Program-made: the position numbers and the translations under genes | IMG/VR virus record: IMGVR_UViG_3300047300_000523 | Location: 1 to 41,885 of that record | Source of the DNA: a virus | DNA: 41,885 nt | Strand: one strand, 5' to 3' | Notes under the pieces: model-generated | The model's input: only the letters and a program-made list of their open reading frames with translations | Told to the model about the DNA's origin: nothing | Databases searched by the model: none | Part shown: positions 1-41,885 of the stretch, piece after piece | Numbering within the stretch: the first letter of the stretch is position 1 | How the letters are laid out: each line of letters opens with the position of its first letter

Positions 1-19
1 CTTTAACGAAATAAGGTAA
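1..19 (+). CDS. 3' end of the gene that wraps round from the right edge
   Basis: If the last base of the window is joined to base 1, the open frame starting at 41581 continues through these bases as N-F-N-E-I-R and stops at TAA (17-19), four bases before the ATG at 23. The AAGG just before that stop serves as ribosome binding site for the next gene. See the entry at 41581. Confidence 0.75.
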
Positions 20-22
20 TAT

Positions 23-1132
23 ATGTCAGACGTAATCGCAAATGCGACCGCCACTGAGCAAACTGGTGTGAATCCTGTAGATGCTATCGCAGGGATGATT
101 GCCGCCAACAGGCGTAACACTCCCCCAACCGAAGCAGTTACACCACCAGCAGGACAAGAAGAGGTGAAAACCGAATCCCCTGAGGCGAGTCCTGAAGAAG
201 GAATCGAACCTGAAGATGGTATTGACGGGACTACAGAAACTGTAGATTCACAAGATACGGAAGAGGCCACCGATGGTGTAACCGAACCAGTTAACTTCTT
301 GGAGTTTGCAGAGCAGAATCCTGACATGATGTGGAGAATTCCCAATAAGGATGCCGAAGGTGGCTTTATTGAGATTCCTGTATCTAAGGCAGCTGCTATT
401 TTGGGTCAAGGAAGTGCTATCCATGAAAATGCTCGTAAGCTTAAAGCCGAAAAAGCAGAATTTGAAGAGTACGAAAGTAAGCGCAGAGCTGAACTAGATG
501 GTTTGCAGATAGGGTTGGAGTTAACTGTTGTTCCTCAGTTGCAAGCAGCAGCTGATGAATTGGTGAAAATCCAAGGTTACAACCAACAATGGAAGCAAAT
601 CTATGACAACGCCACAGATGAGGTTCGTAGAAGTGAAGCGGAAGCTGCAATTCGACAAAACAACGAACTGATTCAGGAAAAGTCTGAGTTCATCAAAGCG
701 AATCGACCAAAAGTTGAGCAGTTTATTGAACACCGATCTAATCTGGTAAAACAGCAATTAGAACAAGCTCGTCAGAGTTTCAGTGACAAGGAACTGGCCA
801 ACAAAGCTAATTTTTCCGAACTTCGTGAGAAATTGGCTAAAGATTGGAAGGGTGCAAATACTACTATTGTCCCTGGTGTGCCAAATATTGATTTGGTTTC
901 TAGTGACGAGTTTATTTTGGGATTGATTCGGGACGGAATGAAGTTCCGTGAAGGTCCTAAAGTAAAGAATGCAGGAGGTTCATTGGCAGCAGCTAGTAAA
1001 CCGATGGCTCGTGGTAAAACCGCCCCAGAAGATAAGACAGTCGAACTTCAAAGGAAAGCGCAAACAGGTGATAAGAATGCGGCTCGTGACCTTTTAGCAA
1101 CCATGCTTGCAGCTAATAAACGCAAGCGTTAA
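23..1132 (+). CDS. Putative capsid scaffolding protein
   Basis: A 369-residue protein directly before the major capsid gene, the usual place for a scaffold or head assembly protein. The first 90 residues are acidic and low in complexity (many E, D, T, P). Residues about 135-270 are highly charged and predicted helical or coiled coil. The tail is basic and ends AANKRKR, which would suit docking onto acidic capsid protein surfaces, as known for scaffolds. No enzymatic motif is visible. The start ATG is preceded by AAGG that overlaps the end of the wrap-around gene. The call rests on position and composition rather than on a recognised domain; a minor head protein is the alternative. Confidence 0.6.
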   Translation: MSDVIANATATEQTGVNPVDAIAGMIAANRRNTPPTEAVTPPAGQEEVKTESPEASPEEGIEPEDGIDGTTETVDSQDTEEATDGVTEPVNFLEFAEQNPDMMWRIPNKDAEGGFIEIPVSKAAAILGQGSAIHENARKLKAEKAEFEEYESKRRAELDGLQIGLELTVVPQLQAAADELVKIQGYNQQWKQIYDNATDEVRRSEAEAAIRQNNELIQEKSEFIKANRPKVEQFIEHRSNLVKQQLEQARQSFSDKELANKANFSELREKLAKDWKGANTTIVPGVPNIDLVSSDEFILGLIRDGMKFREGPKVKNAGGSLAAASKPMARGKTAPEDKTVELQRKAQTGDKNAARDLLATMLAANKRKR

Positions 1133-1147
1133 TTCAGGAGAATTACT

Positions 1148-2302
1148 ATGGCAACGATTACAAGTACATCGCTCGGTAACGGCAATGGCGCATATGCTAC
1201 CGACATCGTGGTTAAAGACCTCGACATGACAGTCTCTAACTATGTTAAAGACCGCACCCCTCTGACCAACATGGCCATGAGCAAGAAGCGCAAGATCAAT
1301 TCGACTTTGCACATCTGGCCAAATGACTATTTCCGCACTCCCGCTTTGAACGCCAAGTTGGAAGGCGCTGCCGTTGATGCAACAGCTGCTGCTTCTAACA
1401 CACGTTCTAACTTGGGCAACTACACACAGATTTTCACAACTGTGATTGGTGCTACAGGTACAGCTCGTGCCGTGGAACAAGCTGGTGGCGACCCACAAGC
1501 ATATCAAGAAGTCAAGCAATTGACTGAGATCATGTTTGACGTTGAGTTGCAGATGGTTCGTGCTGATGGTGCTTCTATCAAGTACTCTGGCCAAGCCGCT
1601 ACTCAAGGCGCTTCCCCCAACAATGGCCGCCGTTTCGGTTCTTTGTACTCTTTTGCTGGCACACGTTCAGGCAACCCAACTTCTGGTACTGCCGTTCTGA
1701 ACTTGGCCGCATCTGACAGCAACGACACAACTTCTGCCACATCTACCAACACTCCTTTCAATGGCGTGTTGAGCAATGCTGGTTTGGGTTACTTCAGCTT
1801 CTCTTCTGGTCAAACTCTGCAAGCTTTCAGCCCCGTGCTGTACAAGCAGTTGGTGACTGTTGCTGAACAACGCTTCAATGCCAAGATTACCAACATGGTA
1901 GTCCCAACATCACTGCGTACCACCATCTCTGACAACATTCCTCAGAGCCGTTCTATCAACCGCTTTAACCCTGCTGACAAGGGTGACACGATTGGTACAT
2001 ACGAAGGTGACTTCAACTACACCTACCAGATCGATGACTCATGGGTCATGGACCAGACTGGTGCAGACAACACTTCTATCTTGTTCTTGAACCCTGACGT
2101 TGTTCAGTGGGGTTCTTTGCGTGAACTCGGTCCTAACAACGAAGTGTTCTCTAACGCTGATGCCTCTTTGGATCAATATATTATGGAGGGAACTCTTATC
2201 GTCCGCAATCCCGCAGGCGTAGCAGTTCTTGCCGGTATGACCACTGGAGCAGTAGTAACTACGCCACGCGCAAGCACTCAAGTGCAGCGTTATTTGGCAT
2301 AA
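1148..2302 (+). CDS. Major capsid protein, SU10/DUF5309 type
   Basis: A 384-residue protein that forms the head shell. The N-terminal part (VVKDLDMTVSNYVKDRTPLT, residues about 20-40, followed by a K-rich segment and a buried W) and the EIMFDVELQMVRADGASIK stretch near residue 130 match the pattern of the SU10 major capsid family (formerly DUF5309), an HK97-fold group common in podoviruses. Length is normal for the family. AGGAG lies 7 bases before the ATG. It lies between the scaffold-like gene and small head/adaptor genes. Codon use favours C-ending codons (AAC, GAC, TTC) more than the neighbours do, as expected for the most highly expressed virion gene. A homing endonuclease gene follows. 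Confidence 0.85.
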   Translation: MATITSTSLGNGNGAYATDIVVKDLDMTVSNYVKDRTPLTNMAMSKKRKINSTLHIWPNDYFRTPALNAKLEGAAVDATAAASNTRSNLGNYTQIFTTVIGATGTARAVEQAGGDPQAYQEVKQLTEIMFDVELQMVRADGASIKYSGQAATQGASPNNGRRFGSLYSFAGTRSGNPTSGTAVLNLAASDSNDTTSATSTNTPFNGVLSNAGLGYFSFSSGQTLQAFSPVLYKQLVTVAEQRFNAKITNMVVPTSLRTTISDNIPQSRSINRFNPADKGDTIGTYEGDFNYTYQIDDSWVMDQTGADNTSILFLNPDVVQWGSLRELGPNNEVFSNADASLDQYIMEGTLIVRNPAGVAVLAGMTTGAVVTTPRASTQVQRYLA

Positions 2303-2320
2303 ACCAATATATGTTAAAAT

Positions 2321-2348
2321 CCAAGGAAGAAATAAAACGCTTCCTTGG
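2321..2348 (+). promoter_or_regulatory. Hairpin overlapping the HNH ribosome binding site
   Basis: CCAAGGAAG (2321-2329) is a perfect 9-bp reverse complement of CTTCCTTGG (2340-2348), with a 10-base loop. The 3' arm covers the first two bases of the GGAGG (2347-2351) that serves the HNH gene starting at 2357. No U-run follows, so it is not a typical terminator. The likely effect is to limit translation of the endonuclease from the abundant capsid transcript (inference). Confidence 0.65.
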
Positions 2349-2356
2349 AGGACAAC

Positions 2357-2860
2357 ATGGATGGTTTACCAAAAACACGAGAGCAAGCCCGTCAGGAAAG
2401 TTCAAAAGCTTACTTTACGGGTTTGCCTTGTAAACATGGGCATATAGCAAAGCGATGGACTGCTACTGGAAATTGCTCAACTTGCCAAAGAGAAAGAACT
2501 AATAATTGGCAAATAAACAATCCAGAAAAGCATTTGGCATATATAAATTCTGACGCAAGAAAAAAAAGTTCAAATGAAAGCGTTAAAAGATACTATGCTA
2601 GAAACAAAGAATATTACGCAAATAAAAACGCCAAACGTAGAGTTGAAAAATTAAAAGCAACTACAGTTTGGGGTCAAGAAGGTGTTGAAGATTTTTACAA
2701 AAAAGCTAAAGAATTAGAACAAATGAACCCTACAGTGAAATTTCACGTTGACCACATTGTTCCTTTAGTAGGCAAAAATGTGTGCGGGTTACATAATCGC
2801 TTTAATCTTCAAGTCTTAACTGAATTGCAAAACAAACGCAAGGGCAAAGCATGGAATTGA
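2357..2860 (+). CDS. HNH homing endonuclease, free-standing
   Basis: A 167-residue protein. The N-terminal part holds a CxxGH...CxxC pattern (PCKHGH then CSTCQRER), a likely zinc site that binds DNA. The middle is strongly basic. The C-terminal part, FHVDHIVPL followed by GLHNRFNLQVL and NKRKG, is an HNH nuclease core with the catalytic DH pair. The ATG at 2357 is chosen because GGAGG lies 5 bases before it; the TTG at 2345 would put the Shine-Dalgarno inside the gene. The sequence is richer in A and T than the flanking head genes, which fits a mobile gene. Its last 10 bases overlap the start of the next head gene. It probably cuts capsid-region DNA of related phages. Confidence 0.85.
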   Translation: MDGLPKTREQARQESSKAYFTGLPCKHGHIAKRWTATGNCSTCQRERTNNWQINNPEKHLAYINSDARKKSSNESVKRYYARNKEYYANKNAKRRVEKLKATTVWGQEGVEDFYKKAKELEQMNPTVKFHVDHIVPLVGKNVCGLHNRFNLQVLTELQNKRKGKAWN

Positions 2861-3360
2861 ACCTTAACAATGAAGAAGCCAAAGTCAATGAAGACTACTA
2901 CACAGGTGGTATTCTGGCTGGCGGTTTGGAAGGTGCGTTAATCAAAAACGACCAGATGTTCAACGAAGTTAAATCGGGAACATGGTCGCAAACCTTTAAC
3001 ACACCCAACATTAACTACAAAGTTGGGGCTATTGATGGTGAGCGTTATGTTCAATATGAGCAAAAAAACGTAGAAGCCGTCCGAGAGTATTGCAAAGGTC
3101 GCAGAGAGTTCTACAAAATGATTGGCACAACAGATAATCCCCTGTTTGCTGGTACTTTTGAGGCTATGAACCTGCCAAAGTGCTTTGCCCACGAGATTAG
3201 CTCAAAGTGGTTTAACAATAGGCCTTGGGAATTGATCAAAATGGACAAAAAAGACAAGATTCTTTTTTATGCCATTGTGAACCAATATTACAGCGATTTT
3301 GTTTGCCACCCTAGCGGAAAAATTCCACTCCCCTATAATCCAATAGTACCGACAAAATAA
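2851..3360 (+). CDS. Conserved-looking virion-region protein of unknown function
   Basis: A 169-residue soluble protein with no motif I recognise. It has many aromatic residues (YYTGG, WSQTF, FYKM, KWFNNRPWELIKMD). It starts inside the last codons of the HNH gene and lies just before the adaptor gene. In phages of this layout the genes between capsid and adaptor often encode head-completion or decoration proteins, so a minor virion role is possible, but this is position-based only. Confidence 0.6.
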   Translation: MELNLNNEEAKVNEDYYTGGILAGGLEGALIKNDQMFNEVKSGTWSQTFNTPNINYKVGAIDGERYVQYEQKNVEAVREYCKGRREFYKMIGTTDNPLFAGTFEAMNLPKCFAHEISSKWFNNRPWELIKMDKKDKILFYAIVNQYYSDFVCHPSGKIPLPYNPIVPTK

Positions 3361-3369
3361 GGATGTCTT

Positions 3370-4356
3370 ATGGCTCTTTTCATCCAATCCGGCAATGCTC
3401 TAGTTAGCCGAGTAGCACAATGGGTAGGAGCCATTCCATCCTCTATTGGCATTAACGCCACTGCATTTAATTCCTCGACTGGTGTAATTACAACCTCTGC
3501 TTCTGCAGTAGGCACTGTTTTTGTTGGCGATTTCATTGGCCCAAGCGTGATGGGCGCATACACAACTGTTTTGGCAGTTACTAGCACCAGCATTACAGTA
3601 AGTGACCCTGATAGTTCTTGGCAAAACCAGACTTTTCCCTTGGCAATCCTTAAATTGCCAACACAATCTACTGTAGAAATCCTGTCTTGCATCCAATTGT
3701 GCGAATTAAAAATGCGTACTATTGAGTTGCCAGCTTTGCGTACAGACCCTTATGGTGATACACCTACAGTTTTGATTACTGATGCCCAAGGCATGGCTGA
3801 TATTCCCCATGATATGAACAAACCTATTTTGTTCTTTCAGGAAACGCCTAATAGTTCTGTCCCACCAGGCACTCCTGCTGCTTCAATGGGTCCTTGGATC
3901 ATTTATGACCGAGTTGGTGACCGAGAAATCATTCGCAGACGCATGATTGACCAACTGTATGTGCGTCCTTTTGGCGTTCCTCGTGTGATTCGGGCTTCAT
4001 TCTCTGAAGTTGGTCAGCGTTATGTGTTTACGCCAAACCCTGGTGAAAACGTCAACATTAAAGCGTATTACCAACGCACATTCCCATTCTTGTTTAGCCC
4101 AACAGGTGATACGTTAGACCCAATTGTTCAAAACAATGCGTGTTTGGCATCCTTTCCTGAAGGTTATATGTATGGCACATTGTGGGCATACTATGATAAA
4201 AACAAAAACAATGAAGAAGCTCAAAAATGGATTGCTCGTTATGAGGATTCTTATGGTTTGATTGAAGATCAGAACTTCAAAGGCAAGTGGCTCGGTGGAG
4301 ACCAACACCTTACTTCTGAATTTCAACCACGCAACTACCGCTATTCGTTCAAGTGA
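3370..4356 (+). CDS. Head-tail adaptor protein, SU10/P22-like
   Basis: A 328-residue protein. The N-terminal 110 residues look like beta-rich repeats of small residues. Residues 110-130 (STVEILSCIQLCELKMR) and the C-terminal helix pair (ASFPEGYMYGTLWAYYDKNKNNEEAQKWIARYEDSYGLI, in two parts) resemble the helical core of adaptor proteins that dock under the portal. The sequence ends in an aromatic tail (NYRYSFK). Position after capsid genes and before the fibres agrees. AAGGA lies ahead of the ATG. In infected cells such proteins form a 12-subunit ring joining portal to nozzle. The exact family needs a profile search. Confidence 0.65.
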   Translation: MALFIQSGNALVSRVAQWVGAIPSSIGINATAFNSSTGVITTSASAVGTVFVGDFIGPSVMGAYTTVLAVTSTSITVSDPDSSWQNQTFPLAILKLPTQSTVEILSCIQLCELKMRTIELPALRTDPYGDTPTVLITDAQGMADIPHDMNKPILFFQETPNSSVPPGTPAASMGPWIIYDRVGDREIIRRRMIDQLYVRPFGVPRVIRASFSEVGQRYVFTPNPGENVNIKAYYQRTFPFLFSPTGDTLDPIVQNNACLASFPEGYMYGTLWAYYDKNKNNEEAQKWIARYEDSYGLIEDQNFKGKWLGGDQHLTSEFQPRNYRYSFK

Positions 4357-4370
4357 TCTAAGGAAAAAAC

Positions 4371-7178
4371 ATGGCTACAGGTGGTCTCTACGGAAATGCT
4401 TCCGAATCAGTTGGACTGTATGGCAACACCACTAACTTTGGTGGTACTTATTTTGAATGGTTTATTTTCCAAGAGTCTGCAACTCAACCTGCAACGCCAA
4501 CAGGAGGCTCATGGGACTTTTTAACCAATATTGGAGTGCCACCCACAGGTTGGTCTAGTACGCCTCCTGTAAGCCCTACAAACACTGTTTGGGCATCTAT
4601 TGCGATTGTTAACTCTCGCTCCAACACTGCTTTTGTTTGGTCTACTCCTGCATCATGGATTAAACCTGGTGCGCCTGGTACTGCCGCTACTGTAAATGCA
4701 GGTACAACTACTACTGGCGCTCCTGGCACATCTGCATCGGTTACTAACTCAGGCACAACAAGCGCAGCAGTATTTAACTTTGTAATCCCACGAGGCGATA
4801 CTGGCGCAACTGGCCCCGCAGGTACGCCTGGCACTCCTGGTGCGGCAGCTACTGTTACTACTGGCACGACAACAACTGGTGCGGCAGGAACTTCTGCTTC
4901 TGTCACCAATTCTGGTACAACATCAGCGGCAGTTTTAAACTTTACGATTCCTCGTGGCGACACTGGCGCGACAGGACCTGCTGGTTCTGCTGCAACTATT
5001 GCGGCTGGAACAACAACAACTTTATCACCTGGTTCTTCTGCCACAGTAACAAATGCTGGTACATCAAGCGCAGCAGTATTTAACTTTGGTATTCCACAAG
5101 GAACAGCAGGAGCAGCGGCCACTATTGCTGCAGGTACAACAACCACGCTTTCTGCAGGTTCTTCAGCAACAGTAACTAATTCTGGAACTTCCAGTGCTGC
5201 AGTATTTAATTTTGGCATTCCACAAGGAGCCACAGGCGCGACTGGAGCCACAGGCGCACAAGGCGTTCCTGGCATTAATTGGCTAGGCACTTGGAGTAGC
5301 TCAACTGCATACGCAATTCGTGATGCTGTAACGTATAACGGAACTTCTTATTACGCTATTGCCGCCAACACTAACCAAGCTCCTCCAAATGCAACATATT
5401 GGAATGTATTGGCACAAAAAGGTGCTGATGGTACTGGTGCTGTAAGTTCTGTTGGATTGTCTGCTCCTGCATTGTTTACTGTGAGCGGAAGTCCTGTTAC
5501 TTCTAGTGGCACATTGGCTTTGTCTTACAGTGGAAGCGCATTGCCTATTGCTAATGGCGGTACAAATGCAACTACTGCGGCTGGAGCTTTGACATCTTTG
5601 GGTGCGCTTGGCAGTGCTACTTCTTCTGATGGAAGTATTGTTGTTAATCAAGTTGGTACAAACATTGATTTAACTGTGTCTGCTGCGTCCCCTGCTTCTA
5701 CATTGTTAACTCAAGTGCGAAATACAACTGGTGCAACTTTGACAAAAGGCACGGTTGTTTACATTTCTGGCGCAACAGGTCAAATTGCAACAGTATCTAA
5801 AGCGCTTGCGACAAGTGATGCCACATCTGCTCAAACATTGGGCATGATGACTGCTGACTTGGCAAACAATTCAAATGGTTATGTCACTGTTATTGGTTTA
5901 ATTGAAAACATTGACACATCTGCTTATACAGATGGACAACAACTATATTTGAGCGGGACAACAGCAGGTACTGTTACAAATGTAAAACCTTATGCACCAA
6001 TCCATTTGGTTTATGTTGCGGTGGTTGAGTATGCTCACCCAACACAAGGCAAATTGTTTGTCAAAGTTCAAAATGGATATGAACTTGATGAATTGCATAA
6101 TGTATCTGCACAAACTCCTACAAATGGTCAAACCATTGTGTACAACAGTGCAACTGGTTTGTGGACACAAAATACTGTTTCATTGACTGCGGGTGTAAAT
6201 GGAACTCTTTCTGTGGCTAATGGCGGTACAGGAGTAACAACAAGTACTGGCTCTGGATCGGTTGTGTTGTCAACATCACCAACACTTGTAACTCCTGCTC
6301 TTGGAACTCCTGCATCAGGTAATTTCAGTACAGGTTCATTTACTTGGCCAACATTTAACCAAAACACAACAGGAACAGCTGCAAACGTAACTGGAACTGT
6401 GGCTATTGCTAATGGTGGTACAGGGCAAACTACGCAAGCTGCGGCCATTACTGCTTTAACTGGAACGCAAACAAATGCTTATTATTTGCGTTCAAACGGC
6501 ACAAACGCCACATTGTCTGCTCTTTCTGCGGCTGATCTTACAGGAACAGTAGCGGTTGCAACAGGTGGTACAGGATTAACTACAGCGCCTACCAATGGTC
6601 AAGTTCTTATTGGAAACGGTTCTGGTTATACACTTTCTGGATTAACTGCGGGATCAGGCATTAGTGTTACCAATGCTTCTGGTTCAATTACGATTGCCAA
6701 CACACAAACGCCAGGCGCATCTACTTCTGCAGCCAATACTTGGACTGCTACTCAAACATTTAGCGGTTCTACAAGCACTTTTGGCACATCATTACTTGAC
6801 TCTAATGAGATTGTTAACGTAGTTGCTGCCGCTCCATCAGCCACCACAAATTTTTATGTTCAGTCTGGTGCTGTTCAGTATTACACAAGCAATGCGGCTA
6901 ACAACTGGACGCTAAACATTGCTTTTAGTTCTGGCACAAGCATGAATACTGCTTTGGCTACTGGTCAGTCTGTAACCTTTACTTTGGTGACAACTCAGGG
7001 TTCTACGGCTTACTACAACAACGCTGTGACGATTGATGGCACATCGGTTACGCCTAAATGGATTGGTGGCGCACCAACAGCGGGTAATGCTTCTGGACTT
7101 GATGTTTACCGATATGCCGTGATTAAAACGGCAAGTGCTACTTATACTGTGTTGGCTTCATTGACTCAATACAAATAA
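4371..7178 (+). CDS. Tail fibre with collagen-like repeats and a CBM-like domain
   Basis: A 935-residue fibre. Order: an aromatic N-terminal domain with LYGN repeats (1-95), probably the virion anchor; four near-tandem units of about 45 residues ending NFxIPxG, separated by collagen-like GxT/GxA triplets (about 100-300); a small module WLGTWSSSTAYAIRDAV...YNGTSYYAI like carbohydrate-binding modules of the CBM5/12 kind (about 303-345); then repeated ANGGTG/ATTAAG segments typical of trimeric fibre shafts; and a beta-rich C-terminal domain with WIGGAPTAGNASG (about 900-915) that resembles C-terminal domains of other fibres. It probably binds the host surface. Strongly biased composition (T, G, S, A). 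The stop overlaps the start of the GIY-YIG gene (TAATG). Confidence 0.85.
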   Translation: MATGGLYGNASESVGLYGNTTNFGGTYFEWFIFQESATQPATPTGGSWDFLTNIGVPPTGWSSTPPVSPTNTVWASIAIVNSRSNTAFVWSTPASWIKPGAPGTAATVNAGTTTTGAPGTSASVTNSGTTSAAVFNFVIPRGDTGATGPAGTPGTPGAAATVTTGTTTTGAAGTSASVTNSGTTSAAVLNFTIPRGDTGATGPAGSAATIAAGTTTTLSPGSSATVTNAGTSSAAVFNFGIPQGTAGAAATIAAGTTTTLSAGSSATVTNSGTSSAAVFNFGIPQGATGATGATGAQGVPGINWLGTWSSSTAYAIRDAVTYNGTSYYAIAANTNQAPPNATYWNVLAQKGADGTGAVSSVGLSAPALFTVSGSPVTSSGTLALSYSGSALPIANGGTNATTAAGALTSLGALGSATSSDGSIVVNQVGTNIDLTVSAASPASTLLTQVRNTTGATLTKGTVVYISGATGQIATVSKALATSDATSAQTLGMMTADLANNSNGYVTVIGLIENIDTSAYTDGQQLYLSGTTAGTVTNVKPYAPIHLVYVAVVEYAHPTQGKLFVKVQNGYELDELHNVSAQTPTNGQTIVYNSATGLWTQNTVSLTAGVNGTLSVANGGTGVTTSTGSGSVVLSTSPTLVTPALGTPASGNFSTGSFTWPTFNQNTTGTAANVTGTVAIANGGTGQTTQAAAITALTGTQTNAYYLRSNGTNATLSALSAADLTGTVAVATGGTGLTTAPTNGQVLIGNGSGYTLSGLTAGSGISVTNASGSITIANTQTPGASTSAANTWTATQTFSGSTSTFGTSLLDSNEIVNVVAAAPSATTNFYVQSGAVQYYTSNAANNWTLNIAFSSGTSMNTALATGQSVTFTLVTTQGSTAYYNNAVTIDGTSVTPKWIGGAPTAGNASGLDVYRYAVIKTASATYTVLASLTQYK
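4680..5275 (+). repeat. Four in-frame tandem repeats in the fibre gene
   Basis: Four diverged copies encode the pattern A-A-T-x3-G-T-T-T-T-x3-G-x-S-A then VTN-x-G-T-x-SAAV-x-NF-x-IP-x-G. Copies start near 4683, 4843, 4990 and 5116, with collagen-like inserts of different length between them. Such repeats allow length change by recombination. Confidence 0.7.
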
Positions 7179-7831
7179 TGCATAACGCATACGTTTACAC
7201 TTTAACTGACCCCAGAAATGGGATGCTTTTTTACGTTGGTAAAGGGCATGGTAAGCGTTGCGAGTTTCATATTGATGAAGCAAAATACTACACCAAACGC
7301 AAATCTTTAAAACTGAACAAGATACGCAAGTTGTTGTCTTTGGGTATGAAGCCAATCATTACCAAAGTTGAACAAAACGTGTCCGATGCGCAAGCCATAG
7401 ATTTTGAGTGTTTGCTGATTGAGGAAATGCGTTCTATTGGCATTCCTTTGACCAACATGACTGATGGTGGTGATGGTGCTAAAGGCTACAAGCATACTCA
7501 AGAACACTTGGAATATGTGTCTAAGTTGTTTAAAGGGCGGATTGTTTCTGAAGAAACAAAACAAAAAATGCGTAAACCAAAGTCAGAAGAAGGCCGAAAA
7601 AATATGGCTTTAGCAAGACAAACAACTTTGTACAGGCCATCTGAAGAAACAAAACGTAAAACTTCAGAGGCTTTAAAAGGTAGGTTTATTTCTGATGAAC
7701 ATAAAGCTAAGATAAAAGCCAGTTTAATTGGAAAACCAAAACAAAAAGTAGAATGCCCATATTGCCAAAAATTATGCGCACCAGCTATGGCAAAACGATG
7801 GCACTTTGACAACTGTAAAAGCAAGGAATAA
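7178..7831 (+). CDS. GIY-YIG homing endonuclease with NUMOD3 repeats
   Basis: A 217-residue protein. The N-terminus YVYTLTDPRNGMLFYVGKG is a GIY-YIG nuclease core (Y-x-Y, then FYVGKG followed by the catalytic R of GKR). E95 or a nearby acid (FECLLIEEM) fits the metal-binding Glu. From about 105 on there are several SEETKQKM / SEETKRKTSEALKGR / SDEHKAKIKASLIGKPK units, the NUMOD3 DNA-binding repeat found in such endonucleases. The C-terminus CPYCQKLC...HFDNC is a likely C2HC zinc finger. It starts on the last base of the fibre stop (TAATG) without a clear Shine-Dalgarno, so it may depend on translational coupling. It is a mobile insertion between two fibre genes and is A-rich compared with them. 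Confidence 0.9.
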   Translation: MHNAYVYTLTDPRNGMLFYVGKGHGKRCEFHIDEAKYYTKRKSLKLNKIRKLLSLGMKPIITKVEQNVSDAQAIDFECLLIEEMRSIGIPLTNMTDGGDGAKGYKHTQEHLEYVSKLFKGRIVSEETKQKMRKPKSEEGRKNMALARQTTLYRPSEETKRKTSEALKGRFISDEHKAKIKASLIGKPKQKVECPYCQKLCAPAMAKRWHFDNCKSKE

Positions 7832-7833
7832 AA

Positions 7834-9840
7834 ATGCCACTTCAGGAAACATCAGGAAATGCTACAACCGATGCGTACGGTGGGGGAGTGGCGGCAGTAC
7901 CAAATTATATAGAGTCCGTGTTTTCAACGTACCTTTGGACTGGTAACGGAACTTCACAGACGATTAACAACGGAATTGATTTGGCGGGCAAAGGTGGTTT
8001 GCAATGGTTTAAATCTCGGTCTGGTGGTTCGATTGGTGGAGCGTATTCCCACTATCTTTGGGATACTGCCCGAGGGACATCTAGTGCATTGTTGACAAAC
8101 GATACTCGCGCAGCCATAACACCATTTACCGATGGTCTTACATCGTTTAACTCAAATGGTTATTCGATTGGTTCTAGTGGTGCAGTAAATGAAAGTTCAA
8201 CAAACTACGTTGGATGGACATTCCGCAAGCAACCAAAGTTCTTTGATATTGTGACTTATACGGGTGACGGAACAAACAATAGAGCCATTAGCCATTCTCT
8301 TGGATCAGCGCCAGGTTTTATTATTATTAAAAATGTTACGAATGCGCAAAGTTGGCTTTGCTATCACCGTTCTATTGGTGTTGGAAATTACATTATTTTG
8401 AATAGTACTGGTGGGTCTGGTGCAGACTCTAATGCTTTTCCGTCAGTAACTTCAACGACTTTTGTACCCACAGCTAATGAATCATTATTTTCATTAAACG
8501 CTAGCGGAAACACCTACGTTGCCTACATCTTCGCCCACAATGCAGGGGGCTTTGGTCTGACTGGTACAGACAATGTGATTTCGTGTGGGTCTTATACAGG
8601 TAACGGGTCTTCAGCAGGCCCAATTGTGACGCTAGGGTATGAGCCTCAATGGCTGCTTGTCAAAGACACAACCGCTGGCGTTCAAGATTGGGTTATTCAG
8701 GATGTTATGCGGGGCATGACAGTAACCGCTGGAAATGGCGTATACCTAAAAGCCAATACAGCTGATGCAGACCTTGGAAATAGCTATTTCACTCCATTAG
8801 CAACTGGATTCCAAGTTAATCAAACATCCGCACAGGCAAACGCCTCTGGAAGAACCTACATCTACATCGCCATTCGTCGTGGCCCGATGAAAGTGCCTAC
8901 GAGTGGGACGAGTGTTTTTGCGCCTGCTTTGTATACAGGTACTGGATCAAACAACAATATCACATCGCCATTTCCAGTAGATTTATTATTAGTTCCAAAT
9001 CGTGCGGGCCAGTTTTACAGTCCATCAGCTTGGGATAGGTTAAGGGGTGCAACTAACTTTTTAAGAACACCTGGAACAGATGCTGAAGCAGTTTCTTCTG
9101 ATGGTTTGACATCGTTTGGTGCGGCTCAAAATAGTGTTGCTGTTGGCGCTGATGCGACTTACGGAAACATTAACTTCAGCGGCAGAAACTATGTGCCTTA
9201 TTCATTCAGACGATCACCCAGCTTCTTTGATGAGGTTTGCTATACAGGGAATGGAGTAAATGCAAGAGCGATAACCCACAATCTCGGTGTTGCACCTGAG
9301 ATGATTATTGTCAAAAAGAGAACAGGTGCAGATGGTTGGGTTGTTTGGGCTTCAGGCTTGACCTCACGGCTATATGAGCTGTATTTAAACGATACCCGTG
9401 CTCAGTTTGTTGAGGCCAGTCCTCGTCTCAATGTAAACAACGCTCCCACAAGCACACAGTTTGAGGTTGGTACTGACGGTGAAGTTAACGCTTCTGGTGC
9501 TACTTACGTTTCTTACCTATTTGCAACCTGCGCAGGTGTTTCAAAAGTAGGAAGCTACATAGGTAACGGAAGCACTCAAACCATTAACTGTGGCTTTACA
9601 GGCGGTGCTAGGTTTGTATTGATTAAGCGTACAGATGCGGCTGGTGACTGGTATGTATATGACACAGCCCGTGGCATGACAACATTGACTGACCCATATT
9701 TGTTGCTAAACAGTACTGCCGCTGAATCTGCAACCCTTGGTTCTGTTACAACAGTTTCAACAGGCTTTGCGGTCAATGCTTCTATCTTGGCGGCAATTAA
9801 CACAAATGCGGCAAGCTACATCTTTTTGGCGATAGCGTAA
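7834..9840 (+). CDS. Tail fibre / receptor-binding protein with six beta repeats (DUF7483-like)
   Basis: A 668-residue virion protein made of about six diverged modules. Each has YTGNGxxxxxI, a hydrophobic strand such as PGFIIIKN / PQWLLVKD / PEMIIVKK, then W(x)VY...RG. Aromatic blocks like GWTFRKQPKFFD and YSFRRSPSFFDEVCYTGNG recur between modules. This resembles the DUF7483 fibre domain seen in many environmental podophages. No enzymatic motif is seen. It lies beside the collagen-like fibre and just before a fibre chaperone, so it probably forms the distal host-binding part or a second fibre. The ATG is two bases after the GIY-YIG stop, with AAGGA ahead of it. Confidence 0.75.
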   Translation: MPLQETSGNATTDAYGGGVAAVPNYIESVFSTYLWTGNGTSQTINNGIDLAGKGGLQWFKSRSGGSIGGAYSHYLWDTARGTSSALLTNDTRAAITPFTDGLTSFNSNGYSIGSSGAVNESSTNYVGWTFRKQPKFFDIVTYTGDGTNNRAISHSLGSAPGFIIIKNVTNAQSWLCYHRSIGVGNYIILNSTGGSGADSNAFPSVTSTTFVPTANESLFSLNASGNTYVAYIFAHNAGGFGLTGTDNVISCGSYTGNGSSAGPIVTLGYEPQWLLVKDTTAGVQDWVIQDVMRGMTVTAGNGVYLKANTADADLGNSYFTPLATGFQVNQTSAQANASGRTYIYIAIRRGPMKVPTSGTSVFAPALYTGTGSNNNITSPFPVDLLLVPNRAGQFYSPSAWDRLRGATNFLRTPGTDAEAVSSDGLTSFGAAQNSVAVGADATYGNINFSGRNYVPYSFRRSPSFFDEVCYTGNGVNARAITHNLGVAPEMIIVKKRTGADGWVVWASGLTSRLYELYLNDTRAQFVEASPRLNVNNAPTSTQFEVGTDGEVNASGATYVSYLFATCAGVSKVGSYIGNGSTQTINCGFTGGARFVLIKRTDAAGDWYVYDTARGMTTLTDPYLLLNSTAAESATLGSVTTVSTGFAVNASILAAINTNAASYIFLAIA

Positions 9841-9849
9841 GGAAAAATC

Positions 9850-10296
9850 ATGCAAGTACGAATCAGAGAAACAGGCGCAGTCATGTACATTGACGAGTTT
9901 CGTGCCTATCAACACACACATGGCGGCCCATCATGGGGAACAACAACACCTGAAATCTTAGATTCTTTAGGTGCTGATATTGTTTTGGAAGGCCCACAAG
10001 CCCAACCTACACGTTACCAAGTGGTTTTTGCTGATGGCGTAGAGCAAATTGATGGCGCTTGGTACACAAAATATTCTGTTGCCGACATGGATGACGAGGC
10101 CAAAGCAGCAAAAGATGCTGAACAAGCTAAATCTGTCCGTGACCAACGCAACACAAAGTTGGCTCAAAGCGATTGGACACAAGTTGCTGATGCGCCTGTG
10201 AATAAGGAAGCATGGGCAACATATCGCCAAGCCTTGCGTGATGTAAGCGCACAAGCAGATTTTCCATGGACTATTGAGTGGCCTACTCAACCATAA
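9850..10296 (+). CDS. Tail fibre assembly chaperone-like protein
   Basis: A 148-residue protein. The C-terminal 55 residues, RDQRNTKLAQSDWTQVADAP then KEAWATYRQALRDV and DFPWTIEWPTQP, match the phage tail assembly chaperone pattern (Pfam Phage_tail_APC), which helps fibres fold or attach. The N-terminal part (MYIDEFRAYQ...SWGTTTPEIL) is a small beta domain also seen in fibre-associated proteins. It sits directly after the receptor-binding fibre gene, as such chaperones usually do. AAGGA precedes the ATG. Confidence 0.8.
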   Translation: MQVRIRETGAVMYIDEFRAYQHTHGGPSWGTTTPEILDSLGADIVLEGPQAQPTRYQVVFADGVEQIDGAWYTKYSVADMDDEAKAAKDAEQAKSVRDQRNTKLAQSDWTQVADAPVNKEAWATYRQALRDVSAQADFPWTIEWPTQP

Positions 10297-10316
10297 TCTA
10301 ATAGAATTGGGTCATT

Positions 10317-10805
10317 ATGAGCGACTTAACTTTGTCTTACCTTCATTCTTTGTTTGAATACAAAGATGGAAAACTTTTTTGGAAAAAAGATAGAGGTAAT
10401 GGCAAGGTTAAAAAAGGTGATGAAGCTGGTTGTTTGACAACTCGTGGTTACCATCGATTAATGCTTGATTACAAAGAATATCCAACACATCGTATTATTT
10501 TTATGATGCATTATGGATACATTCCTAAAGTAATAGATCATATTGATGGAAATCCATTAAATAATTGTATTGAAAATCTAAGGGAATCCTGCGCTCAAAC
10601 CAATCAATACAATCGAAAACTAAGCAAAAATAATACTAGTGGTTGTAAAAATGTATCGTTTAATAAAAAAAACAACCTTTGGCAAGTTCATATTAGATGC
10701 GCCAAAAAAGTACATGCTTGGTATGTTGAAAGTTTAGAGTTGGCCGAATTGGTTGCACATGAAGCAAGAATTAAATTTCATGGAGATTTTGTAAATCATG
10801 GCTGA
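10317..10805 (+). CDS. HNH homing endonuclease with AP2-like DNA-binding domain
   Basis: A 162-residue protein. Residues about 55-95, THRIIFMMHYGYIPKVIDHI then DGNPLNNCIENLR, are the HNH core typical of phage endonucleases (H and DH pair, N of PLNN). Residues 105-160, SGCKNVSFNKKNNLWQVHI followed by a charged helix, form an AP2-type three-strand plus helix domain that reads DNA. The gene is A/T-rich. It lies between the fibre chaperone and the nozzle gene, and its last 8 bases overlap the nozzle start codon. The Shine-Dalgarno is weak (GGG before the ATG). Confidence 0.9.
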   Translation: MSDLTLSYLHSLFEYKDGKLFWKKDRGNGKVKKGDEAGCLTTRGYHRLMLDYKEYPTHRIIFMMHYGYIPKVIDHIDGNPLNNCIENLRESCAQTNQYNRKLSKNNTSGCKNVSFNKKNNLWQVHIRCAKKVHAWYVESLELAELVAHEARIKFHGDFVNHG

Positions 10806-12420
10806 CTATTCAAGATTACGGGTTCCTCTTACAAATCTTTCGTTTACTCCCGACATCCCAAGCAATGCTTTGGGACCTTTGGAGTACAACAGTGGTAAAA
10901 ATATCGAGGCTGATGTCCGCTCTATCAAGAAAATTTTTGGTGAAAAGCTAATTGCATCCACCATTACCGATATGCCTATCTTTATGGAAGGCGGTTTTCG
11001 GTCTGAAACCTCTTGGGTTTACATTGTTGCCACCCGTAATTCATCTAGCCAAGGCAAATGGTGGATGATTACGGCCACTGGCATCTCCAATATCACTCCT
11101 GGTGTTGGCGCAAATCCATCGGTTTACCTGCCTGGTTATACAGAAGACCTAAATATTACGTTTTCTTGGGTTGGAAACGTGTTTTTTATCAATGACACGA
11201 TTAGCAACCCCATGTATTTCTTGCCAACAAGCAATGAAATTACAGTAACTCCTAATGCGTCATGGAACTATGATGTTGGTGTAACCTCAACTCGGGCAGA
11301 ATTTGTCAGAAATTACTGCTCACCCAATGTTGGAAACATCCTGATTGCGGGCAATTTAACTAAAGTTATAGGTGGAACGTCCTATAACTACCCAACAACA
11401 GTCCGTTGGTCACAAGCTTTTGCCAATACTGGCTACCCAACCACATGGGAACCAACACTTTCCAACGTGGCCAACGAGCAAGAAGTGCCTGTTCGTGGTC
11501 CTTTGATTGACGGATTCTTCCTTGGTGGCAATTTCTATGTGTGTTCCTATTGGGATACAGTAGTTTTTTCACCTATTTCTTACCAAAATACTACCGCACC
11601 AATCTTTGGTGTGCGCCTGTTAAACCAAGGTCGTGGTTTGTTCAATAACAATTGTTGGACAAATACCGATGCCAACGTCTATGGCATAGATGCTCGTGAC
11701 ATTTGGGTATTTAATGGATCGGAATTTTCGTCTTTAGGTAACCAAAAAGTAAAAGATTACTTCTTTAACAACCTGAGTCCTTTGTATTCTCAGCGTATGT
11801 TCATGGTGAACAACACCCAGAAGTACCAAATTGAGATTTACTATCCTGACCTGACATCTACTGGTTGGTGCAACAAGATGTTGTCATACCGCTATGACCT
11901 GCAGGTCTGGAATGCCCCTAAAGACATTCAAAACGCCTGTATGGGCACGGAAGGCCCTCGTTGGGTAGATAGTACTACCGACTACTTTAATTTGTCTTCT
12001 AGGGCTGTTGTGTACGCTCAAGGCGGTGTTTCTAACTCTAAATTGATCGAGACATCTATTGGCAATTCATTTATCAACAATGCTGCCATTGATGCTCAGT
12101 TTGAGCGTACCAATATTGCTTTGCAAACTTCAGACGGACCTGTGCCTTATTCCTCGAAGGTTTATGTGCATCGAGTATTGCCTGAAATGGCTGGTACTGG
12201 CAAGATTAATTTGACTGTTGGTGGAGCTAATTCCACTCAGCAAACGCCTACTTATGGTCAGACAGGTACAGTTATTATTGATACTGACAATCCTTGGGTG
12301 ACTACTCAACAAAACTCTGTGCGCACTGTGGCCGTTAAGTTTGGCTCAAACGATGCGACAGACACATGGAAAGTCAGTGCCTTGAACCTGCAAGCCACAG
12401 TAACTGAGGATGCCTTCTAA
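10798..12420 (+). CDS. Tail nozzle protein, P22 gp10-like
   Basis: A 540-residue protein that reads as a beta-propeller-like fold. It has repeated aromatic blade segments, and RDIWVFNGSEFSSLGNQKV, with KDYFFNN after it, is typical of the gp10/stabilisation family, as is SYRYDLQVWN near residue 370. Proteins of this kind close the channel under the adaptor ring and hold the packaged DNA. The start codon lies inside the end of the HNH-AP2 gene; the only purine-rich site (TGGAG) is 12 bases upstream, so the insertion may have changed its translation. The stop overlaps the next start (TAATG). Confidence 0.65.
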   Translation: MADYSRLRVPLTNLSFTPDIPSNALGPLEYNSGKNIEADVRSIKKIFGEKLIASTITDMPIFMEGGFRSETSWVYIVATRNSSSQGKWWMITATGISNITPGVGANPSVYLPGYTEDLNITFSWVGNVFFINDTISNPMYFLPTSNEITVTPNASWNYDVGVTSTRAEFVRNYCSPNVGNILIAGNLTKVIGGTSYNYPTTVRWSQAFANTGYPTTWEPTLSNVANEQEVPVRGPLIDGFFLGGNFYVCSYWDTVVFSPISYQNTTAPIFGVRLLNQGRGLFNNNCWTNTDANVYGIDARDIWVFNGSEFSSLGNQKVKDYFFNNLSPLYSQRMFMVNNTQKYQIEIYYPDLTSTGWCNKMLSYRYDLQVWNAPKDIQNACMGTEGPRWVDSTTDYFNLSSRAVVYAQGGVSNSKLIETSIGNSFINNAAIDAQFERTNIALQTSDGPVPYSSKVYVHRVLPEMAGTGKINLTVGGANSTQQTPTYGQTGTVIIDTDNPWVTTQQNSVRTVAVKFGSNDATDTWKVSALNLQATVTEDAF

Positions 12421-13922
12421 TGCCATTCTCACTAAGTAACGATCCATCCCAATCGGAGATTTCCGAAGCCATCAACTATTTGTTGGCTAACTTTGGACCT
12501 AACTTATCTGCCGACCCTAATACTGGTCAGATTACAGGTCCTAGTGGGATTGTCATTGCTTACTTATATCGATACCTGTCTGTCAAATATGCCGACAGTT
12601 TTGATGGCTCATTGAACTTTAGTAACTCGCCTACTGGCCGTGGTTACTATGGTGTTAACAATAGCAATAGCACCACAGAATCTACCAATCCTGCTGACTA
12701 CATTTGGTACAAAGTAGCGGGTGGATTTGGTACAACCAAGTTTTTGTTTTACCAATGTAATGGTGGAAGACAAATTAATTTTGTTATTGCCACAACTGCT
12801 CCTAGTGACTCATATGTTCAGGACGCAGGTACTGCAATTGACTTGGACATCATTACTTCAGGCGCAAAAGCTAATTCGGCCACAACTGCTTATTTGGTTC
12901 AAAGTCAGTCTAGTCCTGCGCCAAGTGGTTTTCCTTTGTACACCTCTGGAAACACTTTGCCGCCAGGATGGTCTGCCACCATAGGAACAGTGGCCGTTGG
13001 TCAAGTGGTGTGGTATTCATTTGGTCAATATAACGGGTCGACATCTACAGTTAACGGCATTCCTGCCAACTCTACTTATTGGTCTACGCCAGTTGCTGCT
13101 TCTGTATTCCAAGACATTCGTTCTGACAACTGGAATGGCTCAACTCCACCTACTTATGGAGTGCCATCCACTTACGGAACAGTAGGCTATTACATCAGCC
13201 GAAGCACTGGTAACGTATGGTTTAACAATGGTATTTTCAGGGGTGACATTACTGGCGCATCGGGCACTTTTACCGGAACTGTTCAGTCTGGTTCTAGTGG
13301 CAACCGAGTCATTCTGAATGAATCGCCATCTGCCTATTTGAAGGTATACGATTCTAGCGGAAATGTCATCTACAGTTTGTTGGGTGTTGCAGGTCAATAC
13401 ACTAACTCAACTTTAGTTGGCGCATCTTCGATTAGTGCATTTAACGTAACCAATGCTTCGGGATATAACGGAACTGCTATAACTGGAACTGCATTAGGTA
13501 ATGGCCATGGCATTCAAGGTGTGACCAACGACACATCTGGCGTGAGAAATGGCGTGAATGGTGTTAGCTCTACTGCCGGATCAAGTGCTGCAGCCGTATA
13601 TGGTAGCGGTGATTTTGGCGTTTATTCCAACGGCAAATTTGGAACTAACAACAGTACATTGGTAACCAACTTAAATGCTAATTACTTGCAGGGACTTACT
13701 TCAAGTTCTTTTGCTACTGTGGCATCAGGTAATGATGCTTATGCCGCCAATCGGTTAAATGGTTCTGCTGGCGTAAATGTCCTTAGATTTGTTCAAGGTA
13801 CAGTAACTGGATCGGCTACTGCTACTTTTACTGGCACAAATAAGCCTGGTTCTAATTCATCAGCGGTTTGGATTCAAATCACGATTGATGGCACAACCCT
13901 TTACATTCCTGCGTGGACATAA
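12420..13922 (+). CDS. Tail tip or fibre-like structural protein
   Basis: A 500-residue protein. Residues 1-70 are a helical domain. A middle domain with SNSPTGRGYYGVNNSNS, WYKVAGGFGTTKFLFY and GGRQINFVIATTAPS resembles segments found in phage tip attachment proteins. From about residue 260 on (FRGDITGASGTFTGTVQSGS) it becomes a glycine- and serine-rich fibre shaft. It starts four bases inside the nozzle gene and so is probably translated with it. A tail needle or a third fibre is possible. No enzyme motif is seen. Confidence 0.65.
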   Translation: MPFSLSNDPSQSEISEAINYLLANFGPNLSADPNTGQITGPSGIVIAYLYRYLSVKYADSFDGSLNFSNSPTGRGYYGVNNSNSTTESTNPADYIWYKVAGGFGTTKFLFYQCNGGRQINFVIATTAPSDSYVQDAGTAIDLDIITSGAKANSATTAYLVQSQSSPAPSGFPLYTSGNTLPPGWSATIGTVAVGQVVWYSFGQYNGSTSTVNGIPANSTYWSTPVAASVFQDIRSDNWNGSTPPTYGVPSTYGTVGYYISRSTGNVWFNNGIFRGDITGASGTFTGTVQSGSSGNRVILNESPSAYLKVYDSSGNVIYSLLGVAGQYTNSTLVGASSISAFNVTNASGYNGTAITGTALGNGHGIQGVTNDTSGVRNGVNGVSSTAGSSAAAVYGSGDFGVYSNGKFGTNNSTLVTNLNANYLQGLTSSSFATVASGNDAYAANRLNGSAGVNVLRFVQGTVTGSATATFTGTNKPGSNSSAVWIQITIDGTTLYIPAWT

Positions 13923-13924
13923 AT

Positions 13925-14197
13925 ATGCCAAGACAAGTCGATATTCCTGCACAAGTTGTTTATGAGGATTTCCGCACAATTGAGGAGATCCCTGGTGTTT
14001 TGGTCAATGTAATGGTTGGCAAAACTGATTCTTCTGGTGAATTTATTGTTCCCCAACAGTTTTCTAGCTTCATTATTGATGGCTCAAACTATGAAGAGTT
14101 AAATGGTCCACCCACTTCTTGGGCTCCTGACAAACCTACAGGAACCTACCGAAATGAAGATTTGTGGCATTTTGTTGATTTATTAAGGGGCGAATAA
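13925..14197 (+). CDS. Small protein of unknown function in the tail region
   Basis: A 90-residue acidic protein, MPRQVDIPAQVVYEDFRTIE..., with no recognised domain. The ATG at 13925, just after the previous stop, is preferred to the GTG at 13913 inside the previous gene. The stop overlaps the next start (TAATG), so it is in a tight structural operon. Confidence 0.6.
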   Translation: MPRQVDIPAQVVYEDFRTIEEIPGVLVNVMVGKTDSSGEFIVPQQFSSFIIDGSNYEELNGPPTSWAPDKPTGTYRNEDLWHFVDLLRGE

Positions 14198-14508
14198 TGG
14201 GTGGTTTTTCAGCACAAGTTCAACCTAGTCAGTCCTCTGCCCCTGCGGGTAAGGGTGCAGGTTTAAGCCAAAACCAACTTGGTCAAAATCCTATTCAGCA
14301 GTCATTTCCTCAAAAATTGGAAAACAACATGATGCAACCCGATGCCATTGATCCTACTCAGGGCATGATGGGTGGCAAGATAACCATGCCAGGACAGGGC
14401 GGTCAGCCTAAATTAGGTATGCCAAATGCCTATTCAAACACTGTCAGTCCATGGGATAATTCAGTCAATCAACCTAGCCAAGGCTCGGCTAAAGGTAAAG
14501 GAGCATAA
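14197..14508 (+). CDS. Gln/Gly/Pro-rich small protein
   Basis: A 103-residue protein of low complexity, rich in G, Q, P, S and M, with no transmembrane segment and no known domain. It is coupled to the gene before by TAATG and lies ahead of the internal virion proteins, so a structural role is possible but not shown. Confidence 0.55.
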   Translation: MGGFSAQVQPSQSSAPAGKGAGLSQNQLGQNPIQQSFPQKLENNMMQPDAIDPTQGMMGGKITMPGQGGQPKLGMPNAYSNTVSPWDNSVNQPSQGSAKGKGA

Positions 14509-14510
14509 CC

Positions 14511-15221
14511 ATGGGAATGGGAAAATCATCAGGTAGCAGTTCGGCAACATTAACGCCTGAACAAAAAGACCTTCTATCGCTTCAAACGAATGCGTTAAAA
14601 CAAACCTTTCTTCCAGCTTACGAAAACACCATTGGCGGTGCTAATGCGGTTTTGCGTGATGTTCAGCCTTACCAAAATCAAGCGGCTAAAAATGCTTTTA
14701 CTCAAGCAGGACAGGTTTCTGGTGAATCTGTAACTGGCGCTCGAAACATGATCAATGCGGGTACAAATACTTTGACCCAATTGTTCAGCCCTGATTACGA
14801 ATCAAACCAAATTAATGCCGCCTTGCAAGCAGGTCGTGAATCTGCCCGTGAATCACAAGCAGGTCAAAATGCTATGTATGGCGCAGCAGGTGGCTTGGGT
14901 TCATCACGCATGGCTTTGGCTGACAAGAACTTGGCATCTTTGAATGCTCAACGTCAAGCTACTGCAGCTGCTGGTGCACAAGCTCAAGTGCAACAAAACC
15001 GCATGGCTGCTGCCAACTCTATGTTGGGTTCAGGTCAAAACTTGCTCAATACTGGTTTGGGAGCCGCAAGCCAACAAGTCGGTTATTCAACTGCACCCAT
15101 GGACTTGTATGGCAAATATGCCAGTATCGTTTATGGCACACCCCAAGCTTCTACTACGCCTAACTTCTCTGGCACTCAAGGTTCTACAACCTCTGGCAAG
15201 GGCATGGGCTTTAAACTTTAA
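14511..15221 (+). CDS. Putative internal virion / DNA ejection protein
   Basis: A 236-residue protein rich in A, Q, N and G. The core from about 15 to 185 is helical, with AAGGLGSSRMALADKNLASL around residue 125 and Ala/Gln-rich helices after it. Short Ala-rich proteins in this slot between the tail genes and two longer soluble proteins match the ejection-protein set of P22-like phages (gp7, gp20, gp16 class) in size order and position. Identity is not certain. GGAG lies 8 bases before the ATG. Confidence 0.55.
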   Translation: MGMGKSSGSSSATLTPEQKDLLSLQTNALKQTFLPAYENTIGGANAVLRDVQPYQNQAAKNAFTQAGQVSGESVTGARNMINAGTNTLTQLFSPDYESNQINAALQAGRESARESQAGQNAMYGAAGGLGSSRMALADKNLASLNAQRQATAAAGAQAQVQQNRMAAANSMLGSGQNLLNTGLGAASQQVGYSTAPMDLYGKYASIVYGTPQASTTPNFSGTQGSTTSGKGMGFKL

Positions 15222-15231
15222 GGCAAAGTAA

Positions 15232-15567
15232 ATGAAAAACTTTGATTTTGCTAGTCCTGGTCAATATAGTGATTGGGCGCAATATGCGGGATTCAACAGA
15301 ACTACTGGTGAAGTTGAGGGGATGCGCCCTGTTGAGCAAGGTGTTCCACCACCTGGCAACCTGTCAGAAATGGTGAATCAAAAACTTGCTCCTGTTCAAG
15401 GTGTTGTTGGTGCTGTTGCTCCTGCCATGGCTCAATTAGGGACTGGCGATGTTATGGGCGCTGCCAACACGATGAAGCAAGCTCGTAATCCTGCACAAGC
15501 TACTGCACCTGCTGCTACTGTTGCACCAATGACGGGTTATGACTATACCCATGGTTTAGATTTATAA
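15232..15567 (+). CDS. Small protein between the ejection-protein genes
   Basis: A 111-residue protein. The N-terminus FDFASPGQYSDWAQYAGF is aromatic. The rest is rich in Ala, Pro and Val, with a possible short helix near 60-85. No recognised domain. Probably a minor virion or assembly factor by position. Confidence 0.55.
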   Translation: MKNFDFASPGQYSDWAQYAGFNRTTGEVEGMRPVEQGVPPPGNLSEMVNQKLAPVQGVVGAVAPAMAQLGTGDVMGAANTMKQARNPAQATAPAATVAPMTGYDYTHGLDL

Positions 15568-15576
15568 GGATTAGAC

Positions 15577-17064
15577 ATGGCTGAAGCTATTGCACCACCA
15601 TTGGATAAAGAACCTGTACCACCTTCCGTTGGTGGTGGAATGGTTGAGACTGTTACTCCTGCAAATCCTAATAGCGAATCTTCTATTGCTAAAGTAACTT
15701 TAGATTATCCAACTCGATTTAAAGAGATTGTTGCTGATATTCCTAAAGCAAATACGCCAGAAGGACGTTTGCGTATTGCAGACAATATTGCCGCTCACGA
15801 TGAAGAAACTAAGCAGTATCGCCCTAACCAGTCTACTCAATGGGATAAAGTTTTAGTTAACGTATTGAGCCGTAACTATAACGAAGCTCTGAAATGGTAC
15901 AACGGCGGTTCTATTGTTGAAAAAGCCGCTCGTGATATTAACAATAATTTGTACTACAAAGAGCAAAATGAAATTGGCGATACTGGTCGAATTCGAGAAG
16001 GTTTGACTGGTCGCATTCTGACACCTAAAGAAATTGAAAAACTGCAAGAACGTGGCGGTATTTTTACTGACACCGACAGAAAATCTTTAGAAACATTGCC
16101 TTGGATTCAAGGTAAATATAACGCTGAGTTGGCCAACAAAGGTTTGACAAGCCAACTTCAATTAGCCACCAATGATGCTTATAACGCTGCTCGTACTGCG
16201 GGTGGTGCTAATCAGAACATTGATGAACAGTTGTCTTTGGCGAATCGTCTAAAACCTGTTCTGAACCACATCTCTTCTTTGCCTGAAGATCAGCGTAAGC
16301 GTTTGCTTGGTTATGTAAGCCGACTGAATCAAATTGGTTCTTCTTTGGGTTCTCAAAGAGAGCAAGGCATCAATGTTAATGCTGGTGGCCAACAGACTGT
16401 TGGTTCAACCATTGGCGGTAATGTTGGTACTGGTGTTGCTGGTGGTGAAGGTGGTGTTGGTCCTACTGGCTCTAAGATTGGTGCAAGTGGCAACATGGGT
16501 GCAAGCACATCTGCTTCTACTCAGGCAGGTGCATCTGGCCGTGAATCAACCTCAGGTTCTGCTTCTCGCAATGAAATGTTGCAAGAACAACAGAACTTAG
16601 AAAGAGCAATCTTCCAAGAGTTGCAAGGTGTTATCAGAACTCCTGCTGAATTCCAATCGTTCATTCGTTTGAATGCTTTAAATTCTGCCAATGATGAATC
16701 TTATAAAAATATTCCAAAACACGTTTTGCCACCAACATGGAATACTGTTCCTGACACCGATCCTTATTTGGGTGGTGCAGAGGCAATGATTGCTAACCGA
16801 GTTAACCAACAACGCAACAATGCTTTGATGGCTGCTTGGTCTAAAGAGCTGTTGGCTTCTCAGCGTGAGATGGCTAAGACAGGTAAAACTGTTGACCTTG
16901 GCCAACTTGCAGATAACTTCCAAAAGTCTGAGATTTTCCAAGCCATCAACAATACCTTCCAACATAAAATGAGATCACAATTAGAGGGCAGAAGCGTTTT
17001 GCCTCCTAAGGGCTCGTTGATGGTTAATGGTCGAAATCAAATCGTGTTGTCACCAGGGGATTAA
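15577..17064 (+). CDS. Putative internal virion / ejection protein, large
   Basis: A 495-residue soluble protein. Residues 35-260 are helical and charged. A glycine/serine/threonine-rich linker covers about 265-330 (GGNVGTGVAGGEGGVGPTGS and similar). Residues 330-495 are helical again. The layout of two helical parts joined by a flexible linker suits proteins that must unfold and leave the virion with the DNA. No lysozyme or transglycosylase motif is visible. It is flanked by other candidate ejection proteins. Confidence 0.5.
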   Translation: MAEAIAPPLDKEPVPPSVGGGMVETVTPANPNSESSIAKVTLDYPTRFKEIVADIPKANTPEGRLRIADNIAAHDEETKQYRPNQSTQWDKVLVNVLSRNYNEALKWYNGGSIVEKAARDINNNLYYKEQNEIGDTGRIREGLTGRILTPKEIEKLQERGGIFTDTDRKSLETLPWIQGKYNAELANKGLTSQLQLATNDAYNAARTAGGANQNIDEQLSLANRLKPVLNHISSLPEDQRKRLLGYVSRLNQIGSSLGSQREQGINVNAGGQQTVGSTIGGNVGTGVAGGEGGVGPTGSKIGASGNMGASTSASTQAGASGRESTSGSASRNEMLQEQQNLERAIFQELQGVIRTPAEFQSFIRLNALNSANDESYKNIPKHVLPPTWNTVPDTDPYLGGAEAMIANRVNQQRNNALMAAWSKELLASQREMAKTGKTVDLGQLADNFQKSEIFQAINNTFQHKMRSQLEGRSVLPPKGSLMVNGRNQIVLSPGD

Positions 17065-17067
17065 TAA

Positions 17068-18300
17068 ATGGCCGCGCCTTACGAAACACTTTCAAAAGAG
17101 GAAGCTAGTTCTTTTCTTTTTGGTGGACAACCACAAGCAGTTGCTCAACCAGAAGTTGTTGCAGAAGAAGCTCCTCGCAAGACTAAGCCTATTGCTCCCC
17201 CTGCAATGGGTAAGCCTACTGCAGGTGAATTGAATCCTGCTGCACTTGTTAATCAAGTTACACAAGCAAATAAAGCAGTTCAAACACAGACTCCTGCTCC
17301 ACAAGCACCTTCTGTTGTTGGCGCATTGATGGACCAGATTCTTAGCAATTGGCAACTTCCTGCTTTAGGTTTGGGTGGTTTGGCTGCCGCAGGTTATGCA
17401 GGATACAAAGCAGGTAAAGGTAGTGAAGGATTAAAGTCTCGGGACATTACTCAACGTATTGAACCTACGATGGATGGGTCAGACCTGTCTAAGCCTACGC
17501 CTACTGCAGTACCTGTTCCTAAAGACGAGCCACAGACTAAGTTTGCCAAAGACTTTGAGATTAAGTATGGCGTTCCATTGGCCAAGGCTGAAGAAATCAG
17601 TGGTGGCAAAATTACTAAGCAATGGGAAGCAGACATTGTTGGTAACGCTATCAAGAATCAGTTGCCAATCACAGTTAAAAAAGAAGCTCCTGTTATTACA
17701 ACAACAGCGACTACTGAACCTGCAAAGATGACTGCGGTTGTGCCTACTGAGGCCCCTGCCCCTGCTACTACTGCACCAGTTACTCCTACTGAAAAACCTG
17801 TATCTAAAGCTAAGAAACCTATTGATCCAACTGAAGCAGGTTTGACAAAAGAGCAGATTGGCATGAAGCGTTATTTGGAAAGCTTCTATGGTGGCGGTGA
17901 AGTTGGTGCTAAAACTTATGGCCAAGTTGGTGATATTCTTGGCTATCGTCCTGCATTTGAACCAGGTAAGGGCGGTGGTTTAAAGCCTGAAGAGAATGCA
18001 GTTATCAAAGGTTACCGCAAGGAAAACATTGAAGGTCCTAAAGTTAACCTTGATAAAGACATGAAGAGAGCATTGAAGACAGGTGCAGGTTTAGCCGCTT
18101 TGATGGCCATACCTGGCTTTGCAGATGCCGCTCAAAAGAAAGATTATGGTCGCATGGCCGATTTGGCTAGTGACTTTGTTGTGCCTCCTTTTGCTGGCTC
18201 AACCGAGTTAGGTGTTTCAACCCTTGGTGAAAAGCAATTGAAAGCCTTTGAGAATGCTCAAAAGTTAGGCAGTCCTTATCGTTCTGTTCCACCGAGGTAA
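17068..18300 (+). CDS. Putative internal virion protein with one membrane-like segment
   Basis: A 410-residue protein. It has Pro/Ala/Thr-rich disordered stretches (about 25-85 and 205-255) on either side of a Gly/Ala-rich hydrophobic helix at about 92-112 (LPALGLGGLAAAGYAGYKAG), which could enter a membrane. A second apolar patch lies near 345-360 (TGAGLAALMAIPGFADAAQ). Such features fit a phage protein that is ejected into the host envelope, but no homologue is recognised. Start four bases after the previous stop. Confidence 0.5.
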   Translation: MAAPYETLSKEEASSFLFGGQPQAVAQPEVVAEEAPRKTKPIAPPAMGKPTAGELNPAALVNQVTQANKAVQTQTPAPQAPSVVGALMDQILSNWQLPALGLGGLAAAGYAGYKAGKGSEGLKSRDITQRIEPTMDGSDLSKPTPTAVPVPKDEPQTKFAKDFEIKYGVPLAKAEEISGGKITKQWEADIVGNAIKNQLPITVKKEAPVITTTATTEPAKMTAVVPTEAPAPATTAPVTPTEKPVSKAKKPIDPTEAGLTKEQIGMKRYLESFYGGGEVGAKTYGQVGDILGYRPAFEPGKGGGLKPEENAVIKGYRKENIEGPKVNLDKDMKRALKTGAGLAALMAIPGFADAAQKKDYGRMADLASDFVVPPFAGSTELGVSTLGEKQLKAFENAQKLGSPYRSVPPR

Positions 18301-18302
18301 AT

Positions 18303-18530
18303 ATGTCTGAAGTATCACACGAGCAAATTTACGAGCGCCTTATCAAGGTCGAAGAAAAAGTCGATAGCATTGATAAGAACACCAAAGGCTTGGTAGAAGC
18401 AATTGATGCCGCTCAAGGCGCAGTCAAAGTGCTTGGATGGATTGCCTCTGCCGCCAAACCTTTGTTATGGTTTGCTGCCGCAATTACCGCTATTGGTGTT
18501 GCTTGGCAAAACTTTAAATCTCATTTATAG
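18303..18530 (+). CDS. Small membrane protein, holin or XhlA-like candidate
   Basis: A 75-residue protein. The first 40 residues form an amphipathic coiled coil (QIYERLIKVEEKVDSIDKNT). One transmembrane segment lies at about 48-68 (KPLLWFAAAITAIGVAWQNF). The order of N-terminal coiled coil and C-terminal membrane helix is that of XhlA-type haemolysin/holin proteins. It is separated from the endolysin by about 2.8 kb, so the two-pass protein at 20426 is a rival holin. Confidence 0.6.
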   Translation: MSEVSHEQIYERLIKVEEKVDSIDKNTKGLVEAIDAAQGAVKVLGWIASAAKPLLWFAAAITAIGVAWQNFKSHL

Positions 18531-18538
18531 GAGACATT

Positions 18539-18577
18539 ATGGCTACTAAACCTGGCTTGTATGCCAATAAGGTATAA
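18539..18577 (+). pseudogene. 5' remnant of a conserved small gene, cut off by an HNH gene
   Basis: AGGAGA is followed by an ATG and 12 codons reading MATKPGLYANKV, then a stop. The intact small gene downstream (19074) reads MKKKGLYDAIHAKQER, so both begin with the same K-x-GLY block. The natural 5' end seems to have been left here when the HNH gene at 18580 came in. Its AAGG (18569-18572) now serves as Shine-Dalgarno for the HNH gene. Confidence 0.65.
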
Positions 18578-18579
18578 CA

Positions 18580-19077
18580 ATGAAAACTTGTTTTAAATGT
18601 AAAACTGAAAAAAGCTATGATCTTTTTTTCTTACATGGTCAAACAGTTGATGGATACCATAGTTGGTGTAAAAGTTGTTGCAAGCATGGCAATCAACAAT
18701 CTAGAAATAAAATTAATTCAACAATTCAAGGTAGAGCAAAAATCTTTTTACAAAATGCACAAAAAAGTGCAATAAAAAGAAATCAAGAATTTTGTTTAAC
18801 AATAGATGACATTGTTAAATGTTGGGTTGATCAATCAGAAATATGTGCATATAGTGGTAGAAAAATGACTTTAGAAGCTGCAAAATTAAATACAGTTTCT
18901 ATTGAGCGCATAAATAGCAACATTGGATACACTCCTGAAAACACAATTTTGGTATGCCAATCAATAAATAGAATGAAGTCAGATTTTGACTTAAATGATT
19001 TTTTTGATTTGTGTAAAGATGTTGCTAAGTTTTTAGGTGATGAAAATCTAAATATTAATGTTGGAGCATACAAATGA
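18580..19077 (+). CDS. HNH homing endonuclease, inserted in a small gene
   Basis: A 165-residue protein. The N-terminus CFKCKTEK...WCKSCCKHG is a likely zinc-binding knuckle pair. The C-terminal half, ICAYSGRKM followed by VSIERINSNIGYTPENTILV and then QSINRMKSDF, is the HNH fold of phage homing enzymes: a CxxxG-type knuckle, then S-x-E/D-R, then a Y-x-x-x-N-x-x-x-V strand and helix. The gene is much richer in A and T than the neighbours, a sign of recent transfer. The stop overlaps the ATG of the next gene (ATGA). It separates a 12-codon remnant from the functional copy of the small gene. Confidence 0.85.
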   Translation: MKTCFKCKTEKSYDLFFLHGQTVDGYHSWCKSCCKHGNQQSRNKINSTIQGRAKIFLQNAQKSAIKRNQEFCLTIDDIVKCWVDQSEICAYSGRKMTLEAAKLNTVSIERINSNIGYTPENTILVCQSINRMKSDFDLNDFFDLCKDVAKFLGDENLNINVGAYK

Positions 19078-19226
19078 AAAAAAAAGGTTTATATGATGCG
19101 ATCCATGCAAAGCAAGAACGTATCAAAAATGGCTCTAAAGAAAAAATGAGAAAGCCTGGCACTAAGGGCGCACCTACTGCCAAAGCATTTAAGCAGTCAG
19201 CCAAGACTGCCAAAAAGGGTTACTGA
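19074..19226 (+). CDS. Conserved small basic phage protein, restarted after the HNH gene
   Basis: A 50-residue basic protein, MKKKGLYDAIHAKQERIKNG followed by SKEKMRKPGTKGAPTAKAF. The GLYxxIHAKxxRI...KMRKPGxKGAPT pattern is common in small proteins of podoviruses in this position. The start codon overlaps the stop of the HNH gene. The first codons duplicate those of the remnant at 18539. It is rich in Lys and may bind nucleic acid, but its role is unknown. Confidence 0.75.
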   Translation: MKKKGLYDAIHAKQERIKNGSKEKMRKPGTKGAPTAKAFKQSAKTAKKGY

Positions 19227-19516
19227 TGAAGTCCCCCGCATGGCAACGATCTGAAGGCAAGAATCCCAAAGGTGGATTGAATGCCAAGGGTAGGGCTAGT
19301 GCCAAGACTCAAGGCATGAACCTGAAAGCACCAGTAAAGTCTGGAGACAATCCTAGACGAGCTAGTTTCTTGGCTCGTATGGGCAACATGGCAGGTCCTG
19401 AATACAAAGATGGAAAGCCAACTCGTTTGCTATTGTCATTGAAAGCTTGGGGTGCATCTTCCAAAGCTGATGCAAAAGCAAAGGCGAAGTCTATTTCAGC
19501 AAGAAATAAAAAATGA
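19226..19516 (+). CDS. Conserved small basic protein, DUF6321-like
   Basis: A 96-residue, strongly basic protein. The blocks SPAWQRSEGKNPKGGLNAKG and RRASFLARMGNM form a motif I know from many phages (DUF6321-like; function unknown). Its start overlaps the previous stop (TGATG). The C-terminal half is a charged Ala/Lys helix. Confidence 0.75.
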   Translation: MKSPAWQRSEGKNPKGGLNAKGRASAKTQGMNLKAPVKSGDNPRRASFLARMGNMAGPEYKDGKPTRLLLSLKAWGASSKADAKAKAKSISARNKK

Positions 19517-19608
19517 AAGATTCCGTTGTCATATTGGCAGCGGTTTCTCTTTTGTTACTTGTCCTGTGGACAGTTTATGTAATGGCATGGCATTGGAATG
19601 TTATATAA
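19513..19608 (+). CDS. 31-residue membrane peptide
   Basis: MKDSVVILAAVSLLLLVLWT then VYVMAWHWNVI: one transmembrane helix with few flanking residues. The start overlaps the previous stop (ATGA), which supports translation. Role unknown; a lysis or envelope helper is possible given the location. Confidence 0.5.
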   Translation: MKDSVVILAAVSLLLLVLWTVYVMAWHWNVI

Positions 19609-19622
19609 ACTGAGGACGAATC

Positions 19623-19904
19623 ATGATTCTTGATCCAATGGACGCACTGAATGGCCTACAAAGCGCCATCAGTATGGTCAAAAAGGCTAGTAAAGTAGCC
19701 AACGATTTAGGCAGTCTTGCCCCAATGCTTGGCAAGATGTTTGACGCTAAGAGTCAAGCAACCAAGGCTCTGATCCAAGCCAAGAGTAAAAAAGGTTCTA
19801 ACATGGGAGCCGCTCTTCAGATTGAGATGGCTCTTGAGCAAGCCCGTGCATTTGAGGAAGAGTTGAAAATGCTCTTCATGCAGACTGGCAAGATCGATGT
19901 CTGA
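19623..19904 (+). CDS. Helical protein, probably the first half of a gene split by TGA
   Basis: A 93-residue helical protein (MILDPMDALNGLQSAISMVK...), ending QTGKIDV and TGA. The frame stays open without another stop from the TGA to 20117, and includes NKIKARQAE and then the ORF starting at 19932. Reading the TGA as Trp would give one 164-residue protein with a C-terminal membrane segment. GAGGACGAATC lies ahead of the ATG. See the next entry and findings. Confidence 0.65.
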   Translation: MILDPMDALNGLQSAISMVKKASKVANDLGSLAPMLGKMFDAKSQATKALIQAKSKKGSNMGAALQIEMALEQARAFEEELKMLFMQTGKIDV

Positions 19905-19931
19905 AACAAGATTAAGGCTCGTCAAGCAGAG

Positions 19932-20117
19932 ATGGATCGGGATGATGCCAAAGAAATGGCTGCTTTAAAAGCTGAAGAAAAGCGTTTGAAGGCTGAACAA
20001 GAAGAGCAAATGGCTTGGTTGATTGGCGGTCTTGCAGTTGTTGCCCTTCTTGCTTTTATTGCTTTTGCTGCAACTGAATTGCGAGATTTGTGTGCCCACG
20101 GAAGGTGTGGTCGGTGA
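19932..20117 (+). CDS. Coiled coil plus membrane segment; second half of the TGA-split gene
   Basis: 61 residues: a highly charged helix (KEMAALKAEEKRLKAEQEEQ), one transmembrane segment (WLIGGLAVVALLAFIAFAAT) and a Cys-containing tail. It is in the same frame as the ORF ending at 19904. The ATG has no well-spaced Shine-Dalgarno (GCAGAG touches it), so independent translation would be poor. It may be made by stop readthrough or reinitiation, or may be a broken gene. Confidence 0.5.
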   Translation: MDRDDAKEMAALKAEEKRLKAEQEEQMAWLIGGLAVVALLAFIAFAATELRDLCAHGRCGR

Positions 20118-20231
20118 ATGAATACCAGAAGCAATTCAACCTATTTTGCAGGGTTGTTTGCTATTTGTGTGCTGCCTGGTGGTTTCTTGGGTTTCTGCGG
20201 TTCTTACCCAACGATTTGTCTGACAAAATAG
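20118..20231 (+). CDS. 37-residue hydrophobic peptide
   Basis: ATG directly after the previous stop (TGAATG) opens MNTRSNSTYFAGLFAICVLP followed by GGFLGFCGSYPTICLTK. It looks like one short membrane helix with Cys and Gly. No homologue recognised; it may be spurious. Confidence 0.35.
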   Translation: MNTRSNSTYFAGLFAICVLPGGFLGFCGSYPTICLTK

Positions 20232-20259
20232 TAAAGTTATTGCTTGGAAAGGTTGGGTT

Positions 20260-20457
20260 ATGAGGTACTTGCTACTGGTCCTATTGTTAACGGGATGTAA
20301 GGATGTTTACAGGTATCCTTGTCAAAATCCTGATAACTTCTACAAGCCTGAATGTCAAAAGCCCAAATGTCTGTTTACTCAGATGTGTCCTGAATACCTT
20401 GTAGCACCCATACTGGAGAAGAAAATTGAACCAGAACCCAAAGCTGACACCAAGTGA
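20260..20457 (+). CDS. Small lipoprotein
   Basis: A 65-residue protein. MRYLLLVLLLTGC is a signal sequence with lipobox LLTGC, so Cys13 would be acylated. The mature part has paired Cys and Pro/Lys-rich segments (YPCQNPDNFYKPECQKPKC). It sits in the lysis region but is not the Rz1 partner, which lies within Rz at 21131. It might alter the envelope or block superinfection (inference). Confidence 0.65.
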   Translation: MRYLLLVLLLTGCKDVYRYPCQNPDNFYKPECQKPKCLFTQMCPEYLVAPILEKKIEPEPKADTK

Positions 20458-20929
20458 CATTGAGGTAAGAATTTGGGGATTTGTGGTTGTGGTGGTAACC
20501 CTGATCCTTTGTTTTATTGTTGTTGCCCTGCTTTATTCTGTCACTTTTGTGACTCAGCCTATCAAGTCAATGGCTCCAATTGACCAGGCATACACCAAGA
20601 TGCTGAACGACATCGTTCTATTGATCGTTGGTGGCATTGGTGGGGTGATGACTAAGCGTGTTGTTTCATCGGCCACAAACGCATTTACACCGCCTACACA
20701 AACATATCCACAAGGTGGCAACGCAAGTCCATGCCCACAAGTACAAGCTTTTTACGGTGCATCACCAGTAATTGCTGGTCAACCCTTTGGACAGATGCCT
20801 GTATGGGTAAATCCTGCTTTGGACGAGTCTTGGACACCTGGACCACCTCCCGTAACGCCACCCGATCATGAACATCCCGAACGTGAGGATATTGCGCTAG
20901 AGCGTTCACTCGCAAGGAATGAGACATGA
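20426..20929 (+). CDS. Two-pass membrane protein, holin candidate
   Basis: A 167-residue protein. Transmembrane segments lie at about 16-40 (IWGFVVVVVTLILCFIVVAL) and 62-78 (IVLLIVGGIGGVMTKRV). The C-terminal 85 residues are soluble and Pro-rich, ending in a charged tail. The start is TTG at 20426, within the lipoprotein gene, with GGAGA about 8 bases before it. It lies immediately before Rz/Rz1 and the endolysin, where holins are usual, but the long tail is unusual for one. Role unproven. Confidence 0.55.
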   Translation: MNQNPKLTPSDIEVRIWGFVVVVVTLILCFIVVALLYSVTFVTQPIKSMAPIDQAYTKMLNDIVLLIVGGIGGVMTKRVVSSATNAFTPPTQTYPQGGNASPCPQVQAFYGASPVIAGQPFGQMPVWVNPALDESWTPGPPPVTPPDHEHPEREDIALERSLARNET

Positions 20930-21393
20930 GCTTACTAAATCCTTATGTAATCCTTGGCGCTATCGTTACTGCCATCAGTGTGTACTTCTTTGGCCACCAT
21001 GCGGGTTGGGCAGACAGGGACGCTGAGATGCAGTCTGAGATTGCTTTAAAGAATGAGCAGTCCAGAGCAACCGAACAGAAGCTCAATCAGCAGATTAACG
21101 AAACATCAACCAAACTGCAAGAGGCCAACAATGCTGTCACTAAGAAACAAACTGACATTAATGCTCTTATTCGTGCTGGCAGGGTGCGCCTCCCCGCCTC
21201 CGGTTGTGTACAAACCACCGCAAGTGCCACCGCTACCACCGGAGATAGCAAAGAAGCGGGAAGCGAATCTGACAGAGCAACTCTTGAAGCTATTGCAGCC
21301 ATCGCAGCAGAAGGAGACAGGGCCATCAACCAACTCAACGCCTGTATCGATGCCTACAACCAAGTGAGGGAGCAGTTAAATGGTAACCGCTGA
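20926..21393 (+). CDS. Rz: i-spanin Rz
   Basis: A 155-residue protein with an N-terminal membrane anchor (about 8-25, VILGAIVTAISVYFFGHHAG) and a long periplasmic coiled coil (30-85). This is the inner-membrane spanin layout. A lipoprotein gene (Rz1) lies within it in another frame, as in lambda. With Rz1 it bridges the envelope and fuses inner and outer membranes in the last step of lysis. It starts 4 bases inside the previous gene and overlaps the endolysin start. Confidence 0.85.
   Translation: MSLLNPYVILGAIVTAISVYFFGHHAGWADRDAEMQSEIALKNEQSRATEQKLNQQINETSTKLQEANNAVTKKQTDINALIRAGRVRLPASGCVQTTASATATTGDSKEAGSESDRATLEAIAAIAAEGDRAINQLNACIDAYNQVREQLNGNR
21131..21367 (+). CDS. Rz1: o-spanin Rz1, embedded in Rz
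   Basis: A 78-residue outer-membrane lipoprotein, wholly inside Rz in another frame. MLSLRNKLTLMLLFVLAGC has the lipobox LAGC. It is followed by a Pro-rich part (SPPPVVYKPPQVPPLPPEIA) typical of Rz1. The ATG at 21131 is chosen since it sits directly before the signal sequence; the longer frame from 21053 would hide it. Confidence 0.85.
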   Translation: MLSLRNKLTLMLLFVLAGCASPPPVVYKPPQVPPLPPEIAKKREANLTEQLLKLLQPSQQKETGPSTNSTPVSMPTTK

Positions 21394-21976
21394 ACAACTA
21401 GCCAAGCTTCACATTGGTCCTGAATGGGTGGATGCCTTGAACGAGACATTCCAAAGGTTTGAGATTAATACGCCACGCCAAAGAGCAGGATTTATTGGCC
21501 AATGTGGCCATGAATGTGGCCAGTTTAAGGTCTTAGAAGAGAACTTGAACTATCGAGCAGAGACATTGATGAAGTTATGGCCAAAGCGGTTTGATGCCGC
21601 CAAAGCACAAGCTTGCGCCCGTAATCCTAAGTTAATTGCCAATACAGTTTACTCAGGTCGAATGGGTAACAGGGACGAAGCTTCAGGTGATGGCTATCGT
21701 TTTAGGGGTCGTGGTTGCATACAACTGACAGGTTCAGACAATTATTTTCATGCAGGAAAAGCATTAGGTGTTGATTTCTGGTCTAATCCGGATTTAGTGG
21801 CCACTCCGAAGTATGCTGCATTAACTGCGGGGTGGTTTTGGTCTACTCATAATTGCAATCAGTTAGCTGAAAGCGCAAATTGGGCAGGTCTTACAAAGAA
21901 GATTAATGGTGGAACTATTGGGTTGCAAGACCGAATTTCCCATATTGAAAAAGCTTTGGGAGTTTTAAATGGCTAA
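21380..21976 (+). CDS. Endolysin, glycoside hydrolase family 19
   Basis: A 198-residue muralytic enzyme of the GH19 (chitinase-like) family, which cuts the glycan strand of peptidoglycan. The FIGQCGHECGQFKVLEENLN motif holds the likely catalytic Glu pair (E45 in HE and E54 in EENLNY). YRFRGRGCIQLTGSDNY is the conserved substrate-cleft block, and GWFWSTHNCNQLAE follows the family pattern. No signal peptide is seen, so it should need a holin to reach the wall. It overlaps Rz upstream and the HExxH protein downstream. Confidence 0.9.
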   Translation: MVTAEQLAKLHIGPEWVDALNETFQRFEINTPRQRAGFIGQCGHECGQFKVLEENLNYRAETLMKLWPKRFDAAKAQACARNPKLIANTVYSGRMGNRDEASGDGYRFRGRGCIQLTGSDNYFHAGKALGVDFWSNPDLVATPKYAALTAGWFWSTHNCNQLAESANWAGLTKKINGGTIGLQDRISHIEKALGVLNG

Positions 21977-22343
21977 TATTCCGACCACTGAAGATGCCAA
22001 GATATTTCATCAAAGCGTCTTAAAGTGGCAGACAATATTAAGCCTTGGTGATTGGAGAATTGAGAAAGGGACTAAACCTGCAAAGCAAGCGATGGCTTCT
22101 GTTGAGTTTACGGATTCTGCCAGACTTGCTGTGTATCGTTTAGGTGATTTCGGTGCGGAGAAAATCACGCCAGCTAGTTTAGAAAAAACAGCATTGCATG
22201 AACTTCTGCACATTTTTTTGCACGATTTAATGATGGTGGCTACAGACCCCAAATCTTCCGATGAAGATATTGAAATGCAAGAGCATAGAGTCATTAATCT
22301 TTTAGAAAACTTGCTTACGAAGGATTCCAATGGGCGCACATAA
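21969..22343 (+). CDS. Small HExxH metallopeptidase-like protein
   Basis: A 124-residue protein with ALHELLHIFLHD near residue 75, the zinc-binding HExxH motif of metallopeptidases, with further His/Glu (EMQEHRVINLLENLL) that could supply a third ligand. The fold resembles small phage proteins of unknown role. It is coupled to the endolysin (start overlaps its end) and overlaps the next gene by 14 bases. Substrate not known; peptidase activity is an inference. Confidence 0.6.
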   Translation: MANIPTTEDAKIFHQSVLKWQTILSLGDWRIEKGTKPAKQAMASVEFTDSARLAVYRLGDFGAEKITPASLEKTALHELLHIFLHDLMMVATDPKSSDEDIEMQEHRVINLLENLLTKDSNGRT

Positions 22344-23316
22344 TCAAAGTTGCTCAGATGCTGAGTTTATAAAATTGTGGACTGAATTGCAGTCTGCATC
22401 AGCAGTTGGAAAGCATTTAGGAATTCATACTCGTGCAGTTTTCTTGCGTAGAAGATGGATTGAAGAACACTACAAAATTAAATTATCTTCAGCAGATATT
22501 CGTGCTGTTCATTACGAAAAAAAGCGCCAAAAGTCTTTCTCTCCATTAAAACAAATAGAGCTTGGAATAGAAGATGGCGTGGTTTTGGTGTTCTCTGATG
22601 CTCACTTCATACCTGGTCAACGCTCTACGGCCTTTAAAGGGCTTCTATGGGCCATACAAGAGTTCAAACCTAAGGCGGTGATATGTAATGGTGATGCGTT
22701 TGATGGTGCGTCTATATCTCGTTATGGCGCAACAGACCTTCCTCAAACTTCTGTCATTCAAGAACTAAAAGCTTGTCAGGCTATGCTTGGTGAGATTGAG
22801 GAAGCAGCCAAGGCAGAGCGTCATAATGTAAAGTTAGTTTTTACATTTGGCAATCACGATGATCGTTTTGCTACTAAGTTGGCTAACCATGCTCCTCAAT
22901 TTAAAGAGGTCCAAGGTTTTAAGTTGTCAGACCATATCCCTGATTGGGAGTTCTGTTGGGCTTGTTGGCCAACTCACAATGTTATTGTGAAGCATAGATT
23001 CAAGGGCGGTGTTCACGCCACACACAACAATACAGTCAATGCTGGTGTGTCTATTGTTACTGGCCATTTGCATTCGTTAAAAGTCACGCCATTTAGTGAT
23101 TACAACGGCAATCGATATGGTGTTGATACAGGGACACTGGCAGAACCAGATGGTCCACAGTTTACTTATGGTGAGTTAAACCCATCTAATCACAGGTCAG
23201 GCTTTGCAGTACTGACCTTTTTTAATGGGCAATTACTATGGCCTGAATTGGTCCACAAGTTTGATGAAGGACTGGTGGAGTTTCGAGGCGAAGTAATTGA
23301 TGTGAGCGAACTATGA
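22330..23316 (+). CDS. Calcineurin-like metallophosphoesterase
   Basis: A 328-residue protein. The N-terminal 70 residues are a helix-turn-helix-like helical domain (FIKLWTELQSASAVGKHLGI). Residues from about 80 hold the metallophosphoesterase motifs in order: SDAHF (D-x-H), GDAFDG (GD), FGNHDDR (GNHD), and GHLH near 240. These bind two metals. Known relatives cleave phosphodiesters or phosphomonoesters; the phage substrate cannot be told. The HTH-like front end suggests it may bind DNA. It is the last large gene of the late strand. Confidence 0.85.
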   Translation: MGAHNQSCSDAEFIKLWTELQSASAVGKHLGIHTRAVFLRRRWIEEHYKIKLSSADIRAVHYEKKRQKSFSPLKQIELGIEDGVVLVFSDAHFIPGQRSTAFKGLLWAIQEFKPKAVICNGDAFDGASISRYGATDLPQTSVIQELKACQAMLGEIEEAAKAERHNVKLVFTFGNHDDRFATKLANHAPQFKEVQGFKLSDHIPDWEFCWACWPTHNVIVKHRFKGGVHATHNNTVNAGVSIVTGHLHSLKVTPFSDYNGNRYGVDTGTLAEPDGPQFTYGELNPSNHRSGFAVLTFFNGQLLWPELVHKFDEGLVEFRGEVIDVSEL

Positions 23317-23456
23317 GTTCGTGGTTAATTATTCTCACAGGGGCGATATACGCCTACATAGCTGGTGAGCAGCTATTTAAAGATAACCCACACATGGCCA
23401 TTGTGTATGCAGGATACAGTTTTAGTAATGTGGGGCTTTACTTACTTGCTAAGTAG
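23313..23456 (+). CDS. 47-residue membrane peptide
   Basis: MSSWLIILTGAIYAYIAGEQ then LFKDNPHMAIVYAGYSFSNV and a short tail: two short hydrophobic helices. ATGA overlap with the metallophosphoesterase supports it. Last gene before the convergent junction. Similar small proteins occur in phages, with no known function. Confidence 0.6.
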   Translation: MSSWLIILTGAIYAYIAGEQLFKDNPHMAIVYAGYSFSNVGLYLLAK

Positions 23457-23468
23457 CTTATAAGCTAC
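23453..23468. terminator. Perfect palindrome at the convergent gene junction
   Basis: GTAGCTTATAAGCTAC is a perfect 16-base inverted repeat that includes the stop of the plus-strand gene and lies 6 bases from the end of the minus-strand gene. No U-tract follows on either strand, so it may act as a weak two-way terminator or an RNA 3' end stabiliser. Confidence 0.4.
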
Positions 23469-23474
23469 AAACCA

Positions 23475-23780
23475 TTAAGCTTCTTTTTGGAAGACACCAT
23501 TGGGCAAAAGAGTACCCCTACGATTCTTGATCTGATCGTATGCAACTTCCATACAGTCTACCAGATTGATATCTTGTAGTGCGCAATAATTAATTAAGCA
23601 AACCATCACATCGCCAACAGCGTCAACAACCGCTTCTTTGTCTTTTTTGATGGTGGCATCAGCTAACTCACCCATCTCTGAAACTGCTTTAAGCAATTGA
23701 GATTCTGGGTTGCTATTAGGAATAATCTTTCTGGCTTCAGACCATTGGATTATTTTTATTTCTATTTGAGCGTATGACAT
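23475..23780 (-). CDS. MazG-like nucleotide pyrophosphohydrolase
   Basis: A 101-residue all-helical protein. SEMGELADATIKKD (EMGEL, residues 36-40) and VVDAVGDVMVCLINYCALQD give the E-x-x-E...D-x-x-x-D metal-binding layout of MazG-like NTP pyrophosphohydrolases. In phages such enzymes are thought to alter nucleotide pools or lower ppGpp signals. It is the last gene of the minus block, with AGGACTAAAT ahead of its ATG. Confidence 0.75.
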   Translation of the reverse strand: MSYAQIEIKIIQWSEARKIIPNSNPESQLLKAVSEMGELADATIKKDKEAVVDAVGDVMVCLINYCALQDINLVDCMEVAYDQIKNRRGTLLPNGVFQKEA

Positions 23781-23782
23781 AT

Positions 23783-23989
23783 TTAGTCCTCTGAAAATGG
23801 GTCGCCAAATCTAGACATTATTCCAGTTTTGGTATTAAGGTAATCGCTGCCAATCTTTGTAATTAGCGTTCCATCATTGCCAACATAATCATTTCCAACT
23901 TTGGTAAAGACATCGCCATCTTGGTCAATCATCATGTTGTCGGTTTTTGTATAGACCTTGCCAGAAAATAAGTCCATCAAGATTTTCAT
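23783..23989 (-). CDS. Small protein with GNDY/GSDY repeats
   Basis: A 68-residue protein made of three loose beta repeats (VYTKTDNMMIDQDGD, FTKVGNDYVGNDGT, ITKIGSDYLNTKTG). The ATG at 23989 is chosen over 24001 because GGAGAA then sits 6 bases before it and the start overlaps the stop of the winged-helix gene (ATGA). Unknown function. Confidence 0.65.
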   Translation of the reverse strand: MKILMDLFSGKVYTKTDNMMIDQDGDVFTKVGNDYVGNDGTLITKIGSDYLNTKTGIMSRFGDPFSED

Positions 23990-24273
23990 ACTATTCTCCA
24001 TATAGTCATGTTGCGTCCATTAGGACCTTTGACGCGAATGCCTGAGTCCTCAATCAAACCTTTGTCTACCAATGTAGAGCGTCTGGCTCTGTAGGTAGAT
24101 TTGGTTGTCTTGAAGTGTTCATTCATTTGATCGTCTGTAAACCCTTGTTTGCCACGCATGGTGGCGTATTCAAAGACCAGGCTCTCAATATTTGGCAGGG
24201 CGGGTACTATGCTTTTAGCGGCTTCTACTGAAGTGTCTTTAGCATTTCTACGGAACAATTTGAAAAAATCCAT
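23986..24273 (-). CDS. Winged-helix DNA-binding protein
   Basis: A 95-residue protein. Residues 40-90, GKQGFTDDQMNEHFKTTKST, YRARRSTLVDKGLI and GPNGRNMTIWRIV, read as a winged helix: helix, recognition helix, then wing. Such proteins are often phage regulators. Here it could control this minus block, but no operator is assigned. GGAG stands before the ATG; the next gene is coupled by ATGA. Confidence 0.65.
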   Translation of the reverse strand: MDFFKLFRRNAKDTSVEAAKSIVPALPNIESLVFEYATMRGKQGFTDDQMNEHFKTTKSTYRARRSTLVDKGLIEDSGIRVKGPNGRNMTIWRIV

Positions 24274-24346
24274 TTTTAACTCCTATTAATTTAAGGTGGG
24301 GGTACTAGCGTTCGTCCGGCATTGCTGCCCACTTTCCCCCCGTTTT

Positions 24347-24508
24347 TCAATTACAAGTTGTATTGCAAGTACGGAACTGACCTTCGCCATAACAGCAGGT
24401 GGTGCAGAACACTGTTTTGCCACCAACTGTATAGGTGCTGTATGTGCATGAAGCCCATACCATTGTGGCCACCAAAGACAACCAAACTCCAATAATTACT
24501 TTTTTCAT
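24347..24508 (-). CDS. Small secreted Cys-rich protein
   Basis: A 53-residue protein. MKKVIIGVWLSLVATMVWA is a clear Sec signal peptide. The mature part has seven Cys (SCTYSTYTVGGKTVFCTTCC then YGEGQFRTCNTTCN), so it is probably disulfide-bonded in the periplasm. AAGGA precedes the ATG at 24508. A longer open frame over the same bases in another frame (24286-24492) has no such signs and is not kept. Exported early phage peptides can block superinfection or inhibit host envelope proteins; that role is an inference. Confidence 0.7.
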   Translation of the reverse strand: MKKVIIGVWLSLVATMVWASCTYSTYTVGGKTVFCTTCCYGEGQFRTCNTTCN

Positions 24509-24517
24509 TTTGAGTCC

Positions 24518-24763
24518 TTAAAATGGAACATCATCTGCCATGTCATCAAAGCCAGTTGACTTTGAACGCTCTGAAGGCTTTTCTTGAGGTTCCTTGGGTG
24601 ACAGTGCCAGTCCCATGAATTTGCCGCCCTTGCCTTCTTTAATCCATGCTGAGAGCCAATAATCTTGGCCACCAACAATCACGCTTCCTTTGTAATCAGG
24701 ATGACGATCAGTTTCTTTTTTGTCGTTCTTGAACAGAACACCAGTGTTGTCACGCTTTTCCAT
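24518..24763 (-). CDS. Small single-strand-DNA-linked protein with SSB-like tip
   Basis: An 81-residue protein, [20 protein letters not shown] with [20 protein letters not shown], of a type I know from many phages without assigned function. The compact beta part resembles an OB-like domain. The C-terminus [10 protein letters not shown] matches the acidic DDDIPF tip by which SSB proteins recruit partners. It follows directly the ERF annealing protein. The ATG at 24763 has AAGGA at proper spacing; the longer frame from 24793 is rejected. Likely an SSB-like or recombination accessory protein (inference). Confidence 0.65.
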
Positions 24764-24764
24764 A

Positions 24765-25367
24765 TTAAATTTCCTTAGCTTTCTTGATTGCACTTCTTAC
24801 TTTACTTGGCAGCAATCCCCATAAAGCAACCTTTTGGTCAGCTTCTAGGTTTTCTGCTTCCATTCTCTCAAGCCCTTGTTTTCCATCAAGAGTAATGAGT
24901 TCGATTGCCAACTCACGCAAGTATTCCATTTCTTCTGGTGGCAAAGAATCTGCAATACCTTGTGTTGGCGTAATAACTACTTTTTCTTCTTTGAGGGGCG
25001 CAGAAGAATCCAGAGCATCATGCTCGACAATTTCCATTGCGGTGACCCAAAGATACCTCCGAGTGTAAGTTTCAACGGCCCCCAAATTTTGAATGGGGTG
25101 GCATCCTTTTAAATTTGCATCAGCCATAGGGCTTGTCAAAGTAAGCTGGGAGCCGTCTTCTGTGTCGGTGATGGTCAATGTGGCCAACTCCTTGTCAAAA
25201 GAGACCACACCGCACAATCCGATTTTGTAAAAGATTTGATTGATTGTTGGCAAAAAGTCGCCAAGCTCAAAATACTGATATCCGGCAAATTTATTGTGAC
25301 CAGATTTTTTAAGGGGGGCTGATTGAAGCTGAACCCTGGCATCCATTAACTTTTTATAAACTGACAT
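24765..25367 (-). CDS. erf: ERF family single-strand annealing protein
   Basis: A 200-residue recombinase. The N-terminal 115 residues match [23 protein letters not shown], then the [20 protein letters not shown] region and [20 protein letters not shown] proteins anneal complementary strands and help P22-like phages circularise. The C-terminal part is charged and helical. The ATG at 25367 follows AAGGTG; a GTG six bases earlier overlaps the previous stop. It works with the SSB-like gene next to it and with RusA on the other strand. Confidence 0.85.
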
Positions 25368-25369
25368 AT

Positions 25370-25567
25370 TCACACCTTGTGATTGTTGAACGCATTATCA
25401 TATTCTTCCTTGATGATTTCCATTTGAGTGTTGTCATCCAGGTCCTTAAATTCTACCCAATCCATCTCGCCACAACAGACAAACTTCTTGCCTTTGGGCT
25501 GCACACAGTATGGGCAATACTGCTCATGAGCGTATTGTTCTTTGTATTCGATGATGTAGTTATTCAC
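25370..25567 (-). CDS. Small Cys4 zinc-ribbon-like protein
   Basis: A 65-residue protein with CPYCVQPKGKKFVCCGEMDW, a likely zinc ribbon, and an acidic C-terminal half. The GTG at 25567 is preferred since AAGGTGA is 5 bases ahead and it lies just after the previous gene; a TTG at 25606 is possible but has no Shine-Dalgarno. The end overlaps the start of erf. Unknown role. Confidence 0.6.
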   Translation of the reverse strand: MNNYIIEYKEQYAHEQYCPYCVQPKGKKFVCCGEMDWVEFKDLDDNTQMEIIKEEYDNAFNNHKV

Positions 25568-25583
25568 GAGATCACCTTGCCGA

Positions 25584-25754
25584 TCAATTAGTTCTTGGAT
25601 TTTCAAGACGTTCTACTTTCTTGGCCAATAACCAGTTGTCGCCAAGATATCGAACGGAACGAATCCATTGACGCTGGTAACTGCGAATTGTTTGGGGTGG
25701 TGCTTGGTATGTCTGAAACAGATTACGGACATATTTGAGTGCGTGTGTATTCAT
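25584..25754 (-). CDS. Small basic protein
   Basis: 56 residues, MNTHALKYVRNLFQTYQAPP then QTIRSYQRQWIRSVRYLGDN, rich in Arg, Gln and aromatic residues. AAGGAG precedes the ATG. Unknown role; may bind nucleic acid. Confidence 0.6.
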   Translation of the reverse strand: MNTHALKYVRNLFQTYQAPPQTIRSYQRQWIRSVRYLGDNWLLAKKVERLENPRTN

Positions 25755-25763
25755 ATTAACTCC

Positions 25764-25964
25764 TTAGTGAATTGAATCGTATGCTTTTGCGTGAAGGACA
25801 TCTGAGAACTGTTCGGCTAGTTTTTCTAGCTCCTCATCAGTTAACTCTGTTCCGTCCTCGTAACAAGCATAACTAAAATAGGCATCTGAGAAATCGGGAT
25901 AATCCCTAACATCTACTCCGTCAACTTCTAAGTCGACAACCTTTTTTCCATTAAAAATTACCAT
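25764..25964 (-). CDS. Small acidic conserved phage protein
   Basis: A 66-residue protein. VRDYPDFSDAYFSYACYEDG is a motif seen in many small phage proteins of unknown function, followed by an acidic helix (TDEELEKLAEQF). AGGAG lies 7 bases before the ATG. First gene of the minus block, so its transcript should start in the control region 25965-26067. Confidence 0.65.
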   Translation of the reverse strand: MVIFNGKKVVDLEVDGVDVRDYPDFSDAYFSYACYEDGTELTDEELEKLAEQFSDVLHAKAYDSIH

Positions 25965-26067
25965 AGTGACTCCTGTTAAAGAGCCTCTACTGTGCCATGG
26001 CTTTTTAATTAAAACTATTAGGACAAACCCTAATAGACAACAGATTTATTTTTAGTAGGCTTGTTGT
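25965..26067. promoter_or_regulatory. Divergent control region between the two early blocks
   Basis: 103 bases between divergent genes, A/T-rich (CTTTTTAATTAAAACTATTA), with an operator-like palindrome at 26015-26036. Both early transcripts should begin here. On the minus strand TTGTCT and TAGTTT, 17 bases apart, flank the palindrome core as weak -35/-10 candidates; no strong promoter is evident by eye. Confidence 0.55.
26015..26036. promoter_or_regulatory. Operator-like perfect palindrome
   Basis: CTATTAGG and CCTAATAG form a perfect 8-bp inverted repeat around ACAAAC. Sixteen bases of it (TATTAGGACAAACCCT) recur inverted at 29368-29383, just after rusA and ahead of the next transcription unit. 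A phage regulator such as the winged-helix proteins at 23986 or 26244 could bind both. Confidence 0.55.
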
Positions 26068-26247
26068 ATGAACATCGAACTTATTGAAGAAGACTGCGCA
26101 GAAGCCTTATTGGCCTATGCTTACAACCTGGTTATCACCTATAACCAACATCCTGGCGACACAGATGCTGCCATGATCGGCCTTATTGCTCGGGCATTAG
26201 AGCTTCATGTAGAAAAACCAATCAACATTTCAGGAATGTATCAATGA
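26068..26247 (+). CDS. Small helical protein, first gene of the plus early block
   Basis: A 59-residue, acidic, helical protein (MNIELIEEDCAEALLAYAYN...). No Shine-Dalgarno is clear, so initiation may be weak or leaderless-like. It overlaps the next start by ATGA. Unknown role. Confidence 0.55.
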   Translation: MNIELIEEDCAEALLAYAYNLVITYNQHPGDTDAAMIGLIARALELHVEKPINISGMYQ

Positions 26248-26612
26248 CGCAAGCAAGAATTCTTTTGGCTTTACAAGATGGTCCTAAGACATCTCATGAA
26301 ATAGCCGAAATTACTGGCATGACGCAAGCCACAGTAATTTCTACTGCAAGAAAACTCCGCACTCAAGGCAAGATAACTTCCTCACTGGTTAAGTCTGGCA
26401 AGTATCATATTGCTCAATTTACCCTGACAGAAGAAAAAGTGTATGTAAGTGACAATGGTGTAAAAATTATTTGTGGCATTCCAACTTACGGAATCTTTAC
26501 ACCTGCTGAGTATCGGGTGATGAATGCTCAAGCTCGTAAATTGAACGCGCCTAATCCACAATTCACTACCTATTCAAAGGCAAAAACAAGTGAAAACAGC
26601 AGACAAATTTGA
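26244..26612 (+). CDS. Winged-helix transcriptional regulator
   Basis: A 122-residue protein. Residues 1-55, ARILLALQDGPKTSHEIAEI then TGMTQATVISTARKLRTQGK and ITSSLVKSGKYHIAQFTL, form a classic winged helix: two helices, a recognition helix, then beta wing. The C-terminal 50 residues are different and may sense something or dimerise. As the second gene behind the palindrome at 26015 it is a good candidate to bind it. Coupled to the gene before by ATGA. Confidence 0.75.
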   Translation: MTQARILLALQDGPKTSHEIAEITGMTQATVISTARKLRTQGKITSSLVKSGKYHIAQFTLTEEKVYVSDNGVKIICGIPTYGIFTPAEYRVMNAQARKLNAPNPQFTTYSKAKTSENSRQI

Positions 26613-26787
26613 TCCCGCTATTCAGTGCGAGGGTAAGCATCCTTTCCCTACATTCACTGTTGCTGAAGCAACCATTAGTAAAAAAAGAGATGGGTCATTT
26701 CAAATTTATAAATGCCCACATTGTGCATTTTTTCACATTGGGCATTCAACAACCAAGTTTAGGAACTTGAAACGAGGACCGAAATAG
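26590..26787 (+). CDS. Small zinc-finger-like protein
   Basis: A 65-residue basic protein with YKCPHCAFFHIGHST, a likely CCHH zinc site. The start is GTG at 26590, within the end of the regulator gene. Similar CPxCxxxHxGH proteins are common in phages; function unknown. Confidence 0.65.
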   Translation: MKTADKFDPAIQCEGKHPFPTFTVAEATISKKRDGSFQIYKCPHCAFFHIGHSTTKFRNLKRGPK

Positions 26788-26800
26788 GTCATAATGGTTT

Positions 26801-26868
26801 GAAACACCGGCTAGATGTGGCCTGATCTCCACATCGAAAAGCGAGCCTCCCCGCCTGCCGATTGTTTC
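26801..26868 (+). ncRNA. c4-like: Structured RNA resembling phage C4 antisense RNA
   Basis: An outer stem pairs GAAACA (26801-26806) and CGGC (26808-26811) with GCCG (26857-26860) and TGTTTC (26863-26868). An inner hairpin pairs GATGTGG (26814-26820) with CCACATC (26829-26835) round an 8-base loop. A short GCG/CGC stem (26841-26843 with 26852-26854) holds the loop AGCCTCCC. This nested layout and the CCTCCCC loop resemble C4 RNA of phages P1 and P7, which blocks translation of a gene on the same transcript. Here GAGGT, the Shine-Dalgarno of the replication gene at 26902, can pair with GCCTC in the loop, and GTGGA (26882-26886) with most of CTCCAC in the hairpin. No covariance check was possible. 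Confidence 0.6.
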
Positions 26869-26901
26869 TTTGTGTCAGAGGGTGGACTGTGCGAGGTTAT
26901 T

Positions 26902-27621
26902 ATGCTTTTACAGCCTAAAAATTGGGCCGTCTTTCAACATTACAAAGACCGCTGCCCACCATGGATCAAACTTCATCGTGACCTGTTAAACGACAGAGTT
27001 TTTATGCGCTTGCCTATTGCTAGCAAGGCGCTAGCACCAATGCTTTGGTTACTTGCAAGTGAATCAAAAGATGGTGTTTTTGATGGCTCACTAGATGAGC
27101 TAGTCTTTCGATTACATATTTCAGAAAAAGAATACAGAGATGGCCTTAAACCATTGATTGATAACGACTTTTTTGTACTTGTTAGCGGAGTGCTAGCAGA
27201 CCGCAAGCAAAATGCTATCCCAGAGACAGAGAGAGAGGGAAAGGCAAAGAAAGAGAAAGAGAAAGAGACAGAAGCGCCTGAAGGCGTGTCGTTAGAAGTT
27301 TGGGAATCTTTTGTAAAACAAAGAAAAGCAAGAAAAGCTCAAATTACTGATCGGGTGATGAATTCGATTAAAGAGCAAGCCAAGATTGCTGGATGGACTT
27401 TGGAAAATGCTTTGAGTGAAATTGTCATAAGAAATTGGCAAACATTTAAAGCTGATTGGGTTGTGACCAAGCCAAACCCTGCCGACATTGCAAGGGTCAC
27501 AGTGCCTCCATCCAAAAAAGCAGATGAAGCCTTAATCAAGATTTTGGAAGACGAAAAGAAAGCAGCACCTATTCCGGATTCTGTTCGTGAATTTATTGCT
27601 AAAAATCGGAGACAAGCATGA
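26902..27621 (+). CDS. Replication-initiator-like protein (phage O/DnaD-like class)
   Basis: A 239-residue protein. MLLQPKNWAVFQHYKDRCPP and WIKLHRDLLNDRVFMRLPIA, with DELVFRLHISEKEYRDGLKP, are the winged-helix N-terminal domain seen in many phage replication proteins that open the origin. A charged linker (about 118-140, Lys/Glu-rich) leads to a C-terminal helical domain with WTLENALSEIVIRNWQTFKA, a DnaD/DnaB2-like helicase-loader pattern. The ATG at 26902 has GAGG five bases before it. An in-frame ATG at 26815 lies inside the C4-like hairpin and is rejected. Translation is probably set by that RNA. Confidence 0.65.
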   Translation: MLLQPKNWAVFQHYKDRCPPWIKLHRDLLNDRVFMRLPIASKALAPMLWLLASESKDGVFDGSLDELVFRLHISEKEYRDGLKPLIDNDFFVLVSGVLADRKQNAIPETEREGKAKKEKEKETEAPEGVSLEVWESFVKQRKARKAQITDRVMNSIKEQAKIAGWTLENALSEIVIRNWQTFKADWVVTKPNPADIARVTVPPSKKADEALIKILEDEKKAAPIPDSVREFIAKNRRQA

Positions 27622-27803
27622 ACATTTACTTAGTTTGCAAACATAGAAAATTTAGAGATGCTTGGGGTCATGGCATTTACAGAGACTTCACAATTGAAGA
27701 TTACTTTCATTCAAAAGGAATTGCTCAAGTACTGGTAAAACAATTAAATAGTCGGGCACAAAAATACTGGTATCGAATTAAAAAACTGGAGGTAGAACCT
27801 TGA
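27618..27803 (+). CDS. Small basic protein
   Basis: 61 residues, MNIYLVCKHRKFRDAWGHGI then a charged, aromatic tail. ATGA overlap with the replication gene supports translation. No domain recognised. Confidence 0.55.
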   Translation: MNIYLVCKHRKFRDAWGHGIYRDFTIEDYFHSKGIAQVLVKQLNSRAQKYWYRIKKLEVEP

Positions 27804-27910
27804 CCCACAAAGAAGCAATGAGAATCTTGGATAAGGTCAAAGATGGAGTGCCTTATCCTGAAAAGATTATTTTGATGGCGCTTGAAATGACAGGCGATTT
27901 AGTAGTGTAA
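27800..27910 (+). CDS. 36-residue protein with strong ribosome binding site
   Basis: TTG start at 27800 with GGAGGT about 6 bases before it, the best Shine-Dalgarno in this block; the start overlaps the previous stop. The product, MTHKEAMRILDKVKDGVPYP then EKIILMALEMTGDLVV, is helical. Unknown role. Confidence 0.6.
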   Translation: MTHKEAMRILDKVKDGVPYPEKIILMALEMTGDLVV

Positions 27911-27916
27911 ACACCT

Positions 27917-28129
27917 ATGGCGTATAGCAGAAAAACCATATCCAATGAGTCCGATAGAGTTAAGTTGGAGCAAGCCGAAGCTCGGGAAATCTTCCGATCT
28001 TGGGAAACAACCAAAAACAATGACTTTGTTCGTGCCAGGCTTGAGCGATGTGAACGGATTTATGGTTCAGGTGCTAGAGACAGGGTTAGAAATTATTTAA
28101 CACAGATGAAAGTAGGGAATCTTGAATGA
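27917..28129 (+). CDS. Small charged helical protein
   Basis: A 70-residue protein rich in Arg and Glu (SDRVKLEQAEAREIFRSWET). The stop overlaps the ATG at 28126 (ATGA) and lies just after the TTG at 28122. No domain recognised; seems typical of phage nin-like regions. Confidence 0.6.
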   Translation: MAYSRKTISNESDRVKLEQAEAREIFRSWETTKNNDFVRARLERCERIYGSGARDRVRNYLTQMKVGNLE

Positions 28130-28943
28130 GTTGGCTTTATTCGCAGGTGCTGGTGGAGGAATACTTGGGGGACATCTCCTTGGATGGAGAACAGTCTGTG
28201 CAGTCGAGTGGGAGCCCTATCCTGCAAGCGTACTGTGCGCCCGACAAAATGAAGGACTTCTCCCGCCTTTCCCGATTTGGGATGACGTACAAACCTTTGA
28301 CGGAAAACCTTGGCGAGGAATTGTTGATGTCGTATCGGGCGGGTTTCCATGCCAAGACATCTCTGCCGCAGGAAAAGGAGATGGGCTTGATGGAGAAAGA
28401 AGCGGAATGTGGCACGAAATGGCGAGGGTGGTTGGCGAAGTACGACCACATTACGTCTTCGTGGAAAACTCCCCAATGCTTACTACTCGAGGAGGAACTA
28501 GAGTCATTGGAGACCTTACCAAAATGGGGTATGACTGTAAATGGACTGTTATGGGAGCAGCCCACGTTAATGCCCCACATCAACGGGACAGAATGTGGAT
28601 CGTTGCCAGCTTGGCCAACTCCAGTACACAGCGAGGCCAGGCAAGGTCTTCAAATTCGGAGGGAGGGCAAGAAAGGCACTCAAACCAGTCTCAGCACAGC
28701 AGTTTTAACTTGGCCAACACCAAGGACAAAGGGAATGTGTGGCGGGAGTGGGAGTTGGGATTTGTTGAACAAAAATACCACAGTGGAAGAAGCCCGACTG
28801 ATGGGCGCAGGAAATGGTGGTCAATTGAACCCAACGTGGGTCGAGTGGCTCATGGGGTGGCCGCTCGGGTGGACAGACTTAAAGCCATTGGCAACGGACA
28901 AGTTCCACTCTGTGCCGCCACAGCTTGGAGAATCTTGAAATGA
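28122..28943 (+). CDS. C5 cytosine-specific DNA methyltransferase
   Basis: A 273-residue enzyme that puts a methyl group on C5 of cytosine in DNA. Motif I is LFAGAGGGILGG (6-17), which binds S-adenosylmethionine. Motif IV is GGFPCQDIS with the catalytic C77. Motif VI is VENSP (ENS 115-117). Motif VIII is QRDR (154-157). Motif X is AIGNGQVPLCAATAWRIL at the end. The target-recognition part between VIII and IX is short, with VGRVAHGVAARVDRLKA before motif X. Start codon is TTG. It may protect phage DNA from host restriction. Its whole length is overlapped by a second open frame (28126-28938). Confidence 0.9.
   Translation: MNELALFAGAGGGILGGHLLGWRTVCAVEWEPYPASVLCARQNEGLLPPFPIWDDVQTFDGKPWRGIVDVVSGGFPCQDISAAGKGDGLDGERSGMWHEMARVVGEVRPHYVFVENSPMLTTRGGTRVIGDLTKMGYDCKWTVMGAAHVNAPHQRDRMWIVASLANSSTQRGQARSSNSEGGQERHSNQSQHSSFNLANTKDKGNVWREWELGFVEQKYHSGRSPTDGRRKWWSIEPNVGRVAHGVAARVDRLKAIGNGQVPLCAATAWRILK
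28126..28938 (+). CDS. Overlapping 270-codon frame inside the methyltransferase gene
   Basis: This ORF begins with ATG, overlaps the previous stop as ATGA, and stays open for 270 codons in another frame of the methyltransferase gene. The product begins MSWLYSQVLVEEYLGDISLD, has PDKMKDFSRLSRFGMTYKPL, KWGMTVNGLLWEQP and two WPTP motifs, and ends near NPTWVEWLMGWPLGWTDLKP. I have the impression that proteins of this kind are annotated in other phages, both with and without a methyltransferase frame. Either it is a true dual-coding gene or a shadow kept open by the composition of the methyltransferase. Its start signal (ATG in a coupled ATGA) is better than that of the methyltransferase (TTG). 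Confidence 0.4.
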   Translation: MSWLYSQVLVEEYLGDISLDGEQSVQSSGSPILQAYCAPDKMKDFSRLSRFGMTYKPLTENLGEELLMSYRAGFHAKTSLPQEKEMGLMEKEAECGTKWRGWLAKYDHITSSWKTPQCLLLEEELESLETLPKWGMTVNGLLWEQPTLMPHINGTECGSLPAWPTPVHSEARQGLQIRREGKKGTQTSLSTAVLTWPTPRTKGMCGGSGSWDLLNKNTTVEEARLMGAGNGGQLNPTWVEWLMGWPLGWTDLKPLATDKFHSVPPQLGES

Positions 28944-29368
28944 CATTCATGGTCACATTCATGGTTGAAGGCAATCCAGTAGGCAAAGGTCGCCCAAGGT
29001 TTGCCAAACGTGGAAAGTTTGTCTCCACTTACACACCCACCAAAACCCGTGACTATGAGTCCATCATCAAAGATGCTGCCAAACAAGCCATGGGAAGCAG
29101 TGAGCCGCTAGAAACGCCTGTAACAGTTGCAATCTACATCACAGTACCAATCCCTGCATCGTACTCAAAAAAGCGCACAGAGGCCTGTTTAAGCGGTTCT
29201 GAACGACCAATTAAGAAGCCAGACATCGACAACATCGCCAAATGCTTCCTAGATGCCATGAACGAGATCGTTTACTTGGATGACACCCAAGTGCTAACGC
29301 TTCATGTGACCAAGGTCTATGGGACTGTGGGCATGGTGGAGGTTATGGTCAAAGAAGATTTGGACTAA
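28940..29368 (+). CDS. rusA: RusA-type Holliday junction resolvase
   Basis: A 142-residue protein. GNPVGKGRPRFAKRGKFV near the start and RPIKKPDIDNIAKCFLDAMN with VYLDDTQV are the RusA signature, where the three Asp bind metal (DID and DDTQ). It cuts four-way junctions made in recombination and replication, so packaging can proceed. The ATG at 28940 has GGAGA 8 bases ahead and overlaps the methyltransferase stop (ATGA). The TTG at 28925 is rejected. Confidence 0.85.
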   Translation: MTFMVTFMVEGNPVGKGRPRFAKRGKFVSTYTPTKTRDYESIIKDAAKQAMGSSEPLETPVTVAIYITVPIPASYSKKRTEACLSGSERPIKKPDIDNIAKCFLDAMNEIVYLDDTQVLTLHVTKVYGTVGMVEVMVKEDLD

Positions 29369-29383
29369 GGGTTTGTCCTAATA
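29368..29383 (-). promoter_or_regulatory. Second copy of the operator-like sequence
   Basis: AGGGTTTGTCCTAATA is the exact reverse complement of 16 bases in the palindrome at 26015-26036. It begins at the stop codon of rusA and opens a 71-base gap before the next gene, the longest gap in this block, so it may sit in a promoter controlled by the same regulator. Confidence 0.5.
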
Positions 29384-29439
29384 CAAAAATACAGAAATGT
29401 AGATAAAGTAAAGCTGTCATCAATCAAAAGGAGTTACAC

Positions 29440-29679
29440 ATGACATATTCAATTGAATTCCAAGCCACGACAGGCGCAGGTAGCGAAACAGTAAACGTCA
29501 CCATGGTTTATGAGCGTGACGATATTGGCATTTATGCCGAAAACATTGAATCCATCACATTCAATGGCATAGATGTCATGGGTTTGCTTTCTGATGAGCA
29601 ATTCATGGAATTAGAGTTGCAGGGTTGCCAGGCAATTCACGACCAAGCCAAATTTGCCATGGAAAACTACGAGCCATGA
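29440..29679 (+). CDS. Small acidic protein of unknown function
   Basis: 79 residues, [20 protein letters not shown]..., beta-rich then helical. AAAGGAG precedes the ATG. First gene after the operator-like copy. Coupled to the next gene by ATGA. Confidence 0.65.
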
Positions 29680-29759
29680 GTTCCGCTTGGAAGCTAATTA
29701 TTGTTTCTTTGGTGACCTTTTGGTCTTTGGTCGTTTACTTTGTGAAGGTGCTGACATGA
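29676..29759 (+). CDS. 27-residue membrane peptide
   Basis: [20 protein letters not shown] then YFVKVLT: a single transmembrane helix. ATGA overlaps at both ends, with the previous gene and with the glutaredoxin gene, support translation. Unknown role. Confidence 0.5.
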
Positions 29760-29998
29760 ATATCACGATTTATACAAAAACTAATTGCCCAAATTGCACA
29801 ACAGCCAAGCAATTGTTGATTAGCAAGGGATTGGCTTACCAAGAGGTCAACATTGAGACTGGCGACAGATTGGCCAACTTTGTAGCCAACTATCCAGAAG
29901 CAAAACAAATGCCACAGATATTCATTGGCGACCAAAGAGTAGGTGGTTTGGCGGGTTTACAGGCAGCTTTAAAACAATTGGAGGTAAAACATGGGTAA
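29756..29998 (+). CDS. Glutaredoxin
   Basis: An 80-residue thiol-disulfide oxidoreductase. ITIYTKTNCPNCTTAKQLL holds the CPNC active site (C11, C14), and MPQIFIGDQRVGGLAGL has the cis-Pro and the glutathione-binding GG. Probably supplies electrons, for example to host ribonucleotide reductase. The ATG at 29756 is chosen from fold length and its overlap with the preceding stop; the longer frame from 29654 is rejected. Confidence 0.9.
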   Translation: MNITIYTKTNCPNCTTAKQLLISKGLAYQEVNIETGDRLANFVANYPEAKQMPQIFIGDQRVGGLAGLQAALKQLEVKHG

Positions 29999-30188
29999 AG
30001 GTAGTTCACCACGGCCATTTTCAGTAAGTAATCAAGAGTATCAAAACCGATGGGATGCCATTTTTGGCAAAGATAATGAGAAAAAAGACGAAGAGAAAAG
30101 TGTGGAAGTTGCTCGACCCGATTCAGCACGCAGTGATCGGAGCAGCGATAACCCCACGACAGACTTTGGACAAGCTCAGATTTCTTGA
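29991..30188 (+). CDS. Small conserved-looking phage protein
   Basis: 65 residues. The N-terminus MGKGSSPRPFSVSNQEYQNR, with WDAIFGKD, is a pattern I know from many phages with no function assigned. The C-terminal half is disordered (Asp/Ser/Arg). Its last 113 bases overlap the next gene in another frame. It starts 8 bases inside the glutaredoxin gene with GGAGG 9 bases ahead. Confidence 0.7.
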   Translation: MGKGSSPRPFSVSNQEYQNRWDAIFGKDNEKKDEEKSVEVARPDSARSDRSSDNPTTDFGQAQIS

Positions 30189-30534
30189 ATACACCGCTTT
30201 GGATGCCATCACCAAGGGTATGGGCACGATTCAGGATTGGCGCACATTGGTGGACGTTTTAAACCTTTCCGAGGTTATGGCAAGAGGTGGTGTAGGTCCT
30301 GAGGTGTTACCTTTTTGTGAAAAAGCTCAAGAAGCACTGCACAAAGCAGCTATGCGCTTTCAAGAAACCAAAAAGATGGGTTTGGATGGACCTGGAATTC
30401 AAGCAATCCGAGAGCTTATTGAATACGCTGACCTGCAACAAGCAAGCATTTCACGTTCAGAGTTTGAGAAATATGTAAAAAAAACTCGGGATTACATCAA
30501 GTCTAACAATGAAAAAGTGGTGGAAATCGAATGA
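30076..30534 (+). CDS. Conserved phage protein of unknown function
   Basis: A 152-residue basic then helical protein. RKVWKLLDPIQHAVIGAAIT, DKLRFLEYTALDAITKGMGT and LQQASISRSEFEKYVKK form a pattern common in podophage early regions. The ATG at 30076 fits family starts (MRKKTKRKVWK) better than 30055. No good Shine-Dalgarno is seen, so it may be translated by coupling to the gene it overlaps. Confidence 0.7.
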   Translation: MRKKTKRKVWKLLDPIQHAVIGAAITPRQTLDKLRFLEYTALDAITKGMGTIQDWRTLVDVLNLSEVMARGGVGPEVLPFCEKAQEALHKAAMRFQETKKMGLDGPGIQAIRELIEYADLQQASISRSEFEKYVKKTRDYIKSNNEKVVEIE

Positions 30535-30800
30535 GTATCATCAGTGATATACCGCCAGAAGCATTGGCTGAAGCTTGGCAGATTATTGAGAAAAGGCGCA
30601 AGGAAGAGCTATCTCAAAAGCTTGGCAGACCTGTTGGCACATGGGGTGGTAGGCGTGAAGGTGCATTTGGTAAGCAATTAAGACCATATAACACTGTGGT
30701 CAAGATTGAATTGAACTCAGTACAAAAGAAGATTTTGACTGAGATGGGCGATGGCAACATCGATAAAGGCATACAAAAGTTAATAGACGAGGCAATGTAA
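30531..30800 (+). CDS. Small protein, possibly DNA-binding
   Basis: 89 residues. A helical, charged N-terminus is followed by GRPVGTWGGRREGAFGKQLR and a short strand-helix-helix tail (YNTVVKIELNSVQKKILTEM) that might form a ribbon-helix-helix. Overlaps the previous stop by ATGA and the next start by one base. Confidence 0.55.
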   Translation: MSIISDIPPEALAEAWQIIEKRRKEELSQKLGRPVGTWGGRREGAFGKQLRPYNTVVKIELNSVQKKILTEMGDGNIDKGIQKLIDEAM

Positions 30801-31117
30801 TGGAAAACCCAGCAAATGCAGCAATAGATTTCATTTTGAAAAACGCGTCAAAGTTTGCCCAATCAAAGGGCACTCGTGTGCAGCTTGAAGAGTTTCGCAA
30901 ATCAAAGAAGGCAATTCTGATGTCCCAAGAAGAGGGTACTTTGGGCGCAAAAGAAATGTATGCCTATGCACATCCAGAGTATGTAGCCCTACTGATGGAC
31001 ATCAAGCAAGCCATTGCAGAGGAAGAGGAGCTGAAATACAAGCTAGAAGCAGCCAAGCTACGAGTCGAAGTTTGGAAAACTGAGGAATACACCAAACGAG
31101 TGGAGATGAAGCTATGA
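30800..31117 (+). CDS. Helical protein of unknown function
   Basis: 105 residues, mostly helix. KFAQSKGTRVQLEEFRKSKK and KEMYAYAHPEYVALLMDIKQ lead to a coiled-coil end. Similar short coiled-coil proteins are usual near RusA and YbcO genes. Coupled at both ends. Confidence 0.6.
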   Translation: MENPANAAIDFILKNASKFAQSKGTRVQLEEFRKSKKAILMSQEEGTLGAKEMYAYAHPEYVALLMDIKQAIAEEEELKYKLEAAKLRVEVWKTEEYTKRVEMKL

Positions 31118-31383
31118 ACAAAGAAGACATTATTCGAATGGCACGAGAGGCTGGGCTTGCTTTTGATTCTGAGGAATTTCCAGAAATCTGGCAAACCTAT
31201 ATGTATGTTGGCCGTGAAGAAATTGAACGCTTTGCCGAGTTGGTCGCTTCTGCCGAGCGTGAGGAAATCGCCCAATTTATTGAGCGAACAGAACTTGGGT
31301 CGCTACCTGATGAAACAGCCTTGCAGTACGCGAGATTGTTGAAGTCGTATTCATCTTCCATCCGAGCAAGGGGACAAGCATGA
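31114..31383 (+). CDS. Small helical protein of unknown function
   Basis: 89 residues, with MNKEDIIRMAREAGLAFDSE and EEIERFAELVASAEREEIAQ, a motif repeated in many phage hypothetical proteins of this size. No catalytic residues seen. ATGA overlaps at both ends. Confidence 0.65.
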   Translation: MNKEDIIRMAREAGLAFDSEEFPEIWQTYMYVGREEIERFAELVASAEREEIAQFIERTELGSLPDETALQYARLLKSYSSSIRARGQA

Positions 31384-31475
31384 CATGGCCTTTCCCACCT
31401 TTTCCAAACCCCAAGCACAAAGACCAGCGCAAGCCTAAATTTAATCCTGAGAATGAAGAGGACGCACCACTGTGA
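31380..31475 (+). CDS. 31-residue proline-rich peptide
   Basis: MTWPFPPFPNPKHKDQRKPK then FNPENEEDAPL. Translation is supported by coupled overlaps with both neighbours (ATGA in front, GTG behind). Probably disordered; role unknown. Confidence 0.5.
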   Translation: MTWPFPPFPNPKHKDQRKPKFNPENEEDAPL

Positions 31476-31858
31476 GCTACCAAAAGACTGAATATTATCG
31501 AGATAAGGATTTGCTTCGCCTGGCAGAAGGTGAGCCTTGTCTTTTAATGGTGGCCACCAATTGTTTAGGGGAAGAAGGGTCAACAACTGTCGCTTGCCAC
31601 TCAAATCTATTGATTCATGGCAAAGGGCGGTCAATCAAGGCACACGATTACCATTCGGTGTGGGGATGTGATCGGTGTCACACATGGCTTGATTCATCCT
31701 ATGCGGACTATGACACCAAAAACTTAGCATTCCAAGAAGCCTACAAAAGACAGCTTCACGCATGGTTAGATATGGCAGATAATATAACCCTTAGACCTTG
31801 GCGCAGAGAAGCTGCTAGGCGTGTTTTAACCCACCTGGGAGTCCCATATGGACAATGA
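31472..31858 (+). CDS. YbcO/DUF1364-like HNH nuclease
   Basis: A 128-residue protein. LLRLAEGEPCLLMVATNCLG, VACHSNLLIHGKGRSIKAHD and SVWGCDRCHTWLDSS match the DUF1364/YbcO pattern: Cys and His zinc ligands and HNH-like His/Asp residues (ACHSN; DRCHTWLD). This family is tied to phage recombination and may act on branched DNA. Start is GTG at 31472, overlapping the previous stop. Confidence 0.75.
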   Translation: MSYQKTEYYRDKDLLRLAEGEPCLLMVATNCLGEEGSTTVACHSNLLIHGKGRSIKAHDYHSVWGCDRCHTWLDSSYADYDTKNLAFQEAYKRQLHAWLDMADNITLRPWRREAARRVLTHLGVPYGQ

Positions 31859-32207
31859 AGTAGGCGATCTAATTCTGACGTTGCTACATTCAGCAACCAA
31901 CACCCATATTTTGCACTGGCAGTCAAAGTCCTATGCAGAACACAAAGCCCTTGGCACATTCTATGAAGAGCTTCCAGACCTTATAGACCAACTGGTAGAA
32001 GCCATCCAAGGCCGCTATGACTCAACACTTGAGTTCCCTGCGACATATCATGTCCCTGCAAGCACTGGTAAGCGTGAGCTGCATGATCTATCCGAATACT
32101 TTGAAGAAAAACGCAAGGTTTTGCCACAGGATTCTGAAATCCAGAACATTGCAGACGAAATCCAGCAACTGATTGACTCAACTTTGTATCTCCTGCGATT
32201 CCCATGA
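31848..32207 (+). CDS. Ferritin-like helical bundle protein (DUF5856-like)
   Basis: A 119-residue four-helix protein. LLHSATNTHILHWQSKSYAE and HKALGTFYEELPDLIDQLVE look like the first helices of Dps-type ferritin folds (HW..KS...H..L..FY..L...D...E), as in DUF5856 of phages. Whether it binds iron is not clear. It is the last gene of the plus early block and runs up to the gene-free region 32208-32647. Confidence 0.65.
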   Translation: MDNEVGDLILTLLHSATNTHILHWQSKSYAEHKALGTFYEELPDLIDQLVEAIQGRYDSTLEFPATYHVPASTGKRELHDLSEYFEEKRKVLPQDSEIQNIADEIQQLIDSTLYLLRFP

Positions 32208-32208
32208 T

Positions 32209-32271
32209 GGGGGTCTGTAAAAAACAAGGGGCCTAAAATTTTTGAGGGGGGGTCTCCTTAAATGTAGGGGG
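32209..32271 (+). repeat. Four spaced G-tracts
   Basis: Runs of G: five at 32209, four at 32228, seven at 32246, five at 32267, with starts about 18-21 bases apart. Such spacing might allow a long-loop G-quadruplex on the plus strand. They begin the gene-free region just after the early block. Confidence 0.5.
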
Positions 32272-32303
32272 TGTACCATTTTTGATACGAAAATCGCACC
32301 GAC

Positions 32304-32393
32304 ATAATCGAGATAATCGCTTGGGGCAGGGGGTTTGATAATACATAATATAATCCGAAGATAATCCGAAGATAATCCGCATATAATCCAATG
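32304..32393. repeat. ATAATC iteron-like repeats, candidate origin
   Basis: Four direct copies of 11 bases (ATAATCCGAAG twice, then ATAATCCGCAT and ATAATCCAATG) lie head to tail at 32350-32393. Two shorter ATAATCG units are at 32304-32319. The 11-base period is one helical turn, so the sites would face the same side of DNA, as origin iterons do. A replication initiator such as that of 26902 could bind. Confidence 0.6.
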
Positions 32394-32459
32394 CATTTCA
32401 AAATCACTGTAACCCCTTGTTTTTCCATACGAAAACCCACGCTAGCGCCTAGGCTTTGC

Positions 32460-32584
32460 GCCCACAATATCCCCTTCACGGCCACAATGCACGGCCAGCG
32501 CCCACAATGGCCAGCTAACGGCCACAATCACCCAATGGCCACGGCAAACCCTGACCAATTGGCCACAATTAAACCGGCCACAAT
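32460..32584. repeat. Array of GGCCACAAT sites
   Basis: GGCCACAAT occurs at 32480, 32520, 32561 and 32576, and GCCCACAAT at 32460 and 32500. The first four lie exactly 20 bases apart. Extra GGCCA units are at 32493, 32509 and 32537. No gene is supported across them. Together with the iterons before it, this suggests a protein-binding origin or partition-like site. Confidence 0.6.
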
Positions 32585-32630
32585 AGGCCACGCACGGCAA
32601 ACCCTAGGCTTACCCCTCAGGAAACCAAAA

Positions 32631-32649
32631 AAAGCCCCTAAGGGCCTTT
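32631..32649 (-). terminator. Rho-independent terminator for the minus block
   Basis: Read on the minus strand, AAAGGCCCTTAGGGGCTTT folds into a stem with one mismatch and a TTA loop, running into a tract of seven T (32627-32633). It begins at the stop codon of the gene at 32648-32794, so it ends the minus-strand transcript before the repeat region. Confidence 0.65.
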
Positions 32650-32794
32650 AATGTGCGTTTATCAATGCTTTTAATTGTGCTTCAAGCTTTGCAATAGCTA
32701 ACCGGCAGCGCTCTATTTGCTTTGGGTCTTTACTTTGCTTGAAAACCACGTTTTGCCAGTAAAGGCTTTTTTCTAATGCTTTTCGGCTTGTCAT
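32648..32794 (-). CDS. Small basic helical protein
   Basis: 48 residues, MTSRKALEKSLYWQNVVFKQ then SKDPKQIERCRLAIAKLEAQ, predicted helical. AAGGGG precedes the ATG by 8 bases and a terminator follows the stop, so expression is likely. Last gene of the minus block. No family recognised. Confidence 0.6.
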   Translation of the reverse strand: MTSRKALEKSLYWQNVVFKQSKDPKQIERCRLAIAKLEAQLKALINAH

Positions 32795-32805
32795 TGTGAA
32801 ACCCC

Positions 32806-33453
32806 TTAAATTTGCTTCAGTTTGATAACCCGTGCCATTTTCTGGCCGTGGGCTGGGTATGCGATTAGCGGCACGTTTTTATCCCAGCAAGCGCGGCAGC
32901 CGTTACAGTTACCGCCATGTTTGTATGCTTCGCAAAGCTTCACCCCTTCACGCGCTTGGGATGTATCGGCAGTGGGCCCGATAACTGAGCCGTGCAAACC
33001 TTCGATATATTCGCCTTGGATAGAATCACTGGAAAAACGAACCTTCACGTTTGGCAAAGCTTCCATTTGAGCAAAAACGTGGGCAAACTTTGGGAATTTA
33101 TGCATACGGGTTGGCAGCCAGTGATTGCACCATGGGGTTCTAATCATCACTTCCAAGATTTTCTCAGCAAGGCCCAAAGTGTAAACGTCTCCAGAATCAA
33201 ACCAACGAAAATATCGGTCCTGATCTAATTCGTTGACCATTTCATCCACCCACTGGAGCCGCTGCCAATCTTCCCGATTAGATAACCTTGGGGCCTTCAC
33301 GTTTGGGTAATTGTAATTCCCCGTGGTTGCATAGCATCCCTTGCACGCGTCTACTAGTTCACCAGGCGCGGCCCATGAGCCGGGACAAGTATCCAAAGCT
33401 TGAAGGCTCCACGAACGTGCATTAAGTTTGGAAGTTTGAGAAATTTTGATCAT
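32806..33453 (-). CDS. Gp88-like Cys-rich protein
   Basis: A 215-residue protein. CPGSWAAPGELVDACKGCYA near residue 23 and CEAYKHGGNCNGCRACWD near 175 hold many Cys, likely ligands for a metal or Fe-S cluster. RYFRWFDSGDVYTLGLAEKI and WLPTRMHKFPKF lie between. This order resembles the mycobacteriophage gene product 88 family, of unknown function. It has A-GGTG ahead of its start, in a leader shared with the gene at 33813. Its codon use differs somewhat from the late genes. Confidence 0.65.
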   Translation of the reverse strand: MIKISQTSKLNARSWSLQALDTCPGSWAAPGELVDACKGCYATTGNYNYPNVKAPRLSNREDWQRLQWVDEMVNELDQDRYFRWFDSGDVYTLGLAEKILEVMIRTPWCNHWLPTRMHKFPKFAHVFAQMEALPNVKVRFSSDSIQGEYIEGLHGSVIGPTADTSQAREGVKLCEAYKHGGNCNGCRACWDKNVPLIAYPAHGQKMARVIKLKQI

Positions 33454-33454
33454 T

Positions 33455-33471
33455 TGAACACCTATTAAAAA
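33455..33471 (-). repeat. 17-base leader repeat before the gp88-like gene
   Basis: TGAACACCTATTAAAAA (plus strand) is identical to 34163-34179. On the minus strand it reads TTTTTAATAGGTGTTCA and supplies AGGTG as Shine-Dalgarno just before the start. The T/A part could also belong to a promoter. Confidence 0.6.
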
Positions 33472-33524
33472 CGTGGAAGGCCCACGGCAAAACGGCCCAT
33501 TGTGAGCCGCTTCACTGTAGATCT

Positions 33525-33719
33525 TCAGTCAACCCAGCGGATTGAATAAATTAGGCTTTTGCCTTCCATTTTTTGGGCTTTGTCAAAAAACCGATTCCAC
33601 AATATTTGCATTGTTTTTGTTTTGCCATTTAATTTGCATTGTGATTCCGCACCTTTATGGGTTCTGTAACCCTTAGGATTGCCCACAATGTCGCCGTTAC
33701 AGTCAAAAATAAAGAACAT
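33525..33719 (-). CDS. Small basic protein
   Basis: 64 residues, MFFIFDCNGDIVGNPKGYRT..., beta-like then helical, with many Lys. AGGGG precedes the ATG. It lies just after the 26-residue membrane peptide gene. Unknown function. Confidence 0.6.
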   Translation of the reverse strand: MFFIFDCNGDIVGNPKGYRTHKGAESQCKLNGKTKTMQILWNRFFDKAQKMEGKSLIYSIRWVD

Positions 33720-33721
33720 AG

Positions 33722-33802
33722 TTAACCCCTAATTGTGAGAAAAAAGGCCAGCATTAAGCCGATTGCCACGGCAGCTAAGATATCCAGAATAGTATCTTTC
33801 AT
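33722..33802 (-). CDS. 26-residue membrane peptide
   Basis: MKDTILDILAAVAIGLMLAF then FLTIRG: one transmembrane helix. AAGGGG lies 7 bases before the ATG, with the same leader style as its neighbours. Unknown role. Confidence 0.55.
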   Translation of the reverse strand: MKDTILDILAAVAIGLMLAFFLTIRG

Positions 33803-33812
33803 GGTCAACCCC

Positions 33813-34160
33813 TTAGATTTTGGCTAGTTTGATTGAACGCACGGGTTCACCGACTGTAGTGTGAGCCGTGATCAATTGGCGTGAAGGTTCGAACTTCTCA
33901 GCGATTGCCTTCCAGTCGGTAACTGTACGGCCCTCAGATTCGAATACCAATGCGGAAAACTCTGAGCCGTTATAGCGCTCTGGCCCTTGAGCTTTAATAG
34001 CTGCCTTTAAGGTTTCAGCTTGTTTTGTGAGAGCTTTAATTTGCGCGTCTAATGCACCCAATTGGTCAACGGCTTGAGCCACTTCAGGAGCCGTTACAGA
34101 ACCGCCAGAAATAGTGGCCAGAATAGAAGTGAAAGCTGGGGAAACATGAGAGTTTGACAT
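33813..34160 (-). CDS. Helical protein of unknown function
   Basis: A 115-residue protein. Residues 10-65 form helices with a coiled-coil segment (DQLGALDAQIKALTKQAETL). The C-terminal part (ALVFESEGRTVTDWKAIAEK) is beta then helix. The ATG at 34160 follows AGGTG in the shared leader; a GTG at 34169 is less likely. First gene of the minus block, so its promoter should lie above 34160. Confidence 0.6.
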   Translation of the reverse strand: MSNSHVSPAFTSILATISGGSVTAPEVAQAVDQLGALDAQIKALTKQAETLKAAIKAQGPERYNGSEFSALVFESEGRTVTDWKAIAEKFEPSRQLITAHTTVGEPVRSIKLAKI

Positions 34161-34162
34161 TG

Positions 34163-34179
34163 TGAACACCTATTAAAAA
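34163..34179 (-). repeat. 17-base leader repeat before the first gene of the minus block
   Basis: Identical to 33455-33471. Here too AGGTG on the minus strand sits just before the start codon, which shows that the two leaders were duplicated or are kept by selection. Confidence 0.6.
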
Positions 34180-34974
34180 TACTGGAAAAGGCCAGCGCCT
34201 AAGCAATAATGTAACGCTACAAAACAAACAAAACCATAAGTGAAAACCCTAGGTTTACCAACTTTAAACCCTTAAGGGAAAACCATAATGCTAAGTTGGT
34301 GAGAGCTAACATGATGATAACGTGATCCATGCTTGCAACCCGCTAGCATAAGACCCAGATAAGCCAGCCAAACCCTACTTTATGCATTTATTGCATAACC
34401 CTATAAGACAGCTCTAAGCCAGCATTTACAAGGCTTTGCGCTGGGTTTTGTCATTCCCTGCTATTAGCTGGTAGGTTTAAGGTGTTATCTGCCCTGCCCT
34501 AGCATTCTCTGAAGCTCTCCCATGCCTGCATAAAATACTCATACCCCTATGGGTATACCTTCGCATCCCCCCCCATGCCTTGTTTCTGGCCGTGGTCTGG
34601 AGGGGGGTAGGACTGGAAAGGATTGGGAAAGGGGGGCCCACTCCCCCATCCCCAAAATTTTTCAAAAACTTTTCCTGTTGCTAAAAAACAACACCGCTTA
34701 TTGATTAGCTAGGACTGTGTGGAATAGTGCTTGGTAAACAGTGGACGAACTATGGCATCCACTGGGGGAACTTTTGTTAAAAAAGTTGTAGCACCTTGTT
34801 TATCTAACTTAACCCTTGTGGGCTCTACCTGTATGTTCCCGTTCATTGCTTACTAGAGAGACTGATAGATTCAGTACGTTTATCTGGGTTGGTAAGCTAC
34901 CTGCCTTCCCAAGGGCTGGATGATGGCCCCGTATTCATTCTAGTAGGGTTTACCCTGATGTAAAGAGAATAACC

Positions 34975-34983
34975 TGTGGATAA
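34975..34983 (-). promoter_or_regulatory. Perfect DnaA box
   Basis: TGTGGATAA is the reverse complement of the consensus DnaA box TTATCCACA. A single perfect box by chance in 42 kb is not rare, but here it falls in the longest gene-free region. Host DnaA might bind it. Confidence 0.45.
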
Positions 34984-35011
34984 CTTTGTATAAGAATCCT
35001 GTATAAAAATT

Positions 35012-35040
35012 TTTCTTTAAAACTTTTCTTGTACTACAAT
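35012..35040 (+). promoter_or_regulatory. Possible promoter for the packaging/late genes
   Basis: TACAAT at 35035-35040 is a fair -10 box, with TTTCTT 17 bases before as a weak -35, in an A/T-rich stretch. It lies about 80 bases ahead of the first late gene at 35118. Prediction by eye only. Confidence 0.3.
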
Positions 35041-35117
35041 TTGATTGTCTTGGACACGCAGACATTAAAGCGAAGTGGGGTCTAGTGGAATCCTAGAACT
35101 ATTGCAAAGGAATTGAT

Positions 35118-35657
35118 ATGGAATGGACGCTTGCATCACCACTGCATGATGTGGACGATATTGTTGAGATGGCTGATTCAGTATTTGGTACTGAGGCTGA
35201 TGGCATATTGACTAGAGACAGAAATGTGTTCCGCAAGAATGTGACTGTTGCAACGACAGTACAAGTCTTTGACAAAAGCAAAGAGTTCATTGCGGTCTGC
35301 CGTGGTCCTAAGTGGATCAAGACTTTCATGGGTGAAGCTGCTGAAGATGCCCTGCTTGGCTACTGTTGGTTTGACAGGGGCGGGTATACCACTTATGCCA
35401 ATGAAGAAATCTCTAATGCCAAGTTCCACCATGTTGACCTACAATTACCTGCCAGGTTGCGTGTGCGTCTAATTAATGAGATGATTGACCAACATATACT
35501 GTGGGCGCACAGATGGAATATTCCTGTTGTGTGTTCTACTTCTATTCGTGCAGAGCATGATGGGTTTATGAAAATCCACAAGAAACGTGGTTTTACTGTT
35601 AATGGCTCATATGCTTGGATCAGAACTGAAAAGGGTATGGAATGTTTGACGAAATAA
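35118..35657 (+). CDS. GNAT-like acyltransferase family protein
   Basis: A 179-residue protein. The core pattern (GYCWFDRGGYTTYANEEISN, then HVDLQLPARLRVRLINEMID and a helix) and the end (IRAEHDGFMKIHKKRGFTVN then GSYAWIRTEKG) follow the GNAT fold, in which the last block binds acetyl-CoA. A clear Q/RxxGxG/A loop is not seen, so catalysis is doubtful. Such genes often stand before terminase in podophages. AAAGGAATTGAT precedes the ATG. Confidence 0.5.
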   Translation: MEWTLASPLHDVDDIVEMADSVFGTEADGILTRDRNVFRKNVTVATTVQVFDKSKEFIAVCRGPKWIKTFMGEAAEDALLGYCWFDRGGYTTYANEEISNAKFHHVDLQLPARLRVRLINEMIDQHILWAHRWNIPVVCSTSIRAEHDGFMKIHKKRGFTVNGSYAWIRTEKGMECLTK

Positions 35658-36157
35658 GACCTGAGGGCTCTACTGTCAGCTCAGAGGCAATCAAGGCAAA
35701 GGCCCGTGAATATGCCAAAGCCAAACGTGCCCAAAAGAAAGCTATGAAACTGGCTACAGGTAAGATTGAGCCCAAAGAGGCTATTGAGACTGTTCCTGTC
35801 AAAGATGAATTTGACATGACCAACTTCACACCCCGCTCTCAAAAACAACCAGGTCGCCCCAAATCTATTGTTAACAAGGTGACCGAATATGGTGCTTTGT
35901 TCAACAAGCTTAATGACGAGCGTACTGCCAAAGGTTTGCCACCCCTAAAAACTGCCATGGAAGTCTTGATTGATGCCATGCAGTCTGATGAGCTAGATAT
36001 CAAGGACAAAGCCAAAATTGCTGATAAGCTGGCTCCTTTTGAATCTAGCCGTGCCCCTATCATTTCTGTGGAACACGTTCAAAATGTGACCAGAGAAGAT
36101 GAGGGTGATGCGGATGACGCATTAAATGAGTTTCTTGATTCGCTTCGTAAAGTTTGA
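35642..36157 (+). CDS. Putative terminase small subunit
   Basis: A 171-residue protein. The N-terminal half is basic and helical. GRPKSIVNKVTEYGALFNKL and LKTAMEVLIDAMQSDELDIK, followed by DKAKIADKLAPFESSRAPII, resemble the central part of small terminases. The C-terminus is acidic (EDEGDADDALNEFLDSL). It stands 1.6 kb before the large terminase. Small terminases bind pac/cos DNA and start packaging. The assignment is by pattern and position only. The start overlaps the end of the GNAT-like gene. Confidence 0.5.
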   Translation: MFDEIRPEGSTVSSEAIKAKAREYAKAKRAQKKAMKLATGKIEPKEAIETVPVKDEFDMTNFTPRSQKQPGRPKSIVNKVTEYGALFNKLNDERTAKGLPPLKTAMEVLIDAMQSDELDIKDKAKIADKLAPFESSRAPIISVEHVQNVTREDEGDADDALNEFLDSLRKV

Positions 36158-36172
36158 AGAAAGGTGTAATAT

Positions 36173-36319
36173 ATGCCCCTGAAGAAGTCAAAAAGTCCCA
36201 AGGCTTTTTCCTCTAACGTCAAGACCGAGATGAAAGCGGGTAAACCGCAGAAACAGGCCGTGGCAATTGCGTACCAAATGAAACGGGATGCTGAACATAA
36301 ACGTAAAGGTTCAAAATGA
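36173..36319 (+). CDS. Conserved small basic phage protein
   Basis: 48 residues, MPLKKSKSPKAFSSNVKTEM then KAGKPQKQAVAIAYQMKRDA. The KSPKAFSxNVKTEMxAGKP pattern is very common in phage genomes (DUF6496-like), function unknown. AAAGG lies before the start. The end overlaps the next gene by ATGA. Confidence 0.7.
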   Translation: MPLKKSKSPKAFSSNVKTEMKAGKPQKQAVAIAYQMKRDAEHKRKGSK

Positions 36320-36579
36320 CAACCAATTTCTTGTTTACACAAGCGCCCAATCGTAAGGGCAATGTTTCTAAACACACACCTAAAGGCAATACTGGTGTAA
36401 CTGCCGTAACTCGTCCTCAAGGCGCTACCTCTTATAGCAGCCCCCATCAAGGTCCTGCCAAAGCTTCTGGCTCTGTAACTTCAGGTCGTGGTCAAAAAGT
36501 TATGGTGTCTCAACCTAAACCATACGAGACTTGCACAACCAATGGTGGTTATGTTAAAGGCTCTTCTTACTTGAAGTGA
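36316..36579 (+). CDS. Small basic low-complexity protein
   Basis: 87 residues rich in Gly, Ser, Thr and Lys, with no predicted domain. It is coupled by ATGA to the gene before. Possibly virion-associated; not recognised. Confidence 0.55.
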   Translation: MTTNFLFTQAPNRKGNVSKHTPKGNTGVTAVTRPQGATSYSSPHQGPAKASGSVTSGRGQKVMVSQPKPYETCTTNGGYVKGSSYLK

Positions 36580-36586
36580 GATTATT

Positions 36587-36814
36587 ATGTACGGACGAGT
36601 AATTAATGGTGGCGCACAAATGCGCAAAGGTGTCACTAAAGGCATCAACGACAAATTGGCAAGCCGTTCTGCTGAAGATGACCGCAGAGCAGCCGTTGCT
36701 GGCGCAGTTGCTAGTGCATACAAGGTGAACACCATTTCATCTCAGCACACTAACAACTCCAACAAAGGCCAGTTTACTAAGCCTAGCAATCGTAGCAAAG
36801 ACATTCCTGTTTGA
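36587..36814 (+). CDS. Small basic helical protein
   Basis: 75 residues. A helix with many Arg (AEDDRRAAVAGAVASAYKV) is flanked by disordered ends. Not recognised. Next to similar small genes between the terminase subunits. Confidence 0.55.
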   Translation: MYGRVINGGAQMRKGVTKGINDKLASRSAEDDRRAAVAGAVASAYKVNTISSQHTNNSNKGQFTKPSNRSKDIPV

Positions 36815-36822
36815 GGTTTATT

Positions 36823-36981
36823 ATGATTATTGAAGATTTTGTTCGTGACGAAGCCAACGAGATTTATGCCGTTGTTGCTGGTGAAAAGATTCATCTGACT
36901 ACTGAGTATGTGATAACCCACAAACCTCAGATCGGTGATACCTTGGTTGAAGAAACTGTAGAAGAAGCCAAAACTGAATAA
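36823..36981 (+). CDS. Small acidic protein
   Basis: 52 residues, MIIEDFVRDEANEIYAVVAG then EKIHLTTEYVITHKPQIGDT and an acidic tail. Possibly a small beta barrel. GAGG stands before the ATG. Unknown function. Confidence 0.6.
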   Translation: MIIEDFVRDEANEIYAVVAGEKIHLTTEYVITHKPQIGDTLVEETVEEAKTE

Positions 36982-36989
36982 GGAAATGT

Positions 36990-37631
36990 ATGGCAACGTA
37001 TGATATTGCATCGCTGAAGGAAGACCTTCCAACAGCAAAAGAACTGGCTCAGTTTGTCTATGACAAGACAAACATTTCATTGGACCTTATTGGTAAACCC
37101 AAAGAGGAACAATATGTTGTCGCCAAGAATGCTCTGGAGGGCAAAAAAGTCCCTTCAGAGTTCTTGACCAATGAAAATCCTTGGGTGGATAAGAAGGACA
37201 TCATTCCTGAAGACCCACTGCCAAAGATGCCCAAACGAAGTATTGACTTGCCTGACCCTGAGGCGCAAGTTCATTACTTTGGCGCAACCAATATGCCTCA
37301 CCCGTTAGACCCACAGTCTGACAAAAAGGTATATATTGATTTCCGTAAATACGAGAATGGTCTGATTACTTATCAGATTACTGGTCCTGTTGAAAAGATT
37401 GCCGTTGGCGAAAAGATCAACAAGTATGGCCAGACAGTGCCTGAAAAGTATTCCTGGCTTGACCCTCGTACTGAAGAAAAAGTATTGCGCAATCCTGATG
37501 GTACTTTTACCAAAGAAGGCCGTGGTATCCACACGTTCCTGATTGGTGAAAAAGGCGGTGGTGTTTGGACATTGATTGACCGAGACATTGTCAGTATCTC
37601 TCAGAAGAACATTGCTGATCCGTGGGCGTAA
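36990..37631 (+). CDS. Protein of unknown function before the terminase genes
   Basis: A 213-residue protein. The N-terminal 60 residues are helical. A proline-rich linker (about 68-90) leads to a beta-rich domain (YIDFRKYENGLITYQITGPV and on). No enzyme motif. Related genes near terminase in other phages have no known role. AAGGA ahead of its ATG; the stop overlaps the next start (TAATG). Confidence 0.55.
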   Translation: MATYDIASLKEDLPTAKELAQFVYDKTNISLDLIGKPKEEQYVVAKNALEGKKVPSEFLTNENPWVDKKDIIPEDPLPKMPKRSIDLPDPEAQVHYFGATNMPHPLDPQSDKKVYIDFRKYENGLITYQITGPVEKIAVGEKINKYGQTVPEKYSWLDPRTEEKVLRNPDGTFTKEGRGIHTFLIGEKGGGVWTLIDRDIVSISQKNIADPWA

Positions 37632-37819
37632 TGGAAGACCCATCAAAAATCTTCCAGAACAGACTCTCATCCCAAGCTGAAGCTTGTGCCCGTAAAACTC
37701 TTGAATGGTTACAAAAGGACCTTCAAGGTACACACAAGCTTGAGCCGGATGAGATTTACTATCTTGCATATGCTGCACAAATCTTGTTAAACATACGAGA
37801 TAGCTATGGCAAAAAGTGA
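37631..37819 (+). CDS. Small helical protein beside the large terminase
   Basis: 62 residues, MEDPSKIFQNRLSSQAEACA..., helical. The ATG at 37631 is chosen, since the GTG at 37622 lies within the previous gene. Its end overlaps the terminase start by 14 bases. Could be the small terminase instead of the gene at 35642, but it seems short for that. Confidence 0.55.
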   Translation: MEDPSKIFQNRLSSQAEACARKTLEWLQKDLQGTHKLEPDEIYYLAYAAQILLNIRDSYGKK

Positions 37820-39398
37820 AGCCAGTGATTACATATTGCCTCTCTACAAAGAGAGAGCAATTAAGCATTTGGTTAAGTTGGCAGGTGGCAAAGAAGCCGT
37901 TCAAGCTCTAGCTCCTGAACAACTCAAAGCAATGAAAGTTGCTCGGGACAAACTTGCACAGGATATGCAATTCAATACCCTGAAATGGTTTCGTCCCTTT
38001 AAATATCAACAAAAATTCTTTGACCTTGGGGGAAAGTTCTCCCGCAGGGGTATGATTGCTGCCAATCGTGCTGGCAAAACAATTGCATCGACCTATGAGA
38101 CTGCCTACCATTTGACTGGTCGGTATCCTAAGGATTGGAAAGGCGTGAGATGGGATAAGCCCATCATTGCAATGTGTTCTGGCGAATCTTGGGAACAGGT
38201 GGCCAAAACATTGCAGTCCAAATTGCTTGGTTGTGATGATATTAAGCAAAGTTATAAGTTGGGCACGGGGTCTATTCCAAGGGAGTGCATTGATGACAAA
38301 TCAATACGAACAGATGGAGCCAACGTCCTTGCCATCGAGATTTGGCATGAGTCTGGAGGAAAGTCTAAGCTTTACTTCTCCAACTACACCCAACAAGTCC
38401 GACATTTGCAGGGTTTTGAATTGGACCTTGTGGTACTTGACGAGCAGCCCCCAGATGAGACTTTCTCAGAGCTTGTCGTTCGTACAGCGGCCAGAAACGG
38501 GCAAGTTATCTGTTCGTTTACTCCACTTAAAGGTCTATCGGGCCTAGTCCGTAAGTTTTGGGATCAGGTCGATGGCTATGCTCATGTGCGGGTAACTTGG
38601 GACGATATTCCGTATCACAATGAATGGGGTGAGTCTTTTTTCCCCAAAAAAGAACGTGAACAATTAGCCCGAGACTTTATGCCTTGGGAGCGGGAATGCC
38701 GTATGAATGGTATTCCTTTGGTTGGCAAAGGCGTGGTCTTTCCCCTGCTTGAATGGCCAACTTACAAATCTGAGGATATTGACCTTAAGACTAACGAAAA
38801 GCTTGAACGCCTTATTAGCTTTGACTTGGGGATCAAGAATGACCCAACTGTCATTTCTTTCTTTTTCCGCAATCCTGTGGAAGAAATCATTTATTTGCAC
38901 AAACAAATTACAATCCCTAGTGGTGAAACACCGGATGAATATGTGCATTATTTGCTAGACCGAGAATCTCGGGATGTGCCTATTGCGCTACCCCACGATG
39001 CGGGTTTGGCAGGACGATATACATTGACAGAGCAGTCTGTTCGGGAAGTCTTTGAGGATTCCTATGGACTAAACTGTATTCCTGGTGCTATATTAAACCC
39101 ACCGAATGATCAAGGTAAAGTAACGAACCATAAAGCATATGGAATCAATATAATGCGTATGGGCATGGAACGTAAAACTTTTATGGTTAACGAGTCATGC
39201 AAAGCATTTCTTGATGAAGCTAGGAATTACGCTATTGACGATGCAGGGCGGTTTTCTGATCCAGATGACCACATTGACTCGGCTCGAATTGGCGTTTTAG
39301 CTTTGATTCAAGGTCATGGTGAATCCGTGGTAAGTAGGGCAACAAACTTTGTTCACAGGCGCATTGAATTGCCTGAAGGCAAAGTCCAAAGGATATAA
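37806..39398 (+). CDS. terL: Terminase large subunit
   Basis: A 530-residue packaging motor. The ATPase half has Walker A AANRAGKT (85-92), Walker B DLVVLDEQ with D212 and the catalytic E213, and a coupling motif near SFTPLKG (237-243). The nuclease half has SFDLGIKNDPT with D340, PHDAG (397-401) and SDPDDHIDSARIG with D491, an RNase H-like metal site. It loads DNA into the procapsid through the portal and cuts the concatemer. Length is normal. Confidence 0.95.
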   Translation: MAKSEASDYILPLYKERAIKHLVKLAGGKEAVQALAPEQLKAMKVARDKLAQDMQFNTLKWFRPFKYQQKFFDLGGKFSRRGMIAANRAGKTIASTYETAYHLTGRYPKDWKGVRWDKPIIAMCSGESWEQVAKTLQSKLLGCDDIKQSYKLGTGSIPRECIDDKSIRTDGANVLAIEIWHESGGKSKLYFSNYTQQVRHLQGFELDLVVLDEQPPDETFSELVVRTAARNGQVICSFTPLKGLSGLVRKFWDQVDGYAHVRVTWDDIPYHNEWGESFFPKKEREQLARDFMPWERECRMNGIPLVGKGVVFPLLEWPTYKSEDIDLKTNEKLERLISFDLGIKNDPTVISFFFRNPVEEIIYLHKQITIPSGETPDEYVHYLLDRESRDVPIALPHDAGLAGRYTLTEQSVREVFEDSYGLNCIPGAILNPPNDQGKVTNHKAYGINIMRMGMERKTFMVNESCKAFLDEARNYAIDDAGRFSDPDDHIDSARIGVLALIQGHGESVVSRATNFVHRRIELPEGKVQRI

Positions 39399-39400
39399 AT

Positions 39401-41572
39401 ATGCTGGATAAACAGAATGTAATCGTAGAGAACCTTGAGTCTCCTTCCGGTAATCGTGGCCTTACGGAAAAAGTCTGCCATGAAGTATATGTAAAGATGG
39501 TAGATTACTTGCGACTTACACAGTCCAAGAATACTTACAACCGCTTTACAGATTACCACTACCTCAACATTCCTGTATCCAACTCTACAGAACCTATTCG
39601 TGGCATTGATTACATTCAGCCTATTGTGGCTCCTGGCATTGATTATGCTACTGCGGTAATCACCAAATGCTTGATGCCTAACGGCAAAATCAATTTTGAG
39701 TTTGAGCGATTCAGTGAGCAAGATGGCGACCAAGCTCGTCAAGCCACTGAGATGGTCAAATATATGCTCAACAGTAAGAATGATTCTTATCAAGTCATTC
39801 GTGATTGGGCACAAGACGCATTGCTACACAAAAATGGTATTGTGATGGTTTCCCCCATCCGCAACCCCATTACTCAGTACAAAGAAGTTGAAGGAACTCG
39901 TGACCAGTTGCGTGTTTTTGAGACTTTAGCCACTGAAAAAGGTTTGACCGCCAAACGTCAAAATATGCGTAAGGTTGATGTAAACCTTGAAGGCGCAATG
40001 CAAGAAGCTATGGCTCCTGATGAATCAGAAATGATGCAGGAACCTACTGGTGACGAGTTGCAAGAAGCTATCCGCAACAACACCATTTATCGTGCCAAAT
40101 ATAAGCTTACTGGCTACGAAACAAGCATTCGAGTAAAGCACGTTGCCCAACATTACTTTGTTTGCAACCCAACTATTTCCACCATTCAGGATCAAGACTT
40201 TGTGGGTTTCTATGACCCCATGACTATCCATGAGTGCAAGACACAATACCCATTTGTGGACCTAGAGTTGTTGGCTGACCATGCTGCTTATGGCCCTGCA
40301 GGTGCTTACCAAGCTGGCGCTTTGGAAAATGATTTGGCTCTCCATGCCCGTGATTCCACACCAGTGCCAGGTCAAGGCGTGATTGCCTCTCAAGGTGCTG
40401 ACCGCTATAGCCGAGTCATTATGTTGACTACTGCTTGGATTCGCAGAGACATCGATGGCGATGGCGAAGAAGAGATTGTGGAATGCTGTTTCTCAGGTTC
40501 TTACATTTTGTACGCCAAGGAAGTTGACTTTATTCCTTTGGCCAATATGTGCCCCAAGCCCATCACTGGTAACTTCTTTGGTTACTCATTGGGTGAGCGT
40601 TTGGTCCCACTGCAAGAGTATGCAACTGCTATCCGCAGGGCTGAAATGTCCTTTGCCATGCAGTCATCGACTCCTCGTATTGGTGTCAATCCTGAGTTCT
40701 TGGATGCCGAAGAGATTCAGCGTGGCGTAAGTGCCATGTTCATTTTGGATCGCAAGTTTGATCCTACCAAGCACATCTTTGAATTCCAACCAATGCAAGG
40801 CAACTTGGGTTATGTGGAATCTGCCATGGCTCGTTTTGAATCTGACAAGATGGCCATGATTGGCATGACAAGTCCAAGCGACACCCTCAATCCTGAGGTA
40901 ATGAAAGACGGAAACTCAGGCTTTAAGCTTCAGTTGGCCATGGGTCCTAATCAGTTGATTCAGGACGAAATGGTTAAAAACTGTGCAATTGGCTTGCGTG
41001 ATGTTATCTACATTACATGGCGTACATTGGTTCAGTATTCTGACGATTACAACATTCAGCAGTTGGCGGCTACTTGCCTCAAAGGTGCGCCATTTTTGGA
41101 TGCCCAATCGGTTGAAAACTTTGAGTTTATTGACCGCAAGATGATCAATATTGACCTGGCTTTGGGTTTCCTGTCTGAGGAAAACCGCCTGACGCGCCAG
41201 CAAATGATTTTGCAAGCTCAACAACAGTTTGCTCAAACCATGATGATGGTTCCACCTGAAGTGCCTGAAATGTTCATCAAGGTTCGTAGACCTTTTGAAG
41301 ACACATTGCGGGTTTTGGGTGTCAAAGATGTGGATGCCTATTTGCCCACATTTGAAGAAGCAGTCAAGATTATTCAGGCACAAGCCGCCAAAGGCCCATC
41401 GCCAGAACAACAAGAAACAGCGTCTAAGGTTGCCTTGAACCAAGCCAAGGTTCAGGAAAGCGGATCAGTAACCGCTTTGAATATGAAAAAGGCTGAAGAT
41501 ATTGACATGGACAATTACTTTGAAGGTTTGGCAGCTAAGAGGGGTAAACTTAGTGCCGTAGAAATAGATTAA
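39401..41572 (+). CDS. Portal protein, P22 type
   Basis: A 723-residue protein that forms the 12-subunit ring at one vertex through which DNA passes. Its length, the order of segments (an N-terminal KVCHEVYVKMVDYLRLTQSK stretch, then IVMVSPIRNPIT, VKHVAQHYFVCNPTISTIQD and YSLGERLVPLQEYATAIRRA) and a long C-terminal helical region with QMILQAQQQFAQTM and a Gln/Ala-rich end match P22-type portals, whose barrel is helical. It begins two bases after terL and is followed by a small gene and the scaffold. Confidence 0.85.
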   Translation: MLDKQNVIVENLESPSGNRGLTEKVCHEVYVKMVDYLRLTQSKNTYNRFTDYHYLNIPVSNSTEPIRGIDYIQPIVAPGIDYATAVITKCLMPNGKINFEFERFSEQDGDQARQATEMVKYMLNSKNDSYQVIRDWAQDALLHKNGIVMVSPIRNPITQYKEVEGTRDQLRVFETLATEKGLTAKRQNMRKVDVNLEGAMQEAMAPDESEMMQEPTGDELQEAIRNNTIYRAKYKLTGYETSIRVKHVAQHYFVCNPTISTIQDQDFVGFYDPMTIHECKTQYPFVDLELLADHAAYGPAGAYQAGALENDLALHARDSTPVPGQGVIASQGADRYSRVIMLTTAWIRRDIDGDGEEEIVECCFSGSYILYAKEVDFIPLANMCPKPITGNFFGYSLGERLVPLQEYATAIRRAEMSFAMQSSTPRIGVNPEFLDAEEIQRGVSAMFILDRKFDPTKHIFEFQPMQGNLGYVESAMARFESDKMAMIGMTSPSDTLNPEVMKDGNSGFKLQLAMGPNQLIQDEMVKNCAIGLRDVIYITWRTLVQYSDDYNIQQLAATCLKGAPFLDAQSVENFEFIDRKMINIDLALGFLSEENRLTRQQMILQAQQQFAQTMMMVPPEVPEMFIKVRRPFEDTLRVLGVKDVDAYLPTFEEAVKIIQAQAAKGPSPEQQETASKVALNQAKVQESGSVTALNMKKAEDIDMDNYFEGLAAKRGKLSAVEID

Positions 41573-41580
41573 GGATTGCA

Positions 41581-41885
41581 ATGAAAAGCTTGGTATCGAA
41601 TATCCGTGATTATTTCAATCGCAGGACAAAAGTTATAGATAGTCATAAGGAGGCCAATGTAAATCGTAAGGCTCTGGTTATAGAGAATGGTGAGAGCGCA
41701 AAACGGCTCTTGAGAAATGATGATTTTGCATTGTTATTTAACCTGTATAGGTTTTACCTGCTAGAGATGTTAGAAGAAAGCAGGGACGATGTTAATCGTA
41801 TTGATAATGCACAGCGTGTTGCCGGAGTCCGAGACTTCATTGAGTTTATTGAACGAACTGAATATCTCGGTAAGGTAGCCAACAA
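41581..41885 (+). CDS. Small helical protein, runs over the window edge
   Basis: The frame begins MKSLVSNIRDYFNRRTKVID and is open to the end of the window (101 full codons plus two bases). Joined to base 1 it goes on to a stop at base 19, giving 107 residues. It is helical, with FALLFNLYRFYLLEMLEESR in the middle. It lies between portal and scaffold. AAGGA stands just before the ATG. No family recognised. Confidence 0.75.
   Translation, partial: MKSLVSNIRDYFNRRTKVIDSHKEANVNRKALVIENGESAKRLLRNDDFALLFNLYRFYLLEMLEESRDDVNRIDNAQRVAGVRDFIEFIERTEYLGKVAN

Follow-up and report, generated by a model that had tools for sequence, protein, structure and literature searches.

The window analysed here, a 41,885-nt stretch of viral DNA, carries a structured RNA immediately in front of a gene for a replication-initiator-like protein. 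We consider it likely that this element is a C4- or CI-like antisense RNA by which the phage brakes translation of its own replication initiator. The original prediction of a switch on replication, rather than on an antirepressor, is well supported by the covariation of an RNA loop with its targets in many phages and by the identity of the target as a replication gene.

The RNA element and its genomic setting

The element spans positions 26801–26870 on the plus strand and is predicted to serve both as an antisense small RNA and as the 5' leader of the rep mRNA. Its assignment as an int-alpA-like structure with three helices (P1, P2 and P3) is based on matches to the covariance models RF02996 (31.4 bits) and R1 (75 bits), along with helix covariation. 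P1, which closes P2 and P3, is formed by 26801–26806 with 26863–26868 (GAAACA/UGUUUC) and by 26808–26811 with 26857–26860 (CGGC/GCCG). The fold places the P2 hairpin at 26814–26835 (stem 26814–26820/26829–26835, GAUGUGG/CCACAUC) and the P3 stem at 26841–26843/26852–26854 (GCG/CGC), all on the plus strand. The P2 loop, CCUGAUCU at 26821–26828, contains the palindrome GAUC (26824–26827). Taken as a single sequence, the window element shows only a modest gain in folding energy over its shuffles (z −1.77, 8/200).

The nested stems proposed for this location were confirmed by the fold and by covariation in 42 relatives, in whose alignment 98.9% of cells are paired over the same three helices. Ten of the 13 pairs vary on both sides, with 90 compensated cells, a result equalled by none of 500 shuffles; sliding the structures along the alignment reduces pairing to 35–58%. 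Covariance model R1, built from 42 long-P2 relatives with the window left out, matches the window at 26797–26873 (75 bits, E 6.5e-20). Here, long-P2 denotes elements with 20 nt between CUAG and CGAAAAG, as against 10–11 nt in most canonical int-alpA RNAs. The structure counts were taken from the long-P2 set and from anchored positions; a joint MAFFT alignment of long and short forms misplaced the CTAG in short-P2 elements. R1 found a single copy per contig in the 26 contigs tested, and a second match in the window, at 33001–33069 (14.1 bits, E 0.19), was dismissed as being at chance level. Five pattern matches elsewhere (L170, L177, L190, L199 and L200) were likewise excluded as chance matches.

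Conservation extends to the position of the element. Among 80 fetched viral contigs encoding relatives of rep (57–85% identical), it lies directly before the rep ATG in all 80. A search of the 281-bp region for DNA similarity to phage records returned nothing relevant, and among phages that are cultured or complete and have a related rep or DUF1376 gene (Limnohabitans DC33, Iodobacter PhiPLPE, Cylindrospermopsis Cr-LKS3, ctEw122, Methylophilaceae P19250A, Vibrio 1.052.A, Bordetella IFTN2 and others), none was found to carry a long-P2 element. R1 was run on four fetched records with rep homologues, and the other phages were inspected visually in the region preceding the gene. The DUF1376 gene of L329 (MW202520.1) is preceded by a leader of another type, in which a long inverted repeat and a T run come before the start codon, and it may be controlled through this leader in some other way.

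In the window, the element follows two genes on the same strand, an HTH (ArsR/MarR-like) gene (26244–26612) and a small gene (26590–26787). The end of the latter is overlapped by a sigma-70-type promoter on the plus strand (TTGAAA-17-CATAAT, 26767–26795), which has 10 of 12 consensus matches and is the sole match in 26600–27000. The distance from the −35 and −10 boxes to CTAG is constant in 68 distinct long-P2 elements, and with the boxes at fixed positions, the first base of P1 (about 26801) is the predicted transcription start. No intrinsic terminator was called behind P1 in the window. In another contig, L093, a hairpin resembling an intrinsic terminator (CCGCCTTCGGGCGGTTTTTTT) directly follows target site 1, which is consistent with a stand-alone small RNA.

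The structured RNA ends 30 nt short of the rep ATG at 26902. The rep gene (26902–27621, plus strand, 239 aa), which would be the regulated gene, had been read as replication-initiator-like, and its protein does match phrog_26426 (replication protein, E 2.3e-31) and phrog_678 (replication initiation O-like, E 4.8e-15). The window also encodes SU10-type portal and capsid domains.

Family membership

Rfam at its gathering thresholds gave no match in the window. With the thresholds relaxed, int-alpA RNA (RF02996) clearly outscored every other family, matching 26804–26881 with 31.4 bits (E 7e-5) against a cutoff of 35.8 bits. The alignment is full-length (model positions 1–71) and includes the CUAG, CGAAAAGCG and CGCCUG motifs and all three helices. 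RF02996 also matches 31 of 32 long contigs with related elements, seven of them above the cutoff; the long-P2 elements score 23–39 bits, mostly 23–36, and two long-P2 relatives, L012 and the record of L147, pass it (37.6 and 38.8 bits). Given this best match and the matches in related contigs, the window element is, by its sequence, a divergent, below-cutoff member of int-alpA, belonging to a long-P2 branch.

The int-alpA family was reportedly defined by Weinberg et al. in 2017. Its name refers to a location between integrase and alpA genes; the window has no integrase, and the neighbours of the element are the HTH gene, the small gene and rep. Members that pass the RF02996 cutoff are also found before other genes, and the integrase/alpA context is a naming feature. 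One phage contig, the record of L153, carries two int-alpA matches (G033:9059–9131 and 14884–14950), possibly two independent switches.

The element had originally been described as C4-like, and the lack of a match to the C4 covariance model had been named as one result that would speak against this. The C4 model (RF01695, cutoff 45 bits) has no match at E ≤ 10 in 26700–27000, nor any in the whole window, although it does detect the positive controls, P4 CI (74.9 bits) and P1 C4. Membership of the C4 family is therefore ruled out. The gene context also differs, since the next gene is replication-initiator-like and neither an icd/ant antirepressor operon nor a P4-like operon lies downstream. 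What stands of the original description is the architecture, with P1 enclosing two hairpins and the loop of the second facing the next ribosome-binding site. That the window element works like a C4 RNA, despite not being one, is well supported.

Covariation of the P3 loop with two downstream sites

The P3 loop (AGCCUCCC, 26844–26851, plus strand) is identified as the antisense segment by loop–target covariation across the family. It differs between phages, and two sites downstream of P1 change to match it: the loop CCCACUU is accompanied by AAGUGG and AAAGUGG, GUCUCCC by GGGAGA and GAGAC, UUCACCCUUU by AAAGGG and GGUGAA, and CGUUAC by GUAACG and AACG. Site 1 ends approximately 20 nt before the start codon, and site 2 approximately 7 nt before it, on the Shine-Dalgarno sequence. 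The sites are mostly 12–15 nt apart and their pairings use 4–6 loop nucleotides in common, so that one RNA could hold only one site at a time.

Among homologous rep genes, which carry nine loop types, the pairing energy was −9.3 kcal/mol for cognate and −7.1 kcal/mol for permuted pairs (8/100,000). The sample was then widened by 120 further pattern matches in viral contigs to 36 loops with no common 6-mer. The longest Watson-Crick run between a loop and its own downstream region averaged 6.08 bp, against 4.11 bp with the regions of others, and 4.81 against 3.43 bp at a second, non-overlapping site. Neither difference between own and swapped targets was reached in 100,000 permutations (z 12.3 for the best site and 12.2 for the second), and a control region upstream of the element gave a run of only 4.08 bp. 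The non-cognate pairs control for the pairing expected of a pyrimidine-rich loop and a purine-rich target.

The same signal is present in int-alpA copies from bacterial genomes, where, among the matches listed, own targets exceeded swapped ones with z 7.7 and 8.8. The canonical int-alpA members L097 and L181 likewise have two complementary sites. A set of pattern matches that fail a strict P1/P2 test, used as a control, also keeps the signal; it is not a clean negative control, probably because it includes true members.

Complementarity of the loop to two co-varying downstream sites is thus a property of the family, and the match in the window itself is weak. Site 1 of the window (GAGGGUGG, 26878–26885, plus strand), recognised from its position in relatives, is degenerate: GGGUGG faces CCUCCC with a U-U mismatch, while the match is perfect in the close relatives L036 (GGGAGG) and L064 (GGAGG). 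Site 2 (GAGGUU, 26893–26898, plus strand) overlaps the Shine-Dalgarno sequence, as judged from its pairing, sequence and position in relatives. It pairs with 26844–26849 through six pairs, one of them G-U; this is the pairing of GCCTC with the Shine-Dalgarno GAGGT that had been foreseen, and it is present. Each site offers just four contiguous Watson-Crick pairs, and the case for the window therefore rests on its membership of the family. A further pairing, of CTCCAC with GTGGA, had been proposed as well. It involves the P2 stem and is not conserved in L080, a relative with the same target, and we regard it as a coincidence of the window sequence; the conserved partner of site 1 is the P3 loop.

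The P2 loops show a regularity of their own. A 4-nt palindrome occurs in 46 of 56 distinct loops where 24 would be expected (sd 3.5), a count that is inflated by kinship among loops, and a 6-nt palindrome in 21 where 5.4 would be expected. Twelve of the 16 possible 4-nt palindromes are represented. The P3 loops have no such excess (12/92 against 22.7 expected). The palindromic sequences suggest that P2 loops could form kissing-loop dimers, and a homodimer of this kind, which would present one loop to each of the two sites, is an appealing possibility.

Proposed action on replication and relation to known systems

In the mechanism that we propose, transcription from the element's own promoter would yield an RNA whose first 70 nt fold into P1, P2 and P3. 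Processing, or partial termination in the U-rich stretch that follows P1, could then free a 5' piece to serve as the antisense RNA. Through its P3 loop this RNA would pair with either of the two sites on rep mRNA made by read-through, of which site 2 is the Shine-Dalgarno sequence. Translation of the initiator would be blocked, and transcription might also be allowed to terminate, as in P4. Phage DNA replication would in this way be self-limiting. Any relative whose loop is the same would be repressed in trans as well, and this would account for the different loop–target pairs found at closely related rep genes (79–80% identical). The P4 CI and P1 C4 RNAs offer precedents for such an antisense mechanism.

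The loop might instead stay on the mRNA and fold onto site 1 or site 2, hiding the Shine-Dalgarno sequence until it is opened. The minimum-energy fold of the window leader does pair the P3 arm with both sites, so that action in cis would be possible in the window, and element and targets always lie on the same strand, 20–60 nt apart. Nevertheless, we hold this arrangement to be improbable. Across 56 leaders, the expected number of pairs was 1.81 with the own loop and 1.00 with swapped loops, but the own value was higher in only 30, so that the leaders have no general preference for their own loop in cis, and the window leader folds no more stably than its shuffles (z −0.15). The C4/CI architecture and the separate start of transcription at P1 are in keeping with a released RNA, and the two competing targets per loop, as in P4 CI, also speak against a purely internal switch. 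A very remote alternative is that the two downstream direct repeats and the inverted loop copy are DNA sites for a repressor protein, the RNA structure being incidental. Direct repeats with a spacing of 12–15 nt close to a promoter do resemble typical operators; however, the helices covary in 42 sequences with 90 compensated cells, P1 starts exactly at the transcription start, the unpaired loop faces the Shine-Dalgarno sequence, and both sites lie downstream of the start, independent of the P1/P2 sequences.

The lifestyle of the carriers bears on another reading, in which the element is an ordinary int-alpA RNA for lysogeny control and serves a temperate phage as its immunity RNA, as in P4 or P1. 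The element belongs to the same family as the int-alpA RNAs of prophages, many of them in bacterial chromosomes; the looser short-P2 pattern has at least 120 matches in bacterial and archaeal genomes, and 7 of 22 contigs with mostly short-P2 elements encode a tyrosine integrase. The long-P2 pattern, in contrast, matches many viral contigs but has no match in 84,980 bacterial and archaeal genomes. Searches for a tyrosine integrase and for a serine recombinase were negative both for the window and for the other long-P2 contigs of 30–58 kb, which may be incomplete. No ParA was found among 22 contigs tested, and its absence from the long-P2 contigs tested argues in the same direction. We therefore judge the immunity RNA reading rather unlikely; the evidence points to virulent phages as carriers of long-P2 elements, with the reservation that contigs may be incomplete.

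Among 73 distinct downstream proteins, 24 contain DUF1376 and 28 match a primosomal-protein PHROG; others match O-like, DnaD-like or further replication-initiation families, and HNH endonucleases, methyltransferases, Rha and, in a few cases, tail or portal proteins are also represented. The gene that follows a long-P2 element is mainly a replication gene, and the contexts of short-P2 elements are varied. Short-P2 elements with two matching sites (L093:4568, L106:9039, L102:12016–12055 and L117:482–520) precede other genes, including HNH, tail and portal genes, and so the device is not confined to early or immunity genes.

The window branch has in common with int-alpA RNA (RF02996) the three-helix plan and the conserved CUAG, CGAAAAGCG and CGCCUG. 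It differs in a P2 twice as long (20 nt compared to 10–11 nt), in the GAAAC/GUUUC outer part of P1, in preceding a replication gene and in having carriers without integrase. The Rfam model marks the 3' tail as unpaired and includes no target. Judging by the sequences, the int-alpA class as a whole appears to consist of antisense RNAs with two targets, although priority regarding the targets is uncertain. This gives a testable mechanism, in which the loop recognises two sites on the mRNA of the following gene, to an Rfam family characterised in the literature consulted here only by the names of its neighbours. Our analysis newly suggests that the long-P2 subgroup guards replication genes in phages that show no lysogeny module.

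RNAs of the CopA/RNAI type are antisense brakes on plasmid replication, and CopA acts on an initiator gene. The window RNA would likewise brake replication; unlike these RNAs, which are transcribed from the opposite strand and are fully complementary to their targets, it lies on the same strand and matches through 4–9 nt of a loop. It is possible, though we offer this only tentatively, that int-alpA is a large family of small antisense RNAs, that its long-P2 members act in virulent phages, rather than in lysogeny, as a brake on the phage's own initiator and on co-infecting relatives with the same loop, that loop–target pairs diversify like incompatibility groups, and that a homodimer formed through the P2 palindrome could hold both sites. 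A loop and its two targets make up a small, interchangeable specificity module, of use in studies of superinfection and as orthogonal translational switches.

The C4 RNA of P1 and P7 (RF01695) likewise has a P1 enclosing two hairpins and an antisense loop in the second, directed at the ribosome-binding site of the gene that follows; according to a review, it blocks ant around its ribosome-binding site (PMC12197685). The window element has no sequence-structure match to the C4 model, its P2 loop is palindromic rather than of the UUCG type, and its target is a replication gene instead of the icd/ant operon. The CI RNA of P4, an Rfam C4 member (74.9 bits), shuts off the P4 replication operon (PMC4825925), and replication control by such an RNA is thus not unprecedented. 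As in the window family, one loop is complementary to two sites, and the P4 sequence has UUCACAGG in front of CI and UUCACAGGAGG behind it, on the Shine-Dalgarno sequence. The P4 sites lie one upstream and one downstream of CI (PMC4825925), whereas those of the window element are both downstream, 12–15 nt apart; and P4 CI acts in lysogeny, whereas the long-P2 carriers look virulent. C4/CI-type antisense control, previously a matter of a few coliphages, would thereby be extended to environmental phages in the hundreds, in most of which it would act on replication genes.
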